Both the position numbers and the translations under genes were made by a program. A DNA stretch of 64,000 bases from Fragilaria crotonensis (taxonomy: Eukaryota; Bacillariophyta; Fragilariophyceae; Fragilariales; Fragilariaceae): NCBI GenBank assembly GCA_022925895.1, contig JAKSYS010000023.1, forward strand, positions 62,001 through 126,000, read 5' to 3'. Below, one piece after another: positions 1 through 64,000 of this stretch (positions are counted from its first letter, which is position 1; every line of letters begins with the position of its first letter). Under the pieces are notes generated by a model. That model made no database searches. It saw nothing but the letters and a program-made list of their open reading frames with translations, and was not told where the DNA came from.

Positions 1-2778
1 TTGAACTGCTTCGGAACGCCCTCCAAGTACCCGACGACGGTGCTAACACTTCACAAAATGCCACCTTTGCCTCCAGCAGAGACTCTCGCAAGCAACATTC
101 TGGGAAAATCTCTCTATATTAATTGGCCAATGATGCACGAGGCGCGCGTGGTAGCCATCACGGATGCAAGGACAGAGATTCGCTTGGTGCAGGGTAAGAC
201 AGTCTTGAAGAAGTTTACTGCTAAGCAGGAAGAAGAGTGGCAAACCGAAGCTGTCGCTCTTGTTCAGAGTTACCTGATCGGGAATGGCGTTCCAGGCGCT
301 GGAGGAGTTCATATAGGCGAGATTCAGTACCGACTCAAGCTGGTACCCCTCCAAGGTATGAGAACGAATCCAAACAATGGATCTACAAAAAAGGTCTTTG
401 GTTCTGAAGAGGCCGATGTGCCTCTGCAGTTGGCACTCTGGAAAGCACCCGCCCCCGATCCTAGGTTTCAAGAAAAAGGACCAGTTTCCGTGTACGATCG
501 CTTCCCAGCGGACTCCCGAGTTGTTCTGACTAAAGGAAAGTATCGCGGATGTAAGGGAACTGTTGTTGCTGCCGTGGATGATAAGAAGATCGGAGTCAAG
601 GTCGAAGTGATACCTTCGGAACCACCTTTCGGTCTGGCCATTGCGCGATCGGTCCAAGAATCATATGTTTCCTCGGGCGATGCTGCCAAGCTTGTGAAGT
701 TGCATCCAAATGTGTTCGGAAAGGTCATGGGAGGACTCTTCATTGACCCTGGAAGATTTGATCTTGGTTTGAATCTAAAGTACGCTGAAGGTCTCTACGT
801 GGTTGGATACACCAGAAGGAAGCCTGATAGCGACGCAGAGAAGAAGAAGAAAGCGGCAGCTGCTGCTGGGGTCAAAAAGGCTTGGGGCGCTGGGGACTCT
901 TTGCTCGTTGTTGGCAGCAAGCGTGCTGAGAACGAGGAGAAGTTTTACGACAAGATTCAGTGGGAATACACGCCAAGGGCGATTCGGCTGATTTCCCTGT
1001 ACCGCCAAAAGTTCCCGCAACTTTTCACGGCCTTGAGCAAACAACCAAATGAACGCAAGTACGATGCAAACGTTATGTTCGGACCGCAAGGTCCTGCGCT
1101 TTTGCAGCAAATCCGCGATTGGTTGAACACTATCGAAACTGCGAAAATGCCGCGGAGTCCTATCACGACCGAAGCAATGCCTGTGGAAGCCATTCAAGCG
1201 GTGCAAAAAGCTGCCGACATCCGCACCGCTGCCATTGCAAAGAAGGGTATAAAACCAGTTGAGTCGTTAGTGAAAGTCCCAGCGTCTGCATTGTATCGCG
1301 AAGGTTCCACTAGTGCGACCGATGTTCTGCACGCTTCTGATGTAAATGACGATGAAGCTCCTGAGATTGGCGATCGCATAGTGAATCTGTGCGCTACTGG
1401 TATTCCGTTCGGGGCTCGAGGAACGGTTGTTGGAATTCATGACCCGTCGTCGGGTTGTGTGGAGGTCGTGATGGACGAAGAATTCATGGGGGGTGGAAGC
1501 CTCCAAGGAGCATGCTCAAATTTCAGAGGGAAGCTGTGTGTTTGGGCTCATCTTTTGAAGTTCGCTCCTGAGAACAGCAAAGCCATGGTTGACAAGCTTG
1601 TTCCGAAGGGGTCTGGTAAAGCCGCGGTGGAGCGCATTCTTGCTGCAATCGAGAAGGAAGCGTCTGGCAATGTTACGGCGAAAAAGGGACAGACTGCTTG
1701 GGCTTCTAAGAGCGCTGCAGAAACAGGTACCATCACATCCCCCAATCCAGCCGAACTTCCACTTCCATCTGCCCCTCCAACCAAAGCAGAACTCCCAACT
1801 AACCCTGAACCCAAATCACCTGCATTGTCGAAATCTCTGAGTAGGAGTCCACCCCGAAGTTCTTCACGCCAGGCAGGAGCTTCGACGGGACGAGCGAAGC
1901 AAGCGGGGTGGAAAGAGGCGCTCGGTCCGGATGCCAACGGAATTGGTTTCAAGACAAGGAAGGGGAAGACGAGTGGGTTGCAAAAGTGGCAGAATTACAC
2001 TGCAAAACCAGCACACACTGACGTAAGTCAAAGCGCTAGCCTTAAGGCGTTGCTTGGCGTTGACCGTCAACCCTCGGCGCCTCCTCCAGCTCTAGATGCG
2101 ACGGCTGGGTTGAAAGCGCTACTTGGTGTTAGCTCGCAACCTACGGCAGCGCCTCCACCCGACGCGTCAGCTGGCCTTAAAGCCATTCTTGGAGTAACCT
2201 CCGATGACGCCCATCCTCAGCATCACCAGCATATGCAACCGATGGGAGGTGGCTACCCCTTGCCTCCTATCCCTCATCCATCGATTGGAATGTACGGCCC
2301 TCCACCACCTCAAATGAATTCGTCTCAACCCTCACAATCGAGTGCCACAGACAAGATTCTACGATTGCTTCAATCTGGAAACGGTCCGAATGTTGCCATG
2401 CCTCCTCCAATGCCGCATCACCCGACCGCATTTAACTTCACCTACGTTGAAGAAGGCAAGGAAACACAGCCGCCAACTCCACAACAGCAGCCCATGCACT
2501 ACCATCATCAGCCTCCAGTAATGATGATGCCCCCTATGCATATGGGAGGCATGCAGATGATGCAGCCGATGCACATGGGAGGTATGCACATGATGCCTCA
2601 ACCTCCGCCACCCCAACCTATCTTCGAACTGCCCGAGGAAGAATTTCCCGCGCTTGGTTCTGCGACAACACTTAAGAAAAACGAGGCTCTGAAGGAAACA
2701 GCTCAGCCTCCGAAGAGGGAGCCGAAGGCTCCTCAGCCCATGGTCCCCTCGGTTGTTTTAGCGCAGGCGAAAAAGTAA
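1..2778 (+). CDS. XRN1: 5'-3' exoribonuclease XRN1, C-terminal part (5' end outside window)
   Basis: This is the 3' part of an XRN1-type cytoplasmic 5'-3' exonuclease, which degrades decapped mRNA. The catalytic N-terminal half lies upstream of the window; the frame is open to base 1 and the first codon is not a real start. The 925 visible residues hold the regions that follow the nuclease core in XRN1: a D1-like beta domain, a KOW-like segment near residues 172-195 (KGKYRGCKGTVV), a winged-helix-like part near 315-345, and the SH3-like domain near 455-500 (GIPFGARGTVVGIH), the most diagnostic stretch. The last 350 residues are low-complexity, rich in Pro, Ser, Met and His. They hold three LKALLGV-type repeats and an EEEFPALG motif near the C-terminus. 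Family assignment is good; the roles of the tail motifs are inference. Confidence 0.85.
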   Translation: MNCFGTPSKYPTTVLTLHKMPPLPPAETLASNILGKSLYINWPMMHEARVVAITDARTEIRLVQGKTVLKKFTAKQEEEWQTEAVALVQSYLIGNGVPGAGGVHIGEIQYRLKLVPLQGMRTNPNNGSTKKVFGSEEADVPLQLALWKAPAPDPRFQEKGPVSVYDRFPADSRVVLTKGKYRGCKGTVVAAVDDKKIGVKVEVIPSEPPFGLAIARSVQESYVSSGDAAKLVKLHPNVFGKVMGGLFIDPGRFDLGLNLKYAEGLYVVGYTRRKPDSDAEKKKKAAAAAGVKKAWGAGDSLLVVGSKRAENEEKFYDKIQWEYTPRAIRLISLYRQKFPQLFTALSKQPNERKYDANVMFGPQGPALLQQIRDWLNTIETAKMPRSPITTEAMPVEAIQAVQKAADIRTAAIAKKGIKPVESLVKVPASALYREGSTSATDVLHASDVNDDEAPEIGDRIVNLCATGIPFGARGTVVGIHDPSSGCVEVVMDEEFMGGGSLQGACSNFRGKLCVWAHLLKFAPENSKAMVDKLVPKGSGKAAVERILAAIEKEASGNVTAKKGQTAWASKSAAETGTITSPNPAELPLPSAPPTKAELPTNPEPKSPALSKSLSRSPPRSSSRQAGASTGRAKQAGWKEALGPDANGIGFKTRKGKTSGLQKWQNYTAKPAHTDVSQSASLKALLGVDRQPSAPPPALDATAGLKALLGVSSQPTAAPPPDASAGLKAILGVTSDDAHPQHHQHMQPMGGGYPLPPIPHPSIGMYGPPPPQMNSSQPSQSSATDKILRLLQSGNGPNVAMPPPMPHHPTAFNFTYVEEGKETQPPTPQQQPMHYHHQPPVMMMPPMHMGGMQMMQPMHMGGMHMMPQPPPPQPIFELPEEEFPALGSATTLKKNEALKETAQPPKREPKAPQPMVPSVVLAQAKK
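2041..2196 (+). repeat. Three LKALLGV-type leucine motif repeats in the XRN1 tail
   Basis: Within the XRN1 reading frame, LKALLGV (2041-2061), LKALLGV (2110-2130) and LKAILGV (2176-2196) recur at about 66-69 bp spacing, separated by Pro/Ala-rich linkers. They resemble the short helical leucine-rich motifs that decay factors use to bind one another. Confidence 0.8.
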
Positions 2779-2921
2779 CTGTGACATGGATGAGGGTTTA
2801 TGGGGCGATGTCGTTTGTCGAAGGCATGCTGAATCTACTTCAGTCGTTTGAGCGTAAACTAAAAATCAAACGTTATATGAACTTTGCCTAGATTATGTAA
2901 GGCGACATAGTTCTCGTCCAT

Positions 2922-3908
2922 CTATGCTGAATCCACTTGTCGACCTGCTGTACGTCTATCCGCGACAGGTGACATGTTATGGCTGGGTTGTGAGAGCATG
3001 CCATCTAGTTGCTTGTCCAGCATTTCCAAGACAGCCAATAGCGGCGGGTTGCCACCGAGTTTATCAATTTGCTCAGTGATTGATTGCTTGAGTTGACTGC
3101 ATTTCTTCCTGGTGTACGATAAGCTACCTGCCTCTCGCATAAGACTCTGTGCGTATCGTTTCACATCGATGTCCTCCGTCCGTTGCTTCAAGATAGAGAG
3201 GAGTTTCGTATCATTCGGGTCACGTTGCACTGCGTGTATGATTGGAAAGCTGAATTTTCCTTCCGTCAAGTCTTCACAAAAAGACTTGGACTTCATGTAT
3301 TCTTCATCCGCGAGATTGATGAAATCATCGCGAATTTGAAAGTACATGGCCAAATTGTTGACAAGTGGAGATAGGTCAACCTCCTTGTTTTCAGTGGCAA
3401 AGGCTTGCATGAGACCAACTGCCAAACGGAAGAGACCACCCGTCTTGTCGACAACCATATCGCAGTACTGCTCTTCTGTCGGACATTGGATCGCATCACG
3501 CCATTGAATATCATGACCCTGTCCGCGATGGAGATTCAGGAGTTCTAGGACAAAGACGTTCATAGCCAGAGGATTGTTGAGTGCTTGACACTTCTCCAGG
3601 GCCAGGAAGTATACGTAATTGGCGGTATTGATGACGGACGGGACTCCAAAAATAGAATGCGCGACAGGAATGCCTCGGCGTAGTTTACTGTTGTCCTCGA
3701 TGTCGTCAACGAGGAGAGATGCATTATGCAGATCGCCGACAATATCCTTGATCTGATCCAAGATGTCAGTGGAGTCGACTTGCAGCCATATTTGGAAGCA
3801 GTCGATTAGCTGGCCGCGAACATCCTTCCCTGGAACGGAACTAATGTATCGAAATGCTTCAAGTAGTGCTGGATCCTGCTGATGATGCTCCATGCTTGCA
3901 AGTTGCAC
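2922..3908 (-). CDS. GGPS1: Geranylgeranyl diphosphate synthase (type III, animal/fungal-like)
   Basis: This is a short-chain trans-prenyltransferase that condenses IPP with an allylic diphosphate to make GGPP, the precursor of protein prenyl groups and, in plastids, of carotenoids and phytol. The 328 residues are close to the usual 300 of this family. The first Asp-rich motif lies in VDDIEDNSKLRRG, followed by GIPSVINTANYVYFLALEK, KTGGLFRLAVGLMQ and the second Asp motif FQIRDDFINL. FCEDLTEGKFSFP and the late GGNPPLLAVLEML are also typical of the eukaryotic cytosolic type. I see no plastid or mitochondrial leader, so a cytosolic enzyme is inferred. The start may be Met1 or Met6. The gene is convergent with XRN1 (143 bp between) and divergent from the PhyH-like gene. 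Confidence 0.9.
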   Translation of the reverse strand: MQLASMEHHQQDPALLEAFRYISSVPGKDVRGQLIDCFQIWLQVDSTDILDQIKDIVGDLHNASLLVDDIEDNSKLRRGIPVAHSIFGVPSVINTANYVYFLALEKCQALNNPLAMNVFVLELLNLHRGQGHDIQWRDAIQCPTEEQYCDMVVDKTGGLFRLAVGLMQAFATENKEVDLSPLVNNLAMYFQIRDDFINLADEEYMKSKSFCEDLTEGKFSFPIIHAVQRDPNDTKLLSILKQRTEDIDVKRYAQSLMREAGSLSYTRKKCSQLKQSITEQIDKLGGNPPLLAVLEMLDKQLDGMLSQPSHNMSPVADRRTAGRQVDSA

Positions 3909-5417
3909 GTCGACGACGATGGATGTTGTGGGGTGTCAATTCGACCTCTGATCGATTCCGTCAAATGGAGAATGGAGGACCAGGTACTAGTACATGGTAC
4001 CAGTATTTTTGTGTTAAGTACTCGAGTACTACAGTGCTACGAAGTATAACCATTCTACAACTGTGAACGGCAATCGTGAATATGTTTACACGGAATTCAA
4101 AAGGGGAAATTACAAAAAAACCCTTTTTTACGGAGTACTGGAGCACTATATTGGACTGTTGCCTTTACTATTTAGTACTAAAACCTTTGCACTCACAATT
4201 TAGTCTCTTTATTTTGTCCACCCTTTTGTAGTATAATCCATTTTGTTTACTAAAACACCCACCTGCCATCCTCACTTCCCATGAAACAAATGGTACCCCG
4301 TGCTGTAGAAGACACTTCAATGAGCAGAATACATGATATTGCTTTCACATCATGATGCTTCCTCAACTGTGTTCAAATACAACGATTTTGAAAACAGTCT
4401 TGTACTACACAGGATCCCCCATCCCCGGCTGGACCAGCTTTGTTGGCACAAGACTATTGTGATGCAAAAGATAGGAAGGCTTCAAGATGGGATGGCGTTT
4501 TTTCAGTGGCTGTTTTGTTGCAGAGGATTTTGAAAATAATTGCTCAAAGATTCTTGAGGACGCCAAGGGTGCAAAAGGCTCTCCAAAACAAATGATCATG
4601 ACATATCATCATTCCATGACAAAGAGCACCTTCTATTAAACAAACTCAAAACAGATTTGCATGAAGCGACTGTAGCGTCGCAAGAGAAATCAAGCATGCT
4701 TTCAAGCGCAAAGTGGTGTGGAAGTCATCGGTAACAAATGAAACGACTGCGTCAGCAGGAAACAACCACAAAGATTGGAGACAGCGGGTGTGACTTTTTC
4801 ATTCCACATGTGCTTATGTTTGTGCTACTGCCACCTACCACGTAGTACGAGTACCAGGTACTGTATTGCGTCGAGTGCATGTCACGTGAAATCGACTCAG
4901 AACATTGTACTGCAGGATTACAAGTCTACAGTATGGTACAGGGTACCAGGTACCGTAGTACAAGTACTCCCGTTACAATTTACTCCTAGTCGTACTCCGC
5001 ATGTGCGCGACCACAGTTCGAGGTCGTATTTGTGTACATGTACATCTATGCTTAGAGTATTCGAACCCCGTACAAGGTACCACATCTAACATATGCATCG
5101 TGTACAGTATCTGGTGCAAACAAGTGCTTAAATATTTTCACGTCGTATTCCGAGAACTGCGATTGGACGGTTAACAATCGTCGGTAATAGTTTCGTACTA
5201 TCATATGGATTGTCCTTGTAAATAACATTGCTTATATTGATGCACATAAATCCTGTCGTCCTCGACATGCAAATCCTGCTAAGTATTTAGCTCGACAATA
5301 GTCTTCATAATCCACACGAGGCGGAGCATTCAACACATTCAACATTCAACACCAACAGCAAGTACCAGCCGCGAGCACAACACTGCACGAACCAACTCCA
5401 AAAACATTTCCATCAAC
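3909..5417. promoter_or_regulatory. Divergent intergenic region with two GTAC-rich clusters
   Basis: About 1.5 kb lies between the divergent GGPP synthase and PhyH-like genes. GTAC-rich clusters occupy about 3980-4040 and 4840-5060, with GGTACCAGTA, GTACAAGTAC and overlapping palindromes. The middle (about 4130-4750) is moderately AT-rich, and I recognise no gene in it. The short open frames there have no family resemblance and no clear codon bias. Confidence 0.6.
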
Positions 5418-6932
5418 ATGCGAAAGTGGGTGCTCTGGGTTGGAGGCTTCGCCACCGCAACGGTGGCCGAGGATGCCGTTGTCAGTCTCGCCCAGAAAGA
5501 AGCCGCCATTCGTCTTTTGCGTGCTTCGCTCGCTTCCCCAAATGCAGACGTGACAACGATTCGCTTCGACGCCAATGCTCTTTTTGGTGACATCCTCGAC
5601 ACCGACGAGCTAGACGAGCTAGTATTGACTTCCAGTTTGTTTGCACCGTCCTGTGTCAGCACGGAAGCTCAGATGGCAGGACAGCCATTGATTCCTCGGG
5701 ATGTTGATCGACACGCAAAACGAGCCGAAGCAGCAGTAGCAGACTACGATTGCATGGAACGAGAATTTGACATGAGCCATCCATCATTTGATCCATCAGA
5801 AGCAGCGAGTGTCTTATCCAAGTGCCGTTTGTTAGTTGTCCGTAACATTTGGTCGGAGGACTTGATACTCGAGTTCAAAGCAAACTTTTCCGACTACTTG
5901 ACTAGTTTGCATCAAGGGAAACTCAGTCCAAAGGGAACGACGACACTTGGAGAAGGATATTTTTATGCCCAGCGAAATCCAAAACGATTCGATGTTTTGT
6001 TTCCGAAGTATTTGAAACATGATGAGATTCATGTTAACAGCAAGGTTGCCAAAATTATGAGTGACCCGCAGGTACTTGGGAAAGACTTCATTGTCAACAG
6101 CGTGGGAGCCGTGATTTCGGAGAGTGGTGCTCCCGCAGGATCCTATCACTATGATGACGAGTATCTTCTGGATGTGGATAGTTTCCGTCAATTCTCTGTC
6201 GCTGGCGCGGACTTGCCCCCGTGGGCTGTGACGATGTTCTTTCCACTTCTCAATGTTACCAAGGATCATGGACCGACAGAGTTTTGCATGGGAACGACCC
6301 ATCTGAAAGGTCTCATTCCCGAGAAAAACGTTATGTTTGATGACACTCATCAAGTCAATTTCGATAAACTCCGCCGATTCGATTCTACACTCAAGTCTTG
6401 TCCGAAGAAGTACCGTCGCACTCCGATCCTGAATATAGGCGATGCCATTTTCTTCGACTATACCATAACTCACCGAGGAGGTCCGAACAAGAGCCCAGAC
6501 CTGCGTGCCATGCCCTACACATTCTACTCTCGGTATTGGTATCGAGATTCGAATTTTGAACCCAGCGGAGAAGAGCTAACATATGAGCAGCAACGGACTG
6601 TAACCACCCGGTATGCAATAGTATCGGAGCTGGATGACTGCTTGGTTTCTCCCTGCCCGGATCGAGTTGCACTTGAGTCGATTGAAAACTTTATGCAGCC
6701 CGGACCAACAATGATAACGATTCAAAATGAAGACTTCGAAGGCGCGGTGTTGTACGTCGGCGACACTCATGTGAGTGATCTTGGGGTGGGGCAAAGGTTG
6801 GTGCTCAAGCTGGAGATTGGAAAGGAGTTGTACCTATACGACGAAGACGACAACCTGATCAAGAAATGGAAAGTTAAAGGAAAACAGAAAATGCTTATAC
6901 TGCGAGCCGAAGACTTCATGGAATCCGAATGA
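5418..6932 (+). CDS. Secreted or ER phytanoyl-CoA dioxygenase (PhyH)-like Fe(II)/2-oxoglutarate oxygenase
   Basis: The 504-residue protein begins with a likely signal peptide (hydrophobic stretch to about residue 17, ending TVA-ED). The oxygenase core spans about residues 140-385. The iron ligands are visible as H-x-D in YHYDDE (His244, Asp246) and the distal His in THRGG (His352). An Arg about 11 residues later (DLRAMPYTFYSRYW) would bind 2-oxoglutarate. GPTEFCMGTTHLKG before the distal His is typical of PhyH-type enzymes. The last 100 residues (after EELTYEQQR) are extra, partly beta-like and acidic; I do not recognise a domain. The substrate is unknown. The intronless frame and the signal peptide support the chosen start. 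Confidence 0.75.
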   Translation: MRKWVLWVGGFATATVAEDAVVSLAQKEAAIRLLRASLASPNADVTTIRFDANALFGDILDTDELDELVLTSSLFAPSCVSTEAQMAGQPLIPRDVDRHAKRAEAAVADYDCMEREFDMSHPSFDPSEAASVLSKCRLLVVRNIWSEDLILEFKANFSDYLTSLHQGKLSPKGTTTLGEGYFYAQRNPKRFDVLFPKYLKHDEIHVNSKVAKIMSDPQVLGKDFIVNSVGAVISESGAPAGSYHYDDEYLLDVDSFRQFSVAGADLPPWAVTMFFPLLNVTKDHGPTEFCMGTTHLKGLIPEKNVMFDDTHQVNFDKLRRFDSTLKSCPKKYRRTPILNIGDAIFFDYTITHRGGPNKSPDLRAMPYTFYSRYWYRDSNFEPSGEELTYEQQRTVTTRYAIVSELDDCLVSPCPDRVALESIENFMQPGPTMITIQNEDFEGAVLYVGDTHVSDLGVGQRLVLKLEIGKELYLYDEDDNLIKKWKVKGKQKMLILRAEDFMESE

Positions 6933-7010
6933 TACACTCAAGGGCAGCTCTGACTTTGTCATTCTACACCAATACCTATCGAGATTAAAGCCTAAGGTCT
7001 ATCGGATTAT

Positions 7011-7143
7011 TTTAGTAACACGTCGAGTTTTACAAGTTGGTATGGGTTCGCTCAGAACTTCGTACTCCCAGGCGAGGAACCACGTCGTCCAGCACTAGTC
7101 AATGATGGGGCCCTTCTTCTTGTTCGCCAATGCCTCATTGTGA
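7011..7143. repeat. Diverged tandem copy of the OXA1 3' end
   Basis: This stretch aligns throughout with 7148-7279, which holds the stop codon and last codons of OXA1 plus flank. Shared blocks in order are TTTAGTA, GTCGAGTT, TTCG..AACTTC, CACGTCGTCCA, CTTCTT.TTGTT and TGCCTCATTGTG. The copies differ by many substitutions and small indels, so this is an old partial tandem duplication of the gene's tail. The copy nearer 7011 is non-coding now. Confidence 0.75.
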
Positions 7144-7171
7144 CTCCTTTAGTACCAAGTCGAGTTATTGG

Positions 7172-8332
7172 TTAGGGCTTCGTTCGAAACTTCTTACGCC
7201 CTAGCGGGGCATCACGTCGTCCAACAGGGCTGCTCGCAATGGCGGCAAGCTTCTTTTTGTTTGTCACTGCCTCATTGTGTTTCTTGATACGCTCTGTTTC
7301 GGTCGGTTGGTGTTGGATGGTATTTCGAATTGATTCCAGGATTCCTTCTGGCTGCGGCATTCCTGGAACAGGCTTCGGCATATCCCAGATGCCGAGCGCC
7401 TTGCGAACGGATGCAATTTGAAAGATCCTGGCTTGCAGGGCAGTAACTGTATTATTCACCACCCAGTAGAGATTGAGAGCGGCTGGAAACGAAGCAACTG
7501 CCGGTACCATGACGATTGACAACGCTCGAAACGCGTTGATCATGATCTTTCCTTGTGCTGGGTTGGAGGCAATCATTTGAGCCTTACCAAACTCCACAGA
7601 TGCCAACATGGTCAAGCCAGATAATATAGGCAAGGCATAGTACGGATCATAAGTGGTCAAATCTGTGAACCAAAACATACCTTCAGTTGTCATATCAGAC
7701 CCAAAGAACTTAGGCATTTTTTGGAGCCCGAAAAACATGCCCATAAACATCGGCATCTGAATTAGAGGGCCGGCTAATGAAGACATAGGATTGCAGTCGT
7801 ACTTTTTGAACAAGGCTGACATTTGGCGACCGAATTTCATTTGGGTCTCATGATCAGCTCTGTCACCCATGGCGTCCAATTTCTTCTTCAGAGCCTGCAT
7901 CTCCGGTTGCATGTGCGCCATCCGAGATGAATTACGCTGCAGCTTGACAAAGAGGGGAAATAATCCAAAACGAAGCAAAAGCGTTACCCCTACGATGGAT
8001 TCGCCGTACCCTAATCCAGAAACATCTCGAAATGCGTTGATGGTTGTTACTGCACAATCGGCGACATTGTACCAATGGGGATCCCAAGTTGTATTGACAA
8101 TGGCGTCTGCGACGGCATTTGAAGCCTCTTGATCCTTAAACAGATTTTCCAAGGTCTGGTCTACAGTACCTGCCGAAACCACAGCGTCGACAGGTGTCGT
8201 CGCATTTGTCGCGATGGTCCTTGTCCTCTCCCCTCTTGCATCGGCAATGCATATCTCAAACGATGAGATCGCGCCAGCGTGACTTCTCTGCACAATCCTA
8301 GTTGCAATTCTTCTGGAAGCTACGCGAATCAT
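7172..8332 (-). CDS. OXA1: Mitochondrial inner-membrane insertase OXA1 (YidC/Oxa1/Alb3 family)
   Basis: OXA1 inserts nuclear- and mitochondrion-encoded proteins into the inner membrane. I start at the Met in MIRVASRRIATRIVQR, because that gives a basic amphipathic mitochondrial presequence; an upstream in-frame Met at 8377 exists. The core has five hydrophobic segments typical of the family: YGESIVGVTLLLRFGLFPLF, then the charged helical loop with HMQPEMQALKKKL, then PLIQMPMFMGMFFGLQKM, ALPILSGLTMLA and the final SFPAALNLYWVVNN. The C-terminal tail is basic (DAPLGRKKFRTKP), consistent with ribosome binding. No plastid signal is seen, which argues against Alb3. It is divergent from the IGPS-like gene across a long spacer. 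Confidence 0.88.
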   Translation of the reverse strand: MIRVASRRIATRIVQRSHAGAISSFEICIADARGERTRTIATNATTPVDAVVSAGTVDQTLENLFKDQEASNAVADAIVNTTWDPHWYNVADCAVTTINAFRDVSGLGYGESIVGVTLLLRFGLFPLFVKLQRNSSRMAHMQPEMQALKKKLDAMGDRADHETQMKFGRQMSALFKKYDCNPMSSLAGPLIQMPMFMGMFFGLQKMPKFFGSDMTTEGMFWFTDLTTYDPYYALPILSGLTMLASVEFGKAQMIASNPAQGKIMINAFRALSIVMVPAVASFPAALNLYWVVNNTVTALQARIFQIASVRKALGIWDMPKPVPGMPQPEGILESIRNTIQHQPTETERIKKHNEAVTNKKKLAAIASSPVGRRDAPLGRKKFRTKP

Positions 8333-9399
8333 GGTGTGCTTTCTTATGACTGTCCTGCAGGTGCGATAGGTCGTCACAACAGAATGGTTGGATGTTGGAT
8401 CCCGTCGAAGTGGGCAGTTTTTTTATGACGCGTCTGACGAATGAGGAACGGCTGCCGAACGCTGTGACATGGGAAATTGATCAGTAATAACGTAATAACT
8501 AATAACGTGTATGTACCACAGGTTCTTTGGGTGACAAGTAATTACCAGTACGGTACATGTACAAGTACGAGGTACTTGTACTTGTACTTGTATGAACGTA
8601 TGATACGTCCGGAGATATCATATGTACTACTACTACCACATAAAAATGGGTTCGACCCAATAAAATGGCTTTGAACCAGCAATCTCGTGTGAAATTCAAT
8701 GACCTCTACACAAAAACACTCCAATTTTCATTATTTCACACCGTGACCTATTGTAAAGCACTCCTTAATGAACAAATAGAGGTATGTTCTGCAGATAGAA
8801 AAGCAATATATTTGCTCAGTTCTCTCAAATACGCATACCGTAGATGAGACGCAAAACATTTCTGTACGACCCTTTTTCACACGTCGAGGACGCCCTCCAA
8901 ATTTCAATAAGCTACAGTTCTGAATATTTTCATACGTCTGCAAGAAATCCACTTGGCGTTTGTAATACACGGTGTGGTACAAACAGCTCGTTCAAAACCC
9001 TGTACCAATACGAATTTTGATCTACTGAACTCTTGTGAAATAAATCAAGATCAGAATATAAAATATTATTCATACATGAATACAAATTTATACACAACTT
9101 TGACCCAGTAAATCAAAAAGCCAGACTTGCTTATCATCATTAGCTAATTCACATGTTGCTCCAGTACTTTCATCATTCTTCGTTGCTGTTGACAGGGTAA
9201 TGAAGTATCAATAATACGAACTGTTTGTAAAAGATTTATGTGTTTCTGCCAAGATTTGGTAATTTGAAACTCTTGTGAAGCTATTGATTCAAAGCCATTT
9301 TTATGTGGTACTATGCATTAGTATATGCATACGATGCAGACAAGGTCCCATATCCCACCTACTGTATTGTGAATTCATGTATCCAAGTACTCCATATGC
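8333..9399. promoter_or_regulatory. Upstream region of OXA1: GTAC cluster, then AT-rich DNA
   Basis: A GTAC-rich cluster at about 8510-8600 contains repeated TACTTGTA/TACAAGTA steps. The stretch from about 8640 to 9399 is AT-rich, with no gene I can support and no tRNA-like arms. Confidence 0.5.
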
Positions 9400-9407
9400 G
9401 TTATATT

Positions 9408-9728
9408 CAGGCATGTTTATTTAAGGCGATCTCCCGGGTTCCCGCCTCAACTTCCTAAAATAAAGGTTGACACGGCGCCTAAAATAAGCGTTTTTTTGCC
9501 CGTATGCCTGATCGGAGCTTGAGTTTTGCCTAAAATAAGCACTTTTATTTGGTTAAATTTCCCCTCTGTACAGCTCGACAGTAACATGGTAGACAGTCTA
9601 TGTATAATTTCTACGTAGAAATGGTTTCAATTTGTAAAGTGTCTAAAATAGGCGGTCATATTCTTATTCGGCGCCTTAAATAGCTTATTCTAGGAAAATA
9701 AGGCTACTGACTTAAATAAACATGCCTG
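9408..9728. mobile_element. Non-autonomous hAT-like MITE, 321 bp, with 18-bp perfect TIRs and 8-bp TSD
   Basis: The element starts CAGGCATGTTTATTTAAG and ends with its exact reverse complement CTTAAATAAACATGCCTG (9711-9728). The same 8 bases, GTTATATT, flank it on both sides (9400-9407 and 9729-9736), a target-site duplication of the length made by hAT transposases. Inside, CCTAAAATAAGC-like units recur in both orientations near both ends (about 9454, 9476, 9528, 9642, 9675, 9685), like the subterminal transposase-binding repeats of hAT elements. There is no coding capacity. The intact duplication and perfect TIRs suggest a fairly recent insertion. The superfamily call rests on TSD length and the CAGG terminus, so it is an inference. 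Confidence 0.9.
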
Positions 9729-10029
9729 GTTATATTGCTTATTGCTTGCACTCTTCACTCCATCCAACCTCCACGAATCTAACTGTATAAAGGGGCATGA
9801 AATATCTACCGTAGTACCACTACTGCAGTACATGTAATGTGTCTTCGTACGTTTATGACATACCAGCTACAGTACTGTATCAGACGTTATGCACAAAAAA
9901 AATACACGTGAAACGTGATACATGATCTCTACACCAATCAATCGCACCCACCCCTGTCGACAGCCAACAACCCATCCCAGTCCCACCAGAGTATCAGAGT
10001 CTCCGATCCGAGAAACAAATAAAGAAACC

Positions 10030-11214
10030 ATGACATTCATTGGTATCACGCGTGCCGTCGCCGTGGCAGCCACCTTCTGGCTTCAAGCTAGCAACATCCT
10101 TGCCTTTCCATGTCTTGCAGTATCGCGTCGATTCTTCAAAACAACAACCGTCCTGTCGAGCTCACAACGAGAAGACATATTTTCGGCCGTGCATCGGAAA
10201 GAATATGAAATGATCAAGGTAAAACAACAGCACAAGAGCACGACTGACCCCGTGCAAATGGCTATGGGGTACGCCGAGCAGTCGATTTCGAAGCTACGGG
10301 TCGCTAAAGCCCTACGCCGAGTCTACGACGACGAGGAAAACCCGGCCAATCCCAACGCTCGAGTCAAGACTCAGGAAGAAATCGAGCGGCAAGATAAGAT
10401 GCAAGAGATTGGAATGCAGCAGATAGGAATGAGACGAGGATCATTCATTGTTGACATCAAGCGCAAGTCTCTCTCCCGACCTGGTCACCAGTACTGTAAT
10501 TTTGATGACGCTGGCATGGTGGCAGATGCCATGGTGCGGCTCGGAGCCGATGCCGTATTTGTTAATGTCGATTATGCGGGATACGGAGGAGACATGACGG
10601 AACTCAAGTCAGCGGTTCGTGCAGTTCGGAAAATCAATGACAACGCTGCCGTTATCATGAAAGATATCGTTGTGGATGAAATTCAGCTGGGACTTGCCAA
10701 GGAGGCTGGAGCCGACGGAGTCATTCTGATGGCATCTGTTTTGGGGCCTTCTCTTGCAAACTTCCTCAATCTTGCCACAATTATTGGGTTGGAAGCAATT
10801 GTTGAATGTCATACCAGGAATGAAGTGGAACGTGCTATCGAATTGGTCGCGCAAAATATCATGGTCACCAACTATGACCGAGTAAGTGGCCAATACTTTC
10901 CAAACCAAGCAATCCAACTTGCAGGACTGTTTCCAGGCTCTGGAGGGCCTATAATATCCCTCGCAGGTGGTGGTATCGAAACAACTGAAGAAATGAAGAA
11001 ACATCTAGCTGTTGGATACGACGGAGTCGTTGTCGGCCGGACTGTCATGGGTAGCACTCGTGCACCTGAATTTATTCGCGCTGTACGTGATCGAACGATG
11101 CTTCCCGCAGAGCTATCACAATGGGGAATCGATTTAGAATTTGATCCCGATGGAAACGTCATGCCAGGTCCGAAACCGGTCATGGACGAGGAAAGTCCAA
11201 ATGCTTATCAATAG
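10030..11214 (+). CDS. Plastid-targeted indole-3-glycerol-phosphate synthase-like (beta/alpha)8 protein
   Basis: IGPS closes the indole ring in tryptophan synthesis. This 394-residue protein aligns along the IGPS barrel: FIVDIKRKS (strand 1), VIMKDIVVDEIQLGLAKEAGAD, AIVECHTRNEVERA, IMVTNYDRVS and IISLAGGGIETTEEM with VVVGRTVMG. Against the Sulfolobus enzyme the Lys of strand 1, Lys110, Glu159 and Asn180 equivalents are kept. Glu51 is Asp, and the Glu210-Ser211 pair is Gly-Gly. It may be a diverged paralogue rather than the working IGPS. The start at 10030 is chosen over 9922 because it gives a hydrophobic signal peptide ending ILA-FPC, a Phe+1 plastid signal. Confidence 0.75.
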   Translation: MTFIGITRAVAVAATFWLQASNILAFPCLAVSRRFFKTTTVLSSSQREDIFSAVHRKEYEMIKVKQQHKSTTDPVQMAMGYAEQSISKLRVAKALRRVYDDEENPANPNARVKTQEEIERQDKMQEIGMQQIGMRRGSFIVDIKRKSLSRPGHQYCNFDDAGMVADAMVRLGADAVFVNVDYAGYGGDMTELKSAVRAVRKINDNAAVIMKDIVVDEIQLGLAKEAGADGVILMASVLGPSLANFLNLATIIGLEAIVECHTRNEVERAIELVAQNIMVTNYDRVSGQYFPNQAIQLAGLFPGSGGPIISLAGGGIETTEEMKKHLAVGYDGVVVGRTVMGSTRAPEFIRAVRDRTMLPAELSQWGIDLEFDPDGNVMPGPKPVMDEESPNAYQ

Positions 11215-12120
11215 CGAGAAGTGTTGTTGTCGAGGGAACAAACCCACTGTCGAATGGTTTCAAATCCAAAGTACTAACTTTTGAAGATTTGTTCTAGCAA
11301 CATTCGCAAAGATAATCCACCAAACCAACAACTACCGAGAAAAACGGAAAGCGTGGGCAACTTCAATATGAACATTTGTGTAATGACGTGAGTACAACGA
11401 TCTGTGTCCCGACTGCATAAATTAACGCCTTCTGTTCACAAATCAGCTTTACCTGATCACAAAAGGAAACCCTGGCGTACAACAGTACTCAGACTCGTTC
11501 TTACCATCGCAGCCATCGCAGTTTTACCTGAAAGCACCCACAACCCACAACCACATGCTTTGGACCCCCTTCTGCGGCTGATTGTAGATGAAACTCTCAA
11601 CAGAGGACTCCACAGAATAGGATTAAGATGTGCGCCAGATGAATACAGAAAATCAGATCCCTTTTGCAAGCAATGCTATGCGCAGCTTTCTGCATCCTCA
11701 TCGGTATGCATACCAGCAACGATAATGGATGCACTAGTACCATCCTTCAAGAATCCTTTCTCAAAGTTTAGGAATTCCTATGTGCATCCCAGGATCCTGG
11801 AGAGACATCAGTTGGCAAAGCTGCTATATCTGACAAGTTTTGCATCAGTAGGCTGTGGAATGATTTCCCAAAAACTAAGAGAAAACATAGGAATTGATTA
11901 CTCCTATGTATTTATTGTGAACATCAAGTTGTTGTCAAAATATCAACATGATTTTCAATTTAGATGAGGGGAAACAATACCAGCACACAAATGTGTAGAC
12001 AATATGACTAAGAATAATTGATTGAGAAATTGCAGACAAATTCTAGTCATTATCAGTTATGTAAACAACGGACAACGAGTGAACAATTAGTAAACTTAAA
12101 CCATTACTAATGCAATGTCA
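11215..12120. other. Intergenic, no supported gene
   Basis: An open frame at 11404-11967 begins with GTG rather than ATG. Its product has no domain I know and ends in AT-rich sequence, so I do not call it a gene. The composition from about 11940 onward is more AT-rich than the neighbouring genes. Confidence 0.4.
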
Positions 12121-12430
12121 CCCTCCAAGTTCAAGATTCGGTTGTTTCCTAGACAATCGTGAGGAGCATTGCCAATATTGACCATTAAGTCATGCAGAAT
12201 GTCATGATGATGCTTACTTGCTTGCCTTTCTGCAAGCTGGGTTTTCCAATCTTTGGCTGCTTGTATTTCTTGGAATAGCTAATTTTCCATTGCGCTGTAG
12301 GTTTTGGATCAAGCCTGTGCTTGCATTTGTAGTATTCAATGACAGGATTATGCAGTAGCTACCCTCTTGCACCAGTTTTGATGACTGTTCCCAGCTTCAT
12401 ACAATCCAGATACCATCCTTAAGACGACGA
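12121..12430 (-). pseudogene. Coding-like remnant of unknown family
   Basis: Read on the minus strand, short protein-like stretches follow each other in different frames, for example NWCKRVAT, then EYYKCKHRLDPKP with QWKISYSKKYKQP, then KDWKTQLAERQ with HDILHDLMVNIGN. The change of frame between charged, protein-like segments suggests a decayed gene, perhaps transposon-derived. I do not recognise the family. Confidence 0.3.
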
Positions 12431-12474
12431 CCTGAAGATGAAATGTGAAGCATACTACTGCCTTACAAAATCCC

Positions 12475-12605
12475 GAAAGCACGGTAACGGTACCTGATAC
12501 GATTACTGTCGTACTACGCGTAATACTCTACTTCAAATCCTCCAAACCCGGAGGAAGTGGCGTACTGGAGTACACGATACAGCGTAATACCGGTACGAGC
12601 AGTAG
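12475..12605. repeat. GTAC-rich cluster upstream of the DUF2358-like gene
   Basis: Repeated GGTACC, GTACTAC, GTACTGGAGTAC and GGTACG steps lie about 200-330 bp before the start codon at 12806. They match the clusters near other 5' ends in the window. Confidence 0.6.
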
Positions 12606-12805
12606 TGTCGTCATTTCTCCCTCTATGAAAATGCGCAAAACGCATGACGTTCGTCAATGCGCGCCACGGGCGCGCTGTTTGTGCGAGCCATTGACGAGAT
12701 CGAAGTTCAATCACAAGAAAACAAACGCAAATATTGGTCAGTTTCATTGAGTCAGACTTACATCGTAGCGAACTCGACCATCAATTATTTTGTCTCGATA
12801 CCACC

Positions 12806-13613
12806 ATGAAATACCCTGTTTTGCTGCTGTTAGCTGTTGCTCTCTGTCCTAACCGGGCAGTCAATGCGTTCCTACAAGTCTCTGCCGTCCCTAAGACTCG
12901 GCAAATAGATGCTGGTTTCCTTGCAAAATCATCCCTTCTAGAAGATTCGACCCAAGCAGGAACGCGGGCTAAACTCTCAGAGTTACCACCTGTACTTCAA
13001 GACATCGTGGATGAACGTAATGAGTTCAGACTGAATCTCGGGCATGCCATGGACGTACTAAAGCAGGATTATCCTGAGATCTTGCGAAGGACACCTGGTA
13101 AGCACAATGTCTTGTATGCCTGAAGTCTATGTGGAATCTTCAACTTACAAGCTTGTTGTTTTGCCTCCAGATTTCAGCATTTACCATGACGAGATCGCGC
13201 TGATGGATCCCTCGGGAACGCAGTTGACTGGCTTGAAGAACTACAAAACTGCCTTTTCTATTCTTCAAACCATGATTAGTTTCCTGTACTCGCGATCGAA
13301 ATCTGGTATTCAGATTCGTATGGTATACGATTTTTGCCGTTCGTCTATTCGCATATCGTGGAATGTTATGCTATTTCCCAAAGGTCCATTTGGAAAGCCT
13401 CTTTACATTGATGGGGTTTCCATTTACACCTTGGATGCTCCTTCGGGGAAGATCACTGAGCACAAAATTGAGAATCTCATTATCAACCAAACACCGGTGG
13501 TGCCTCCGTACGGTATTTTCTCTACCCTTTTGCACGAACAGTATGCACTGACTCCTCAGGGAACTCCAGCGGGTGTGTGGGGTCTCCAACGAGATGACAG
13601 CGCCTTCGCATGA
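12806..13613 (+). CDS. Plastid-targeted DUF2358 / NTF2-like protein (one intron)
   Basis: Two exons, 12806-13097 and 13171-13613, give 244 residues. The 73-bp intron (13098-13170) has a GTAAGC donor and CCTCCAG acceptor; without splicing the frame stops inside it. The N-terminus is a signal peptide ending AVNA-FLQ, the Phe+1 pattern of diatom plastid proteins. The body, with FSIYHDEIALMDPSGTQL, TGLKNYKTAFSIL and a later ISWNVMLFP, resembles the DUF2358 family of plants and algae, which has an NTF2/SnoaL-like cone fold. The biochemical role of that family is not established. I prefer the Met at 12806 over 12734 because it starts the hydrophobic leader. Confidence 0.65.
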
Positions 13614-13867
13614 AGGATTCCAACTCGGAAGGTGGGCGCTCCATTGCCTGAGGCGAGGGATTATTGCTCTGCGATCAAAACTGTTATCCACAACAATGCT
13701 GCACCTTGGTATTAGAGACGATCGCTACAAGAGCACGAACATATCTTAGGATAGAACAAACTGTGTATCATGTAGAATATTTTACAGGATTTTTTATAAT
13801 GCAAATCCTAGTCCTCGGCTGAAAGAATGCTAATAGTAACTGAACATTCAGATTCAGATAAAGCACA

Positions 13868-15481
13868 TTAAGCCTTCGTCCCTCTATCCGGGTGGTAAAA
13901 GAAACAGTCTGGTCGAGAGCAATCCTTGCCGAACTGACACTCGACTTTGTGGAGCTTAGTGGCACGCCGTTGTTCTTTCTTCTTTTCCTTTTTCGAATGA
14001 GCATGACCACCACCCCATTTAAGAACAGAAGGCGCGGCCTTCTTCGAAGTGCCCTCCTTCTTAGTTTTACACAGTCTTCCTGACACACCATTGTCAGTGT
14101 ACTCAACATCGGCAGCTGGAACCGTAATGTCCTCTTCGACGCAGAGGGGACAACGAAGCACAGGATTCGTGTCCTTTTTGATATTTGACATGCAACCAGT
14201 ACACATCAGAACAGGAACACCACACATGGTACACTTTTTCTTTCCAACATAACGATCCCATGGTGTGTTGCACAAGCAACAATGGGTCTCCCGTTTTGTC
14301 GCATCTTTCGACTTGCGCACGACGCCTCCATCTCCATTCAAATCACCAGCGCTGACGGCTTCTCGTTTGTCAAACACAAAGTTCTTACCCCTCCAGTGTC
14401 CGCCATCTGGGAAAGCTTTCAAATACCGTTCGATGCCACCTTGGAGTTGATAAATGCCCTTGACCTGGTCTCCCAATTTAGTGTTGACGTAGGCCGACGC
14501 ACGTTCGCAACGAACACCACCGGTGCAGTACATCAATACTTGTTTGCCCTTCAATTTTTCTTTCGTTTCTGGTCTCTCAAGCCAAGCTGGAAAGTCAGTC
14601 GACTTGCGCATTTTGGGGTCCACATACTCGGCACCGATTCCTTCCTGTCCGTTGAAGCGACCAATGGCCGCCTCGTAGTGATTGCGAACGTCAATCACAA
14701 CTGTCGAATCCTTCTCCAAGAGTTTATGAAATTCTTGAGCATCGACGTGGGTGCCACCTTTCTCAAGGGGAGCTTCTCCTTGGCGAATTCCGTAAAAGAC
14801 CAACTCTTTGACTGGCAGCAATTTCAAATCCTTGAAATGTCGATCAGGCGAGACTCCATCAATAAATTTAAAGTCTGTGCTGGCAAATGCGATAGGATCA
14901 AACCGTCGCAAATCTTCGCAAAAGTGGCGCAACGTGGTCTGCGACGACATGACGTCGGAATCCACCGACGACACGGTCGCATTCACTCCCTCGGGCGCAA
15001 TTCGAATGCGACCACCCAATGTCTTGCGAGTTTCGGCAACTTTTGCCAAGTATGCAATGAGATGATCGACTTTTGATTCTGACCAATTTGCGTATTGATA
15101 GAACAACAGCAGTGATGCCTTGGCAGTGGATTGTTTGTCGTTTGAAAACAACAGTGCGGATTTGATGACCTTGGCCTTTGGAAACCATTTACCAAGCGAT
15201 GATACCTCGACATTAGCCGACTTTGGGATTTCTATAGGCTCATAATTTGCAAGATAGTCTGGTTCTGACGCCGTGACTTGTTGCGGCTTTGACTCAGTCG
15301 TTGCATCGACCTCGGTGTTCACACGGCTCGTCTCCTGCACAGTCGATGGGCAAATTGAAGTAGAACCCTTCAGCTTTTGCTTCTTTTGACTCTTCCGCTC
15401 CTTTTTACTCAATCGCCGTTTCCTTGTCACTTGATTGGGTTGCGCATCACTGTTCGACTGCAATTCACTTTCGCCTCTCAT
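13868..15481 (-). CDS. TSTD2: Rhodanese-domain protein of the TrhO/UPF0176/TSTD2 type with added zinc fingers
   Basis: The middle (about residues 120-370 of 537) matches TrhO/UPF0176, which in bacteria hydroxylates U34 of tRNAs; the eukaryotic relative is TSTD2. Visible features are the acylphosphatase-like LLFYQYANW and RIRIAPEGVNATVS, then the rhodanese part STVVIDVRNHYEAAIGRF and the active loop MYCTGGVRCERASAYV with the catalytic Cys, then QLQGGIERYL. The N-terminal 100 residues are polar and Lys-rich. The C-terminus adds a Cys-rich block with four CxxC pairs (CCLCNTPW, CTMC, CTGC, CPLC) and a final CX5CX4CX3H finger (CQFGKDCSRPDCFFYH), which suggests RNA binding. tRNA hydroxylation here is inferred from the family only. 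Confidence 0.82.
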   Translation of the reverse strand: MRGESELQSNSDAQPNQVTRKRRLSKKERKSQKKQKLKGSTSICPSTVQETSRVNTEVDATTESKPQQVTASEPDYLANYEPIEIPKSANVEVSSLGKWFPKAKVIKSALLFSNDKQSTAKASLLLFYQYANWSESKVDHLIAYLAKVAETRKTLGGRIRIAPEGVNATVSSVDSDVMSSQTTLRHFCEDLRRFDPIAFASTDFKFIDGVSPDRHFKDLKLLPVKELVFYGIRQGEAPLEKGGTHVDAQEFHKLLEKDSTVVIDVRNHYEAAIGRFNGQEGIGAEYVDPKMRKSTDFPAWLERPETKEKLKGKQVLMYCTGGVRCERASAYVNTKLGDQVKGIYQLQGGIERYLKAFPDGGHWRGKNFVFDKREAVSAGDLNGDGGVVRKSKDATKRETHCCLCNTPWDRYVGKKKCTMCGVPVLMCTGCMSNIKKDTNPVLRCPLCVEEDITVPAADVEYTDNGVSGRLCKTKKEGTSKKAAPSVLKWGGGHAHSKKEKKKEQRRATKLHKVECQFGKDCSRPDCFFYHPDRGTKA

Positions 15482-15845
15482 GGTTCTATTTGCTCGTTGG
15501 CGATGTTCATCGATGATGACAGTGTTTTGGCTGAGATAGTATCACGGTATTGTATAAAGAAAATGATTGGTGGTGAACTGGTGGACGCAGTGGACACAAG
15601 TGGACACCGCATGTCGCCTGGCTGTCGCCAGAATTGCTTGATAGCCGAAAATGCTGTCAATAGACTCATACCAGTCGTATCTCATATCTCTTCATATCTG
15701 TGACCTGCACTGTTACATGTACACTCAGTACAGTCTACTCCGTACCTGGTAGTCTACTACTACCGGTGGTAGACATTTCCCTCCCACGACTTCACACTTC
15801 TTACGATGATCACATGACATCCCACACGTCTATCTTTCATGCAAG
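15482..15845. promoter_or_regulatory. Shared divergent promoter region with GTAC cluster
   Basis: The 364 bp between the divergent TrhO-like and AAA-ATPase genes contain a GTAC/TACT-rich cluster at about 15712-15775. It is about 70-130 bp before the AAA start codon. I see no gene here. Confidence 0.55.
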
Positions 15846-17282
15846 ATGTCTGCTCATTTCAAAGATGAGGATGATGACCAGTACAACAACCAGTCTTGGT
15901 TCGTTATTCTTTTCTCTTGGTTAAAATGGAGGGATCAACCTGTTGGGAAACGCTCACTCCAATATGCAGGAGCGGCCTTCGCGACGGCACTGTTGGCGGC
16001 CGCTTATCGACAGCGGGGACTCAAATCTCAATTTCTTTCAGCGATCCTGAAAGTTGTCTCGTCTCAATTTAATAAAAGTCGAAATGGCTTGTCGTATGGA
16101 TCTGCATCTAAGGTACCCCTATCAGTGCTTTGGACTGAAGCTAAACTAGGTCGGGTCCAACGGGCTCTCCTCTCAGCGGATTCAATTGCTTATCAAATAC
16201 AAGGTCAATGGAAACGATCATCGCTGCCTTCAGCAAATATGCATTCGACTTTGATAGAAACGTTGGCCAGCCATGGATGTTCTGACGTTGCTACTATGCC
16301 AGAATCGATTTGGTCAAAACTTGCAGCACCAGCCTTGGCTGCCATGCCCTTTGTGTACCTGTACTTTGTCTACCGCATCATGCGTGACATGTCAGGAGCG
16401 AACGACAAGGCAAAAACGCACGACAATGTTAATATCAAGACAACCTTTGCCGACGTTGCTGGCATTGACTCTGCCGTTCGCGACGTTTCCGAAATTGTCA
16501 CATTCCTAAAGCGTCCCGAAGCGTACACCGACGTTGGTGCTCATGCACCACGTGGAGTTCTGCTGTACGGACCTCCTGGATCAGGAAAGACATTACTCGC
16601 TAGAGCTGTTGCCGGAGAAGCGAATTGCAACAGTTTCCTGGCATGTTCGGGATCCGATTTTGTCGATACCTATGTTGGACGGGGAGCATCGCGGGTGCGT
16701 AAACTCTTCGAGCAAGCTCGGAGCGAAGCGAGAAAGCGACAACGCAATTGGGGAAATATTCAACGGAAAGCCTCTGCAATCATATTTATTGATGAGGTTG
16801 ATGCGCTTGCGAAAGCGCGGTCGCCTAACGCGTTTCAGAGCAATGACGAACGTGACCAAACACTCAATCAGCTCCTCACATGTATGGATGGCTTCCGACC
16901 GAATGACGATGTGACTGTCATAGTGATTGCTGCCACCAACAGGCCCGACGTTCTCGATCCTGCCTTCCTTCGACGAATGGATCGTCACGTTGAGGTTGGC
17001 CTACCGAATCAATTGGGACGACTCGCGATACTCAAGGTACACGCTCGCCACATCAGGTGTCATGAACAGGAGGTCGACTGGAATTCCCTCGCCGAACAGA
17101 CTCCGAATTTTTCAGGTGCGGAACTTCGAACAGTCATGAATGAGGCAGCCATGTTGGCAGTTCGACAACGCGGTTCCGAGGTCAAACAGCATCACCTCAT
17201 CCAAGCCATCCAGAAAATTCAACAAATGAAGGCTGCGATGCGCGGTGCTTCGTCGGTACCTCATGGAATGTTGATTAGGTAG
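15846..17282 (+). CDS. FtsH-like AAA+ ATPase lacking the protease domain
   Basis: The 478-residue protein has two hydrophobic segments (about 36-50 and 158-178) and then one AAA module. Walker A is GPPGSGKT, Walker B is [10 protein letters not shown], and the second region of homology is [19 protein letters not shown]. The module is introduced by [12 protein letters not shown], a hallmark of FtsH, and ends with [24 protein letters not shown]. The zinc protease domain with HExxH that should follow is absent: the frame ends about 45 residues after the AAA lid. The arginine-finger loop is two residues shorter than in FtsH and looks more like Msp1/ATAD1 (LRRM). A membrane-bound unfoldase or extractor is inferred; no organelle leader is clear. 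Confidence 0.75.
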
Positions 17283-17415
17283 ACAAAAAAGGGCAATCAA
17301 TTGCATAACTTAATCAATATACACGACTAATAGCTACGCGATGATACGACCTTGCGATGGTCCTGAGTAACGACAGCCAAACCATGCTTCGCCCCAGCGT
17401 TATGAGTATTGATGC

Positions 17416-18321
17416 CTAGTCGTACATTGACGACACCTCCTTCGGAGAATCCCCTCCGTCGGACATGTTCTTTGACGACACGTTGCGTCTCACACGGCAG
17501 CTTGGATCAATGGTTGTCATCAGCTGATGAACGTCCACATTTTTCTCAAAAGCTGCTCGGAGCCTCGATATCAACTTCTTTACTTCCGGCTGAGAATGCA
17601 TGACGCTGGCAGTAGCGTCGATTCTGTCATATACTTGTTGTCGTTGCCAAAAAGGCAAGGAGGTATCATCAATGCCATCCATTGCGATACAGAGCGATGC
17701 ATACGCAATCATGGACGGAGGATATTTGATAAATTTGTAAAGGCACACAGAGATTTCCGCCACGAAGCGCGATACTTCAGTAATCATAAAGGACGTTGAA
17801 GACGAGACAGTCGAAGGGATCAGCCGGGTGTAGTGCCTGAGAAAGCACATGGGCGTAGGAGGGTGCACTTTCCATTCTAATTTGGCCAAGATTTGCATTT
17901 CCATTTGAAGAACATCTTGCTCAGTGAAGAGTCCCCTACCAAGGCGGACCAGGCTCGACAACTTGACAAAAGTAGTATCAAAAACCTTCATGGCCAAGTA
18001 CAAACACGTTATAGCACCAAGCTGAAACGTTCGCTTTGATGAGATGAGGTCGGAATCCTTCGAAAGAAGTAAATCCAAGTACGCCATCGCAACGGAAACA
18101 ATGTCACGCCTGAAGTTACAATGATCCACCACGCCGTACATCCACTCAGCCATTCGCTGCCTCCAGCTCTCATCGACCCCCTCTCTCTCCAGGTTCGGTC
18201 GAAGAGCAAGGTAGTCGTTGCACTTATAGCTCCCAGCCTCTATCTTCCCCATTGCTTTCAACACATCCTTGGTGAGTTCATAGCTAAAACCGGAACAATC
18301 TGCGTTCACAACCGATGCCAT
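17416..18321 (-). CDS. Cyclin, diatom-type (dsCYC-like)
   Basis: The protein of about 301 residues has a cyclin box near its middle: WRQRMAEWMYGVVDHCNF, then YLDLLLS, FQLGAITCLYLAMKVFDT, and MEMQILAKLEWKVHPPTPMCFLR. It closes with a second helical fold containing YPPSMIAYASLCIAMDGID. This layout and length fit the expanded diatom-specific cyclins that link cell-cycle entry to light and nutrient cues. I start at the Met in MASVVNADC (18321); an upstream in-frame Met at 18408 would add 29 residues without similarity. The partner kinase is not identifiable from sequence. It is convergent with the AAA gene and divergent from the SET gene. Confidence 0.78.
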   Translation of the reverse strand: MASVVNADCSGFSYELTKDVLKAMGKIEAGSYKCNDYLALRPNLEREGVDESWRQRMAEWMYGVVDHCNFRRDIVSVAMAYLDLLLSKDSDLISSKRTFQLGAITCLYLAMKVFDTTFVKLSSLVRLGRGLFTEQDVLQMEMQILAKLEWKVHPPTPMCFLRHYTRLIPSTVSSSTSFMITEVSRFVAEISVCLYKFIKYPPSMIAYASLCIAMDGIDDTSLPFWQRQQVYDRIDATASVMHSQPEVKKLISRLRAAFEKNVDVHQLMTTIDPSCRVRRNVSSKNMSDGGDSPKEVSSMYD

Positions 18322-19113
18322 GTTTATTTTGACCCTCCCCGCTTTCGTTGAAATAAAAATGAGAGAAGCGGCCTCCTCGATTTCGAAATCTAGCGTTGGT
18401 CGCCACATATTGTGGTGAAAGATTGCTGAACGATTTGGGCGTTAACTGATACCATAAGTAAAAAGTATGGTCGTGGGTAAAAATACATCAACGGAAAATG
18501 GAAGAAGTTGATCCATTCAATATCCGGGTGTGCGTTTCTGTTGCTCGCTTGTGTACCTAGCTAAGTTAGGCGGCTCCTTATTTCGCAGTCATTCCAAATT
18601 TTGTCGCGGACTTCACTTCTCAATTGTGAATTCTTATCCTTGACACGCAAGATAGATTGTCATACTGGAAAGCGTATAAAACGAGTATTAACCATGTCAT
18701 TCACATAGAGTGCATATGTTCTTAAACCCACCTTTTTCTCATGTGTAAAGCAACGCGTTCGGGTCCGATCCGAAACAGTGTTCCTGAAACAAAAACTGTA
18801 CAGTAGCACAGTACAGTACCAGGTACACTCCAGTACTGGAGTGCGTGTACGATTTACGTGTAGCTCTTCTGACGTTTTTACGTACAGTACGAGTGCTATG
18901 CGCATACGTGCTGTCTGTATATGTGCGAATGCAAAAAAAAATACTTGCACAGGAGAACTGTAGCTGGCGGTACTCAAGTACTCAACCGTCCCGCACCGTC
19001 CTCACTACGTTATGTCGTCAGAATCACTGTTCACAGTTCCCAAACATCCTCTACCATGTTAGTCTGGTTCGGCGTTGCTCAGAGTCCTCTTCACCCACCC
19101 TAACTGCATAAAC
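18322..19113. promoter_or_regulatory. Divergent intergenic region with GTAC cluster
   Basis: About 790 bp lie between the cyclin and SET genes. A cluster at about 18795-18900 holds CAGTAC, GGTACAC, CCAGTACTGG and TACAGTAC. The rest shows nothing I can name. Confidence 0.5.
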
Positions 19114-20637
19114 ATGGCTGATGAAGATCCCTTCGCCGTATTCGGTGATGATGATGACGACGATGATAATGTCGAATCCCCACCATCGTCATCTAGGGCG
19201 CAAACGTTGATGCATTCGGCCAATCAGCGGATGCTTCATAATCGCACGGTCCATGAGGACGGCACGTCTGTGGTCACACAGTCAATTGCTGTGAGCGACG
19301 AAAGGAAATCAGACAGTAATGCATTAAATATTGTACATCTCTCCTGGGATCCCCCACTCTACATTGGGCCCATTGCGTGCGTATCTTCCCTTGAGTATGG
19401 CGGTGGTCGCGAGTTCGTGGCTGCCCGAAACCTGGAACCAGGAACTCTAATCCTCGTTGAAGAGCCCGCCCTCGAATGGTCACAGGACCAGATTGGATCA
19501 GAGCTGGGGCTTACTTCAGTTTATCATATTCTGGAACAAGACGACGCGCAGAAACTTCTTCACGATCTTGAGGATTTCCATCCAACCAAAGTCGCCGTGG
19601 ATGAATTCAAGGCAGGCGACGTACAAATCATTGGCATGGTTGAGAATTTAGAGGTAAAATATGTCGAAGCTCTCCCAACCTTGGTAGATCTGGCGAAGGT
19701 CAAGAAACTTGTGAATCGCGATGGCTCCACCCTCACGGTCAGAGACATTGTTCGCTTACTGCTTGCCTTGCGGTACAACGGGTTTGAATCAGGCGTGTAC
19801 TTGCATCTCGCCATGCTAAACCACAACTGTTACCCAAACAGTGTGAAGTTTTTCCCCACTAATTCATTTTCAGAAGTACGGACTACGCGACATGTGAAGG
19901 CAGGCGAGGCTTTGACCATTTCTTACCTTCCAACGATCATGAGCCATGCATCGAGGCGACACCATCTTTGGGAGCAGCACTTTTTTGACATTGGAGGTGT
20001 GGTGCCCGATGAATACAAGGACATAGAAAGGGTCGGAGGGAGAATACCGCACTCGTCACCTGAGAGCAGAGATGAATCAGCCATCACATCTAGAATAGAA
20101 AGCACAATTGGTGCGTTTGACGACCATTTTCGAGAAATGTCAACGCTAGCGTTGGAGAACAGCAGAAAGGAAAATCCCGTGTGGGAAGAAGCAAAAGCTT
20201 TGGAGCTGGCCTCGCTGGAGCTGTACAGAGAAGCTAAGGAGCAGTTACAAAACGATCGACATTTGCTGTTGATCCCTTGTCTTCGACTTCACCTTGACCT
20301 ATGTGAGAAGATCCACGTAAGCCGAATATTGACTCCAAGTCAACATGTTTTACTACTCCTTCGAACGCTGTCGTCGTGTATCAATTTAATCGAAATCCAG
20401 AAGCTGGCGTACGGACTAGATCATTTTGACCTTGCCCGATCATACAACGAGTTGTCGCAAACGTTAACTGAACTCTTGTCTGTGGCTCCCAAGAAACTGG
20501 TAGCGCTCGGTTTGAACGGTTTAGACTCCGTTCCAGCCTGTTCGGCAGCTGAGCATACGGCAAGGAAAGAATTCCATCGGATTCGTGACCTATATCCCAA
20601 GGACGCACAACAATACATTCAGCAACCGATACAATGA
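19114..20637 (+). CDS. SET-domain protein (SMYD-like)
   Basis: The 507-residue protein starts with an acidic low-complexity tract (MADEDPFAVFGDDDDDDD). The SET domain is split, as in SMYD proteins: an N-terminal part with GREFVAARNLEPGTLILVEEP near residue 85, and after an insert the core LAMLNHNCYPNSVKF, the NHxCxPN motif that forms the AdoMet site. TTRHVKAGEALTISYLP follows, the last SET strand with its tyrosine. The C-terminal 200 residues are helical, like the TPR-like tail of SMYD proteins. I see no MYND zinc finger in the insert. The substrate (histone or other protein lysine) is unknown. The start at 19114 is chosen over an in-frame Met at 19075. Confidence 0.78.
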   Translation: MADEDPFAVFGDDDDDDDNVESPPSSSRAQTLMHSANQRMLHNRTVHEDGTSVVTQSIAVSDERKSDSNALNIVHLSWDPPLYIGPIACVSSLEYGGGREFVAARNLEPGTLILVEEPALEWSQDQIGSELGLTSVYHILEQDDAQKLLHDLEDFHPTKVAVDEFKAGDVQIIGMVENLEVKYVEALPTLVDLAKVKKLVNRDGSTLTVRDIVRLLLALRYNGFESGVYLHLAMLNHNCYPNSVKFFPTNSFSEVRTTRHVKAGEALTISYLPTIMSHASRRHHLWEQHFFDIGGVVPDEYKDIERVGGRIPHSSPESRDESAITSRIESTIGAFDDHFREMSTLALENSRKENPVWEEAKALELASLELYREAKEQLQNDRHLLLIPCLRLHLDLCEKIHVSRILTPSQHVLLLLRTLSSCINLIEIQKLAYGLDHFDLARSYNELSQTLTELLSVAPKKLVALGLNGLDSVPACSAAEHTARKEFHRIRDLYPKDAQQYIQQPIQ

Positions 20638-20701
20638 GTTTATACATAATACTTCCCAAGTACTTCTGTCTTACATCTCTATGCATATCGGGCTATGCGG
20701 G

Positions 20702-21559
20702 CTATAGCGACTTGATTGCGTTGGTTACAACCTTTGTCGCTTGTACACCATCAACGTCTCGAGCAAGCTTTTGAATCCTTTCGTCCGCGATCACGAAAAA
20801 CGTCATTGACCATCGCTTATCGCCTAAGGCAGTGTAGGATCTCATCCACTCCATCTTTTCATCGGAGTAGATCTCAACCTTGAAGGCGTCGTTCTTCTTC
20901 ATCCACCTTCGATTCTCGGCTGGACTATCAGCGTTGATTACTATCAAGCGTTCTAACATATCAGGGGGGAGAGTTGCTGCCAATTGCTTGATTGTACTTC
21001 GAAGCTCTGTCGACTTTGGACGTGGGTCGCAAAGAATTGCCAAGTATTCCGCCCGTCGTACTTGGTTCTTTCGCAGCCACGGAACCAATCGAGCGGCGCC
21101 CGCGCTCCCGAGAACATTTTCCGATTTGATGGAGACGAGTTCCTCAAACGGCGCAGCGGGGGCAGCATCTCCCTCAAATCGTCGATCGACACCGGCACGC
21201 GCCAATTCGATCTCTTCTTCTTCTTGCTCTTGCGAGAGGTAGCCACCGGATTCAAAATCATTGCCAATGGCGACGGCCGTACTCCTCAACATTTCTTCGA
21301 ACCGCAAGCGATCATTTCTTATCTTCATTTCTTCGTCAGAAAGCATTGCCTTCTGTTCATCTGGAACAGAATCTTCTCTTTGTTGCTTCGCCAACTCCAG
21401 TCGTCTCGCCAATTCTCCTTGTTTGTTGCGAGCCTTGTTCAAGCCTTTGCCCATGAACACGGCAACATTTTTTGCTCTGATCTGGTTGTCATGAATTGTG
21501 AAACCATGGGTGCTGGAGGTAATGCTTACCAAAGCGAACGCGAAAGGTAGCACCAACAT
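20702..21559 (-). CDS. Plastid-targeted protein with thioredoxin-fold-like C-terminal half (unknown function)
   Basis: The 285-residue protein has a signal peptide ending STHG-FTI, so a plastid location is likely. The middle (about 40-120) is charged and probably coiled-coil (QGELARRLELAKQQRED, QEQEEEEIELARAG). The C-terminal 130 residues alternate strands and helices: RRAEYLAILCDPRPKSTELR, LERLIVINADSPAENRRW, FKVEIYSDEKMEWMRSY and MTFFVIADERIQKLARDV. That order suggests a thioredoxin-like fold but has no CxxC pair. I do not recognise a named family. It is convergent with the SET gene, only 64 bp apart. Confidence 0.6.
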   Translation of the reverse strand: MLVLPFAFALVSITSSTHGFTIHDNQIRAKNVAVFMGKGLNKARNKQGELARRLELAKQQREDSVPDEQKAMLSDEEMKIRNDRLRFEEMLRSTAVAIGNDFESGGYLSQEQEEEEIELARAGVDRRFEGDAAPAAPFEELVSIKSENVLGSAGAARLVPWLRKNQVRRAEYLAILCDPRPKSTELRSTIKQLAATLPPDMLERLIVINADSPAENRRWMKKNDAFKVEIYSDEKMEWMRSYTALGDKRWSMTFFVIADERIQKLARDVDGVQATKVVTNAIKSL

Positions 21560-22017
21560 CGTGCCGGTATGCTGTTCGTAAGTGGTGGCAAGTGACAGGC
21601 GGCTGGCGACGACGATGGAAACACAAGAGAGGCGAGTGAGAGTCTTGTCGAAGCTGAGTATGGTAAGTGGTAATTCGATTCTGCGGACTGAGAATGACGA
21701 CAGTCATCAAGTTCTCCGAGTAGTCTACAACGTGAACTCCGGTCTGACAAGTAATACACCATTAAAAAACAACTACAGTACTCCATACTCCGTACTCCGT
21801 ACAGTATACACTAAAAAAACTACTGGTAGCCACTGGTTCTACGGATACGGGGTAATATGACATAGTATCCTCAGGCCAGAGCTACAGAGCTCTAATATGG
21901 GATTTCGGAAGTATGTCGGCTTCGCGTGTTCGGATTTTTCAAGACGAGTTTACCAACACACTGCGTCCATCACAATTCCCGTTGCGGCACTAATCGTACG
22001 CTTTACTCCCTTGTGTG
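21560..22017. promoter_or_regulatory. Divergent promoter region with small GTAC cluster
   Basis: The 458 bp between two divergent genes contain a short run of AGTACTCCATACTCCGTACT-like steps at about 21775-21808. Nothing else is recognised. Confidence 0.45.
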
Positions 22018-23118
22018 ATGGTTCTGCGACGGCTGGGGATTGTCTTATTAGTTCTTTGGTTGTTATCAATAGCTGAATGGACCATACGCATACGGGCATC
22101 ACCCTCATTGATACTCATATGGTGCCTGTCACAATGGATACCATTTCAATTGATTTCGAAACCGCTGGAGGAACTTGGCCTGAAACTCGCAGAGCAGATT
22201 TCAGCTAATGACGGAGAGGTGTTGGAGCTACCTGAGATTGATTTGCAAGAGCATGGCGACAACATCCGTTTCGTTCTCGAACGCAAGTATGGTCCACAAT
22301 GGCGCTCCAAGCCACTTCTGTTCAAGAATATGTGGACACAAGAACAGCTATCGTCGGGGAATCGACGGCTGTCATTGGAGGGTCTTCTAAAGGAGAACAT
22401 GGTAATACCCTACTTTACGAATGTCAGTCGGCCCGGTATTCTAATACCGGATGCCTATGCGAGGATATCCGACATTGTCTTTAATATAAGCTCCAAGTCC
22501 ATGCCTCACAAAATTGGTACGCAGCTGTTGGCGCAACAAAATCCAGAACTTGTTTATGAAGTTGCACCGAATCGCATTGTGACCGAACTCTTTGGACCCT
22601 ACTTTTCTCCAACGATGGTTCGTGGATTATTCAACGGTCGGTTGCAACCAATCACTGTGATCCCTCTCTTCGTCGCCAAGGCCAAAAACAACACCGCGTT
22701 GGCCGAGGGTGAAACATGCCACTCGGAAAACGAACAACCCCGAACAGACATGCATTGCGAGCCTATCGCCAATATTTTGGTTCAATTGGAAGGAGAGAAG
22801 CAAATAACGCTCATCTCACCAGAGTATTCCATGAAGCTACAGCCCAGGGTGTCACCAGATGGAAGGGCCTATATTTACAGCATGTCACCAAACTTCGATC
22901 ACGTCCCCCGGTACATTCATACAGTGCAAAAAGGTGATGCCATTTATGTGCCAACGTGGACATGGCATCGCGTTGACTACACATACAGCGAAGATGTGGC
23001 TATCTCAGGCTCGCTATTTCATTTTCGTCCCTTGGACTTCTTCCGACGCAATCCACTCTACGCCACCATGATCATCCCTAACCTCATCATGGAGTTGACG
23101 GGCCTCAAGGCCCAATAG
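22018..23118 (+). CDS. Membrane-anchored cupin/JmjC-like protein
   Basis: The 366-residue protein begins with a signal-anchor (LGIVLLVLWLLSIAEW) followed by a second hydrophobic patch. The C-terminal half is a cupin_8/JmjC-like barrel: RTDMHCEPIANILVQLEGEK, then QITLISPEYSMKLQP, then VQKGDAIYVPTWTWHRVDY and ISGSLFHFRP. The likely iron ligands are the H-x-E in MHCEP and the His in TWHRV. This is the layout of small JmjC-type Fe(II)/2-oxoglutarate hydroxylases. Asn-x-Ser/Thr sites suggest passage through the ER. No chromatin-binding domain is present, so a histone substrate is unlikely. The ATG at 22018 follows an out-of-use GTG at 22015. Confidence 0.65.
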   Translation: MVLRRLGIVLLVLWLLSIAEWTIRIRASPSLILIWCLSQWIPFQLISKPLEELGLKLAEQISANDGEVLELPEIDLQEHGDNIRFVLERKYGPQWRSKPLLFKNMWTQEQLSSGNRRLSLEGLLKENMVIPYFTNVSRPGILIPDAYARISDIVFNISSKSMPHKIGTQLLAQQNPELVYEVAPNRIVTELFGPYFSPTMVRGLFNGRLQPITVIPLFVAKAKNNTALAEGETCHSENEQPRTDMHCEPIANILVQLEGEKQITLISPEYSMKLQPRVSPDGRAYIYSMSPNFDHVPRYIHTVQKGDAIYVPTWTWHRVDYTYSEDVAISGSLFHFRPLDFFRRNPLYATMIIPNLIMELTGLKAQ

Positions 23119-23816
23119 CAAGAACACGATGGACACCATTGGTCTCGTCTAGAAATAATCTAGACAACATGCAACTTACTACAACTAGGATGTGGTGCTT
23201 TTTGCAGGCGTCGGAGTCCATGCTACGGTCGACATGAGCCCATGACAACTCTCCTGCCGGTAGCGTCGGCGGATATTGTAGGTTGTCTAAACGACATGGC
23301 ATGACGAACATAATGAGAGATTCTACAAATTCAACAGTACTTCGCAGTACTCTACTACTTAGACCGGTACGCAAGTGCCGTAATACGTTTAAAGTTTAAA
23401 CCAAAACTTCAAGACTGCAGCTGCAGCCCGTTGGCTATGTACAACCTGGTACTGTCGGAATTCACTACGGTAGTATTACCTGCAGTACAAGTACAGAGGA
23501 CAGAGGACAGCAATCCAGAGCATTGACGATTGACTGATGCCAATCCATTCTACACGAGTAGCTACGTAGGAATTAGTATGTTCGACTTCTGTGAGCCATT
23601 CCGATTCTCGCTCATTTCGCTTGTGAGGGTGTGTTCCTAACCCACGGCATTGCGCAATCATTCGAACCGCTAACTTCTTCTTTTCACTACCTACAATTAA
23701 GAGCCACCCTCTTTGCATACCATTAACAGGGTTGTGCAAAGATATCGTCTTTTCACTGAATTTGGCGCTTCGTTGGCAACAAAACATTCGAAAACCAGCA
23801 ATATAAGTTGTCTGCA
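23119..23816. promoter_or_regulatory. Upstream region of the CW zinc-finger gene with GTAC cluster
   Basis: The 698 bp contain a GTAC-rich cluster at about 23335-23500 (CAGTACTTCGCAGTACTC, CCGGTACG, TGCAGTACAAGTAC). It is roughly 320-480 bp before the start at 23817. No other feature is supported. Confidence 0.5.
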
Positions 23817-25214
23817 ATGGACGACCATCCAGCTTCGCCGACTGGCAGCGACGCCATGCAGGACGAGTCTCCGCCGTCGTCTCCGTCTCCCGAGGATGAG
23901 CCTGAAGTCCCCTTGAAGAAGGTTCGCAAGAAGCGCAAACCGCAAACCGAGGAGGAAAAACTTGCCAAGAAGGCCAAAAAGCGGAAAGCAAAGGTGCGTT
24001 TTCTTGTTTTTGTTTTAGGAAAATTCCGTATTCCCTCGTGTCAGGAGCTTGATTCTTACATCATTCTCGTAACTCAATGAATTGAAACAACCAGGAATCT
24101 GCGTCTGGGGTGACCATGCCAGTCGACGACGGGCGCAAGAAGGTTCGCAAACAGCAGGTCCGACGGGCTCCCACAGTGCCGACGACAGAGGAGCCACTGT
24201 CGGCTGCTCAAGCTGCAGCCAATGAGCAGATGCGCCGTGCTTTGGAGGATGATGCATATTCTGCGTTGGGGTCGATAGTCGATACGGACACGGACGATGA
24301 TGAAAGTGATTATCGATCTAGAGGTGGGACTGTTCGTTTGGATCGTTCAGCGCTTCTGGGAGCTATGCGCAAGAGACTGTGGGTGGAGCGTATGAGCGGT
24401 AATACTGGAAATGTTGTTGGGACCGAGGATGACGATGCGAAAAGCAACAAGAAGAAACGTAAGAAGGCGTTAGTGTCAGTAGTTCCTGCGCAACCGACCA
24501 GTCGTCGCAAGGAAGAAGCAGAGAGAAAACGAGCGGCTGAGTCATCGGCTGACGGCATGGGGGAGTTGCATGACGAAGTTATGGACCGAGATGAAGGATC
24601 TATCTTCGGTCAAACAGCAGGAGCTAGCAATGCCACATGGGTTCAATGCGACAAATGCAAGAAGGTAGGTGTCGTGCAATTCTTAGACATTTCTACTTGA
24701 TTGCGCGTTTCTGACAGTTTTACACCAGTGGCGTCGACTTCGAGGAGTCATAGATGAAAAGAAACTACCATCGAAATGGTACTGTTCGATGAATAAGAAC
24801 GACCCCGAGCGCAATCGTTGCACTGCCCCAGAGGAGGAGTACGAAACTCATACTCCAGAGAGCGCCGCAGATGCCCTTACCCGCAAACATTTACGTGTGT
24901 GGGTCCGTCGACTGGAAAGCAATGAGAATTACGAAGCTCGGCTACCCACCATGACCCGGGGAAAGAAGCGAAATGCTGCGCCGAGCGCCAAAGAACCCTC
25001 CGAGTGGGTTCGATGTTGCAATCCATCTTGCGGTAAGTGGCGTGCCCTTTTGCGCTGTATGGAGGCAAAACAGCATGTCATTGATCGCACCAACCGGGGA
25101 GAATGGTTCTGTGTCATGAACACTTGGGACGAGAAGATGGCTAGTTGCGCCGCACCTCAAGAAAACCTACCAGTTATTGGATGCCCGCAGTGGGTCATGC
25201 AAGATGAAGCTTGA
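23817..25214 (+). CDS. Nuclear protein with two CW-type zinc fingers (two introns)
   Basis: Exons 23817-23993, 24095-24664 and 24729-25214 give 410 residues. Intron 1 (101 bp) is GTGCG...ACCAG and intron 2 (64 bp) is GTAGGT...ACCAG. Intron 2 interrupts the first CW finger, which only reads through after splicing: WVQCDKCKK then WRRLRG, WYC and a late Cys in NRC. A second finger follows: WVRCCNPSCGKWRAL, EWFC and ASC. CW domains read methylated lysine 4 of histone H3. The N-terminal part is basic and acidic low-complexity with nuclear-localisation-like runs (KKVRKKRKP, KKKRKK). Two CW fingers in one short protein without a catalytic domain suggests a chromatin reader or adaptor; that role is inferred. 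Confidence 0.85.
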
Positions 25215-25274
25215 GGAAGAACGTAGCAGATCCTTAAGGACACACGAAAAGCTCAGTTTAGTCGCACTTTCCAC

Positions 25275-27955
25275 CTATATTTCGTCCTCATCTTCTGCAT
25301 CACCAGATTCTTCGCGGTAGCCCCATGAAGCACGACTTGCAAATCGTTGTTCAAGACCAACGTTGGAATCCCAGTCGTTTGTATGATCGAAGGCAATAGC
25401 AAACTTTTCGTAGGGTTCAGCATTCATATTATTGCTCAGCATCCAGTCATACAACCATTCTAGGTGTGAGGATGAGGTAACCTCTGCTCGCAAGATCAAA
25501 CATACGTCAAAGACACTAAGAATTGGGACGGTGTGTCGTAGGAGTCGTTCCACCTCTGTTCGGATTCGTGAACTGACGTTGCGGTCGGACATCAACGTGA
25601 GGCAGCAAGATACAATCATACCTACCATCCCGGTTCCGCGAGAAAATGCCTCCAATTGAGTTTTATCGAGACGAAGAAAAGCTGCAATTGAAGCCATGAC
25701 CGTCTTTTCGGTCGCAGCTGCGTATTGCTCAAGGCAGGCTTTAAGTGCTCGACAGCCTGCACGAGATTCATCCAGGTTCTTCATCGCAACGTCACAATCC
25801 AACGCAAGTCCGAGAGAATGACAACAACCCCACCCATGCTTCTTCGCACTTGATCGCTGTTTCCAAGTGAGGCCCGACGAGTCCCTTCCACCCATGCCAT
25901 GCCGAAGTTTCTCCGACAACTTTTCTACGGTTGCACGAAAGCTCGTATCAACGTGGTGGGCGCTGAGGCCTGATAGATACGGCTCGTGAAAGGCCAAGTA
26001 AGCGACATGACCGACAGTTCGGATAGCATTTCCAGAAACCTTGTCGTTTGCAGCATCCATGAATGTACCAACTCTCTCCAGCAAGTGTAGGAGTTCCAAC
26101 GGTGGTATAAAGTTCTGCGGTGAGTTTCTTTCCCGAATGCCCAAGGCAAGGTTTCCAATGGCAAAGATAGCCATGGCAAGTTTGGCCGGTGGTGTGGAGT
26201 CTACTAGCTCCTCTTGCAAGATAGGAAGTACAATTGAGCAAAGATGAGCGAACTGGGAGTCCTCGACTTTGGAACAAGACGAGCACTTGGAAACCATTTC
26301 ACCAATCGCCTTGAGAGCCAACGACTTCTCATTCGAAGTTCCATGCGTGCTGAATCGTACCATTTGGTCTATACACAATTCAATACATTTCGATTCTACA
26401 GCACATGACCAGTCCACTGGGAGAAGGGCACAGTAAGCTTGCAGACAGGAGACACGGCTTCGACTCGACCACTCCAAAGTCACATCACTGAGTGCACTGA
26501 TGAGAAAAAGTGAAACGACCGCGTCCTGCGAATTCGGCACAGACGCTGCATTCAGGCTTCGCCCCACTGCAAATGCTTCGAGAAGCAAAATGCCCTCCGT
26601 ATTATACTGCGGAGTTGATATAAGATTCTGAACAATCGCTTGGAATTCCTGCCAACTAGCAAATCCAGGTTGCGTTCGAACGATGGCACACAACAACGTG
26701 ATGGCGGGAAGCCGTGATGACCGCTTTGCGCCGGCAACACTTGTGAAGATGTATTCTTGAAATGGGCAAGAGCTAAGAAGCCACAGCTTCACAGGAATTG
26801 ACGTAACAGTATTGCCACCGTGCGGTAAAGGACGCCCTCCCATACATTCGCACAAACACTCAACAACTTGTACATGAGGCCCACCGTCCATGAGAACTTG
26901 CGCCACACACGACGTGAGATTCATCGCTTCTCGAGTCATGATATCTTTTGGGTTTCCGGGATACGGAATTGTCATCAGAACGATAGTGATGAGTTTGCAA
27001 AAATGGTCGGTAGGTGAGAAACGACATCTTAAAGCTCGTATCAATTGGACAAGGTCGTCTCTGACATTCTCTCCAAAGAACTTCATCGATCCCGCACTCT
27101 TGACATTCAACCAGGCATCCAATGGGAATGACTTCAAGAAGGTGGCAATGCATGTGGTAAGTTGGTTCGCACATGCGCGATCATGTAGCAAGGTAATGAG
27201 AGGTGAGGTGCCTTGAATACATCGGCAGGTTGAGCACTGCAATGCATTTTTCCTTGTTAGAAAATCACTGAGGAATAATTTTTAAAGACCATGTATGAAT
27301 CTGGAACAGTGACAAGAATCAAGCGAAGCAACTCCAGACATTGCGTTTGCCATGTCGCAATAAGAAGGTGTTCGGCAAAAAATTGTTCGAGTTGAACGAG
27401 GTCAAGCGGCAATGTCTCTGCGATTGAGCGTTTTCGCATCTCGTCAACGATGCGTATCAGTGTTGAGCATGACTGAGGCATTCGAAGCTGCAATGTGAGG
27501 AGCAGTCGTGCACCCACTGGATTTGGAATTCGTTCTTCAACTCCCGTCGCTGGAGCAACATCAATTGTCAACGGAGCCAAAACGGCACAGCATATCGAAG
27601 GAACAAGCAGTAGTGAATGGATTGCCTCCATGACTGATCGCTCTAGCTTGTGCGAGATATCTGACTGTTTTAATGTTTCGACCAGAAATGCATCGACCAG
27701 GTCGATTGCTGCTTGCTCGGCAGGAATTTTGCGAAGGTGTGCCAAATCCATTCCTGATAGCTCGTCAACTAAACTCTCCAAATCTGTCTTTTGTTTTGCA
27801 GCTCTGAAAGCCGCTAGAACTTCTTCATAAGATCTCACTTTCCTGGCAGATAGACTTTTTGTACTTTGAGTAGGTTGCCTTTGGGTCGTCCATCGATCAT
27901 TAGCCTTCGACTTTTGCTTCGCCACATCGGTTTTTAGTCCGTCCCAACGACTCAT
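25275..27955 (-). CDS. HEAT/ARM-repeat protein, HEATR6-like (one intron)
   Basis: Exon 1 is 27290-27955 and exon 2 is 25275-27236. The 53-bp intron (27237-27289) has an unusual GTCTTT donor, a good branch-like TTCTAAC and a TTGCAG acceptor; unspliced, exon 1 stops at once. The 875-residue product is helical throughout, with repeated leucine-rich pairs. One passage, DAANDKVSGNAIRTVGHVAYL, resembles the NDKVRxNAVRALG signature of HEATR6 (DUF4042). No enzyme motif is visible. HEAT proteins are scaffolds, and the partner here cannot be told. The last residues are acidic (GDAEDEDEI). It is convergent with the CW gene, 60 bp apart. Confidence 0.6.
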
Positions 27956-28829
27956 GGTATCGTTTGCTGAAACTACGACGGTGACTCTTCATTGCCCCAG
28001 CGGTGTACGATTACAATAGAAACAAGCTGGGGATCGCTCTGTGGGAGGTGCTTGCAATTATTATGCCTTTGTTGGACGATATTGATGACAACTGTTGCGC
28101 AACTTATGCAATGGGAGCGTCGGCACTGAGAGTGCGATGCACATCGGCTGTGGGCGACATGACTGTGCAACTGCTCATCCCCATCGCTTTCTGCCTCCCC
28201 AACTCACCGTTACGAGGTATCATACCGTGATACCGGTGCATGATTATTCGCTACTACTACTCGGTACTGTAACAAAATGCTGGACAGTATGCACTCTTGG
28301 CACAACCGTAAACACAGGCATAAAATCTCTCAAGGGCTGCAGAGAGTCAAGCGTCAATTCTCTTCCGTCTCTCCCAGGAAGAACGTGAGGTGCAACAGGA
28401 AAGCCACTCGAGAACTAGAGTACAGTAATTAGATCCTTGTATGTCGCTCTGATAACTCACTAGTGAATGCCGGTACCTGGTATCCGAGGAGAAGTCCTCC
28501 AAGTACAACAGCTCCAAGCGAACAACAGATGCTGCGAGCTAGAAGGTGTAAGCCCATTGTTGCGCCCTATCCAAGACGGGTAACAGGATGGTGCATCATG
28601 CCTCCCTAAGGCGACGCAACAGGATTGGGGGGAAGCGATTTGTCACAGTTGTCACTACCTGATCCGTGAAGCAGATTGCGTCCGCGTACCAACAAACCCG
28701 GAATGATTCGCACCTGTACCAGAACAAATGACCTTGACTAAGGTGCATGATGTGCGAGTGCCACAATCAAGCGAAGCAAATCGTTTCGTCCGGAAGTGGG
28801 CTCTTGTGGATGTGAGTCCGAAATCACAC
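27956..28829. promoter_or_regulatory. Intergenic region upstream of the HEAT-repeat gene
   Basis: The 874 bp have scattered TACTACT/GGTACT steps at about 28240-28275 and GGTACCTGGTA at about 28470-28484. No gene is supported. This is one of the weaker GTAC intervals. Confidence 0.4.
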
Positions 28830-29810
28830 TCACACCGCTGGTACCTTTCCAACGTAAAGTTGAATATGAGCCTGCTCCCACGCTTCAAATTCAAGGATAG
28901 AGAGATTTCTGGTCTCTTCTTCCGTAATATCAGCCAACGCTTTCGGTCTGTCTTGGATCAAAATCATGGTTTGCTGAAAGTACAAATTGGACGCTTCCAC
29001 ACTAGGGTTCCCCCACTCTTCCCACGAGAGTTGGCAGGACGAAGATGAAAGCAAAGTCCACTCCAAGCCTGAGTTGCGGAAAAACTCTCGTTCCAGTTCA
29101 GGTTTCCTCCACCGAGCAGCCAATATAACGGTCCCTTTTGTAGGATGAAGAAGACGTCTAACCGTAGCAACTAGAGAAGGTATAGCTTTGACATTGTAAA
29201 GCAAGTCCGAACCGATGATACAATCGTAGGGTGGCTCTGTTGGCGGTTCGCTTTCTTCACGCCATGTAAGTGAGCGAGCGCGTACTTTTGAAGGCAGAAT
29301 ATCCTTGTTTCGTTCCAGGTTGTAAAGGAGCAGGGGCATGGCAGACGGCATGTCCGTCAACATCAATGAGCCGTCTTTTCCTAGCTGCTTAATGGCAAAT
29401 GCCATACCGAACAATCCTAGTCCAGAACCAAGTTCCAGCACTCGCTTCGGATGCACGTCAAAGTCGATCTCATTCAGACGCCTCGCGATTTCAAAGCCTG
29501 CGGCCCACGGCAATGCGTGGGTTCCGTCACAATCGTCGTCATCGAGGTCGAAATCAGCACTCTCCTCGGGAGCAACATCGTTTGGTATTTCGGAATTCAA
29601 CTCAAGTATTATCCCGCCTCCCAAGTCTACCTTGGTGATGAGGTCGTCGCCATCATCATCTCGCTCGTTGTCGGCAACTTGTATTTCGAGCACGTCCCCA
29701 GGCTTGGATCCGTATGGTACCGGTACCTCCAATTCTTGACCATTCACAACGAAAGTTAAGGTGTCACCCTCCTCGGCATTGTCCGGCACTTGGAGTGTGA
29801 GTGTCTTCAT
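28830..29810 (-). CDS. METTL21/FAM86-type (MTF16) methyltransferase with N-terminal beta domain
   Basis: The 326-residue protein has a seven-strand AdoMet methyltransferase core. Motif I is VLELGSGLGLFGMA, the acidic loop is LMLTDMPSAMPLLLYNL, and the post-motif is DCIIGSDLLYN, close to the D-x-x-Y signature of family-16 protein-lysine methyltransferases. About 85 residues precede it. They begin MKTLTLQVPDNAEEGDTLTF and VPVPYGSKPGDVLEIQV, a small beta module often seen in diatom proteins, then an acidic linker. An upstream in-frame Met at 30074 exists, but that DNA is GTAC-rich and looks like promoter, so I start at 29810. The substrate is unknown. Confidence 0.72.
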   Translation of the reverse strand: MKTLTLQVPDNAEEGDTLTFVVNGQELEVPVPYGSKPGDVLEIQVADNERDDDGDDLITKVDLGGGIILELNSEIPNDVAPEESADFDLDDDDCDGTHALPWAAGFEIARRLNEIDFDVHPKRVLELGSGLGLFGMAFAIKQLGKDGSLMLTDMPSAMPLLLYNLERNKDILPSKVRARSLTWREESEPPTEPPYDCIIGSDLLYNVKAIPSLVATVRRLLHPTKGTVILAARWRKPELEREFFRNSGLEWTLLSSSSCQLSWEEWGNPSVEASNLYFQQTMILIQDRPKALADITEEETRNLSILEFEAWEQAHIQLYVGKVPAV

Positions 29811-30199
29811 GACTGATGCTTTGACCCGAACTTCAGATGGCAATGGAAAGGCTAGCGCCGTCGTCGCTGCATGTGCTGTGCGCAAATCTAACCATCGGAT
29901 TTTGCCTGGGACGAGTAATGTGCTACAGTGACAAGTTCCAGGTAGTATTACACTACATGTACGAGAGAGCGCGATGTATTTGGTTCTGGTACAAGTACTC
30001 GAGTATGTCATAGTCCTCCGTTGACGAGGCTGATACCTGGACTCAAATAGTATATATTCTGAGATGGACAGCACTCTGATGTTCAGTCTAGGCCGGTAAG
30101 AACCCTAGAGTTCTTGAGTCCCGCGTGCACTTCCTTATGCAAGAAATTTATTAGTGATGAAACAGAGGCAAAGTGCAGTTTAGTCGAGGATTAGATGGG
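29811..30199. promoter_or_regulatory. Upstream region of the methyltransferase with GTAC cluster
   Basis: A cluster at about 29935-30010 has ACTACATGTACGAG, TGGTACAAGTACTCGAGTA. It abuts the 3' untranslated region of MsrA, which is read toward it. Confidence 0.5.
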
Positions 30200-30205
30200 T
30201 ATTTC

Positions 30206-30251
30206 TCAGGTCAGCGAACCCCCTGTTCGAAACAGTATTCGAGACCGTCAT
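30206..30251 (-). ncRNA. Candidate SECIS element in the MsrA 3' UTR
   Basis: On the minus strand, 55 bases after the MsrA stop, ATGA (30248-30251) is followed by a stem GGUC/GACC, a CG/CG extension and an unpaired AA. Then comes a mini-hairpin CUGUU-UCG-AACAG, and the 3' arm ends in UGA (30206-30208). AUGA and UGA face each other so that tandem G.A/A.G pairs can form, the kink-turn core of eukaryotic SECIS elements. The AA bulge plus apical mini-helix fits the form 2 type. The stem between core and AA is about 8 nt, slightly short. Folded by eye only. Confidence 0.5.
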
Positions 30252-30305
30252 TCAAGTTTGGCCCAAGCAAACCTCCACCACTCCACTAAGCCCCCCCTTC
30301 AACTT

Positions 30306-30839
30306 CTACAAACGGGCCAAGAAATTCTGATGTCGGTCTTCTGCCATGAAAAACTTTGTTACAGGTTCAACGTCAACAAACTCAGTACCTTGGCAAAACT
30401 GCCTTGCCACAGCCTCCTGCGCAGAATTCATGTACCAGACTGCCGATCGATATTGTCGTTTTGTTGGATATGGCTCTGCCAGCCTTCTCCATTTCAGCAA
30501 AATTTGCTCGTACGAGACTATCGATGGATTGAACTCGACAAAGACAGCTTCCGTATAGTCCTTCATAGTTTGATAGGTTGGATTATCTTCGACGCCTCCC
30601 GAGTATCCCACAATGCAACGCAGTACCCCATTCATTGCTTGAAACTCGGGCTGCGGCCCCCAAAATCACCCACATGCTACAATGGCAATCTCATGGTTGC
30701 TTCGAGGAATCAATCCGATTTCGGGACATGCATTGCTGCTGGCGAGTGCTGAGTTCAAACGATGGAACGCTTGCGGCGTTAAAAGGGCCCGCAGCGGAAG
30801 GATCCAAAGGGCTAGCAAGTATGGAGTGAATCGATGCAT
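30306..30839 (-). CDS. MSRA: Peptide methionine sulfoxide reductase A, selenocysteine form, plastid-targeted
   Basis: MsrA reduces methionine-S-sulfoxide in proteins. One frame runs from the Met at 30839 to the TAG at 30306-30308, with a single internal TGA at 30666-30668. That TGA falls at the catalytic Cys of the GCFWG signature: the context is IAIVACG-TGA-FWGPQPEF. The frame continues with GYSGGVEDNPTY and KRQYRSAVWY, both MsrA-like. Selenocysteine at this position is known in algal MsrA (Chlamydomonas), and a SECIS candidate follows. The product is 177 residues with Sec at 58. The leader ends TPQA-FHR, a Phe+1 plastid signal; a further in-frame Met lies at 30899. The usual GHAE part is replaced by TEAV, so the enzyme is diverged. 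A plain nonsense mutation is the alternative. Confidence 0.8.
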
Positions 30840-31470
30840 GGTCCCAATGTCCTTGTTGTCAATGATCGGATGCCGTATCGAAGTGTGAAACGCCTTCAAT
30901 CACTTTATGATACACCAGTGAGCGGAGTGAGGACTCGGAGTGAGTGAGACTCGTTGACTCTTTTGGACGAACACGTAGCTCGTACTTCGAGCACATACTA
31001 CGCCCAGTAGAGAATTGGTGACGTGTGCATACGCCGTAGGCGCACTGCAGCACATCGTGTACACAGTACACAGTAATACAGTATCCAATCGGGTCGACCG
31101 TCGACCCTCTTGTGACACTTGCGCTCGAATTTCAAGACGAAATGGTACAGCTGTAATTCTTTCCTGCGCCTGCATGGTTCGAGAGTGACTGACAATAAAC
31201 GTTCAATGAATGTCGTGGCACTTTCTTCCGTATGAAGCTCAAGAAGTTTTAGAGGGGGATGTGGTCTCGGGCCACGCGATGAATTGTGTTTGATGTCCAA
31301 ACTTGCATCCGACAATTCAAATATTGGAGTAAGATTTCTATATCAACGGTTGAAAATGATGCCAACATTGGTCGTTAATAAAGCGCATCAACTCGTTCCA
31401 CCAGTAACCACAGGCGGAAGACTGGAAACAGGCAGGTGCGGAACATTGCCAATCCTAACCCTTCTCCATC
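30840..31470. promoter_or_regulatory. Divergent region between MsrA and an unknown gene
   Basis: The 631 bp hold a GTAC-containing run at about 31055-31090 (GTGTACACAGTACACAG). I recognise nothing else. Confidence 0.45.
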
Positions 31471-32463
31471 ATGAACAGTCCTCTCTTGATTCGCCCTGTC
31501 GTGTCATCTGATGAGGGCCCCAGTTCCGAAATAGGCAGTGAAATGATGCCACGTGACGAGGCGGTCAAGATCTTTCAGAGTCAGCCACCACCAAAGCCGA
31601 GAGTACAATCTGCGTACAAGCGGTTCAAGAATCTTGTGCTCTCTTCCAAGGTTGATTGTGACATTCCTGCAGACGACATCAAGAAAGAGTGGGATATGGT
31701 CAAAAATGTCGATGTGGACGCGGTACCTCCAGATAGCCGCACTCACTTCATGAAAATCAAGCATCTTGTCGAATCGCATTCTTTAGAAGAGGAGGCAAGA
31801 CACGAAGCAGAGCTCTTTATGTGGTGCCGAGCCTTTGACGAAGCTACGACGTGTGTTCTCACCTGGTTGACGTTCGAGTCCAGTGAGACAAACTTCCTCC
31901 CTTTGCAGACTGCGATTACACGGGTAGAAACGATTACAAACGAAGTGTGGTCGACTAAAGTCCGTATGAACTGCGGTGCACCCTTGCGTCACGCCCAGGA
32001 GCGGATCCAGACGATCGCTACTGCATACGAGCCAAAACTTTTCGCCTACCTTCGTCAAGTCGACGACCAAGGTCTGCTCCACCATTGTCGTGATCATGCG
32101 AATCTTCAATCTGCATATAGAGTCAGAGCCAAAGAGAGCGATGAACTGCTTCGTGACCTGAACCTGTTGGCGAAAGGCATTCCGTATGAAATTATTGCAG
32201 GGATTGAGCGCCAGTTGCTCCCTACTGATGGCCCGTTCCCGGAGGAGGGCATTGTCATCGAATACTCCCGAGGTGGAGTGTCGCCCAAAGTTTTTGGTTT
32301 GGCCTTCGACCTTCCGCCTCATGCCAAGACCGTACTGATCCGAGCCTCGTTTGTCGGCAACCGACGAAATCATGAATCGACCTTGGTTTGTAGTGACATC
32401 CGAGTCTCTCACAATCAGCTTCAATTAACGGCGACAGCTGTCTATTTTCTGAAGGCCCTCTGA
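31471..32463 (+). CDS. Conserved-looking protein of unknown function
   Basis: I do not recognise this 330-residue protein. It starts at a good ATG, is intronless and has normal codon use. Residues 40-220 are predicted helical and charged (EEEARHEAELFMWCRAFDEA, LRHAQERIQTIATAYEPKLF). The C-terminal 100 residues look beta-rich (EEGIVIEYSRGGVSPKVFG, AKTVLIRASFVG, LQLTATAVYFL). There is no signal peptide, membrane segment or catalytic motif that I can see. It is divergent from MsrA and convergent with the next gene. Confidence 0.55.
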   Translation: MNSPLLIRPVVSSDEGPSSEIGSEMMPRDEAVKIFQSQPPPKPRVQSAYKRFKNLVLSSKVDCDIPADDIKKEWDMVKNVDVDAVPPDSRTHFMKIKHLVESHSLEEEARHEAELFMWCRAFDEATTCVLTWLTFESSETNFLPLQTAITRVETITNEVWSTKVRMNCGAPLRHAQERIQTIATAYEPKLFAYLRQVDDQGLLHHCRDHANLQSAYRVRAKESDELLRDLNLLAKGIPYEIIAGIERQLLPTDGPFPEEGIVIEYSRGGVSPKVFGLAFDLPPHAKTVLIRASFVGNRRNHESTLVCSDIRVSHNQLQLTATAVYFLKAL

Positions 32464-32609
32464 GATTACGCAATCTCATTTCACTATCAGACACAGTTGC
32501 ATACAACACGAGATGCAATCGCCTCTTCATCAAAAGTGTTCCTATCGTGCGTACACGTAACTCGCAATTTACGAATAGATCATTTTCACGAAATACCAAT
32601 TGCAGCTAT

Positions 32610-33630
32610 CTAGAGTTCCTCGTATTGCTTGGCTTCTCTCTCATCCATTGCATCTGCATCGTCGGTTGTGGGGTTGAGGCTGTATTCAGATATATCCTCA
32701 GCGATATCTTCTTCCATTGGCACTGCTTCTTCCCTCTCGTTCTCTACTTGACTTGTCTCTTCCACACTTGGCGTGGCTTCTTCGGTCTCTGTCTCTACAT
32801 GACTTGTCTCTTCCACACTTGGCGCGGCTTCTTCCGTCTCTGCTTCTACTTGAGTGGTCTCGTCTTGACTTGTTGCAACTGCTTCCGTCTCTACTTGAGC
32901 AGTCTCTTCCTGACGAAGCACGTCGTTTTGAGTCGCCTTTTCGACATTCTCTTGCGTAGCGTTCGTAATTCCCGAATCACTATCAACCTTTGCAACAATC
33001 GCAACTTCCTTCTTTCGAAAATTGAATTTAATGGGAAAGGACGATGGATTGGACGACCTGAAAAAATTCAGGTCCGTTTCGTGGCCCAAACGTCGCAGTG
33101 TCACCATGGTGGCCACCACCACCAGGACTGTAAAAATGGCTGTTTCCAGGATCCGATGGACGCGATGTCCTCGTCCCGAATCGACAACCACAGATGTTGT
33201 CTTTTTCTTGGACTTTGTTTTAAGAATTCCCTCGGGAATTATCGGCATTAGCGGAGGGTCTGAGAGTGGTGGTGGTACTGTAGTTGTTGTGGTTGTAGCA
33301 GCAGCTGCTGTTGTCGTCGTATGTTGTTGTTGTGTCCCTGTGCATGATAAGCTCATATTCGTCGTCCGCTTCCTGCACGGTATCTGTCGTGGTGATCAAT
33401 TTGGAATCAGAGGTGACGACAACATCTGGGGTCAAGATAATTTCTCGCAAGCGTGTGTCGCGATTCGTGGGTTCAGTGTCAACGCCACCGCCGTCATCGT
33501 CGTCGTCATCATCCGCTTCGTCTAATGGATTACAAAAGCTACTAAAGAGCTTCGAGAGATGTTCCAAAGGATGGAGCTTTGCAGGTAAGAACTCTACTGG
33601 AGCTGATGGAGTTGGTGAAGTTGGTGCCAT
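32610..33630 (-). CDS. Low-complexity single-pass membrane protein, split by an apparent frameshift
   Basis: Two overlapping minus-strand frames read as one gene: 33630 down to about 33330, and about 33340 down to 32610. The first half is acidic (EADDDDDDDGGG) after MAPTSPTPSAPVEF. The second holds a Thr/Ala run, PPPLSDPPLMPIIPEGIL, a basic patch, one membrane helix (ILETAIFTVLVVVATMVTL) and an acidic repetitive tail. The frames cross inside an ACA/CAA microsatellite (about 33300-33345), where one base too many or too few would explain the shift; I find no normal intron that does. The function is unknown. A sequencing error or allele difference is as likely as true loss. Confidence 0.5.
32755..32901. 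repeat. Coding minisatellite, 51-bp units
   Basis: Two 51-bp units (32755-32805 and 32806-32856) and a diverged 45-bp unit (32857-32901) encode 15-17 residue repeats of the form SVEETSxVExExEEAxP in the tail of the membrane protein. Confidence 0.75.
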
Positions 33631-34309
33631 AGTGTTTGAGTGTGTTGTATTGGTTAGCGTCTTTAGTTGCAGATTGGCATCCAATAGGGACTCAAAAGGA
33701 AAGCGACAATTTTTTTTTGTTCCGCCGTTGTCTCTATGGAGACGAGTACACGGTACGAGTACTACGAGAATGTACACGAGGTGAGTACAGCAATATCGTT
33801 CAACTTGAAAGGTAAAGATTCAAGGTTTCCGTGTTATGTATACTGTAGGAGTATATGGGGTATGGGGGTATGGGGGATCGTATGCATAGGGGACAAAAAT
33901 TCTGTGAATCAAAAACACGCGAGACGAAGGCGGGAAGCTGCAGGCTGACACGACTTGACACACATCCATTTTCCGGGACCTGATGGGCTGCCTCGAAGGC
34001 ACAAAAATTCGGATGGACTGTTTTAAAGTGTAGTTGGTTCCTTTTACGGCAGAACTCGGGTACGATGCCAACAAATCGCCAGCGCGTTCTCAGTATGGAG
34101 TATGAATGGTGTCCTCCAGAAGGGAAAAATTGAATGAGATCATCTGCAACACTATCAAATGTTGGTCGTCAGACATCGCCTATCGTCGCGCCGACTGGCA
34201 GTATCCGTGGTACTTGTACTCCAGCAGCGAATGTATGAGTATGTTCAAACATAGGTTAGTTCGTTAGCGGCTTAGTGTTGATACTAGCGTACTCTGACCA
34301 AGGCACTTT
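33631..34309. promoter_or_regulatory. Upstream region with GTAC cluster and G-run tract
   Basis: A small cluster (ACGGTACGAGTACTACGAG) lies at about 33750-33770. Four runs of 4-5 G at 33857-33892 (spacers TAT, TAT, then 12 bases) could form a G-quadruplex. A TGGTACTTGTACTCC step is at about 34208. No gene is supported. Confidence 0.45.
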
Positions 34310-35415
34310 CTAGTTCTTGGACGGCTTGAGAGCCATGTCACCAGTCCATGACGCACCACCCTCGAGAGTGACTGGGTCAAACTTAACACTTTCGACGCAG
34401 ACGAAATTATTGAAACCCATACCCTCGTTGCCGTATGGGTTCCACAGGACAGTATCAGCCCATCCGGCGTTGTTGAGGACGGCCAGCTAGAATGGTGGAG
34501 TTTGGGGGACAACCATGAGTCATGAGGTCACGGGCATTCAATCATATGGTAGCTGGTTGACTCATTCGTTGTACTTACACTTTTGCCAGTGCCAGAGTCC
34601 TTGAGGACTGGGTCATTGACACCCATGTAGACGCGATCGTATTCCTCCCCAATGGTGATAACACTTCTCTCCTCAGTTTGCATCTCGCCCTCGCCAACCA
34701 TCTTGTTCAGGAACTGCTTTCCCTCGAATGACCCAGCGATCTCCAAGTTTTCAAGAGAGGACACGGTGAAGTACGAATGAAGGGCAGCCTGGAAGTCCCA
34801 CGCTTCCTCGCCCTTGTTCTCCACAAGCATCTTTGTCTTAAGTTGATCATCTTCGATAGCAACAGAGAATGTGCAAAGGAAGTCCTTGTCCCAGATTGCC
34901 TTGGTGTAATCGCTTGGTGCCAACTCGAGATCGACCGACGTGTCAGAAATATCCTTGACGATCCAATTGACGTTACGCGCGAATCCGTGTTGTTGAATGG
35001 CTCCAGGACCGAATTGAGGCCAGCAGTGAGAAAGACCTCCTGAGATTGGCTTGGAGCCATCAGTCTTGGCATCGGGACGCACGGCAATGAACTCGGTACC
35101 GTCGGCGTCCTTGTAGGAAGTAACAACACCTCCGAACAAATAAACCTCAGAGGTCGAGCCATTGTCCGAGACAAGTTTGACGTACTCCAAACCGTGTTCA
35201 TTCGTCAACAAACCAGCAGCACTAGGAGCGGCGTCAACCTCGGACGAACCAGATGCCGCACCGCGAGATTCGGCCCAGGCTCCACGCGACGCGATCTTGG
35301 CCTTGTTTCGGCTGGCATCAACGATAACGGAAGTGCGGGCGTATTTGAAGGCCGTTGGGCCAATGCCGAAGCCAGCCGCGGCGCCGGCGAAGGTAGCGAG
35401 TAAGGTCAACTTCAT
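34310..35415 (-). CDS. Glucose-6-phosphate 1-epimerase-like (aldose 1-epimerase family), plastid-targeted
   Basis: Exon 1 is 34579-35415 and exon 2 is 34310-34486, giving 337 residues. The 92-bp intron (34487-34578) is GTAAGT...CTAG. The family interconverts alpha and beta anomers of hexose-6-phosphates. Visible motifs are FGGVVTSYKDADG, the substrate-binding SGGLSHCWPQFG, QQHGFARNVNW with its conserved His-Gly-Phe-Ala-Arg, FQAALHSYFTVSSL, and in exon 2 DTVLWNPYG with a late FVCVESV. The N-terminus MKLTLLATFAGAAAGFGIGP is a signal peptide with Phe after AAAG, then a basic stretch, so plastid import is likely. That would put it near photosynthetic carbohydrate metabolism (inference). Confidence 0.85.
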
Positions 35416-36782
35416 CGTGATGTACTTCGGTTTTGGTTTTACAATAACTGATGTGTGGTGCGTGGATGAGTGGGCGCAGATTTGTGACGTGTGGTATCTT
35501 TTCGCTCGCGGTCAAAGCTAAAAAACATTCCGAGATTCGTCACGATAAAAGAATCTGGAATCTCCATCCTGCCTTTGAAATTGTCCGCTGTCAAAGGAAA
35601 TGGTACTGTAGTACCGTCGTACCGGTAGTACTCAACTCAGAGTTCCTTCCGACGTCCGCCAGTCTCCAGTTCAAATGTACTGTTGTACTGGAGTACGGAG
35701 TACAGTAGTAATCTACTCCGAGTACCATGTCATACCGATATAGATGTACTACAGTAATTGGTACAGAGTCGAAGTACACGGCGTGATCAAGGCTGCGTAC
35801 TAGTTCGTAGAAATCCGGGTTCGGTCAAACGTAGAGTTATAAATTCTAGTGTTGTTTAACTTATGAGCTTATTTCTAGGTTTCATCTTGAAAGAACCAAT
35901 TCAATCCAGGACCGATTGAATCTTGCCGATCTACTTTCGCGAAGTTAGAGGGTTGTGGGAGTGAACATTCAAAGCCTTCATCCCACTGATAAGGGCATTG
36001 AAATGTCAACACCAACTCCACTTCCAAGAGTAAATTGCGATCGCAACAACTGTTGCAACATGGTTAGACTTAGACAACATGATGAGGGACACATGTTGTA
36101 AATTAGTTGGCACATGAAGGGAAATCACAGTTGGATTGCCCAGGAAAATGTGGACAAATTGTTGTTGTAGAAAAGGAGGTTATGAGGGCGGAAAGCAGTC
36201 CGGGACAACAGTAGTTTTTGTACTGGCGAATCGCCGTATACAGTTGGCGTGAGAAACTTCGTATCCAAAGCCGGATGGGACTCAGCTGGCGGGGACGAAA
36301 ATTCAACGTCAATAACGGCACAATAACAGCTGTTAGCTGCTGTACCTTGACTTACAGTAGCAGTACTGGAAGCATGATGAGAACTGGCCGGGAGCACGGG
36401 GAACATGCAGGAGCAGATTGTGATTTGCTATTGATCTGTTTCAAGAAACTTCTCCTAATCCTCTTGAATTGAGGGCTAAATCCCTAACCCAGCTTCCTAA
36501 TCCAAACGTCCTTTCCTGATCAAGCATCATCAAGCATCGAAGTGAGAAGTTTCATCGATTTGAACTGCTTTCATCTTCGCATCAATCGGGAAACCAGGTT
36601 CGAGCAGGTGCGCAGAAGAAGGATTTGAGTCGTGTTTTCGACTTCACTGAGGCTTTTCCACCGAACTGCCACCGAGACGACGAAAGCAACCAATCATTTA
36701 CACCAACGCAGGTCGTTCTGCTATACCCCCATTTCCCTGAACTTTGTGTTTTCTTTCCTAGAAACTAGAATCGGCGAGCAGT
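35416..36782. promoter_or_regulatory. Long divergent region with GTAC cluster
   Basis: The 1.37 kb between the epimerase and the exchanger genes contain a dense GTAC cluster at about 35600-35780 (GGTACTGTAGTACCGTCGTACCGG and similar steps). The stretch 35800-36600 has no gene I can support. Confidence 0.5.
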
Positions 36783-38990
36783 ATGACAGACCCGAGGCGA
36801 TCGTCGATTCTGATTTCATCCATGTCCTTTGCGTTCGTTCTCCTCGTCACGCTTCTGGTTGTGGACTGGCATAGCGGCGGTATACTTCAATACAGGACGA
36901 ATACGCTGAGCAATCATCGATATCGTAGAATGAAAGTTATCCAGAACAACGTTGCAGCAATCGGCACGGATGACGAAAGTCGGGATGACAGATGTCGCGA
37001 ATACCTTGTTAATTTTCTCAATGGAACCACCGACGAGAGGGACGAGTGCGAAGGCATGAAAAATGCCTACCAGGCTGCAGATTGCGAAGACAGCCATTCG
37101 ATCCTGCCATTCATTCGCAAGCACCATCATCATCACAATGATACCGATGATAATGTTATGATCGATGACTACTTCGAGGCGTGGCAATGTTGCTCCTCTA
37201 TTTACACCTACTACACAAAACACTGCCATCGACCGGAGCTTGCATCGTTTCAGCTTCTAGGGGTTGCATCAGTCTTGGTATTCTGTGGTCTCATCATGAG
37301 TCTGCTGAAAACCTTCCAAGTGCAATGGGTTCCTGATGCAGCGGCTTGCATCGTGGTTGGTGCCGCTGTTGGAGGTGTTGTGCGATTTGTTTATCCGACA
37401 TGTAAGTTCATGGAAGGTGGTTCGTATGTGCTTGGACTACTGTCCTGAATACGTTGCTCATTGTTTTATTTCTATCAGTGATTCAAGAGAATATGTCCTT
37501 CGATAACGATTTCTTCCTCCATATCTTGTTGCCCCCGATCATCTTTCAAGCCGCTCTGAGCATTGACAAGCAGGCCTTTCGTAGAGACCTTTTCCCAATT
37601 CTCACCTTTGCTATCGGTGGCACTGTCCTCAGTGCCGTTCTTATTGGCTTCACAACATTTTGGTTGTCCTCCGCACTGAACTTAGGCGTTTCCTTGCCAC
37701 TTCTCGATGCATTGGTCTTTGGGTCCCTCATTTCTTCCATTGATCCCGTCGCAACATTGGGAATACTATCGGGCGTAGGCGTTTCGCATACGGATACCCT
37801 CTACACGTTAGTATTCGGAGAATCTCTCCTAAACGATGGTGTTGCCATCGTTCTCTTCGATACCATGGTCAAACATCTGGGTGACAATGCAGTTGTGGAT
37901 CGGGCACTCGTGCATGAAATTGCAATTGGTTTCTTCAAGGTAACCTTTGCTTCTCTTGGCATCGGCATATCTTGTGGAGCCTTCTGCACTATTTATTTCT
38001 GGGCTTTGCGTCGCAAACACACGGCTGTTGTGGAGACGGCACTTTTCTTTTCCTTCGCATTGATACCATTTTATATCGCTGATGGTCTTGGGTATTCAGG
38101 TATGCGTATCAACCATATATCACGAGATCTACCTGTATCTGCTCCCTCACGTTTTAACCTCCAGGCATCCTTGCCATTATGGCAATGGGTTTTTTCACCG
38201 ACTACTTTGTAATTGGCGGCTCGCAATCTGATGAAGCACAATGGATGGCTTTCATGGAGCAACGTGATGATTCGTTTCGACCCCCTGACGGTAGGACGCG
38301 TTGGTACCACGTTTACCGGGCATTCCGGGGCACGGGCCACTTATCTTCCCGATCTAGACACCATGTTGGCTTTGTGGCTGAGGTGATCGCATCTGTAATG
38401 GAAATGTCCATTTTTGCATACCTGGGAACTTTCCTCTTCAACGATAGGAATTTTCTGAATCTTCGCCTCAATTCCACGGCCATTTTCGGATGTATCATCT
38501 CAAGAACATTGATGGTCGTGCTCTTCAGTCTTTTATCAACTTGTTTGTCTGGTTTGATGTCGAAGGTCGAATTGGGCGTTGCTTTTGTTGTCGATCCTTT
38601 TCCAGGAGCCAAAGTTTCAACGGCTATGAAGATGATTCTGTTGGGTCCAACGATTTGGTCTACCTAGATCGGCGCACTCAACAAATCTTGGTCCTAGCTG
38701 GAGTCCGAGGAGCCGTCTCTTTCGCTTTAGTCGAGAACATACCTGTCTACGACGCAGTCAGGAAGACTGGCTCGCACTTAAAGGCTGAGTTGAAGGCAAT
38801 GACAAGTTCTTCCATTCTCTTCACTGTCTTTGTCTTTGGAGCCTTGACTTACTTTCTCGTGAAACGGGAACGAGATGAAAGCCCTGCTGGTGCAGCTCTG
38901 CGGAGGCACCTGCTGCATGATGACGAGCCTCTGAGTTCCAGGATCGAAGACGGTGCATCACAGGCATCGTCTGTAGGTGAAAGCACCTAA
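36783..38990 (+). CDS. Na+/H+ exchanger, CPA1/NHE family (three introns, one with an unusual donor)
   Basis: The exons are 36783-37401, 37479-38099, 38165 to about 38558, and 38606-38990, giving about 670 residues. Introns 1 (77 bp, GTAAGT) and 2 (65 bp, GTATGC) are ordinary. The third removes a frame change before a TTTTCCAG acceptor (38604-38605); its donor is GTCGAA at 38559 or GTCTGG at 38547, both rare. Transport motifs include FFLHILLPPIIFQAAL, SSIDPVATL, and LVFGESLLNDGVAIVLF with the ion-binding Asn-Asp, then LAGVRGAVSFAL. A signal-anchor is followed by a luminal loop with a KHHHHHN tract. It exchanges Na+ or K+ for H+; plasma membrane or endomembrane cannot be settled. A true frameshift is the alternative to intron 3. 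Confidence 0.85.
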
Positions 38991-39097
38991 GACGAGAATG
39001 TTGTCAAGTAGGAAGCAAGTAGTAAAGAATGTTGTTGCATCACCTAAAGCAGGTTACGAGATTCAAGAAGCTACAATACGACTTATTTTCAAGATAA

Positions 39098-41406
39098 TTA
39101 TGCCTCATCAGATCCGTTCCCGAGACTTTCATGGCCAGGCATGACCTTGCCAGCTGGGATGCATAGAATCTTTCGCATCGCGGGAACATCTCCTCGTTTC
39201 TTTGCTTTCTCGAAATTGCGAACATCCTTTTTGCTGACTGTTGCACCCCAAAAATTGATGGTAGCATCCTTGTATTTGTCTCCATTGGCGTTAACGTTTC
39301 CGCCAGCCTTCTCAAGGACTTCGTCACCTTCCAATTCTTTCTCAAACTTCTTCTTTCGCGCTACAGCCTTCATCTCACGCTCTTGGCTCACACCCTGGAT
39401 GGTGACAACCCCGTCGGCAACAATCCACTCTTCCTTGCATACCGAACTGTAGAACTCCTTGTTGTGAGAAATCATCAAGACACTGCCACCCCACTCATTA
39501 AGAGCAGCAGAAAGCGCACCAAGCGCTTCACGATCCAAGTAGTTCGTGGGTTCGTCCAAGACAAGCAAATGCGGACAATTCCACATGGCCGCAGCCAAAA
39601 CAAGCTTGACTTTCTGGCCGCCACTGAGACCACGGATCTTTCCGTAGGTTCCAAACTCCTGCGCAAGGCCAAAGTCATCCAAATGCTTCTGAACCTCCGT
39701 AATAGTTGTTGGCCTGAGATCCAAGCCTGCATCCTTGGCAGCAATCTTTTCGTCTGTCTGCTTCAGTAGCTTCTCAAATCCCAAGGCAAGGAGTGCCTCC
39801 TTCGAATAGTACTTGTTCTCCTTCTCACGAACATTGACCTTTTTAACCTCGTACTCGATCACGCCAGCGCGGACACGACGACTCCAGATGCCTTCAAGGT
39901 TGAAATCTTTGATTGCTTTCTCTTCTTCAGGTCCAATCTTGAAACCTTCACTCTCCATTTTTTCCCTGTCGTATCCATCCTTGAAGCGCCACTGAATGTA
40001 CGACGCAGGGCTGTTCTCAATGTGCTGTTCGACGTGATGGAAGGCATGCTGGGCAACGTAAGCGACGCGAAGGTTAGGGTGCACAAAGAATTTGCATGTA
40101 CCGAGGTTGGATGGTTGAGTTTCTCCTACAATCATCTTCACAAGTGTCGTCTTTCCCGCACCGTTGGCACCCAAAACGGCAACACGAGTGGATAGACTCA
40201 TCTTGAGATTAATGCCCGTGAGCTGATTCTGGGTAGCACCAGGATAACGAAAGCAGACGTCAGACATTTCCAAGAACTTCTGGGTGGAGGTTTTGATACC
40301 TTCCAAACGACCGGGTTCAGGGAATTTGAAGCGGAGGTCAGTGGTGGAGAGTTCAAAGTAATGCTTCGCCTGGGGCTGCTTCTTGACAAATTCCTGAGGG
40401 GAAAAAACAAAGACAAAAGTGAGCAACAGAGGCAAAGAGCCGACATCTACGATCGGTATCTCCCCCAAATAAATTCACGTACCGACATGGTCCCTTTGTA
40501 GTGCACAAGCTTACGGTAGGGACCCCAGTTGGGACGATTTTCGTAATGAATGATATCCGTGCAAATGTTTTCCATGAAGGGAGTGTCGTGGGACACTGTG
40601 ATGACAGTGGTTTCCTTTAAATTTTGCAAATAGTTGGTGAACCACTCAACAGTCTTGCTATCCAAATGGTTCGTTGGCTCATCGAGCAACAAAATGTCTG
40701 GCTGCAACAGAACGGCACGGATGAGTCTGAGCTTCATCTGCCATCCACCCGACAAGGCACCAATGGTTCCGTGCATCATGGTGTCAGTAAATTTGAGGGT
40801 TTCCATCATTTCGATACATCTTTCCTTGGATCTGTTCGTAGTTTCCATAAGGTCTGCAAGCACAATGCGTGCTTCGTAGACTGGGTCAACATTTGAACCA
40901 GAGTCACAGTAGTGGGTCATGAGATGGTTTGGCCATCCATCGAGCTTGCCCTTTTCAATAGCAGTCATCAGCGTTGTCTTTCCCGCACCGTTTTGTCCCA
41001 CAAGACCGTAACGGTGTCCACGGAGGAGGCGCAACTTGGTTTGATGAAGAAGAATCTTTCCGCCGTACGCCAAGTTGAAACGAATATTGCAGAGTTCTTC
41101 TGATCCATCGTCTTCACCGTCACCGTAAGATTCCGCGTCGTCAACACCGACAATGGCAGCTTCTGTGGCATTGCGGAAAGACTCAATGATTCTATCGGAA
41201 CCAGTCTGAACAAGAGAAGAAAGGTAAGGAGCCAATGCTTCCTCCCAAACAGTGGGTTGGTAGTTGTTGGTATCTGCAAGGCCAGCAGCCAAAAAGGCGC
41301 AATACCCAATGACTTCTTCTCCTCCGGGAGCGTCCTCAATGGAGGTCTCCTCAAGGGAGGCACGCAAAATGCGCAAGATATCACTTGGAGGCTCAAGATT
41401 CGCCAT
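39098..41406 (-). CDS. eEF3-like ABC-F ATPase without HEAT repeats
   Basis: Exon 1 is 40483-41406 and exon 2 is 39098-40393, giving 739 residues; the 89-bp intron is GTACGT...CCTCAG. Two ABC modules are complete. The first has GLVGQNGAGKTT, LSGGWQMKLRL and ILLLDEPTNHLD. The second has VLGANGAGKTT, LSGGQKVKLVLAAA and LLVLDEPTNYLD. Inside the second module lies the eEF3-type chromodomain-like insert (SRRVRAGVIEYEVKK). IRFNLAYGGKILLHQT and YKGTMS-EFVKKQPQAKHY match fungal eEF3. Yeast eEF3 is 1044 residues because of an N-terminal HEAT domain; here only about 110 residues, probably the four-helix bundle, precede the ATPases. It should act on ribosomes; tRNA release from the E site is the inferred role. 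Confidence 0.85.
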
Positions 41407-42466
41407 GGCTGATTGCAAAGGAATTGATTGAGAGTTGAGGTGCAAAATGTGTCGTTGCCAGATTCGTGACTTCGTGGGCGCGGTGTCGTGAAGTGGAAGG
41501 AGAAGGAAGCCAAAAACGAATGACCATCAACTCGATCGCAAATATTTAACGATGACGTGGGTTTGATTGGTAATGCGCACCAACAAGGTTGAATCTTGCA
41601 AAGCGACAGATGGACAGACGTTAAGTTGTCATCCGTATTCGGGGAATGCATGCATATATGCACTGTGTGTTATCAAGTAAAAGTACAATTTAGGTACAGG
41701 ACTTTGGTAGGAGTACATGTAGCAGTACTTGTGTTACTGGTTACTGGTTAGGAGTGTACCCCTGTAATGGTTCGGTACTGGTACTGTACTCTGTACAGTA
41801 TGACATACATACTGACAGATTTGTCGGGAGTCGGGAGTCGGGAGTACAGTGATGCTCCTGTAGCACTACAGTTGAAATGTACTAGTACCTGGTAGTACTG
41901 ACAAATATGAACACCAAGTCACTATCGGCACGGCAGACATTTCGTCGATGTCAATCGACCATGTCATTGCGTTCTCGACGACCAGCACGAGCGAATGCGA
42001 ACAACAGCGGTCCAATTGTGTAAAATCTCGACAGCTTATACAATGTAAACTTTGTCAGTAGTAGACGAGGCCGACCATGGGTGAGGGCTTGCCTTGTTGT
42101 TGGGAACTCTACCATTGTGTTCGTTTGCTTGATGGTTCACCTCTATCCAGAGCAGGTCAAGGACACTGCAAGCATGACATGGGGCGCCCTGTTTACGGCG
42201 CAATGTACCTGTACCCTTTCCGTCATTTCGTTGTAGAACGATGGAAAGCCACATCCTTGCAAGGATTACTGTTCCGACCAACTTCAATGGACATTGGCAC
42301 CGAATCTTGGGGGGCTCCCTCCCATCCCTTTGGTAGCTTCGCCGTGTTTGGAAAGTGCAAGAAAGAAGAAGTTTGTCATTAAACAATAATTACATCCCAT
42401 TGATCCCCGAAGCTCGACTTCGCATCCGCCCGACTATCAATCGCTCGTTCAAACTCAAATTCGAGA
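41407..42466. promoter_or_regulatory. Upstream region of the ABC-F gene with dense GTAC cluster
   Basis: A cluster spans about 41690-41905 with GTACATGTAGCAGTACTTG, GGTACTGGTACTGTACTC and a GTCGGGA tandem triplet at about 41824-41845. A short open frame at 42077-42382 (+) has no family resemblance, and I do not call it. Confidence 0.5.
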
Positions 42467-43254
42467 TTGGAAATCCTATTCATTGGCGGTTCCATCCTCA
42501 AGCAAGCCTTCGATGCGTTACCCTCAGTCATCGATGACTCAACTATGACCATAAGCGATGAACGCTATTCCTACAATGAAACCGACAGAGGAATTTACTC
42601 TATCAAGCAGTGCGTTACTGACCTAAAGACGACGGTCCAAAAATGTTGGCTAAACGAGAAGGTGCGGGCGAGTTGCACATGTAGTACGGTTACAACAATC
42701 CAATGGGCAGCCAGCAATACAACAATTCGCTTTCTGGGAGGATATGGTATTGAGTTCGATCTTGATAATGAGAAACAAACGTACGGCTCTTCGTACAATC
42801 TCGTCAAGGAACCTCTGTATTCCAAGTTGGCGAACTCGGCGTCAGCTGTAGTTATCGATTTCGACGTTGTGGCTGGCGAAACAACGCATGATACTCATGG
42901 ATTTGCAAACCTTTTGAAATTCATCCAGCAGTGGTCTCTTCAGCAAATGGTCGTGTATCGTCTCACCATGCCACAGCACTTTCTACCCACCAGTCAACGC
43001 CCACCTACATTGACGAACCAATCAAGCGACGGACGTGCGTGGCAACCACAACTCAACGGCACTGGACAAATGCATTGGCACTAGAGAAATTGCAAGGAGT
43101 TGATATGATCGATTTGTTTCCAATCGCAGCCACGCTGGGACATCTGCATGCACACCAAAAAGGAGATTGCAGTTCCTGGTGCTTGGTGTACGACTTGTTC
43201 TACGTTTTCTGGGCAACTCTGGCCGATGCAATACATACTCCTCCTGCTGTGTGA
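42467..43254 (+). pseudogene. Broken PC-esterase (GDSL/SGNH acyl-esterase, Pmr5/Cas1p type)
   Basis: Two frames together cover a PC-esterase-like domain. The first (42467-43084) opens with LEILFIGGSILKQAFDAL, where the family's GDS nucleophile motif is GGS, and runs to VVYRLTMPQHFLPTSQ. The second continues from about 43030 with CVATTTQRHWTNALALEKLQG, then DLFPIAATLGHLHAHQKGDCSSWC and FYVFWATLADAI to 43254. That is the Asp-x-x-His-like catalytic end, with a Cys-rich GDCxxWC. The frame change has no splice sites that restore it, no start Met is clear, and the usual N-terminal leader is missing. These signs suggest a truncated pseudogene, though one sequencing error would explain the shift. 43255-43550 shows nothing further I can support. 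Confidence 0.6.
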
Positions 43255-43550
43255 GTCGATCCGGGCTCAATATGACAAAACATTTGTGATGCTCTGGCTA
43301 GAGAAAATTCGTATCCCCGCTCACTCGGCGTGGCTGCTGCGCCACCTCGAACACCGTTTTCACCATGGGCATATCATTGTTGCAGATCGACTGCTCGTTT
43401 TCTGCAGGGCTCTACAGAACTCCCTCCGACGAGCGACCCAGATTTATCGACACCGAATTCACACTTGATGTCTACACGAACGAAAAGCATGGTCCTCTCT
43501 ACTCTCTACTATGGCACCTATCGGTAGTCGTAGTGAAACAACGCCAACGT

Positions 43551-44444
43551 CTAGGAAATCTCTGACGAATCAGTCAGTTTGAAATCCAAACCTTTATGAC
43601 CAATAGCCTTTCGTCCTCTTTGTCGTTCCCACAGTTCATTTTGATTGCGACCCAACCAATCCGCCCATTGGCGCACGGCCTTCCCTCGGTGACTGAGAGC
43701 ATTTTTCTCTTCCGTCGTCATGCATGAAAACGCTTTTGTTTGGCCATTCGGCACAAAGATGCTATCCCAACCAAAGCCTCGCCCTTCCACTGGTTCAACA
43801 ATCACACCCGACGTTGTTCCTGTGAACAGAACTGGATCGGCGTGAGGATAAGGGCAAAATGCCAATGTACAGACTGCCGTTGCCGACTTGTCTTCGTAGG
43901 CATGTAGAATTTTGTAGAGTCCTTCCGATCCGAGGGATTGTTGGAACCACTTGATATAGGGTCCAGGCATGCCACCGAGGGCGTGAAATTGAAGGCTGGT
44001 ATCTTCAACGACGCACGGACCATTCGCCAATTGTGCCGCAAGCATGGCCTTTTCCTTGGCAATTGCCTCCGTATTAACTTCTTGGATTTCGGGCAGGTCG
44101 ACGGAGAGCATCCGAATGTCGACCATGCTCTGTTCCGGCGTTGGGCCTCTTGTGGCACCATGTTCCGCAAGAATCATATTCATTTCTCGAGCCTGTGAGA
44201 TGTGGAAATGGGAATGAGATGTAATGTGTTCGTCGAACGAACGATTGTAATTCCAACGTTGCAATCTACTCGTACTTACCTTCATCTCGTTCCCAGTAAC
44301 AAAACTAATGCGCAGCTGTTGATTGGCATGGTTTACTTTGGTCGACAGAGATGCGACCAAGTTGACTAATATGTATATCAGTAGGAAGCGAGTGAACCTC
44401 GTTACAGTTACAGCCGTCCTCGTTCTCGCCGCTGGCATCCTCAT
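43551..44444 (-). CDS. ITPA: Inosine triphosphate pyrophosphatase (ITPA/Ham1 family), one intron
   Basis: The enzyme removes ITP, XTP and dITP from nucleotide pools. Exon 1 is 44280-44444 and exon 2 is 43551-44192, giving 268 residues. The 87-bp intron (44193-44279, GTAAGT...CACAG) is a multiple of three and has no stop, so the unspliced frame is open. Splicing is supported because it joins FVTGNEMK to AREMNMILAEHG, the expected family order. Other signatures are VVEDTSLQFHALGGMPGPYIKWF, TGTTSGVIVEP, and GRGFGWDSIFVPNG followed by LSHRGKAVRQW. The first 35 residues are basic then hydrophobic (FLLIYILVNLVAS), perhaps an organelle leader or membrane anchor, which is unusual for this family. Confidence 0.88.
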   Translation of the reverse strand: MRMPAARTRTAVTVTRFTRFLLIYILVNLVASLSTKVNHANQQLRISFVTGNEMKVSTSRLQRWNYNRSFDEHITSHSHFHISQAREMNMILAEHGATRGPTPEQSMVDIRMLSVDLPEIQEVNTEAIAKEKAMLAAQLANGPCVVEDTSLQFHALGGMPGPYIKWFQQSLGSEGLYKILHAYEDKSATAVCTLAFCPYPHADPVLFTGTTSGVIVEPVEGRGFGWDSIFVPNGQTKAFSCMTTEEKNALSHRGKAVRQWADWLGRNQNELWERQRGRKAIGHKGLDFKLTDSSEIS

Positions 44445-45008
44445 TTTTTAATGACGGATGCTCACGTCGATGTCGACAAACGGGGTCCCGATCGAGATTC
44501 CGATCCACGCTTGAGATTTCGTCGGAAATCGCAATTCAAAAATGAATCCTCAAGTTCCGCGAAGAGGATGATGAAGTGGAATGAATCAATTATTAACCCA
44601 CTGGAAAGTATACACGTGTTTCACGTGTGTTTAGAGTTCCGTTCTCCGAATACTGCCTTATGTATGTAGCCTGTAGAGGAGACAGTGTAATGGGGAACAA
44701 GTTATCGTACAGTACTGGCGTGTACTTGTACTCTGTACTGGAGTACTACCGGTAGAACCAAATGCTACACAACGAGGCGAAGTCCGAAATCGAACCTCAA
44801 GCATCCAGCTACTTGTACCAGGTACGGTACTAGTAGACCCACTACAGTACCAGAACCTATTTACAAGTGCCGTTTGAGAGTTCACAGTAAACAGTGTTCT
44901 CCTTTCCCCGTGATGCTCGAACGTTTGTGAACAATTCTGCTTGCTGCCCTCCATCCTCTTCATCCTTTCCCTTAACCACCCTCTCATTGCATCGTCATCT
45001 CTTTCATC
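44445..45008. promoter_or_regulatory. Divergent promoter region with GTAC cluster
   Basis: The 564 bp contain a cluster at about 44705-44865: TACAGTACTGG, TGTACTTGTACTC, GGAGTACTACCGG, GGTACGGTACTAG and CAGTACCAG. It lies about 150-300 bp before the start at 45009. Confidence 0.6.
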
Positions 45009-45763
45009 ATGAGCTCTGGTGGTCATTACGGAGGAGGAAGAACCCGCATGGGTACAAAAGTCTACCTCAACGTTTACGATCTTTCACCCGCCAATGACTA
45101 CTTGTACCCCATTGGGTTCGGTCTTCACCATTCGGGCGTGGAGGTTTCAGGCAGTGAATACTCCTTTGCGTCTGGCGCTGGCGTCTTTGAGGCATCACCC
45201 CGAGATGCCCCGGGCGCTCGCTATCGCGATACAATCGAGCTCGGAGTTTTTGACGGCGGCATGGCGGAATTCAACGCGGCTCTGGCTGATGTGAAACAAA
45301 CGTTTGGTCCAGACGACTACCATTTAATTCGTAAAAATTGCAATCATTTTGCAAATGCACTGACTTGGAGGCTGTTGGGGAGACAGATTCCGGCGCATAT
45401 CAATCGATTGGCAGATTTCGCTGTGTGCTGCTCGTGCTTGCTACCGAAGGACATGTTGGAGCATGCACCTGTTGGTGATGCCACTACTAGTGCAACAGCT
45501 GGGAGGAGTAGCAGTAGCAATGGTTTTTTGGAGTGGGAGCAGTTCAGAGGCAGGTGGCGTCGTCATCTTCCACAACTCCTGTATTTACAGGATCTGGGGC
45601 TCGGTTGGGCTCAGCGAAACCTGAAACGACGGGAATCGCTTCAAGATTGCTAGGAAGCACTCGATCCCCATCTCCTCGCACTGACGACTTGACTGATCGA
45701 CGGGAACGAATTCGCCAAGCTGCGCTTGCGCGACTGGAACGACAGAAGTACGAACAACAATAG
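45009..45763 (+). CDS. DeSI/PPPDE-type putative deSUMOylating or deubiquitinating isopeptidase
   Basis: The first 140 residues form a PPPDE thiol-peptidase domain: TKVYLNVYDLSP, the catalytic His in GFGLHHSGVEVSG, YSFASG, and the catalytic Cys in IRKNCNHFANALTWRLLG. Such proteins (DESI1/2) cleave SUMO or ubiquitin conjugates. Unspliced, the frame ends at 45653 with an atypical tail. Removing 45471-45547 (77 bp, GTTGGT...TTCAG) joins it to a natural charged end (RERIRQAALARLERQKYEQQ) at 45763, giving 225 residues. A second choice is 45475-45542 with donor GTGATG. I favour a spliced form but the exact sites are unsure. It ends 42 bp from the convergent NASP gene. Confidence 0.8.
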
Positions 45764-45805
45764 ATAAATGTCGGAATCTTACTGTGGACCTGATGAATTC
45801 ATGAT

Positions 45806-46786
45806 TTACAACGCAGTTTTGACCTTCTTCGTTGGAGGTTGCATGCTTTTCTCTTGTTCCTCATCAAATGTTGCCAGCGTTTCTCCAACTCCCATCAATA
45901 GCGTGGCAGCGAAGCAGATGTTTTCTTTCTCAGTAACAAGCTCCTCCCCCCGTCCCGATGCAGCTATTTTACCCATTAAAAAGACCGTCTCCTGCAATTC
46001 CTCACGTGCCTTTTCATAATATCCCCTTGCATAATCCACGCGTTCGTCGGCGGTTACCAACATATCCTTGGTTTCACTCGTTACGACGTGCTTTCCGTGT
46101 TCACACCCAAGTAATGCCTCTGCCACCAAGATGTTTGCTTCGACAAGTAGTCGACGACTGGCCAAGTGCTCAATTGTCAAATCCGTCTCCTTGTTGTATT
46201 TCTCGACAAATTCTTCACGATATGGCAAGGCTCGAGAATAGGCATCGGCAGCATCCGACATGCGCCCCAATTCACGCAGGACGTCCCCTAGACCTTGCAA
46301 GACTCGCGGGAGTTGGTATTGAATCCATTCGTTCTTGGGTTGTATGGTTGCCTTTTCTTCGAAAATGCTGTAAGCATTCTCCATCATCTCAAGAGCTAAA
46401 AGAAAGTCATCATTGCCAGGGCGTACTTTAGGGTCGGAGTTTCCATCTTGCTCGTTTATTTTTGCTTCCTTGTTTTCATTGTTGTTATCGTCATGTTGTA
46501 CAGCAGGAGGTTTTGAATCTTGTTCTTGTTGTTCTTGTGCTTGAGTCTCCCCAGCAGCGTTGTCGGAAGTGTCGGTCGCAGGCACTGATCGCAAGAGGGC
46601 ATTTCCGTATTCGTAGTAACAAACCGCAGCTTCCAAGCTGGTTTCTGAATATCGGGCAATCGTCTCTTCTACCAACGTGGCGAACATGTCAACAGCACCT
46701 TGACTGTGACCTGACTGAACCAACGCTCGAGCGGCTTTCCAACGAGGATCCATCGTAATCTTGGGTGGATCGCTAGGCATTGTCAT
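45806..46786 (-). CDS. NASP: NASP/Sim3/Hif1-type histone chaperone (SHNi-TPR)
   Basis: The 326-residue protein has TPR-like helices split by a long acidic loop, the layout of the SHNi-TPR family that binds H3-H4. The first TPR pair is at GHSQGAVDMFATLVEE and SLEAAVCYYEYGNALL. Then come about 60 Gln/Glu/Asn/Asp-rich residues. They are followed by FLLALEMMENAYSIFEEKA, LPRVLQGLGDVLRELGRM and ADAYSRALPYREEF. The C-terminus ends in a basic PPTKKVKTAL, a nuclear signal. The start is set at the Met in MTMPSDPP, since upstream in-frame sequence (to 47035) has no similarity. It should escort histones between cytosol and nucleus. Confidence 0.78.
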   Translation of the reverse strand: MTMPSDPPKITMDPRWKAARALVQSGHSQGAVDMFATLVEETIARYSETSLEAAVCYYEYGNALLRSVPATDTSDNAAGETQAQEQQEQDSKPPAVQHDDNNNENKEAKINEQDGNSDPKVRPGNDDFLLALEMMENAYSIFEEKATIQPKNEWIQYQLPRVLQGLGDVLRELGRMSDAADAYSRALPYREEFVEKYNKETDLTIEHLASRRLLVEANILVAEALLGCEHGKHVVTSETKDMLVTADERVDYARGYYEKAREELQETVFLMGKIAASGRGEELVTEKENICFAATLLMGVGETLATFDEEQEKSMQPPTKKVKTAL

Positions 46787-47246
46787 TGCCGGTTTCTTTG
46801 TGTGATTGGTTGTGCAGTTGTATGCAGGTTTGCTGCGAAGGCAAGAAATGACACGTTCTTGGGATGTTAGGGTTCTCTTTTGTGATATGCATAGGTGGAA
46901 GTGATGGTGTGAAGTTTCAAGTCTCACTATTCTCATGTCCATCCAGTGTCGACTGTCGACTGCGACTGTTTGGCAGGCCAGCTGCTGGGATGCGTGCGAA
47001 ATCCTATTGGACAATCTGGAGTTCGAATTAGTCACCGGTTTTCAAAGTTCAGACATACAGTAGTGCATACCTGCCATTGTACCGGGTACCATGTAGCTTG
47101 GTACTAGTACCCGGTACCTGGTACCGGGTAATGTAGTATACGGAGTCCCGGTACTCAGTGTGATGCTGGAGCACTGTGGCCCGTAGCGCCTACTTGTACC
47201 GGTACAGTACAGCTTAATCATTATCATACTCGCACAACGTATATGC
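46787..47246. promoter_or_regulatory. Divergent promoter region with GTAC cluster
   Basis: The 460 bp between NASP and cyclin L have one of the densest clusters at about 47055-47215: GGGTACCATG, GGTACTAGTACC, GGTACCTGGTACC and ACCGGTACAGTACAG. It ends about 35 bp before the cyclin start. Confidence 0.6.
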
Positions 47247-48341
47247 ATGTGTTCTTCACTTCCAGCTTCCAGAACGCAGAGACAGAAGCCATCGTGCCCT
47301 TACCTCGGGCCTCGGCTGACGATTGACCCAACTGAAGCAATCTGGTACAGAGCAAGTTCAAGCGCACTTGTAATGCAGTCACGATCGTCATTGTCCAATC
47401 CAAGTCGATCGATAGTGGACCGTTCTATCAAGATTGTCATCAGTGACCCCGACAATACTGCATCACGAAACGATGGCCTGTCGGCAGTTCTGGAACGGCA
47501 TCACAGACTGCACGGCACTTCACTGCTAGTATCCGCTGCCAGACTCTTGAAACTCAGCGCGTCGACCTACGCATCATCATGTACCATCTTCCATCGATAT
47601 TGTCATCAAGTATCTCTCAAGGGAATGAATGTGTGGTCCGTCGCAATGGCGTCCACTCTCTTGGCTTGCAAACTAGAAGAAGAAACACGGCCCATACGAC
47701 ACGTCATTTTGATGTATGCAAGAATTTATCGAAAGAGGCGGCTGGTTCTTTGTGATGATGCCGAATCGGTCATTGGTGACAAAAATGTTGCCGCATCGGA
47801 GGTCGCCAAAACTGTGTCGCTACCTGAAAAACTCGCCCAGTTGCGTCAGATAAAACCCATGTCACCTTTCGGCCCAGTTTATCAAGAGTGGTATAATGAA
47901 ATCATTGCAACGGAAAATGAGTTGCTACGGCAACTCGGATTCACTCTCTATTGGATTCCAGACTCGCACCCGCATAAGTTCATCATCTACTTTGTTGAAG
48001 CACTGGAAATCCAGAAACATGACTTTTGCCAAAGAGCTTGGAACTATTGCAACGATTCATGTCGCCTGGATTTGTGCCTTCGATTCGCACCGGAAGTCAT
48101 TGCCTGTACAGCAATTGTCCTCGCCGCACGGGATTGTCACGTTGACTTACCAACTGGTGACGAGGCCTGGTGGCACGTATTCGTTGGTGACACTCGGGAT
48201 GCCGAGCTGTCCATGGTCGGCAACACGCTCTTGAGTTTGCAGATCGATTGTCCCCCTTCTACGACTCTGGCGTTTCTCCCATCCGTGAGTGGAGACGCAT
48301 GGAATGATCCCGATAGCTATGTATGGAGCGTTGCCGACTAA
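47247..48341 (+). CDS. Cyclin L-like transcription/splicing cyclin
   Basis: The 364-residue protein has two cyclin folds. The first includes [47 protein letters not shown] and [15 protein letters not shown]. The second follows [15 protein letters not shown] with [20 protein letters not shown], then [33 protein letters not shown]. The order LGF-x-HPHK-x-WNYxNDSxRxD is the cyclin L signature; cyclin L pairs with CDK10/11-type kinases in pre-mRNA splicing. The Arg/Ser-rich tail of animal cyclin L is absent. About 55 residues sit between the two halves of the first fold (after [10 protein letters not shown]), longer than usual. It is intronless and divergent from NASP. Confidence 0.8.
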
Positions 48342-50184
48342 GTTTGTAGGCATATAATCTAGTTCACATGTCCACGAAGAAGCGTGATGGATAGTACTGC
48401 ACCCAGAATGCTGTACTTGAAACCTTAACTTTGGCGATGCGTGTAATCGTGAGGTAGACCGTTGTTTACTAGAAGTGGCTAAAGGATGCCCTTCCCAGGA
48501 TCAATGTTCGGTCCATTGAGTACCAGGTTTGACTAAAGACTAGAGTGACTCCGAGTACTCCTGTAGCCTGCGGAATTCAGAAGGGAATCATGCGCCGTGC
48601 ACAAGATCTGACATCCTCGCGTATCCAAACAACACGATGCACCACACAAATTTGCTGACCATGATGGAATGACAATGATTTAATAAAGTTCCATTTCAAA
48701 TTTTTCAACCCTTTGGTGCAGTAAGCCTTATCATCAATGTAAGGACAGTTTTTGGCTTGCAAGTGTTGGCAGTTGAACAAAAAAGAAGATGCTACAGATA
48801 TATTTCCAGTGTTAGCTGGAAGCTGTGAAACAAAGCAGTATCAGGACAAATGGTTGTCAGATTAAATATATTTCCCACCAATCAGGGCCAAGTTTCCAAC
48901 TCTAGTGGAGTATTTTATTGAAAGCCTTGCTGACCTAACAGTAGAGTTGGCAAGGAACAAATAAAATTGCAATTTGATTCAAAGTGCATTGACTCACCCT
49001 GTTAGAATGACAGCAGTATATTTTCCAGACAAGAAGAATGTGAGTAATTTGACTGCTGAGGGCAACAGTCGTGTTCATCTTGGACATGCAGCACAAGAAG
49101 AACATGACAACAATAAGAGAATTTTGAACCAAACAATTAAGAGGCTGCTGCCTGTCTTTAGCATCAAGTTTATCTTGAGGACTTTTCTATTGACTACTTA
49201 CTCTGTGAACATGCTAAAAATCGGGATGCAGTGCATTTCGAGGAAGTTTGAGTGGTGTCCAAGTACAATTAAATACCTAGCTTCTCGTAATTTTCTGTCA
49301 ATATGAGAGCATCAACATACAGCTCTTTTAGGGAATTGGCAATGGGCTGGGCCACAAGGTCAACAACTGCTCCTTTCTGATGGCTTAAGTCTCATTGATC
49401 AGTCCACAACAATGCAATCATGAGAGGCTGCTGGTTTATGTGTGCAGATGAGTTGAGTCCAATCAGAGGAAATCAATCACATCTGTTCTTGTGGTCACAT
49501 GCATCTTATTGTAAATGCAGAGATGGCAATCCAGGGTCATAATTCAAAGAAGAACTTGAAAGAATTGCCTTTGGTGGTGTGTTTAGAGCTGAGTGCCACG
49601 ATTCAGTTTGATTATTTTGGCGCCCTACCCTCAATTCAACTTTACCTTCCTCATTGATCACTTGCAAGGGCATGCAAAAAGTTGGCTTATGACTTGGATG
49701 CATATTGTATGAACGGATTGCAGTAGAGCAGTACTCCTACACAGGCTTTCAAAGTTGAAAAAACCTTGCACTGTACTAATCCAGTGCTCGGAGTACAAGA
49801 ACTTGACACATGCTGTTGTCTGTTGCACAGTAAATTCTATCTCAACCGACTCCAAATACAAAACTACAAATTCTGCACTAGTACTATGAACAACTCAGTA
49901 CACAGGAGAGACAGCCAAAACTGGACACTGGATATGGTTAAAGATGTAACAGGAGATCACAAATCAAGAAACATATTCTTGCCCGTCACAATGAACAGCA
50001 CCACTTCCTCCAGCTTGAAAAAAGTGAGCACTAGTACATCATCTCGGTTAACCATTAGCGTACTCGATATTTACCCAAGCAAGCAAGTGCTCATAGACTC
50101 GAACTCAAGCAAACAAAGTAAGACAGCTTTCAAGAATGCACCTGATCTTGTCGCCTCGGGCACACGCAAGCCTGTTGGTAGAAT
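48342..50184. other. Gene-poor, degraded intergenic DNA
   Basis: This stretch is richer in A/T and in TG/CA dinucleotides than the flanking genes and has many stops in all frames. One minus-strand fragment near 48577-48780 (FNCQHLQAKNCPYIDDKAYC) looks protein-like but cannot be assigned. I infer old transposon remains because it adjoins the transposase remnant at 50.2-52.3 kb; I did not find terminal repeats. Confidence 0.45.
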
Positions 50185-52320
50185 TTGCGACAGACTCCTG
50201 AACGTCGAATAGATGGCAACAAACGCTTGGCGCGCAGCACCGTGTATGAGGAGAGGCTACAAAGGGTGGCCTCCTTGCTGGATGCTGGTGCCCAACAGGG
50301 AAGAAAGACCCTGAGTCCTCCAAGATTCCGGTCAAAGTTGATGAAAAGGGTTGCAACACATGCTGAAATTTGTCAGGTTGGAGATGGTGACCTCATAGAC
50401 AAGGACTTGAAGCAGTTGATAGATGATTCCATTCTAGGAACTCTGCATGCCAACATTCTACAAGCTTGAGTCCGTGTGGTGGTGAAAGGTGAAAGGTGTA
50501 ATGCACAGAGTTTCCGGATGCCCTTCAAGCAGCAACAAAGGTAGCTGTGGAGGATGCTCATGCTCAGTGGAAAATTTATGACAATATCAACTAGTGGTTT
50601 GTTGACAATGGCAAGAAGGACATATGGGCAACCAGCCAGTTGAGGATGAAAAGGTCTTTGACCCAGAGAATGGAGCATTGGTGTCTGAGGTTCAGTTTAA
50701 GCAGGACACAGAGAGACAATTCATAAACATGCTGGATGAGACTCATCATGACCTCAGCGGTTCATGCGCCATTTCATATCATAACCCAGCCAGCTTTTCA
50801 GACAAGAGGATTAATAAGAGGAGTCAAATCAGCAAGGCATGTGACAGGTGCATACACAACAAATGCTGCAGGAGAAGGTGTGCCACTGTTTTTCAATTAC
50901 AATTCATTGGCAAAGCAAGTCATAGGGGAGGAATCTTAGTGTCAAGGTTGATTGGCTTGTTGGTCATGCAACAGTCTAAGGTACTACTAGCTAGGTATGG
51001 TTTCCCAACTCGTGTGGAGTCTTAAAGCTTCTACGCTGTACTACACACCCGCGGATCAATGGACGACACATTGCTCAGCAATGAGTATATCGAAAGCGTG
51101 ATTGTCCCTCTGTATCCCACATGCACAAGACAGCCGTGTTTGACATAAGGACAGGTAAGCCTAACCATGACCCTGTTATTCTAAAGGGGTGCTGGACCTG
51201 GAAGAGTTGTTTTGCCAGAAAGGATTTCCTTTGCACATTGACTTGTTGAGCAGTATTATTCGAGCGTGGCGGTCTCATCATTGCGATGGGCCTCCTTAGC
51301 TAACACTAGAAGCATTCAACAAGAAATGGACGCCCTATACGGACCCTTTAAGACGGAGCCTAAGTCGGACACATACGCTTGCTTGTGGTGAGAAGGTGGT
51401 GCAGGAGGAGCTTTGAGAGCAAGGAATTGCAAGAAGGAGAAATGGCAAACAGCTTCAATGCGCTGCGCTCAATCTTGATTTCGCTGATTTGCCAACCATT
51501 TTCAATGGCGCCGCCAACAACATCCATTCCAACAGACCATTGAATACACATTTCACAAAGGGGAAATTCTCTTTGTTGGCGAAGGTTGCTTTTGTGCCAT
51601 TGACAAGAAGCTGTCTGGACAACAAGAGGGTCAGGAAAGAGCTTGGACAAAGGAAAGAGCTTGGACAACACAAAGAAGACACTGGATTGGAGGACTTACA
51701 ATTTTGCAATGATGCTTTGGTTGATTCACTTGAAGTTGACGGATACAATCCTGGGATTTACGATGCTGTGAGTCCAAGGGCAGTGCATGTTGAAAGGGCG
51801 GCGATCAAGGATGCTGGGCAAGCGGAAGCGCTGGTGCTCAGCAGTGGAAGGGCATTCTCTGCTTCTGGATAGTGGAATCACTACAAATCCCTTATTGGGA
51901 ATGCTGGAGTGACGCTGCAAATGCAACACCAGCAGCTTCAGATGGCGAATAAAGCTGCGAGGAAGGTTGCAGACAAAAAGGGAGGCAATGCTCAAGTATT
52001 AGACAAAGTGCAGACTGCGCTGCTTAAGTTTGCATTTGACATGGTGTCAGTAAATGAAATGATTGGGGCAACGTGGTTGGCTGGGTCTATCCAGAGGCAA
52101 AGGTGGATTTCCATCTCAAGGACCTCACCAAGCGAGATCCAATTCTGACAAAACTTGCGACATTGCCTTCTCGTGAGTGGACAACTTCCATTCCTCAAAG
52201 GGAGTTGGTCCCTGCAATCACACCTATTACAATGCTGTAAGGAGGGGTATCGAGGATGTGTTTGATCATCAGCCAATGGACTGTTTTATGCTCTGCAAGC
52301 ACCCTCAAATGAGAATTGTG
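50185..52320 (+). mobile_element. Decayed DNA transposon with DDE-type transposase remnant
   Basis: Protein-like blocks on the plus strand follow one another in changing frames. GAYTTNAAGEGVPLFF (about 50845-50895) resembles the first catalytic strand of DDE transposases. DDTLLSNEYIESVIVPLYP lies near 51065-51120. NHDPVILKG with LEELFCQKGFPLHIDLL follows near 51165-51250, then TRSIQQEMDALYGPFKTE near 51305-51360, a passage like the region around the last catalytic acid. The C-terminal part includes VPLTRSCLDNKRVRKELGQ near 51595. Many frame changes and stops mean it is dead. I could not find terminal inverted repeats, so ends and superfamily are unsure; the boundaries are approximate. Confidence 0.55.
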
Positions 52321-53771
52321 GGCAAATGGGACTTAACCTAGTACGACGTAATATGAAGATTTGGACATGCAAAGAATGCAGAATTGAAGATCTAAATATA
52401 AGATATTGCATTCTAGCAATGCACACTCATAGCTGACCCACTGTTCATGAACATCTCAGTGCAATAGAAGAGTGATGAGGCAACGGATGGAGAAACGCTT
52501 TTTCTCGTCCACGTACTATGCTAATTCTTGTATTTAAGTACTCCAAGTACTGTACAGGATTCTATTAGTAGTACTGTATACACTCCTACTCCGTACCAGG
52601 TACCATCTATCATACCAAAATACCGTCAGATGACATATCTCTATACCTCACAGCATGGTACTACTGTACAAGTACTAGTACCGTTCTGCACACAAGCACA
52701 TCGAGCATCCAGTATGACCTTCCGTGGTACAGGGTACAAGTACTCGGTACTCTGAGCACCGTACTGGTACTGTAGCACCAGTTGTAGTAGATCGCGACTG
52801 TCGTATGCACTATGCACTATAGTATGCACTCTGTCTGCATATCATATTTACGTACAACCGCGCAAACGAGTCCTGCCCGAAAGGCCGTTCGATGTGGACA
52901 CATTTAAGTGAAGGCGAGAACACTGGCGTCATGGGCGGTTGGAATAGTGAGAAGGGCTGCGATGATATAGGACACCGGAAATGTCACTCCTCGAGATGGG
53001 GCTTATATGCTGAAGTATTTGGTCGCAATTGGGGCAGGATTTCACTGCAACTTCGATGAAAATGACGAGAAACGTAATTTGCCGAAGAATTGCGTGTGTG
53101 TGATCCAAGGAATCTCTGATTGGTCAAAAGCTTTAGACGCCTTTTTATAATTGGCAGATTGCCGGAGCGACTGTCGTCATTTCGTAAGACCCGGCAGGCG
53201 ATGAGATACTTGACACCCGCCATCAAGATATAAACTGAAACACGGGTAAGTATAACTGTAAGTATGCTTACCTGGTAGCGCGTACTTGGTACCGAATCGA
53301 ACGTTTGCCAAATGGAATGCAATCCGACGACATTATAATGACTTGGTGTCTACCGGTACTCTGCCAGGTGCAAGGGCAAGTACTGTACCAGGGTACCAGG
53401 AATCATAGAAGTACTACTACTACTAGTAGCTACAGTAGTAGTATATGCATAGGAACTCGGAGTATTCGTATCGTACTGTAGTACGAGCAACTATGAGTGT
53501 CTACACAAAGGTGTATATAAAACGTACTTCAAATCCCTGCGATTGATGTGACACTACCGAATTTCGTACTGTACAGAGTTCTCCGTTCTTACGATAGTAG
53601 CGAGGTATGCTGCAGCGGCACAGACGTTCTCCACGAATACTTAAGAGGGGAGTCGGGAGTTGCTGACACTTCGTTGACATCTGATAAAGGGTTCTAACAC
53701 CTACCCACAATCTGCAAAAATTCTTACGCACACCATATTCAAATCGAATCGATCACCATCGCACAACAACT
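52321..53771. promoter_or_regulatory. Upstream region of the HSF gene with two GTAC clusters
   Basis: The first cluster, about 52530-52800, is the densest in the window (AGTACTGTACAGG, ACTACTGTACAAGTACTAG, GGTACAGGGTACAAGTAC). The second spans about 53345-53490 (AGTACTGTACCAGGGTACC, then ACTACTACTACTAGTAGC). Between them no gene is supported. Confidence 0.55.
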
Positions 53772-54644
53772 ATGGTTTCCTCAACCATTTCGAACGATGC
53801 GCCTGTTATGCCATATCCTCGCACTGGAAAAAGGGGAGTTCCTCAGCAGTTCCCTCGTCGTCTCTCTGAAATGTTGGATAGTGAGGCTCACCTTGCTAAA
53901 ATTGACCCACATCACCAAAACATCATTAGTTGGTCTGATTCCGGCAAAGCTTTTCGAATCGCCAATGTTTCATTGTTTTCATCGCGTATCCTTCCTAAGT
54001 ACTTCAGAACTTCCAAGTTTAGCTCATTTCAGAGGAACCTTAACTTGGTAAGTGTCATGACAGGGAGAACTGTGTGTCCTATTCCTTATTCCAACTTGAC
54101 TATCGTTGTGATCTTTACTAACGCAGATGTTTTCATTATTTTTGAGCAGTACGGTTTTTGCAAAGTTCGTCGAGGACCCGATACTGACATGTATGCACAC
54201 CCAGCGTTTGCTAGAGGTCAGCCTGAAACGCTCTCACAGCTGAGGAAGTGCAATTCTTCAGGAACGAAGAAGAGCCTTGCTCCTACAGCAGCAACGGAGT
54301 TCGGTACAGTGCATCGGACTCCAAACTCTCCTTCTTCAGTCACTCCTTCGAATGGTTTCGGAAGTCCACGCGACATTCCACTGGTAGCTCCCCGAATGAC
54401 CAGCAACGGATATCCTCAAATCGCGCCTCATCCCACAAGCCGATTGAACTTAGTTATGACTCCCATACTCGTCCACACTCACTGGCATAATTCCCCTCAC
54501 GAGATCAAAGCAGCCCCGACACCTGTTTCCCCCGGAGGGTATGACTCTGGAAGGTTGGATTTACTTGCATTGGCCTTGACGTCAATGGCAGAGCGTGATG
54601 CCTCCATCACCGGCATGAACGCTACAGCCATTGAAACTGCTTGA
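53772..54644 (+). CDS. HSF-type (heat shock factor) DNA-binding protein, one intron
   Basis: Exons 53772-54047 and 54150-54644 give 256 residues. The intron (54048-54149, GTAAGT...GAGCAG) is 102 bp, divisible by three and stop-free. Splicing is required to rebuild the HSF winged helix: FPRRLSEMLDSE, NIISWSDSGKAFRIAN, ILPKYFRTSKFSSFQRNLNL, then YGFCKVRRGPDTDMYAHPAF. The recognition helix is in SSFQRNLNLYGF. After the domain comes a Ser/Pro/Thr-rich tail without a clear heptad-repeat trimerisation region, so it may bind as a monomer or use another partner. HSFs are greatly expanded in diatoms; the target genes here are unknown. Confidence 0.9.
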   Translation: MVSSTISNDAPVMPYPRTGKRGVPQQFPRRLSEMLDSEAHLAKIDPHHQNIISWSDSGKAFRIANVSLFSSRILPKYFRTSKFSSFQRNLNLVSVMTGRTVCPIPYSNLTIVVIFTNADVFIIFEQYGFCKVRRGPDTDMYAHPAFARGQPETLSQLRKCNSSGTKKSLAPTAATEFGTVHRTPNSPSSVTPSNGFGSPRDIPLVAPRMTSNGYPQIAPHPTSRLNLVMTPILVHTHWHNSPHEIKAAPTPVSPGGYDSGRLDLLALALTSMAERDASITGMNATAIETA

Positions 54645-54866
54645 CACCCATGCCGCGCTACAATAAGGCATTACCGCTACGCTATTCACCCTACCTGTCT
54701 ACGCATCCTGCCTCTTCGGGGACGGACGAGCTGGGATATCATTCTCACTATGCACATTCTTACATACGTCCTCAGTGAACAAAAGCATCAAGTGAAATGT
54801 ACAAAGTACAAACTACCTCCAATTTAATTTAGAAGGAAACCGACCCACGTTTATCATGTAAACTAT

Positions 54867-57800
54867 CTAGACAATATCTAAATCGTCATCAGAGTCGGAA
54901 TCACCAGGCCGCGTACATAGTTGGGAGAATGACGGAACTCCAGAGCCAGGCTCTTTTTCGAAAACGACACGAACTAGAGTATCCTTCGTGGCTGGTCTTC
55001 TACAGACAGGGCAGCTTTGGGATTTCTTTAACCACTGCATCCAACAACTACTGCAAACCAGATGGCCGCAAGGTGGCATGTACGGCTGTGAAGGCACTGT
55101 GAGTGTTCGAACTTAATGAGACCGACTTGGTGCAACAGCTCACGTACCTCTTTGCAAATCTGTTCGCAAATACTGCAGGTGGAACTTCTCGCGTTGGCGC
55201 GAACTTTTGGTTTCTGCTTTCCCCTCTGGAACGGAGAGGCTTCTGCACGTCGAAGCAATTGCGCTATGCGGTCGTCTCCAGGCAACTTCAGTCCGCTCAT
55301 GTCAGACTTCGGTGGTTCGTCCGAACCCTTATCCGTAGTTGGTGTGAACGGCTTCTTGACAGGTCTGGCCAACCCTGCTTGATGCTTCCTGCTTGACGAG
55401 TATGGGTTAGTGGCTGCAGACGCGTTTCTGCTCTCCTTTTCGAGCTCTGCTTTAACACGATTTCGCTTCGCTAAATTGGCATCTTCTGCCAGCATAAGTG
55501 CCGCTTGCATTGCTCGCTGATTTTCGAGATCTTCTGGGTTGAGCGAACTCTCGCCAGACAGACCAGGAACGGGTTTTGGGGCTGCAGAGAATCGCGCAAC
55601 ATCAAGGCCTTCCTCTCCTTCATTGGCCTTCTCCTTTTGTTTCGTGCGAAGGGTGTTACTGGCACTCTGTAGTTCATCGAGCAGCGCTTTCACACATGGT
55701 CGAAGCTTGAAAGGCAGAAGGTTGTAATACAAGTCCACGACCGACCTCGGGCTGTCCTTATCGTTGTTGAGTTTTTTATGCATCCCATTTCTGAAGAGGT
55801 ATTCAATAACAGGCAGACAAGTGTGGAGGAATGCACTCCTGGAAAAGGGTTGATTCATTGGAATACAATAGATTAGCTTCAATGCTGAAAAGACTGAAGC
55901 ATAGAAAGATCGGTGTTCCTCGTGACGAAGGTGCTGTCGACACATCATGATGAAATCTGACTGTCTGAGTTGAACTCTCAACGCCAGTTTCTGGACCTCA
56001 CTTTGACGGGAACGTGGCAGCAATGGGAAGAACGTATACAGCAAAGATTGTTCCCATTCGAAAGTAGGATTCTCAAGTTTGTCGTATTTGGCTAGGATGT
56101 TGACAAGCGATCCTGCATCCTTCATGTACGCAGTTGAGTCCTCGGCATCGCCATTCTTTTTCATTGCAATCAATAACTTGCGAAGCAACGAAAAGTCTGG
56201 TTCTTCCAAGGTTTTCTTTGCAGCTGCAAAAAAGATTTGGGCATGTAACTTGGGGTCGCGAGCCTTCGTTTCGCCATGTCGGCTAAGACTCAGCGGTGCA
56301 GCTGGGTCAGCCTTTGAGTTCGAGCTTTCGTTCTTGGCAAGTGTTGACCAGGCGCTATCCCTGACCACACCAATCGTCGCACTCTTCGAAGGAGCTTTAG
56401 ATTCATACACACCCGCAAGTCCAGTTTCCCTCACGAATCCTGGTTTATAGTCGAAACCATTGGGAAGTTCATTTCCATCACGGTTCGACCTCAGCGACTC
56501 GAAGTCCATTGTTGCGAGCACTTGGTCTTGAGGAATGTATCCTCGATCAGCTGCGTATCCTGCTTCAAGTCCGTTGTCCTCGGTTTGAGACTGATCGACG
56601 ACCGCGTGCTTGACGATTGCAATTTTGTTTGAAAGCAGAACATCGCTGTCGTCATCAGCTTCGTATGAAAGCAAGATGCCAACTTTAGGGATCAAAGGTG
56701 GAGTCGATGATCGTTCCACCTCACGTTCAAGCGCCTTGATCTTTGCCTGCCGATAGAACTTGGCCAAACCACTCACAGCTATGCCAAATGTCTCATCTGG
56801 TAGCACCCTAGTTCGGACCCACATGCTGAGACCATCTCTGTTTTTTGGATCTCCAAATCTGCTGTCAAGCAGAAGGACTGCGCCGTAGTCGTCCTTGTTA
56901 CGAATCACGCGACCAACTGCTTGATTAACAGCGCGGTGTGCCTGTTGCGTGTACCACTCCATGCCTGACAAGCAGCTGTCTTGTGATTGGCCACCAACAA
57001 TTGCGTCGCCACCAAACCCGCCCTCCCCAGTTGGCTTCACCTGCAGGCCAGCCCTTATCCCATCAAGGTACTCGCGTTTCTGTTTTACCTTGGGGTCCAT
57101 ATAAGGAGCAAAGGGCAGCCCAGTAATCAAAACAGCTCGGCACATGTGATGGGCAAAATCAATTCCTTCGCTTATCTTCCCGCGACAGACACCCATCAGA
57201 ATGCAACCCGTAGATTTTTCAAGGTTCAGATACTTGTGGAAGTCTGCTATTGCATCAGGCAACTCTGAAGTGGATTTGGGCTCAATGATGATTGCCTTCT
57301 GACAGAGCATTCGCTTCCAGACATTCTGTTCAGTAGAGGACCCATAGTAGTTAGGGGCATGAGGGAATGAGCACTGGCTGGAGCTTGCTTGTTGCCTTCC
57401 TCGACGAGCAAAAAATGAGTTCCTTTCGTCACCATTGTTGCTAGTCCCGCCGCGTCGTCCATTTGCCGGCCCACCCCATTGCTCGATGCAATTCGCCATT
57501 ACACCGTAACTTGGGAAGAAGATGAGCATTCCGTCGGGGACAACTCGGGCGAGGTTCACTATGGTGCTACCCAGCTCATCGAGATAAACAGCATCGTCAC
57601 GTCGACTGTATGAACTGCTCAACTGCTTGCCGCTGACACCCGTTCCAATGACCCTTACATGAATTTGTTCGTCCGAAATGATGTGAGGATTTTCCAAAGT
57701 GTGAGGGAAGGGCAAACCGAGCTCCAACGTGTAGCTAGGTAACGGCGAAAGCGTTCCCGATGTCACGATAATTGAACGAATGTTAAGATTCGAAAATTCC

Positions 57801-59169
57801 TGCATTGCGAGAGAAGGAGCGAAGCACCAGTATGAAATGGTTCGTCCCTTTGCGCTGTTGCCGGGGATCTTCGCTGAAACATGTACTCGATATGCTCGAG
57901 CTTTTGCAAAACATCGGCCTTCGGTAGTCTCACCAAAGACGCGCTTTACACATCCAATGAACAAGTCGATCTTGGTTTGGCCCTTACTGCTACCAGATCT
58001 CAAGTCCATAATGATGTCAGAAACCTTTTTTGCCTCGTTGACGAACATGGCATGATTCTCGTGCGTAATGCGCGAGCCTTCTTTGAAAATGTTCATCATA
58101 TACTCCCCACTAAAGACCTGCCGATCATTCGGGATCTTTGTCAGCACATACTCTTCCAAACCCAGAAATATTGATTTTAAGCGAACTAGATTGTCGGCTG
58201 AGATTCTATCCACAAGCTCCGGCATAGCTTGTTGGTAAGCAATCACTTTTTGAACCTCACTGATACATCCGCTGATGTCTACACTGGACAAATCAAAAGA
58301 TGCTGAGTCGCTTGCAAAGCTCTCAAGATTGTGAGCCTCATCGAAAATGACGACAGCATTACTCCATGGAACATCTTGCAGCGTCGTTTCACGAGCGTCT
58401 TTGTCGAATAAATAATTGTATGGCACGAGTATGAGTTCTGCATCTTGGACCAATGATCGTGTGTAGTAGAAAGGACAGACTTTACGCGTATTCCCCATGA
58501 CAAGTAAGTCTTCCATATCCATGACAGGTTGCGTTCCATTGGCACCTGGTTCGTTCGCTTCGGGTTGAAAACCCTCCAGATTGTTGCGAAAGCGGCACTT
58601 GCGATCTTTCCCAATCGACTACACTCATGATTGATGTCTGTCACAGTCGATCTCGCAGTTTTCACCTTTGGATTCACGCACATTTGTTCTCTGGATCCCA
58701 GCAATGCATGCTTGGGTCTGTAACGTGTGCTTTTGAGCTCACGGATCACTTGCGACAGCTGCGAATGTGTCCTCGAGGCATATATGATTGTTGGAGCACG
58801 CGATGGTTTACAGGGAGCGTCGGCATTTGATATTGCCGATTCTTGAGTCATTTGATGCGATGGATTCTTCTGCAGAGATCGAGCTTGTTCTCGTTGCCAT
58901 GCCAAAGCGGCACAAAGTAAACAAAGAGTTTTGCCGGTACCAGTAGGTGATTCGAGCAAGGCATTTTCGGAGTGATGCAAGGCGTCCAAGACCTTGCTCA
59001 TATAATCTTCTTGACATTTGTATGGTCGGAAGGGGAAGTGAATCGACACACCGCGAAGTTCTACAGTCGTCGGAGGCGATGACGGAACAGATGGCTTACG
59101 TTTCGAGTTTAATGCTGTCTTTTCGATCGCTGGGTTTCCCTTCTCCTCTCTCTTCTTTACTGCTTTCAT
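54867..59169 (-). CDS. RTEL1: RTEL1-like Fe-S DNA helicase with C-terminal RING (one intron, one frame break)
   Basis: RTEL1 unwinds D-loops and telomeric structures. The N-terminus has YKCQEDYMSKVLDAL and Walker A SPTGTGKT, then YASRTHSQLSQV. Four Fe-S cysteines are placed in REQMCVNPK, NHEC, RKCRF and KVCPFYY. Walker B is VVIFDEAHNLE. Helicase domain 2 has SIIVTSGTLSPL, CRGKISEGIDF and QAVGRVIRNKDDYG. The C-terminal third has a helical, harmonin-N-like region (about 55690-55960) and a C3HC4 RING completed by an intron at 55086-55147 (GTACGT...TTCACAG): CSICEQICKE joins PYMPPCGHLVCSSC and later CPVC. Near 58604-58612 the frame changes with no plausible intron; one missing G in GGGAAAG would explain it. 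Product about 1,410 residues. Confidence 0.85.
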
Positions 59170-60000
59170 TCTCTTTTCTACTAGTGATTCCTTTAATGAA
59201 GTCGAGGATTGTCAACACCCCTGACACTGACGGACGACAAAAGTCGCTCAGATACCTTGATCGGTAGAGACTTTTCTTCGATCTCCTATCGCACACGGAC
59301 TACATGGCCTGACATGGCGGGAACAAAAATCAATTTAGGCGCGCCTTTTTTTTAAAGTAGACAGGGTTCAGGATATTAGTCCCCGCCTGAAATTTCCTCC
59401 CAAAATGGCAGTGATGGAGGCAGAAACTGTGCAATTTTTTTGTCGATATATTCTACCGGTAGTAGAGTCGATAAAAGAGAGATCCTCTTTTTATTGTTTA
59501 CAGAACGGAACCCGTAACCTTACGAAGATTTGGCGTCTTTTTGTTACAGTAATTTACATTGTAAATTTATATCCTCTTTTTAGAAAATACAAGATGAATT
59601 TCACTACTCAGATTCCTTCGAAATTTCTCGTATCATTCAACAAGATTCCGTTTTTTTCACAACACTTGGACTCTCGGACTCGCACTTACTTTCTTTGAGA
59701 TCATACAACAGCAAGTATGACATACATCGACTCCATCACTCCGCCCATCGGTGTTGTCTAATCTCTTCGTACGTAGTATAAAAAGTAGGATCTTGATTGA
59801 CTATTTATCACAACTGCTGCAGTACACCGCACGTGCCCTTAGCGTAGTGCGATACAGTATACTATATTACTAGTATCCAGTACTACAATACAATGGCCAT
59901 GTATAGTACTTGGATATACCGGTAGACTAGTAATACCATAGTACAGTGCAACAATAGAACACTGATCCTGTACAACAGTACAACCGTACAACAGTAGAAT
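59170..60000. promoter_or_regulatory. Upstream region of RTEL1 with E2F-like sites
   Basis: GGCGGGAA (59316-59323, the E2F core TTCCCGCC on the coding strand) and the palindrome GGCGCGCC (59338-59345) lie about 150-175 bp before the RTEL1 start. A further GTCCCCGCC is near 59380. E2F control would fit a replication/repair gene. A short open frame at 59405-59698 (+) is AT-rich and unassigned. A weak GTAC cluster is at about 59820-59990. Confidence 0.45.
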
Positions 60001-63000
60001 GAGAACTGTCTGACATCTCTTGGAGACTCACTGAGTCTCCTAGATGAATGAAAGAGAACAGTCCAATCCCACCAAGGATGGGACTGCTCTCTTGTTTTAA
60101 AAACTAGTCTCATAACTTTTAATAAGGTGCAACTATTAATCCTTTAAAACTAGCTACAAATTAGCCTCCAAAATAAAACTGATTACTTCGCGTAGGGCAC
60201 AGTGAATTCACTCCCAGTAGTCAGTACATCACCATGACGAACAAAAATAAAGGTAAGCGCAAAGCGTCTGAAAATTCGTCTGCGGAACATGTCGCATTCC
60301 GTCAGTCGAACCTGTTGAATCCGCCGTCGATTTATTTTGATAGGCCCAAGAAATCGACAGAGAAATCTGACGATGAGGGCAACTATAAAAAATCGACGTC
60401 CCGATTGAAGCCGGAAATGCGAACTCCAAAAATATCGAAAAGAGAATTCGTTTGTTTGGAGACTACGACACCTCGCCAGAAGCGTGGGTGAAGTGGCGCA
60501 TAGAGCTCGAGGAGGTCATTCGTGACTATCCGCTTGAGTCTGGCGAACAGAAAGCGTCTATGGCTCTTGCACTACTTAAGGGCAGTGCAAGAGACAAATT
60601 CCAGCAAACGTGGCGTAGACTCGATACGGAGAACGTAGCGGGTCCCGCACGACAGAGGAAGACTCCAAACGAGATTTTCCAGCTGGTAATGACGGAAGTT
60701 GGTAAGTCTTACTTCCCAATCTTGCATGCGTACCAGAAGCAGGTGGTGTACATGCAGCATTACCTACGTCTTGGAAGTCATACGGTTCGTAACTTTGCTA
60801 CGCGTTTACGCGAGCTAAATAATTACTTACCGTATTTTCCACGGGAAGAAGGTAAGGCTGAACCGTCTAAATTGTCTGATGACGACTTGATTCAAATTCT
60901 CAACCAGGCGAAGCCTGAAGAATGGCAAGCGGTCATTCTTGGTGCGAACATCGAGCTTTATAAGTTCGATTTTCAAGGCACTGTTGATTATTTTGAGAAA
61001 CTTGAACTCAGACAGGCACTTGAGGCCAAACGTCGTAAGGTGGACAAATCCGATAACCCTGAGGGCACGAAAAAAGGGCAATTGGAACGGTAAGTCCGCT
61101 GACAAAATGGCAACGGCCAAAACACAGTCGTCTAAGTATAAGAAGTGTGCGCATTGCGGTCGTACGAATCATACTACGAAAGACTGTTGGTTTAACCCTG
61201 AGAACAAGGGGGAAACAGAAACCTGGTAAGAAAAATGTCGGTTTTACCGACCGAAATGTCTTGATGACGCAGGAGCAGCTTAACGCTATCCTTGAGCGTC
61301 TTCCACGCAACCCGAAGTCTGGCAAGCGTAAGGTCCGCGACTTTACACCCGAGAATTCGGATGCAGAAATCGTGGAAATGTTCAGTCCCAAGACAACCAT
61401 TAGCACAGTAGAGACTAAAGAAGATAGTGACGAAAGTTCCATCTACTTTGGTTCATTTTCTAGTGAGATATTGCCATCCAAAGATGGCCATGGCAGTAAG
61501 AGACAAAAACAAAAACACAAAACCACCGAAGTCGTGGGCGAAGTGATGGGAACAGGCAAACCCGGCATTGTTCGCATTTTGCTAGACACTGGAGCATCTG
61601 CGACAATTATACTTAAGGATGCGATACGGGGCTTAACTGGACCGGTATTCAAAACATCACATACACGATGGCACACTATGGGTGGTCAATTCGTAACGAA
61701 ACTGCAACGGGAAATTAAATTCAAATTACCCGAGTTTAGTATGTCAAAGATAGTACAATGGGTGTGTCACGAGGACACACATACGTTGCAAGAATGCACA
61801 GTATGACATGATCATCGGTGCAGATTTACTATCAGAATTGGGTATCGAAATTAATTTCAATACACAACGGATAGTATGGGAAGGTGTAGAAATTCCCATG
61901 AAAGAAAAACACGTAATATCCGATCTACAGAATGCTACAGCTATCTACTACCACAGTATCGAACCTACGGTACTCAAGGAAGCAGAAGCGAGGCAGAAAC
62001 GTATACTGGATGCAGACTATAGTGCGTTAGATCTGGATGACTACGCACACATGGATACGCACCTAAGTAACGATCAACAAAAACAACTCGTACGTTCGCT
62101 ACGAAAGTATCCGAAGTTGTTTAGTGGAGGACTGGGCGTACTCAATGTACCGCCTGTACATCTCGAACTACGGCCCTTAAGTAAGGATGAGAAGCCGTAT
62201 CACGCTCGTCCGTTCCCTGTACCAAAATGCTACGAGGAAACAACGAAGAAAGAAATTCAACGTTTATGTGACATAGGAGTATTAACGAAGTGCAATGACT
62301 CCGAGTGGGCGGCACCAACGTTCATACAGCCTAAAAAGACTGGTGACGTTCGAGTCCTAACGGACTTTCGTGTACTTAATAGGTACATAAAACGTAAACC
62401 ATACCCGTTACCCAAGATTGCAGACCTTCTTCAGAAACTTGAAGGGTTTAATTGGGCAACGGCTCTGGACTTAAGTATGGGCTACTACCATATTGTCCTG
62501 GATAAAGAATCCAGCTATCTATGTACAATGATTGTACCCTGGGGCAAATATCGCTACTGTCGCCTACCTATGGGTTTGAATGGCAGTCCTGACATCTTTC
62601 AGGCCATAATTAATGACATTATGGGCGATTTGCCTAATGTGCGTGCGTACTTAGATGACATACTGATTACAACAGCAGGTTCCTACGAGGACCATCTTCA
62701 GCATGTTGAACTCGTGTTGCAACGCCTAACTGATGTTGGCTTTGCCGTTAACCTACGTAAATCCTCGTTCGCTGTGACCGAGCTTGATTACTTAGGATAT
62801 TGGATTACTCGTCGCGGTATCCAACCTCAACCTAAGAAAGTGGAAGCGATTATGCGGCTGACACCACCAACTACCAAACGGCAGTTAAGACGTTTCTTAG
62901 GTATGATCAATTACTACCGTGACATGTGGCGACGTAGAAGTCACATACTAGCACCGCTTACGGCGCTGTGTTCTGCCAAAGCTAAATTTATTTGGCACGA

Positions 63001-64000
63001 TAAAGAACAGAAAGCATTTGAAGACATTAAGGCCATAATAAGTCGAGAGACATTACTGGCTTATCCTGACTTCTCAAAAGACTTTCACATTTATACGGAC
63101 TCCAGTGATTATCAACTGGGAGCAGTCATAATGCAAAATGACCGTCCGTTAGCTTTCTACAGTAGGAAACTTAACAGCGCTCAAAAACGTTACACGACTG
63201 GTGAACAAGAGCTGTTATCCATAGTAGAAACACTTAAGGAATTCAAAAATATACTATTAGGTCAAAACTGATAGTACATACCGATCATAAGAATCTCCTA
63301 TATCAGAAAATGTCCACTGATCGTATAATACGATGGAGACTCCTGATAGAAGAGTTTGGACCTACCTTTCTACATATAAAGGAGAAAAGAACGTCATTGC
63401 TGACGCCTTGTCAAGATTAGATGCGAACTTCAATGAGAAGTTACCAACAGAGCCTACAAATGATACGATGGCTTACATCTTCATGACAAAACAGACGTTA
63501 AAGAAACTGACTTTCCGTTAAGTCCTATGCTAATCGCTAAATACCAACGGTTAGATAATGAGCTTAAACGAAGAAGTACGAAATCAAAAAGTCAGAACTT
63601 CAATACCAAAACAATTGAAGGAGTTGAGGTCATTACGTACCAAGGAAAAATATATATTCCTATTCAACTTCAACAACGCGTAGTGGCTTGGTATCATGAG
63701 TATCTAGCACACCCAGGCGAATCACGCACTGAAGCAACGATACGACAAACATGTACGTGGCCAAAATTACGTAGTCACGTTGAGACATTCTGTAAGACGT
63801 GTCGTACGTGTCAACTATTTAAGAAACAAAGGAAGAAGTATGGACACTTACCTCCTAAGGAAGCTGAAGAACTTCCCTGGTCTCGTGTAAACGTAGACTT
63901 GATTGGACCATACGTTGTACGTACTCCAACGTCTACGCATACACTTCGTGCGTTGACTATGATTGATCCCGTAACAGGATGGTTCGAAGTCATAGCAATA
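60001..64000 (+). mobile_element. Ty3/gypsy LTR retrotransposon, 5' part (continues past window end)
   Basis: This is a fossil or possibly still young Ty3/gypsy element; its 3' end and 3' LTR lie outside. A putative 5' LTR of about 200 bp may begin near 60007 (TGTCTGACATC), but this cannot be confirmed without its partner. Parts in order: gag-like region (about 60450-61090), CCHC zinc knuckle (CAHCGRTNHTTKDCW, near 61145), aspartic protease (LLDTGASATIIL, near 61580), reverse transcriptase (YLDDI box near 62650), RNase H (IYTDSSDYQLGAVI near 63090), zinc-binding and catalytic integrase (near 63660-64000). The order RT-RNase H-integrase defines Ty3/gypsy. The coding region is interrupted a few times within the window, so it is probably not intact. 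Confidence 0.9.

Follow-up and report, generated by a model that had tools for sequence, protein, structure and literature searches.

Selenocysteine (Sec)-containing forms of methionine sulfoxide reductase A (MsrA) are on record for several algae. The diatom Thalassiosira pseudonana is among them, as are Ostreococcus tauri and O. lucimarinus, the diatom case having been published in 2007 (PMC2375036), and a Sec-MsrA is also reported in Chlamydomonas (PMC9404770). MsrA is counted among the Sec proteins with the widest distribution in algae (PMC7539508), and one algal category, MsrA_b, has been described from picoplanktonic Mamiellophyceae and M. viride as a 'bacterium-like MsrA selenoprotein' (PMC6627142). 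In the MsrA of Clostridium oremlandii (CoMsrA), the active site is described as comprising, beside the GCFWG motif, Tyr47, Glu55, Gln89, Tyr90, His137 and a last Tyr, and the enzyme carries a C-terminal helical domain (residues 145-209) whose removal leaves almost no activity (PMC4479559, PMC4333827).

Here we describe an msrA gene with TGA at its catalytic codon, located in a 64-kb window (the whole stretch of DNA analysed), and weigh the explanations for that codon. We found no description of this particular gene in the literature searched, although it may well be present in a database.

An MsrA frame with TGA at the nucleophile position

The earlier note on this DNA had claimed a single frame in which TGA falls exactly at the catalytic Cys of GCFWG, and translation of 30839-30306 on the minus strand confirms it. 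The TGA is the sole internal stop of the frame, in the context IVACG-U-FWGPQPEF, and there is no second stop or frameshift (Table 1). Scored with C in place of U, the msrA product matches the Pfam family PMSR (PF01625; gathering score 23.7 bits) at E = 2e-26 (93.5 bits, residues 52-175). The note had further placed MsrA signatures on both sides of the TGA. This holds downstream, where the 119 residues match PMSR by themselves (2e-22, 80.5 bits), but only unevenly upstream, where the 57 residues alone match no Pfam family at E ≤ 1 because only about eight of them (EIAIVACG) belong to the PMSR domain; this 5′ part and the Cys together are worth approximately 13 bits.

Against TIGR00401 (msrA, an NCBIfam equivalog_domain model), the product scores 84.1 bits, below the curated cut-off of 108.1, and on sequence grounds the window MsrA is a divergent, shortened member of the family. 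A sequence search of the PDB returned 29 distinct matches, all titled methionine sulfoxide reductase A or A/B, the top seven of which are CoMsrA chains (4LWJ, 4LWK, 4LWM, 4U66 and 4W8C identified from papers, 4lwl from its title and 7c13_A from its similar score). An AlphaFold model, computed from 27 sequences (the window protein and 26 of the 80 relatives described below), has a mean pLDDT of 85 and a pTM of 0.75. When this model was used as a Foldseek query, 45 PDB matches were obtained at E ≤ 0.001. Of these, 44 carried Msr/Mxr1 titles, and sequence identifies the remaining one, 7c13_A, as an MsrA chain; the predicted fold of the window protein is that of MsrA. A second MsrA copy within the window was considered and rejected, the next best match having an E value of only 0.86.

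Table 1 Features of the msrA locus (window coordinates) and its bacterial TGA-form relatives
Feature	Position	Strand	Details
msrA coding sequence	30306-30839	minus	ATG, 177 codons and TAG; read as a single exon; one in-frame TGA
TGA, codon 58, inferred selenocysteine	30666-30668	minus	catalytic Cys position of GCFWG
msrA part 3′ of the TGA	30309-30665	minus	119 codons; most of the MsrA domain
Hydrophobic N-terminal leader, candidate bipartite plastid-targeting signal	30765-30839	minus	ends ...TPQA-F
Weak off-rule SECIS candidate	30187-30278	minus	AUGA, U at 30250; GA at 30207-30206; presumed 3′ UTR
AATAAA, possible polyadenylation signal	30147-30152	minus	
Bacterial TGA-form MsrA			L003, L004, L007, L010, L013, L016, L019, L023, L032, L034, L035, L048

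Prokaryotic relatives and tree placement

Relatives were collected by scanning bacterial and archaeal genome contigs with a two-row profile, and the best 80 of 418 encoding stretches were kept. At the aligned catalytic codon, which can be aligned in all of these best 80 of 418, TGT occurs in 41, TGC in 27 and TGA in 12, and given that one of the two search patterns required Cys, the TGA forms are probably under-counted. The 12 TGA forms are all bacterial by record title and include the two best matches (L003 and L004). L010 is the planctomycete Candidatus Uabimicrobium amorphum, and several other TGA forms are deltaproteobacterial. All 12 possess a C-terminal extension of 64-91 residues, placed where CoMsrA has its helical domain, and all 12 carry the motif [NS]ST..AR.NGY. 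The window protein has no such extension, and the best match of these extensions in the window reaches an E value of only 0.57.

Viral contigs scanned with the protein and with the two-row profile yielded no relatives. The plasmid and phage collections contributed 1079 and 21 records, respectively, all below 60% identity to the window protein, and the two records from these collections that were translated (L001 and L002) are both Cys forms.

In the trees, the branch leading to the window MsrA is very long (3.8). With an SH-aLRT of 95, the quick tree groups the protein with 36 Cys forms, and in the careful tree it falls in no supported set, the nearest rows being Bacteroidota Cys forms. Constraining the window MsrA to group with the Sec forms gave a likelihood 7.1 above that of the quick tree (p-AU 0.654, not rejected), and the same constraint with the Halorubrum forms added gave a p-AU of 0.691. 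The free trees put the window MsrA beside Cys forms, though unreliably, and neither placement can be taken as established.

Active-site residues and departures from the family

Six of the seven active-site elements are retained in the window protein. These are the GUFWG motif together with Y89, E97, Q129, Y130 and H170, which correspond to Tyr47, Glu55, Gln89, Tyr90 and His137 of CoMsrA and are each identical in 80 of the 80 kept relatives. The seventh, the last Tyr, is replaced by Phe173, versus Tyr in 78 of the 80. Further positions depart from the relatives: Y95 stands where all 80 have His, and residues 121-122 are Ala-Glu where the relatives have His (76 of 80) followed by Asp (55) or Asn (19). 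The loop before RQY is short, and a further stretch, beyond residue 149, is reduced in length relative to CoMsrA and the two plasmid forms.

Besides Sec, the window protein contains four Cys residues (C38, C56, C75 and C149). C56 lies two residues ahead of Sec (CGU; minus strand, 30666-30674) and is conceivable as a putative partner of Sec. The sequence ACGCFW is also present in some Cys-form relatives, for example L005, L008 and L009.

Search for a SECIS element in the presumed 3′ UTR

A SECIS element has NTGA, then AA or CC, then GA, and the published rule places AA 10-13 nt after the quartet (PMC2375036). A scan with the published rules loosened revealed nothing that fits the canonical SECIS form across the 495 nt between msrA and the next gene; Rfam returned no SECIS match at either gathering or permissive thresholds. 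The sole AA-type candidate in these 495 nt is the AUGA at 30250, in which the AA lies 8 nt after the quartet. It has GGUC/GACC immediately above the UGA/GA quartet, capped by a mini-stem, and it ranks 17th of the 74 scan matches on both strands of the window (128 kb), so approximately 0.07 equally good matches would be expected by chance in 495 nt. When the quartet and the AA are kept unpaired, helix II is lost in the best whole fold. The 92-nt SECIS core shows no advantage in folding over shuffled sequences (z = +0.56, 148 of 200 shuffles as good), but the 171-nt stretch 30310-30140 does (z = -2.85, 3 of 200). A weak CC-type match at 30045 has a spacing of 13 nt, and its whole energy of -12.2 narrowly misses the limit of -12.6 given in the literature. 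As for the true SECIS, it may be the AUGA candidate at 30250, may have a form or a place outside the scan, or may be absent. ARAGORN found no tRNA in the 64-kb window, a result of little weight for a stretch of this length.

N-terminal leader and neighbouring genes

The leader, MHRFTPYLLALWILPLRALLTPQAF, combines a hydrophobic core (hydropathy peak 1.71, residues 7-21) with an A-F step at which the -3 residue is Pro; the diatom plastid rule has F, W, Y or L at +1 (PMC4329603). The 21 residues counted from the leader F include one K/R, one D/E and three S/T, and are not basic. The plastid-type leader stated in the note is thus a plausible candidate reading of these features and no more, by which the enzyme would be directed to the plastid.

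Other genes in the window encode HSF, polyprenyl synthetase, IGPS, Ham1 and an Oxa1-type protein (60KD_IMP). Judged by these genes and by a retroelement-type reverse transcriptase, the window has the appearance of nuclear DNA from a diatom. The next gene downstream of msrA (28830-29810, minus strand) encodes a lysine methyltransferase of the Methyltransf_16 family (6.2e-26 over residues 117-246) with about 116 residues ahead of the matched part. A 285-residue product encoded at 20702-21559 on the minus strand may carry a leader (...STHGFTIHD) and matches AhpC/TSA below threshold (0.00037; 20.9 versus 26 bits); it is perhaps another redox protein. Near the right edge of the window, a retroelement-type reverse transcriptase/RNase H (RVT_1, RT_RNaseH_2, RT_RNaseH) is encoded at 61808-63271 on the plus strand.

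Coding character of the frame

Codon scores were based on 26 of the 31 listed ORFs of the window, leaving out three that overlap a longer ORF (14282-15076, 40968-41651 and 58279-59169), the low-complexity ORF at 32610-33356 and the reverse transcriptase at 61808-63271. The 119 codons downstream of the TGA score 0.084, compared with an in-frame mean of 0.115 and a 5th percentile of 0.035, and none of 4000 sampled out-of-frame pieces scored 0.083 or above. The 57 upstream codons score 0.014, a low value that might fit a leader and that lies close to the -0.001 marking the 5th percentile for in-frame pieces of equal size. Among 18134 stretches sampled from both strands, real genes included, 1636 contained a frame as long as this one with no more than one internal stop. 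Such frames are thus common in the window and openness alone is weak proof, the weight being carried by homology and by where the TGA falls. We considered and rejected a general recoding of TGA, which is unlikely because 7 of the 26 long ORFs in the window end in TGA as an ordinary stop.

Interpretation of the in-frame TGA

We consider it highly likely that this msrA gene encodes a selenoprotein. UGA codon 58 would be read through and Sec inserted by the eukaryotic SECIS/SBP2/EFSec route, the resulting selenolate would attack methionine sulfoxide, and glutaredoxin or thioredoxin would then serve as the thiol reductant that regenerates the enzyme. The same selenoprotein reading had been put forward in the earlier note and is by a wide margin the best account of the data; it finds good support in where the TGA falls, the intact and coding downstream frame, the conserved active-site residues and the bacterial TGA relatives.

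The alternative that survives best, although we judge it improbable, is that the catalytic TGC or TGT codon of a Cys-type MsrA was by chance mutated to TGA recently, or misread as TGA in sequencing, making the gene a young pseudogene or an artefact. Cys codons are one base from TGA, yet a Cys version of the frame offers 78 possible single-base nonsense changes, one of which falls at codon 58. Decay of the gene might be read from the alteration of several otherwise conserved residues (Y95, A121 and F173), but the frame has acquired no further stop or frameshift and its downstream codon use is normal. Likewise, the free trees place the window MsrA beside Cys forms, whereas 12 of the 80 kept prokaryotic relatives (the best 80 of 418) have TGA at the equivalent of codon 58. 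Scanning, folding and Rfam produced no convincing SECIS, but the use of Sec by MsrA is on record in a diatom (PMC2375036).

A second alternative, very improbable in our view, holds that translation starts at the internal ATG at 30635 to give a 109-aa MsrA-like product that lacks the active-site residue, or that the 57-codon upstream frame is a small ORF with no relation to msrA. The standard ORF list does give this 109-aa ORF and, upstream, one of 77 aa (from TTG), the two parted at the TGA, just as the note had foreseen in stating that automatic annotation would split or truncate the gene; moreover, the upstream part has no Pfam match of its own. However, IAIVACG before the TGA and FWGPQPEF after it follow the MsrA profile from position 2 onward, and this alternative would have the nucleophile and GCFWG lost while Y89, E97, Q129, Y130 and H170 were all kept. 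Most improbable of all is that the TGA is spliced out. Inside the frame, 41 GT-AG intervals of 40 nt or more preserve the reading frame and could excise it on paper, but none of the 41 restores a GCFW or SCFW motif, so any such splice would delete the active site.

Read as a selenoprotein gene, the locus is a clean case of a gene probably truncated at its own active site by ordinary annotation. If the leader is real, a methionine-repair selenoenzyme would be located in the plastid; in T. pseudonana, an MsrA protein is reported to be up 2.2-fold in high light, though this is maybe another MsrA and is not labelled a selenoprotein in that report (PMC5139114). If the off-rule hairpin of the 3′ UTR is functional, it would be of use in improving diatom SECIS models.

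Comparison with known Sec-containing MsrAs

CoMsrA, a 1-Cys-type enzyme (PDB 4LWJ, 4U66 and 4W8C), is the best PDB match of the window protein (6.5e-23, 33% identity). The two have in common a Sec nucleophile (predicted in the window MsrA), a short loop before RQY and five of the six active-site residues beside GCFWG. In contrast, CoMsrA is bacterial and is described as having no Cys (PMC4479559, PMC4333827), while the window MsrA has four other Cys residues and a leader. The window MsrA also ends three residues past the last residue aligned to CoMsrA and has no helical domain; lacking a C-terminal extension, it is not CoMsrA-like in full. It is conceivable, but in our estimate unlikely, that the window gene represents a compact Sec-MsrA that functions without a CoMsrA-type helical domain and with shortened loops, its Sec being inserted by way of an off-rule SECIS (AA at 8 nt) overlooked by standard models.

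Among algae, the window gene resembles the Sec-MsrAs of Thalassiosira, Ostreococcus and Chlamydomonas in belonging to the MsrA family, in having Sec predicted from TGA and in being, presumably, a nuclear gene of an aquatic alga. It differs from the selenoprotein genes of T. pseudonana, which were found via a SECIS search (PMC2375036), in offering an off-rule SECIS candidate only. The gene may belong to the algal bacterial-type category MsrA_b. It is not new in kind, as Sec-MsrA has already been published for a diatom and other algae, and its identification is therefore a useful annotation rather than a surprise.
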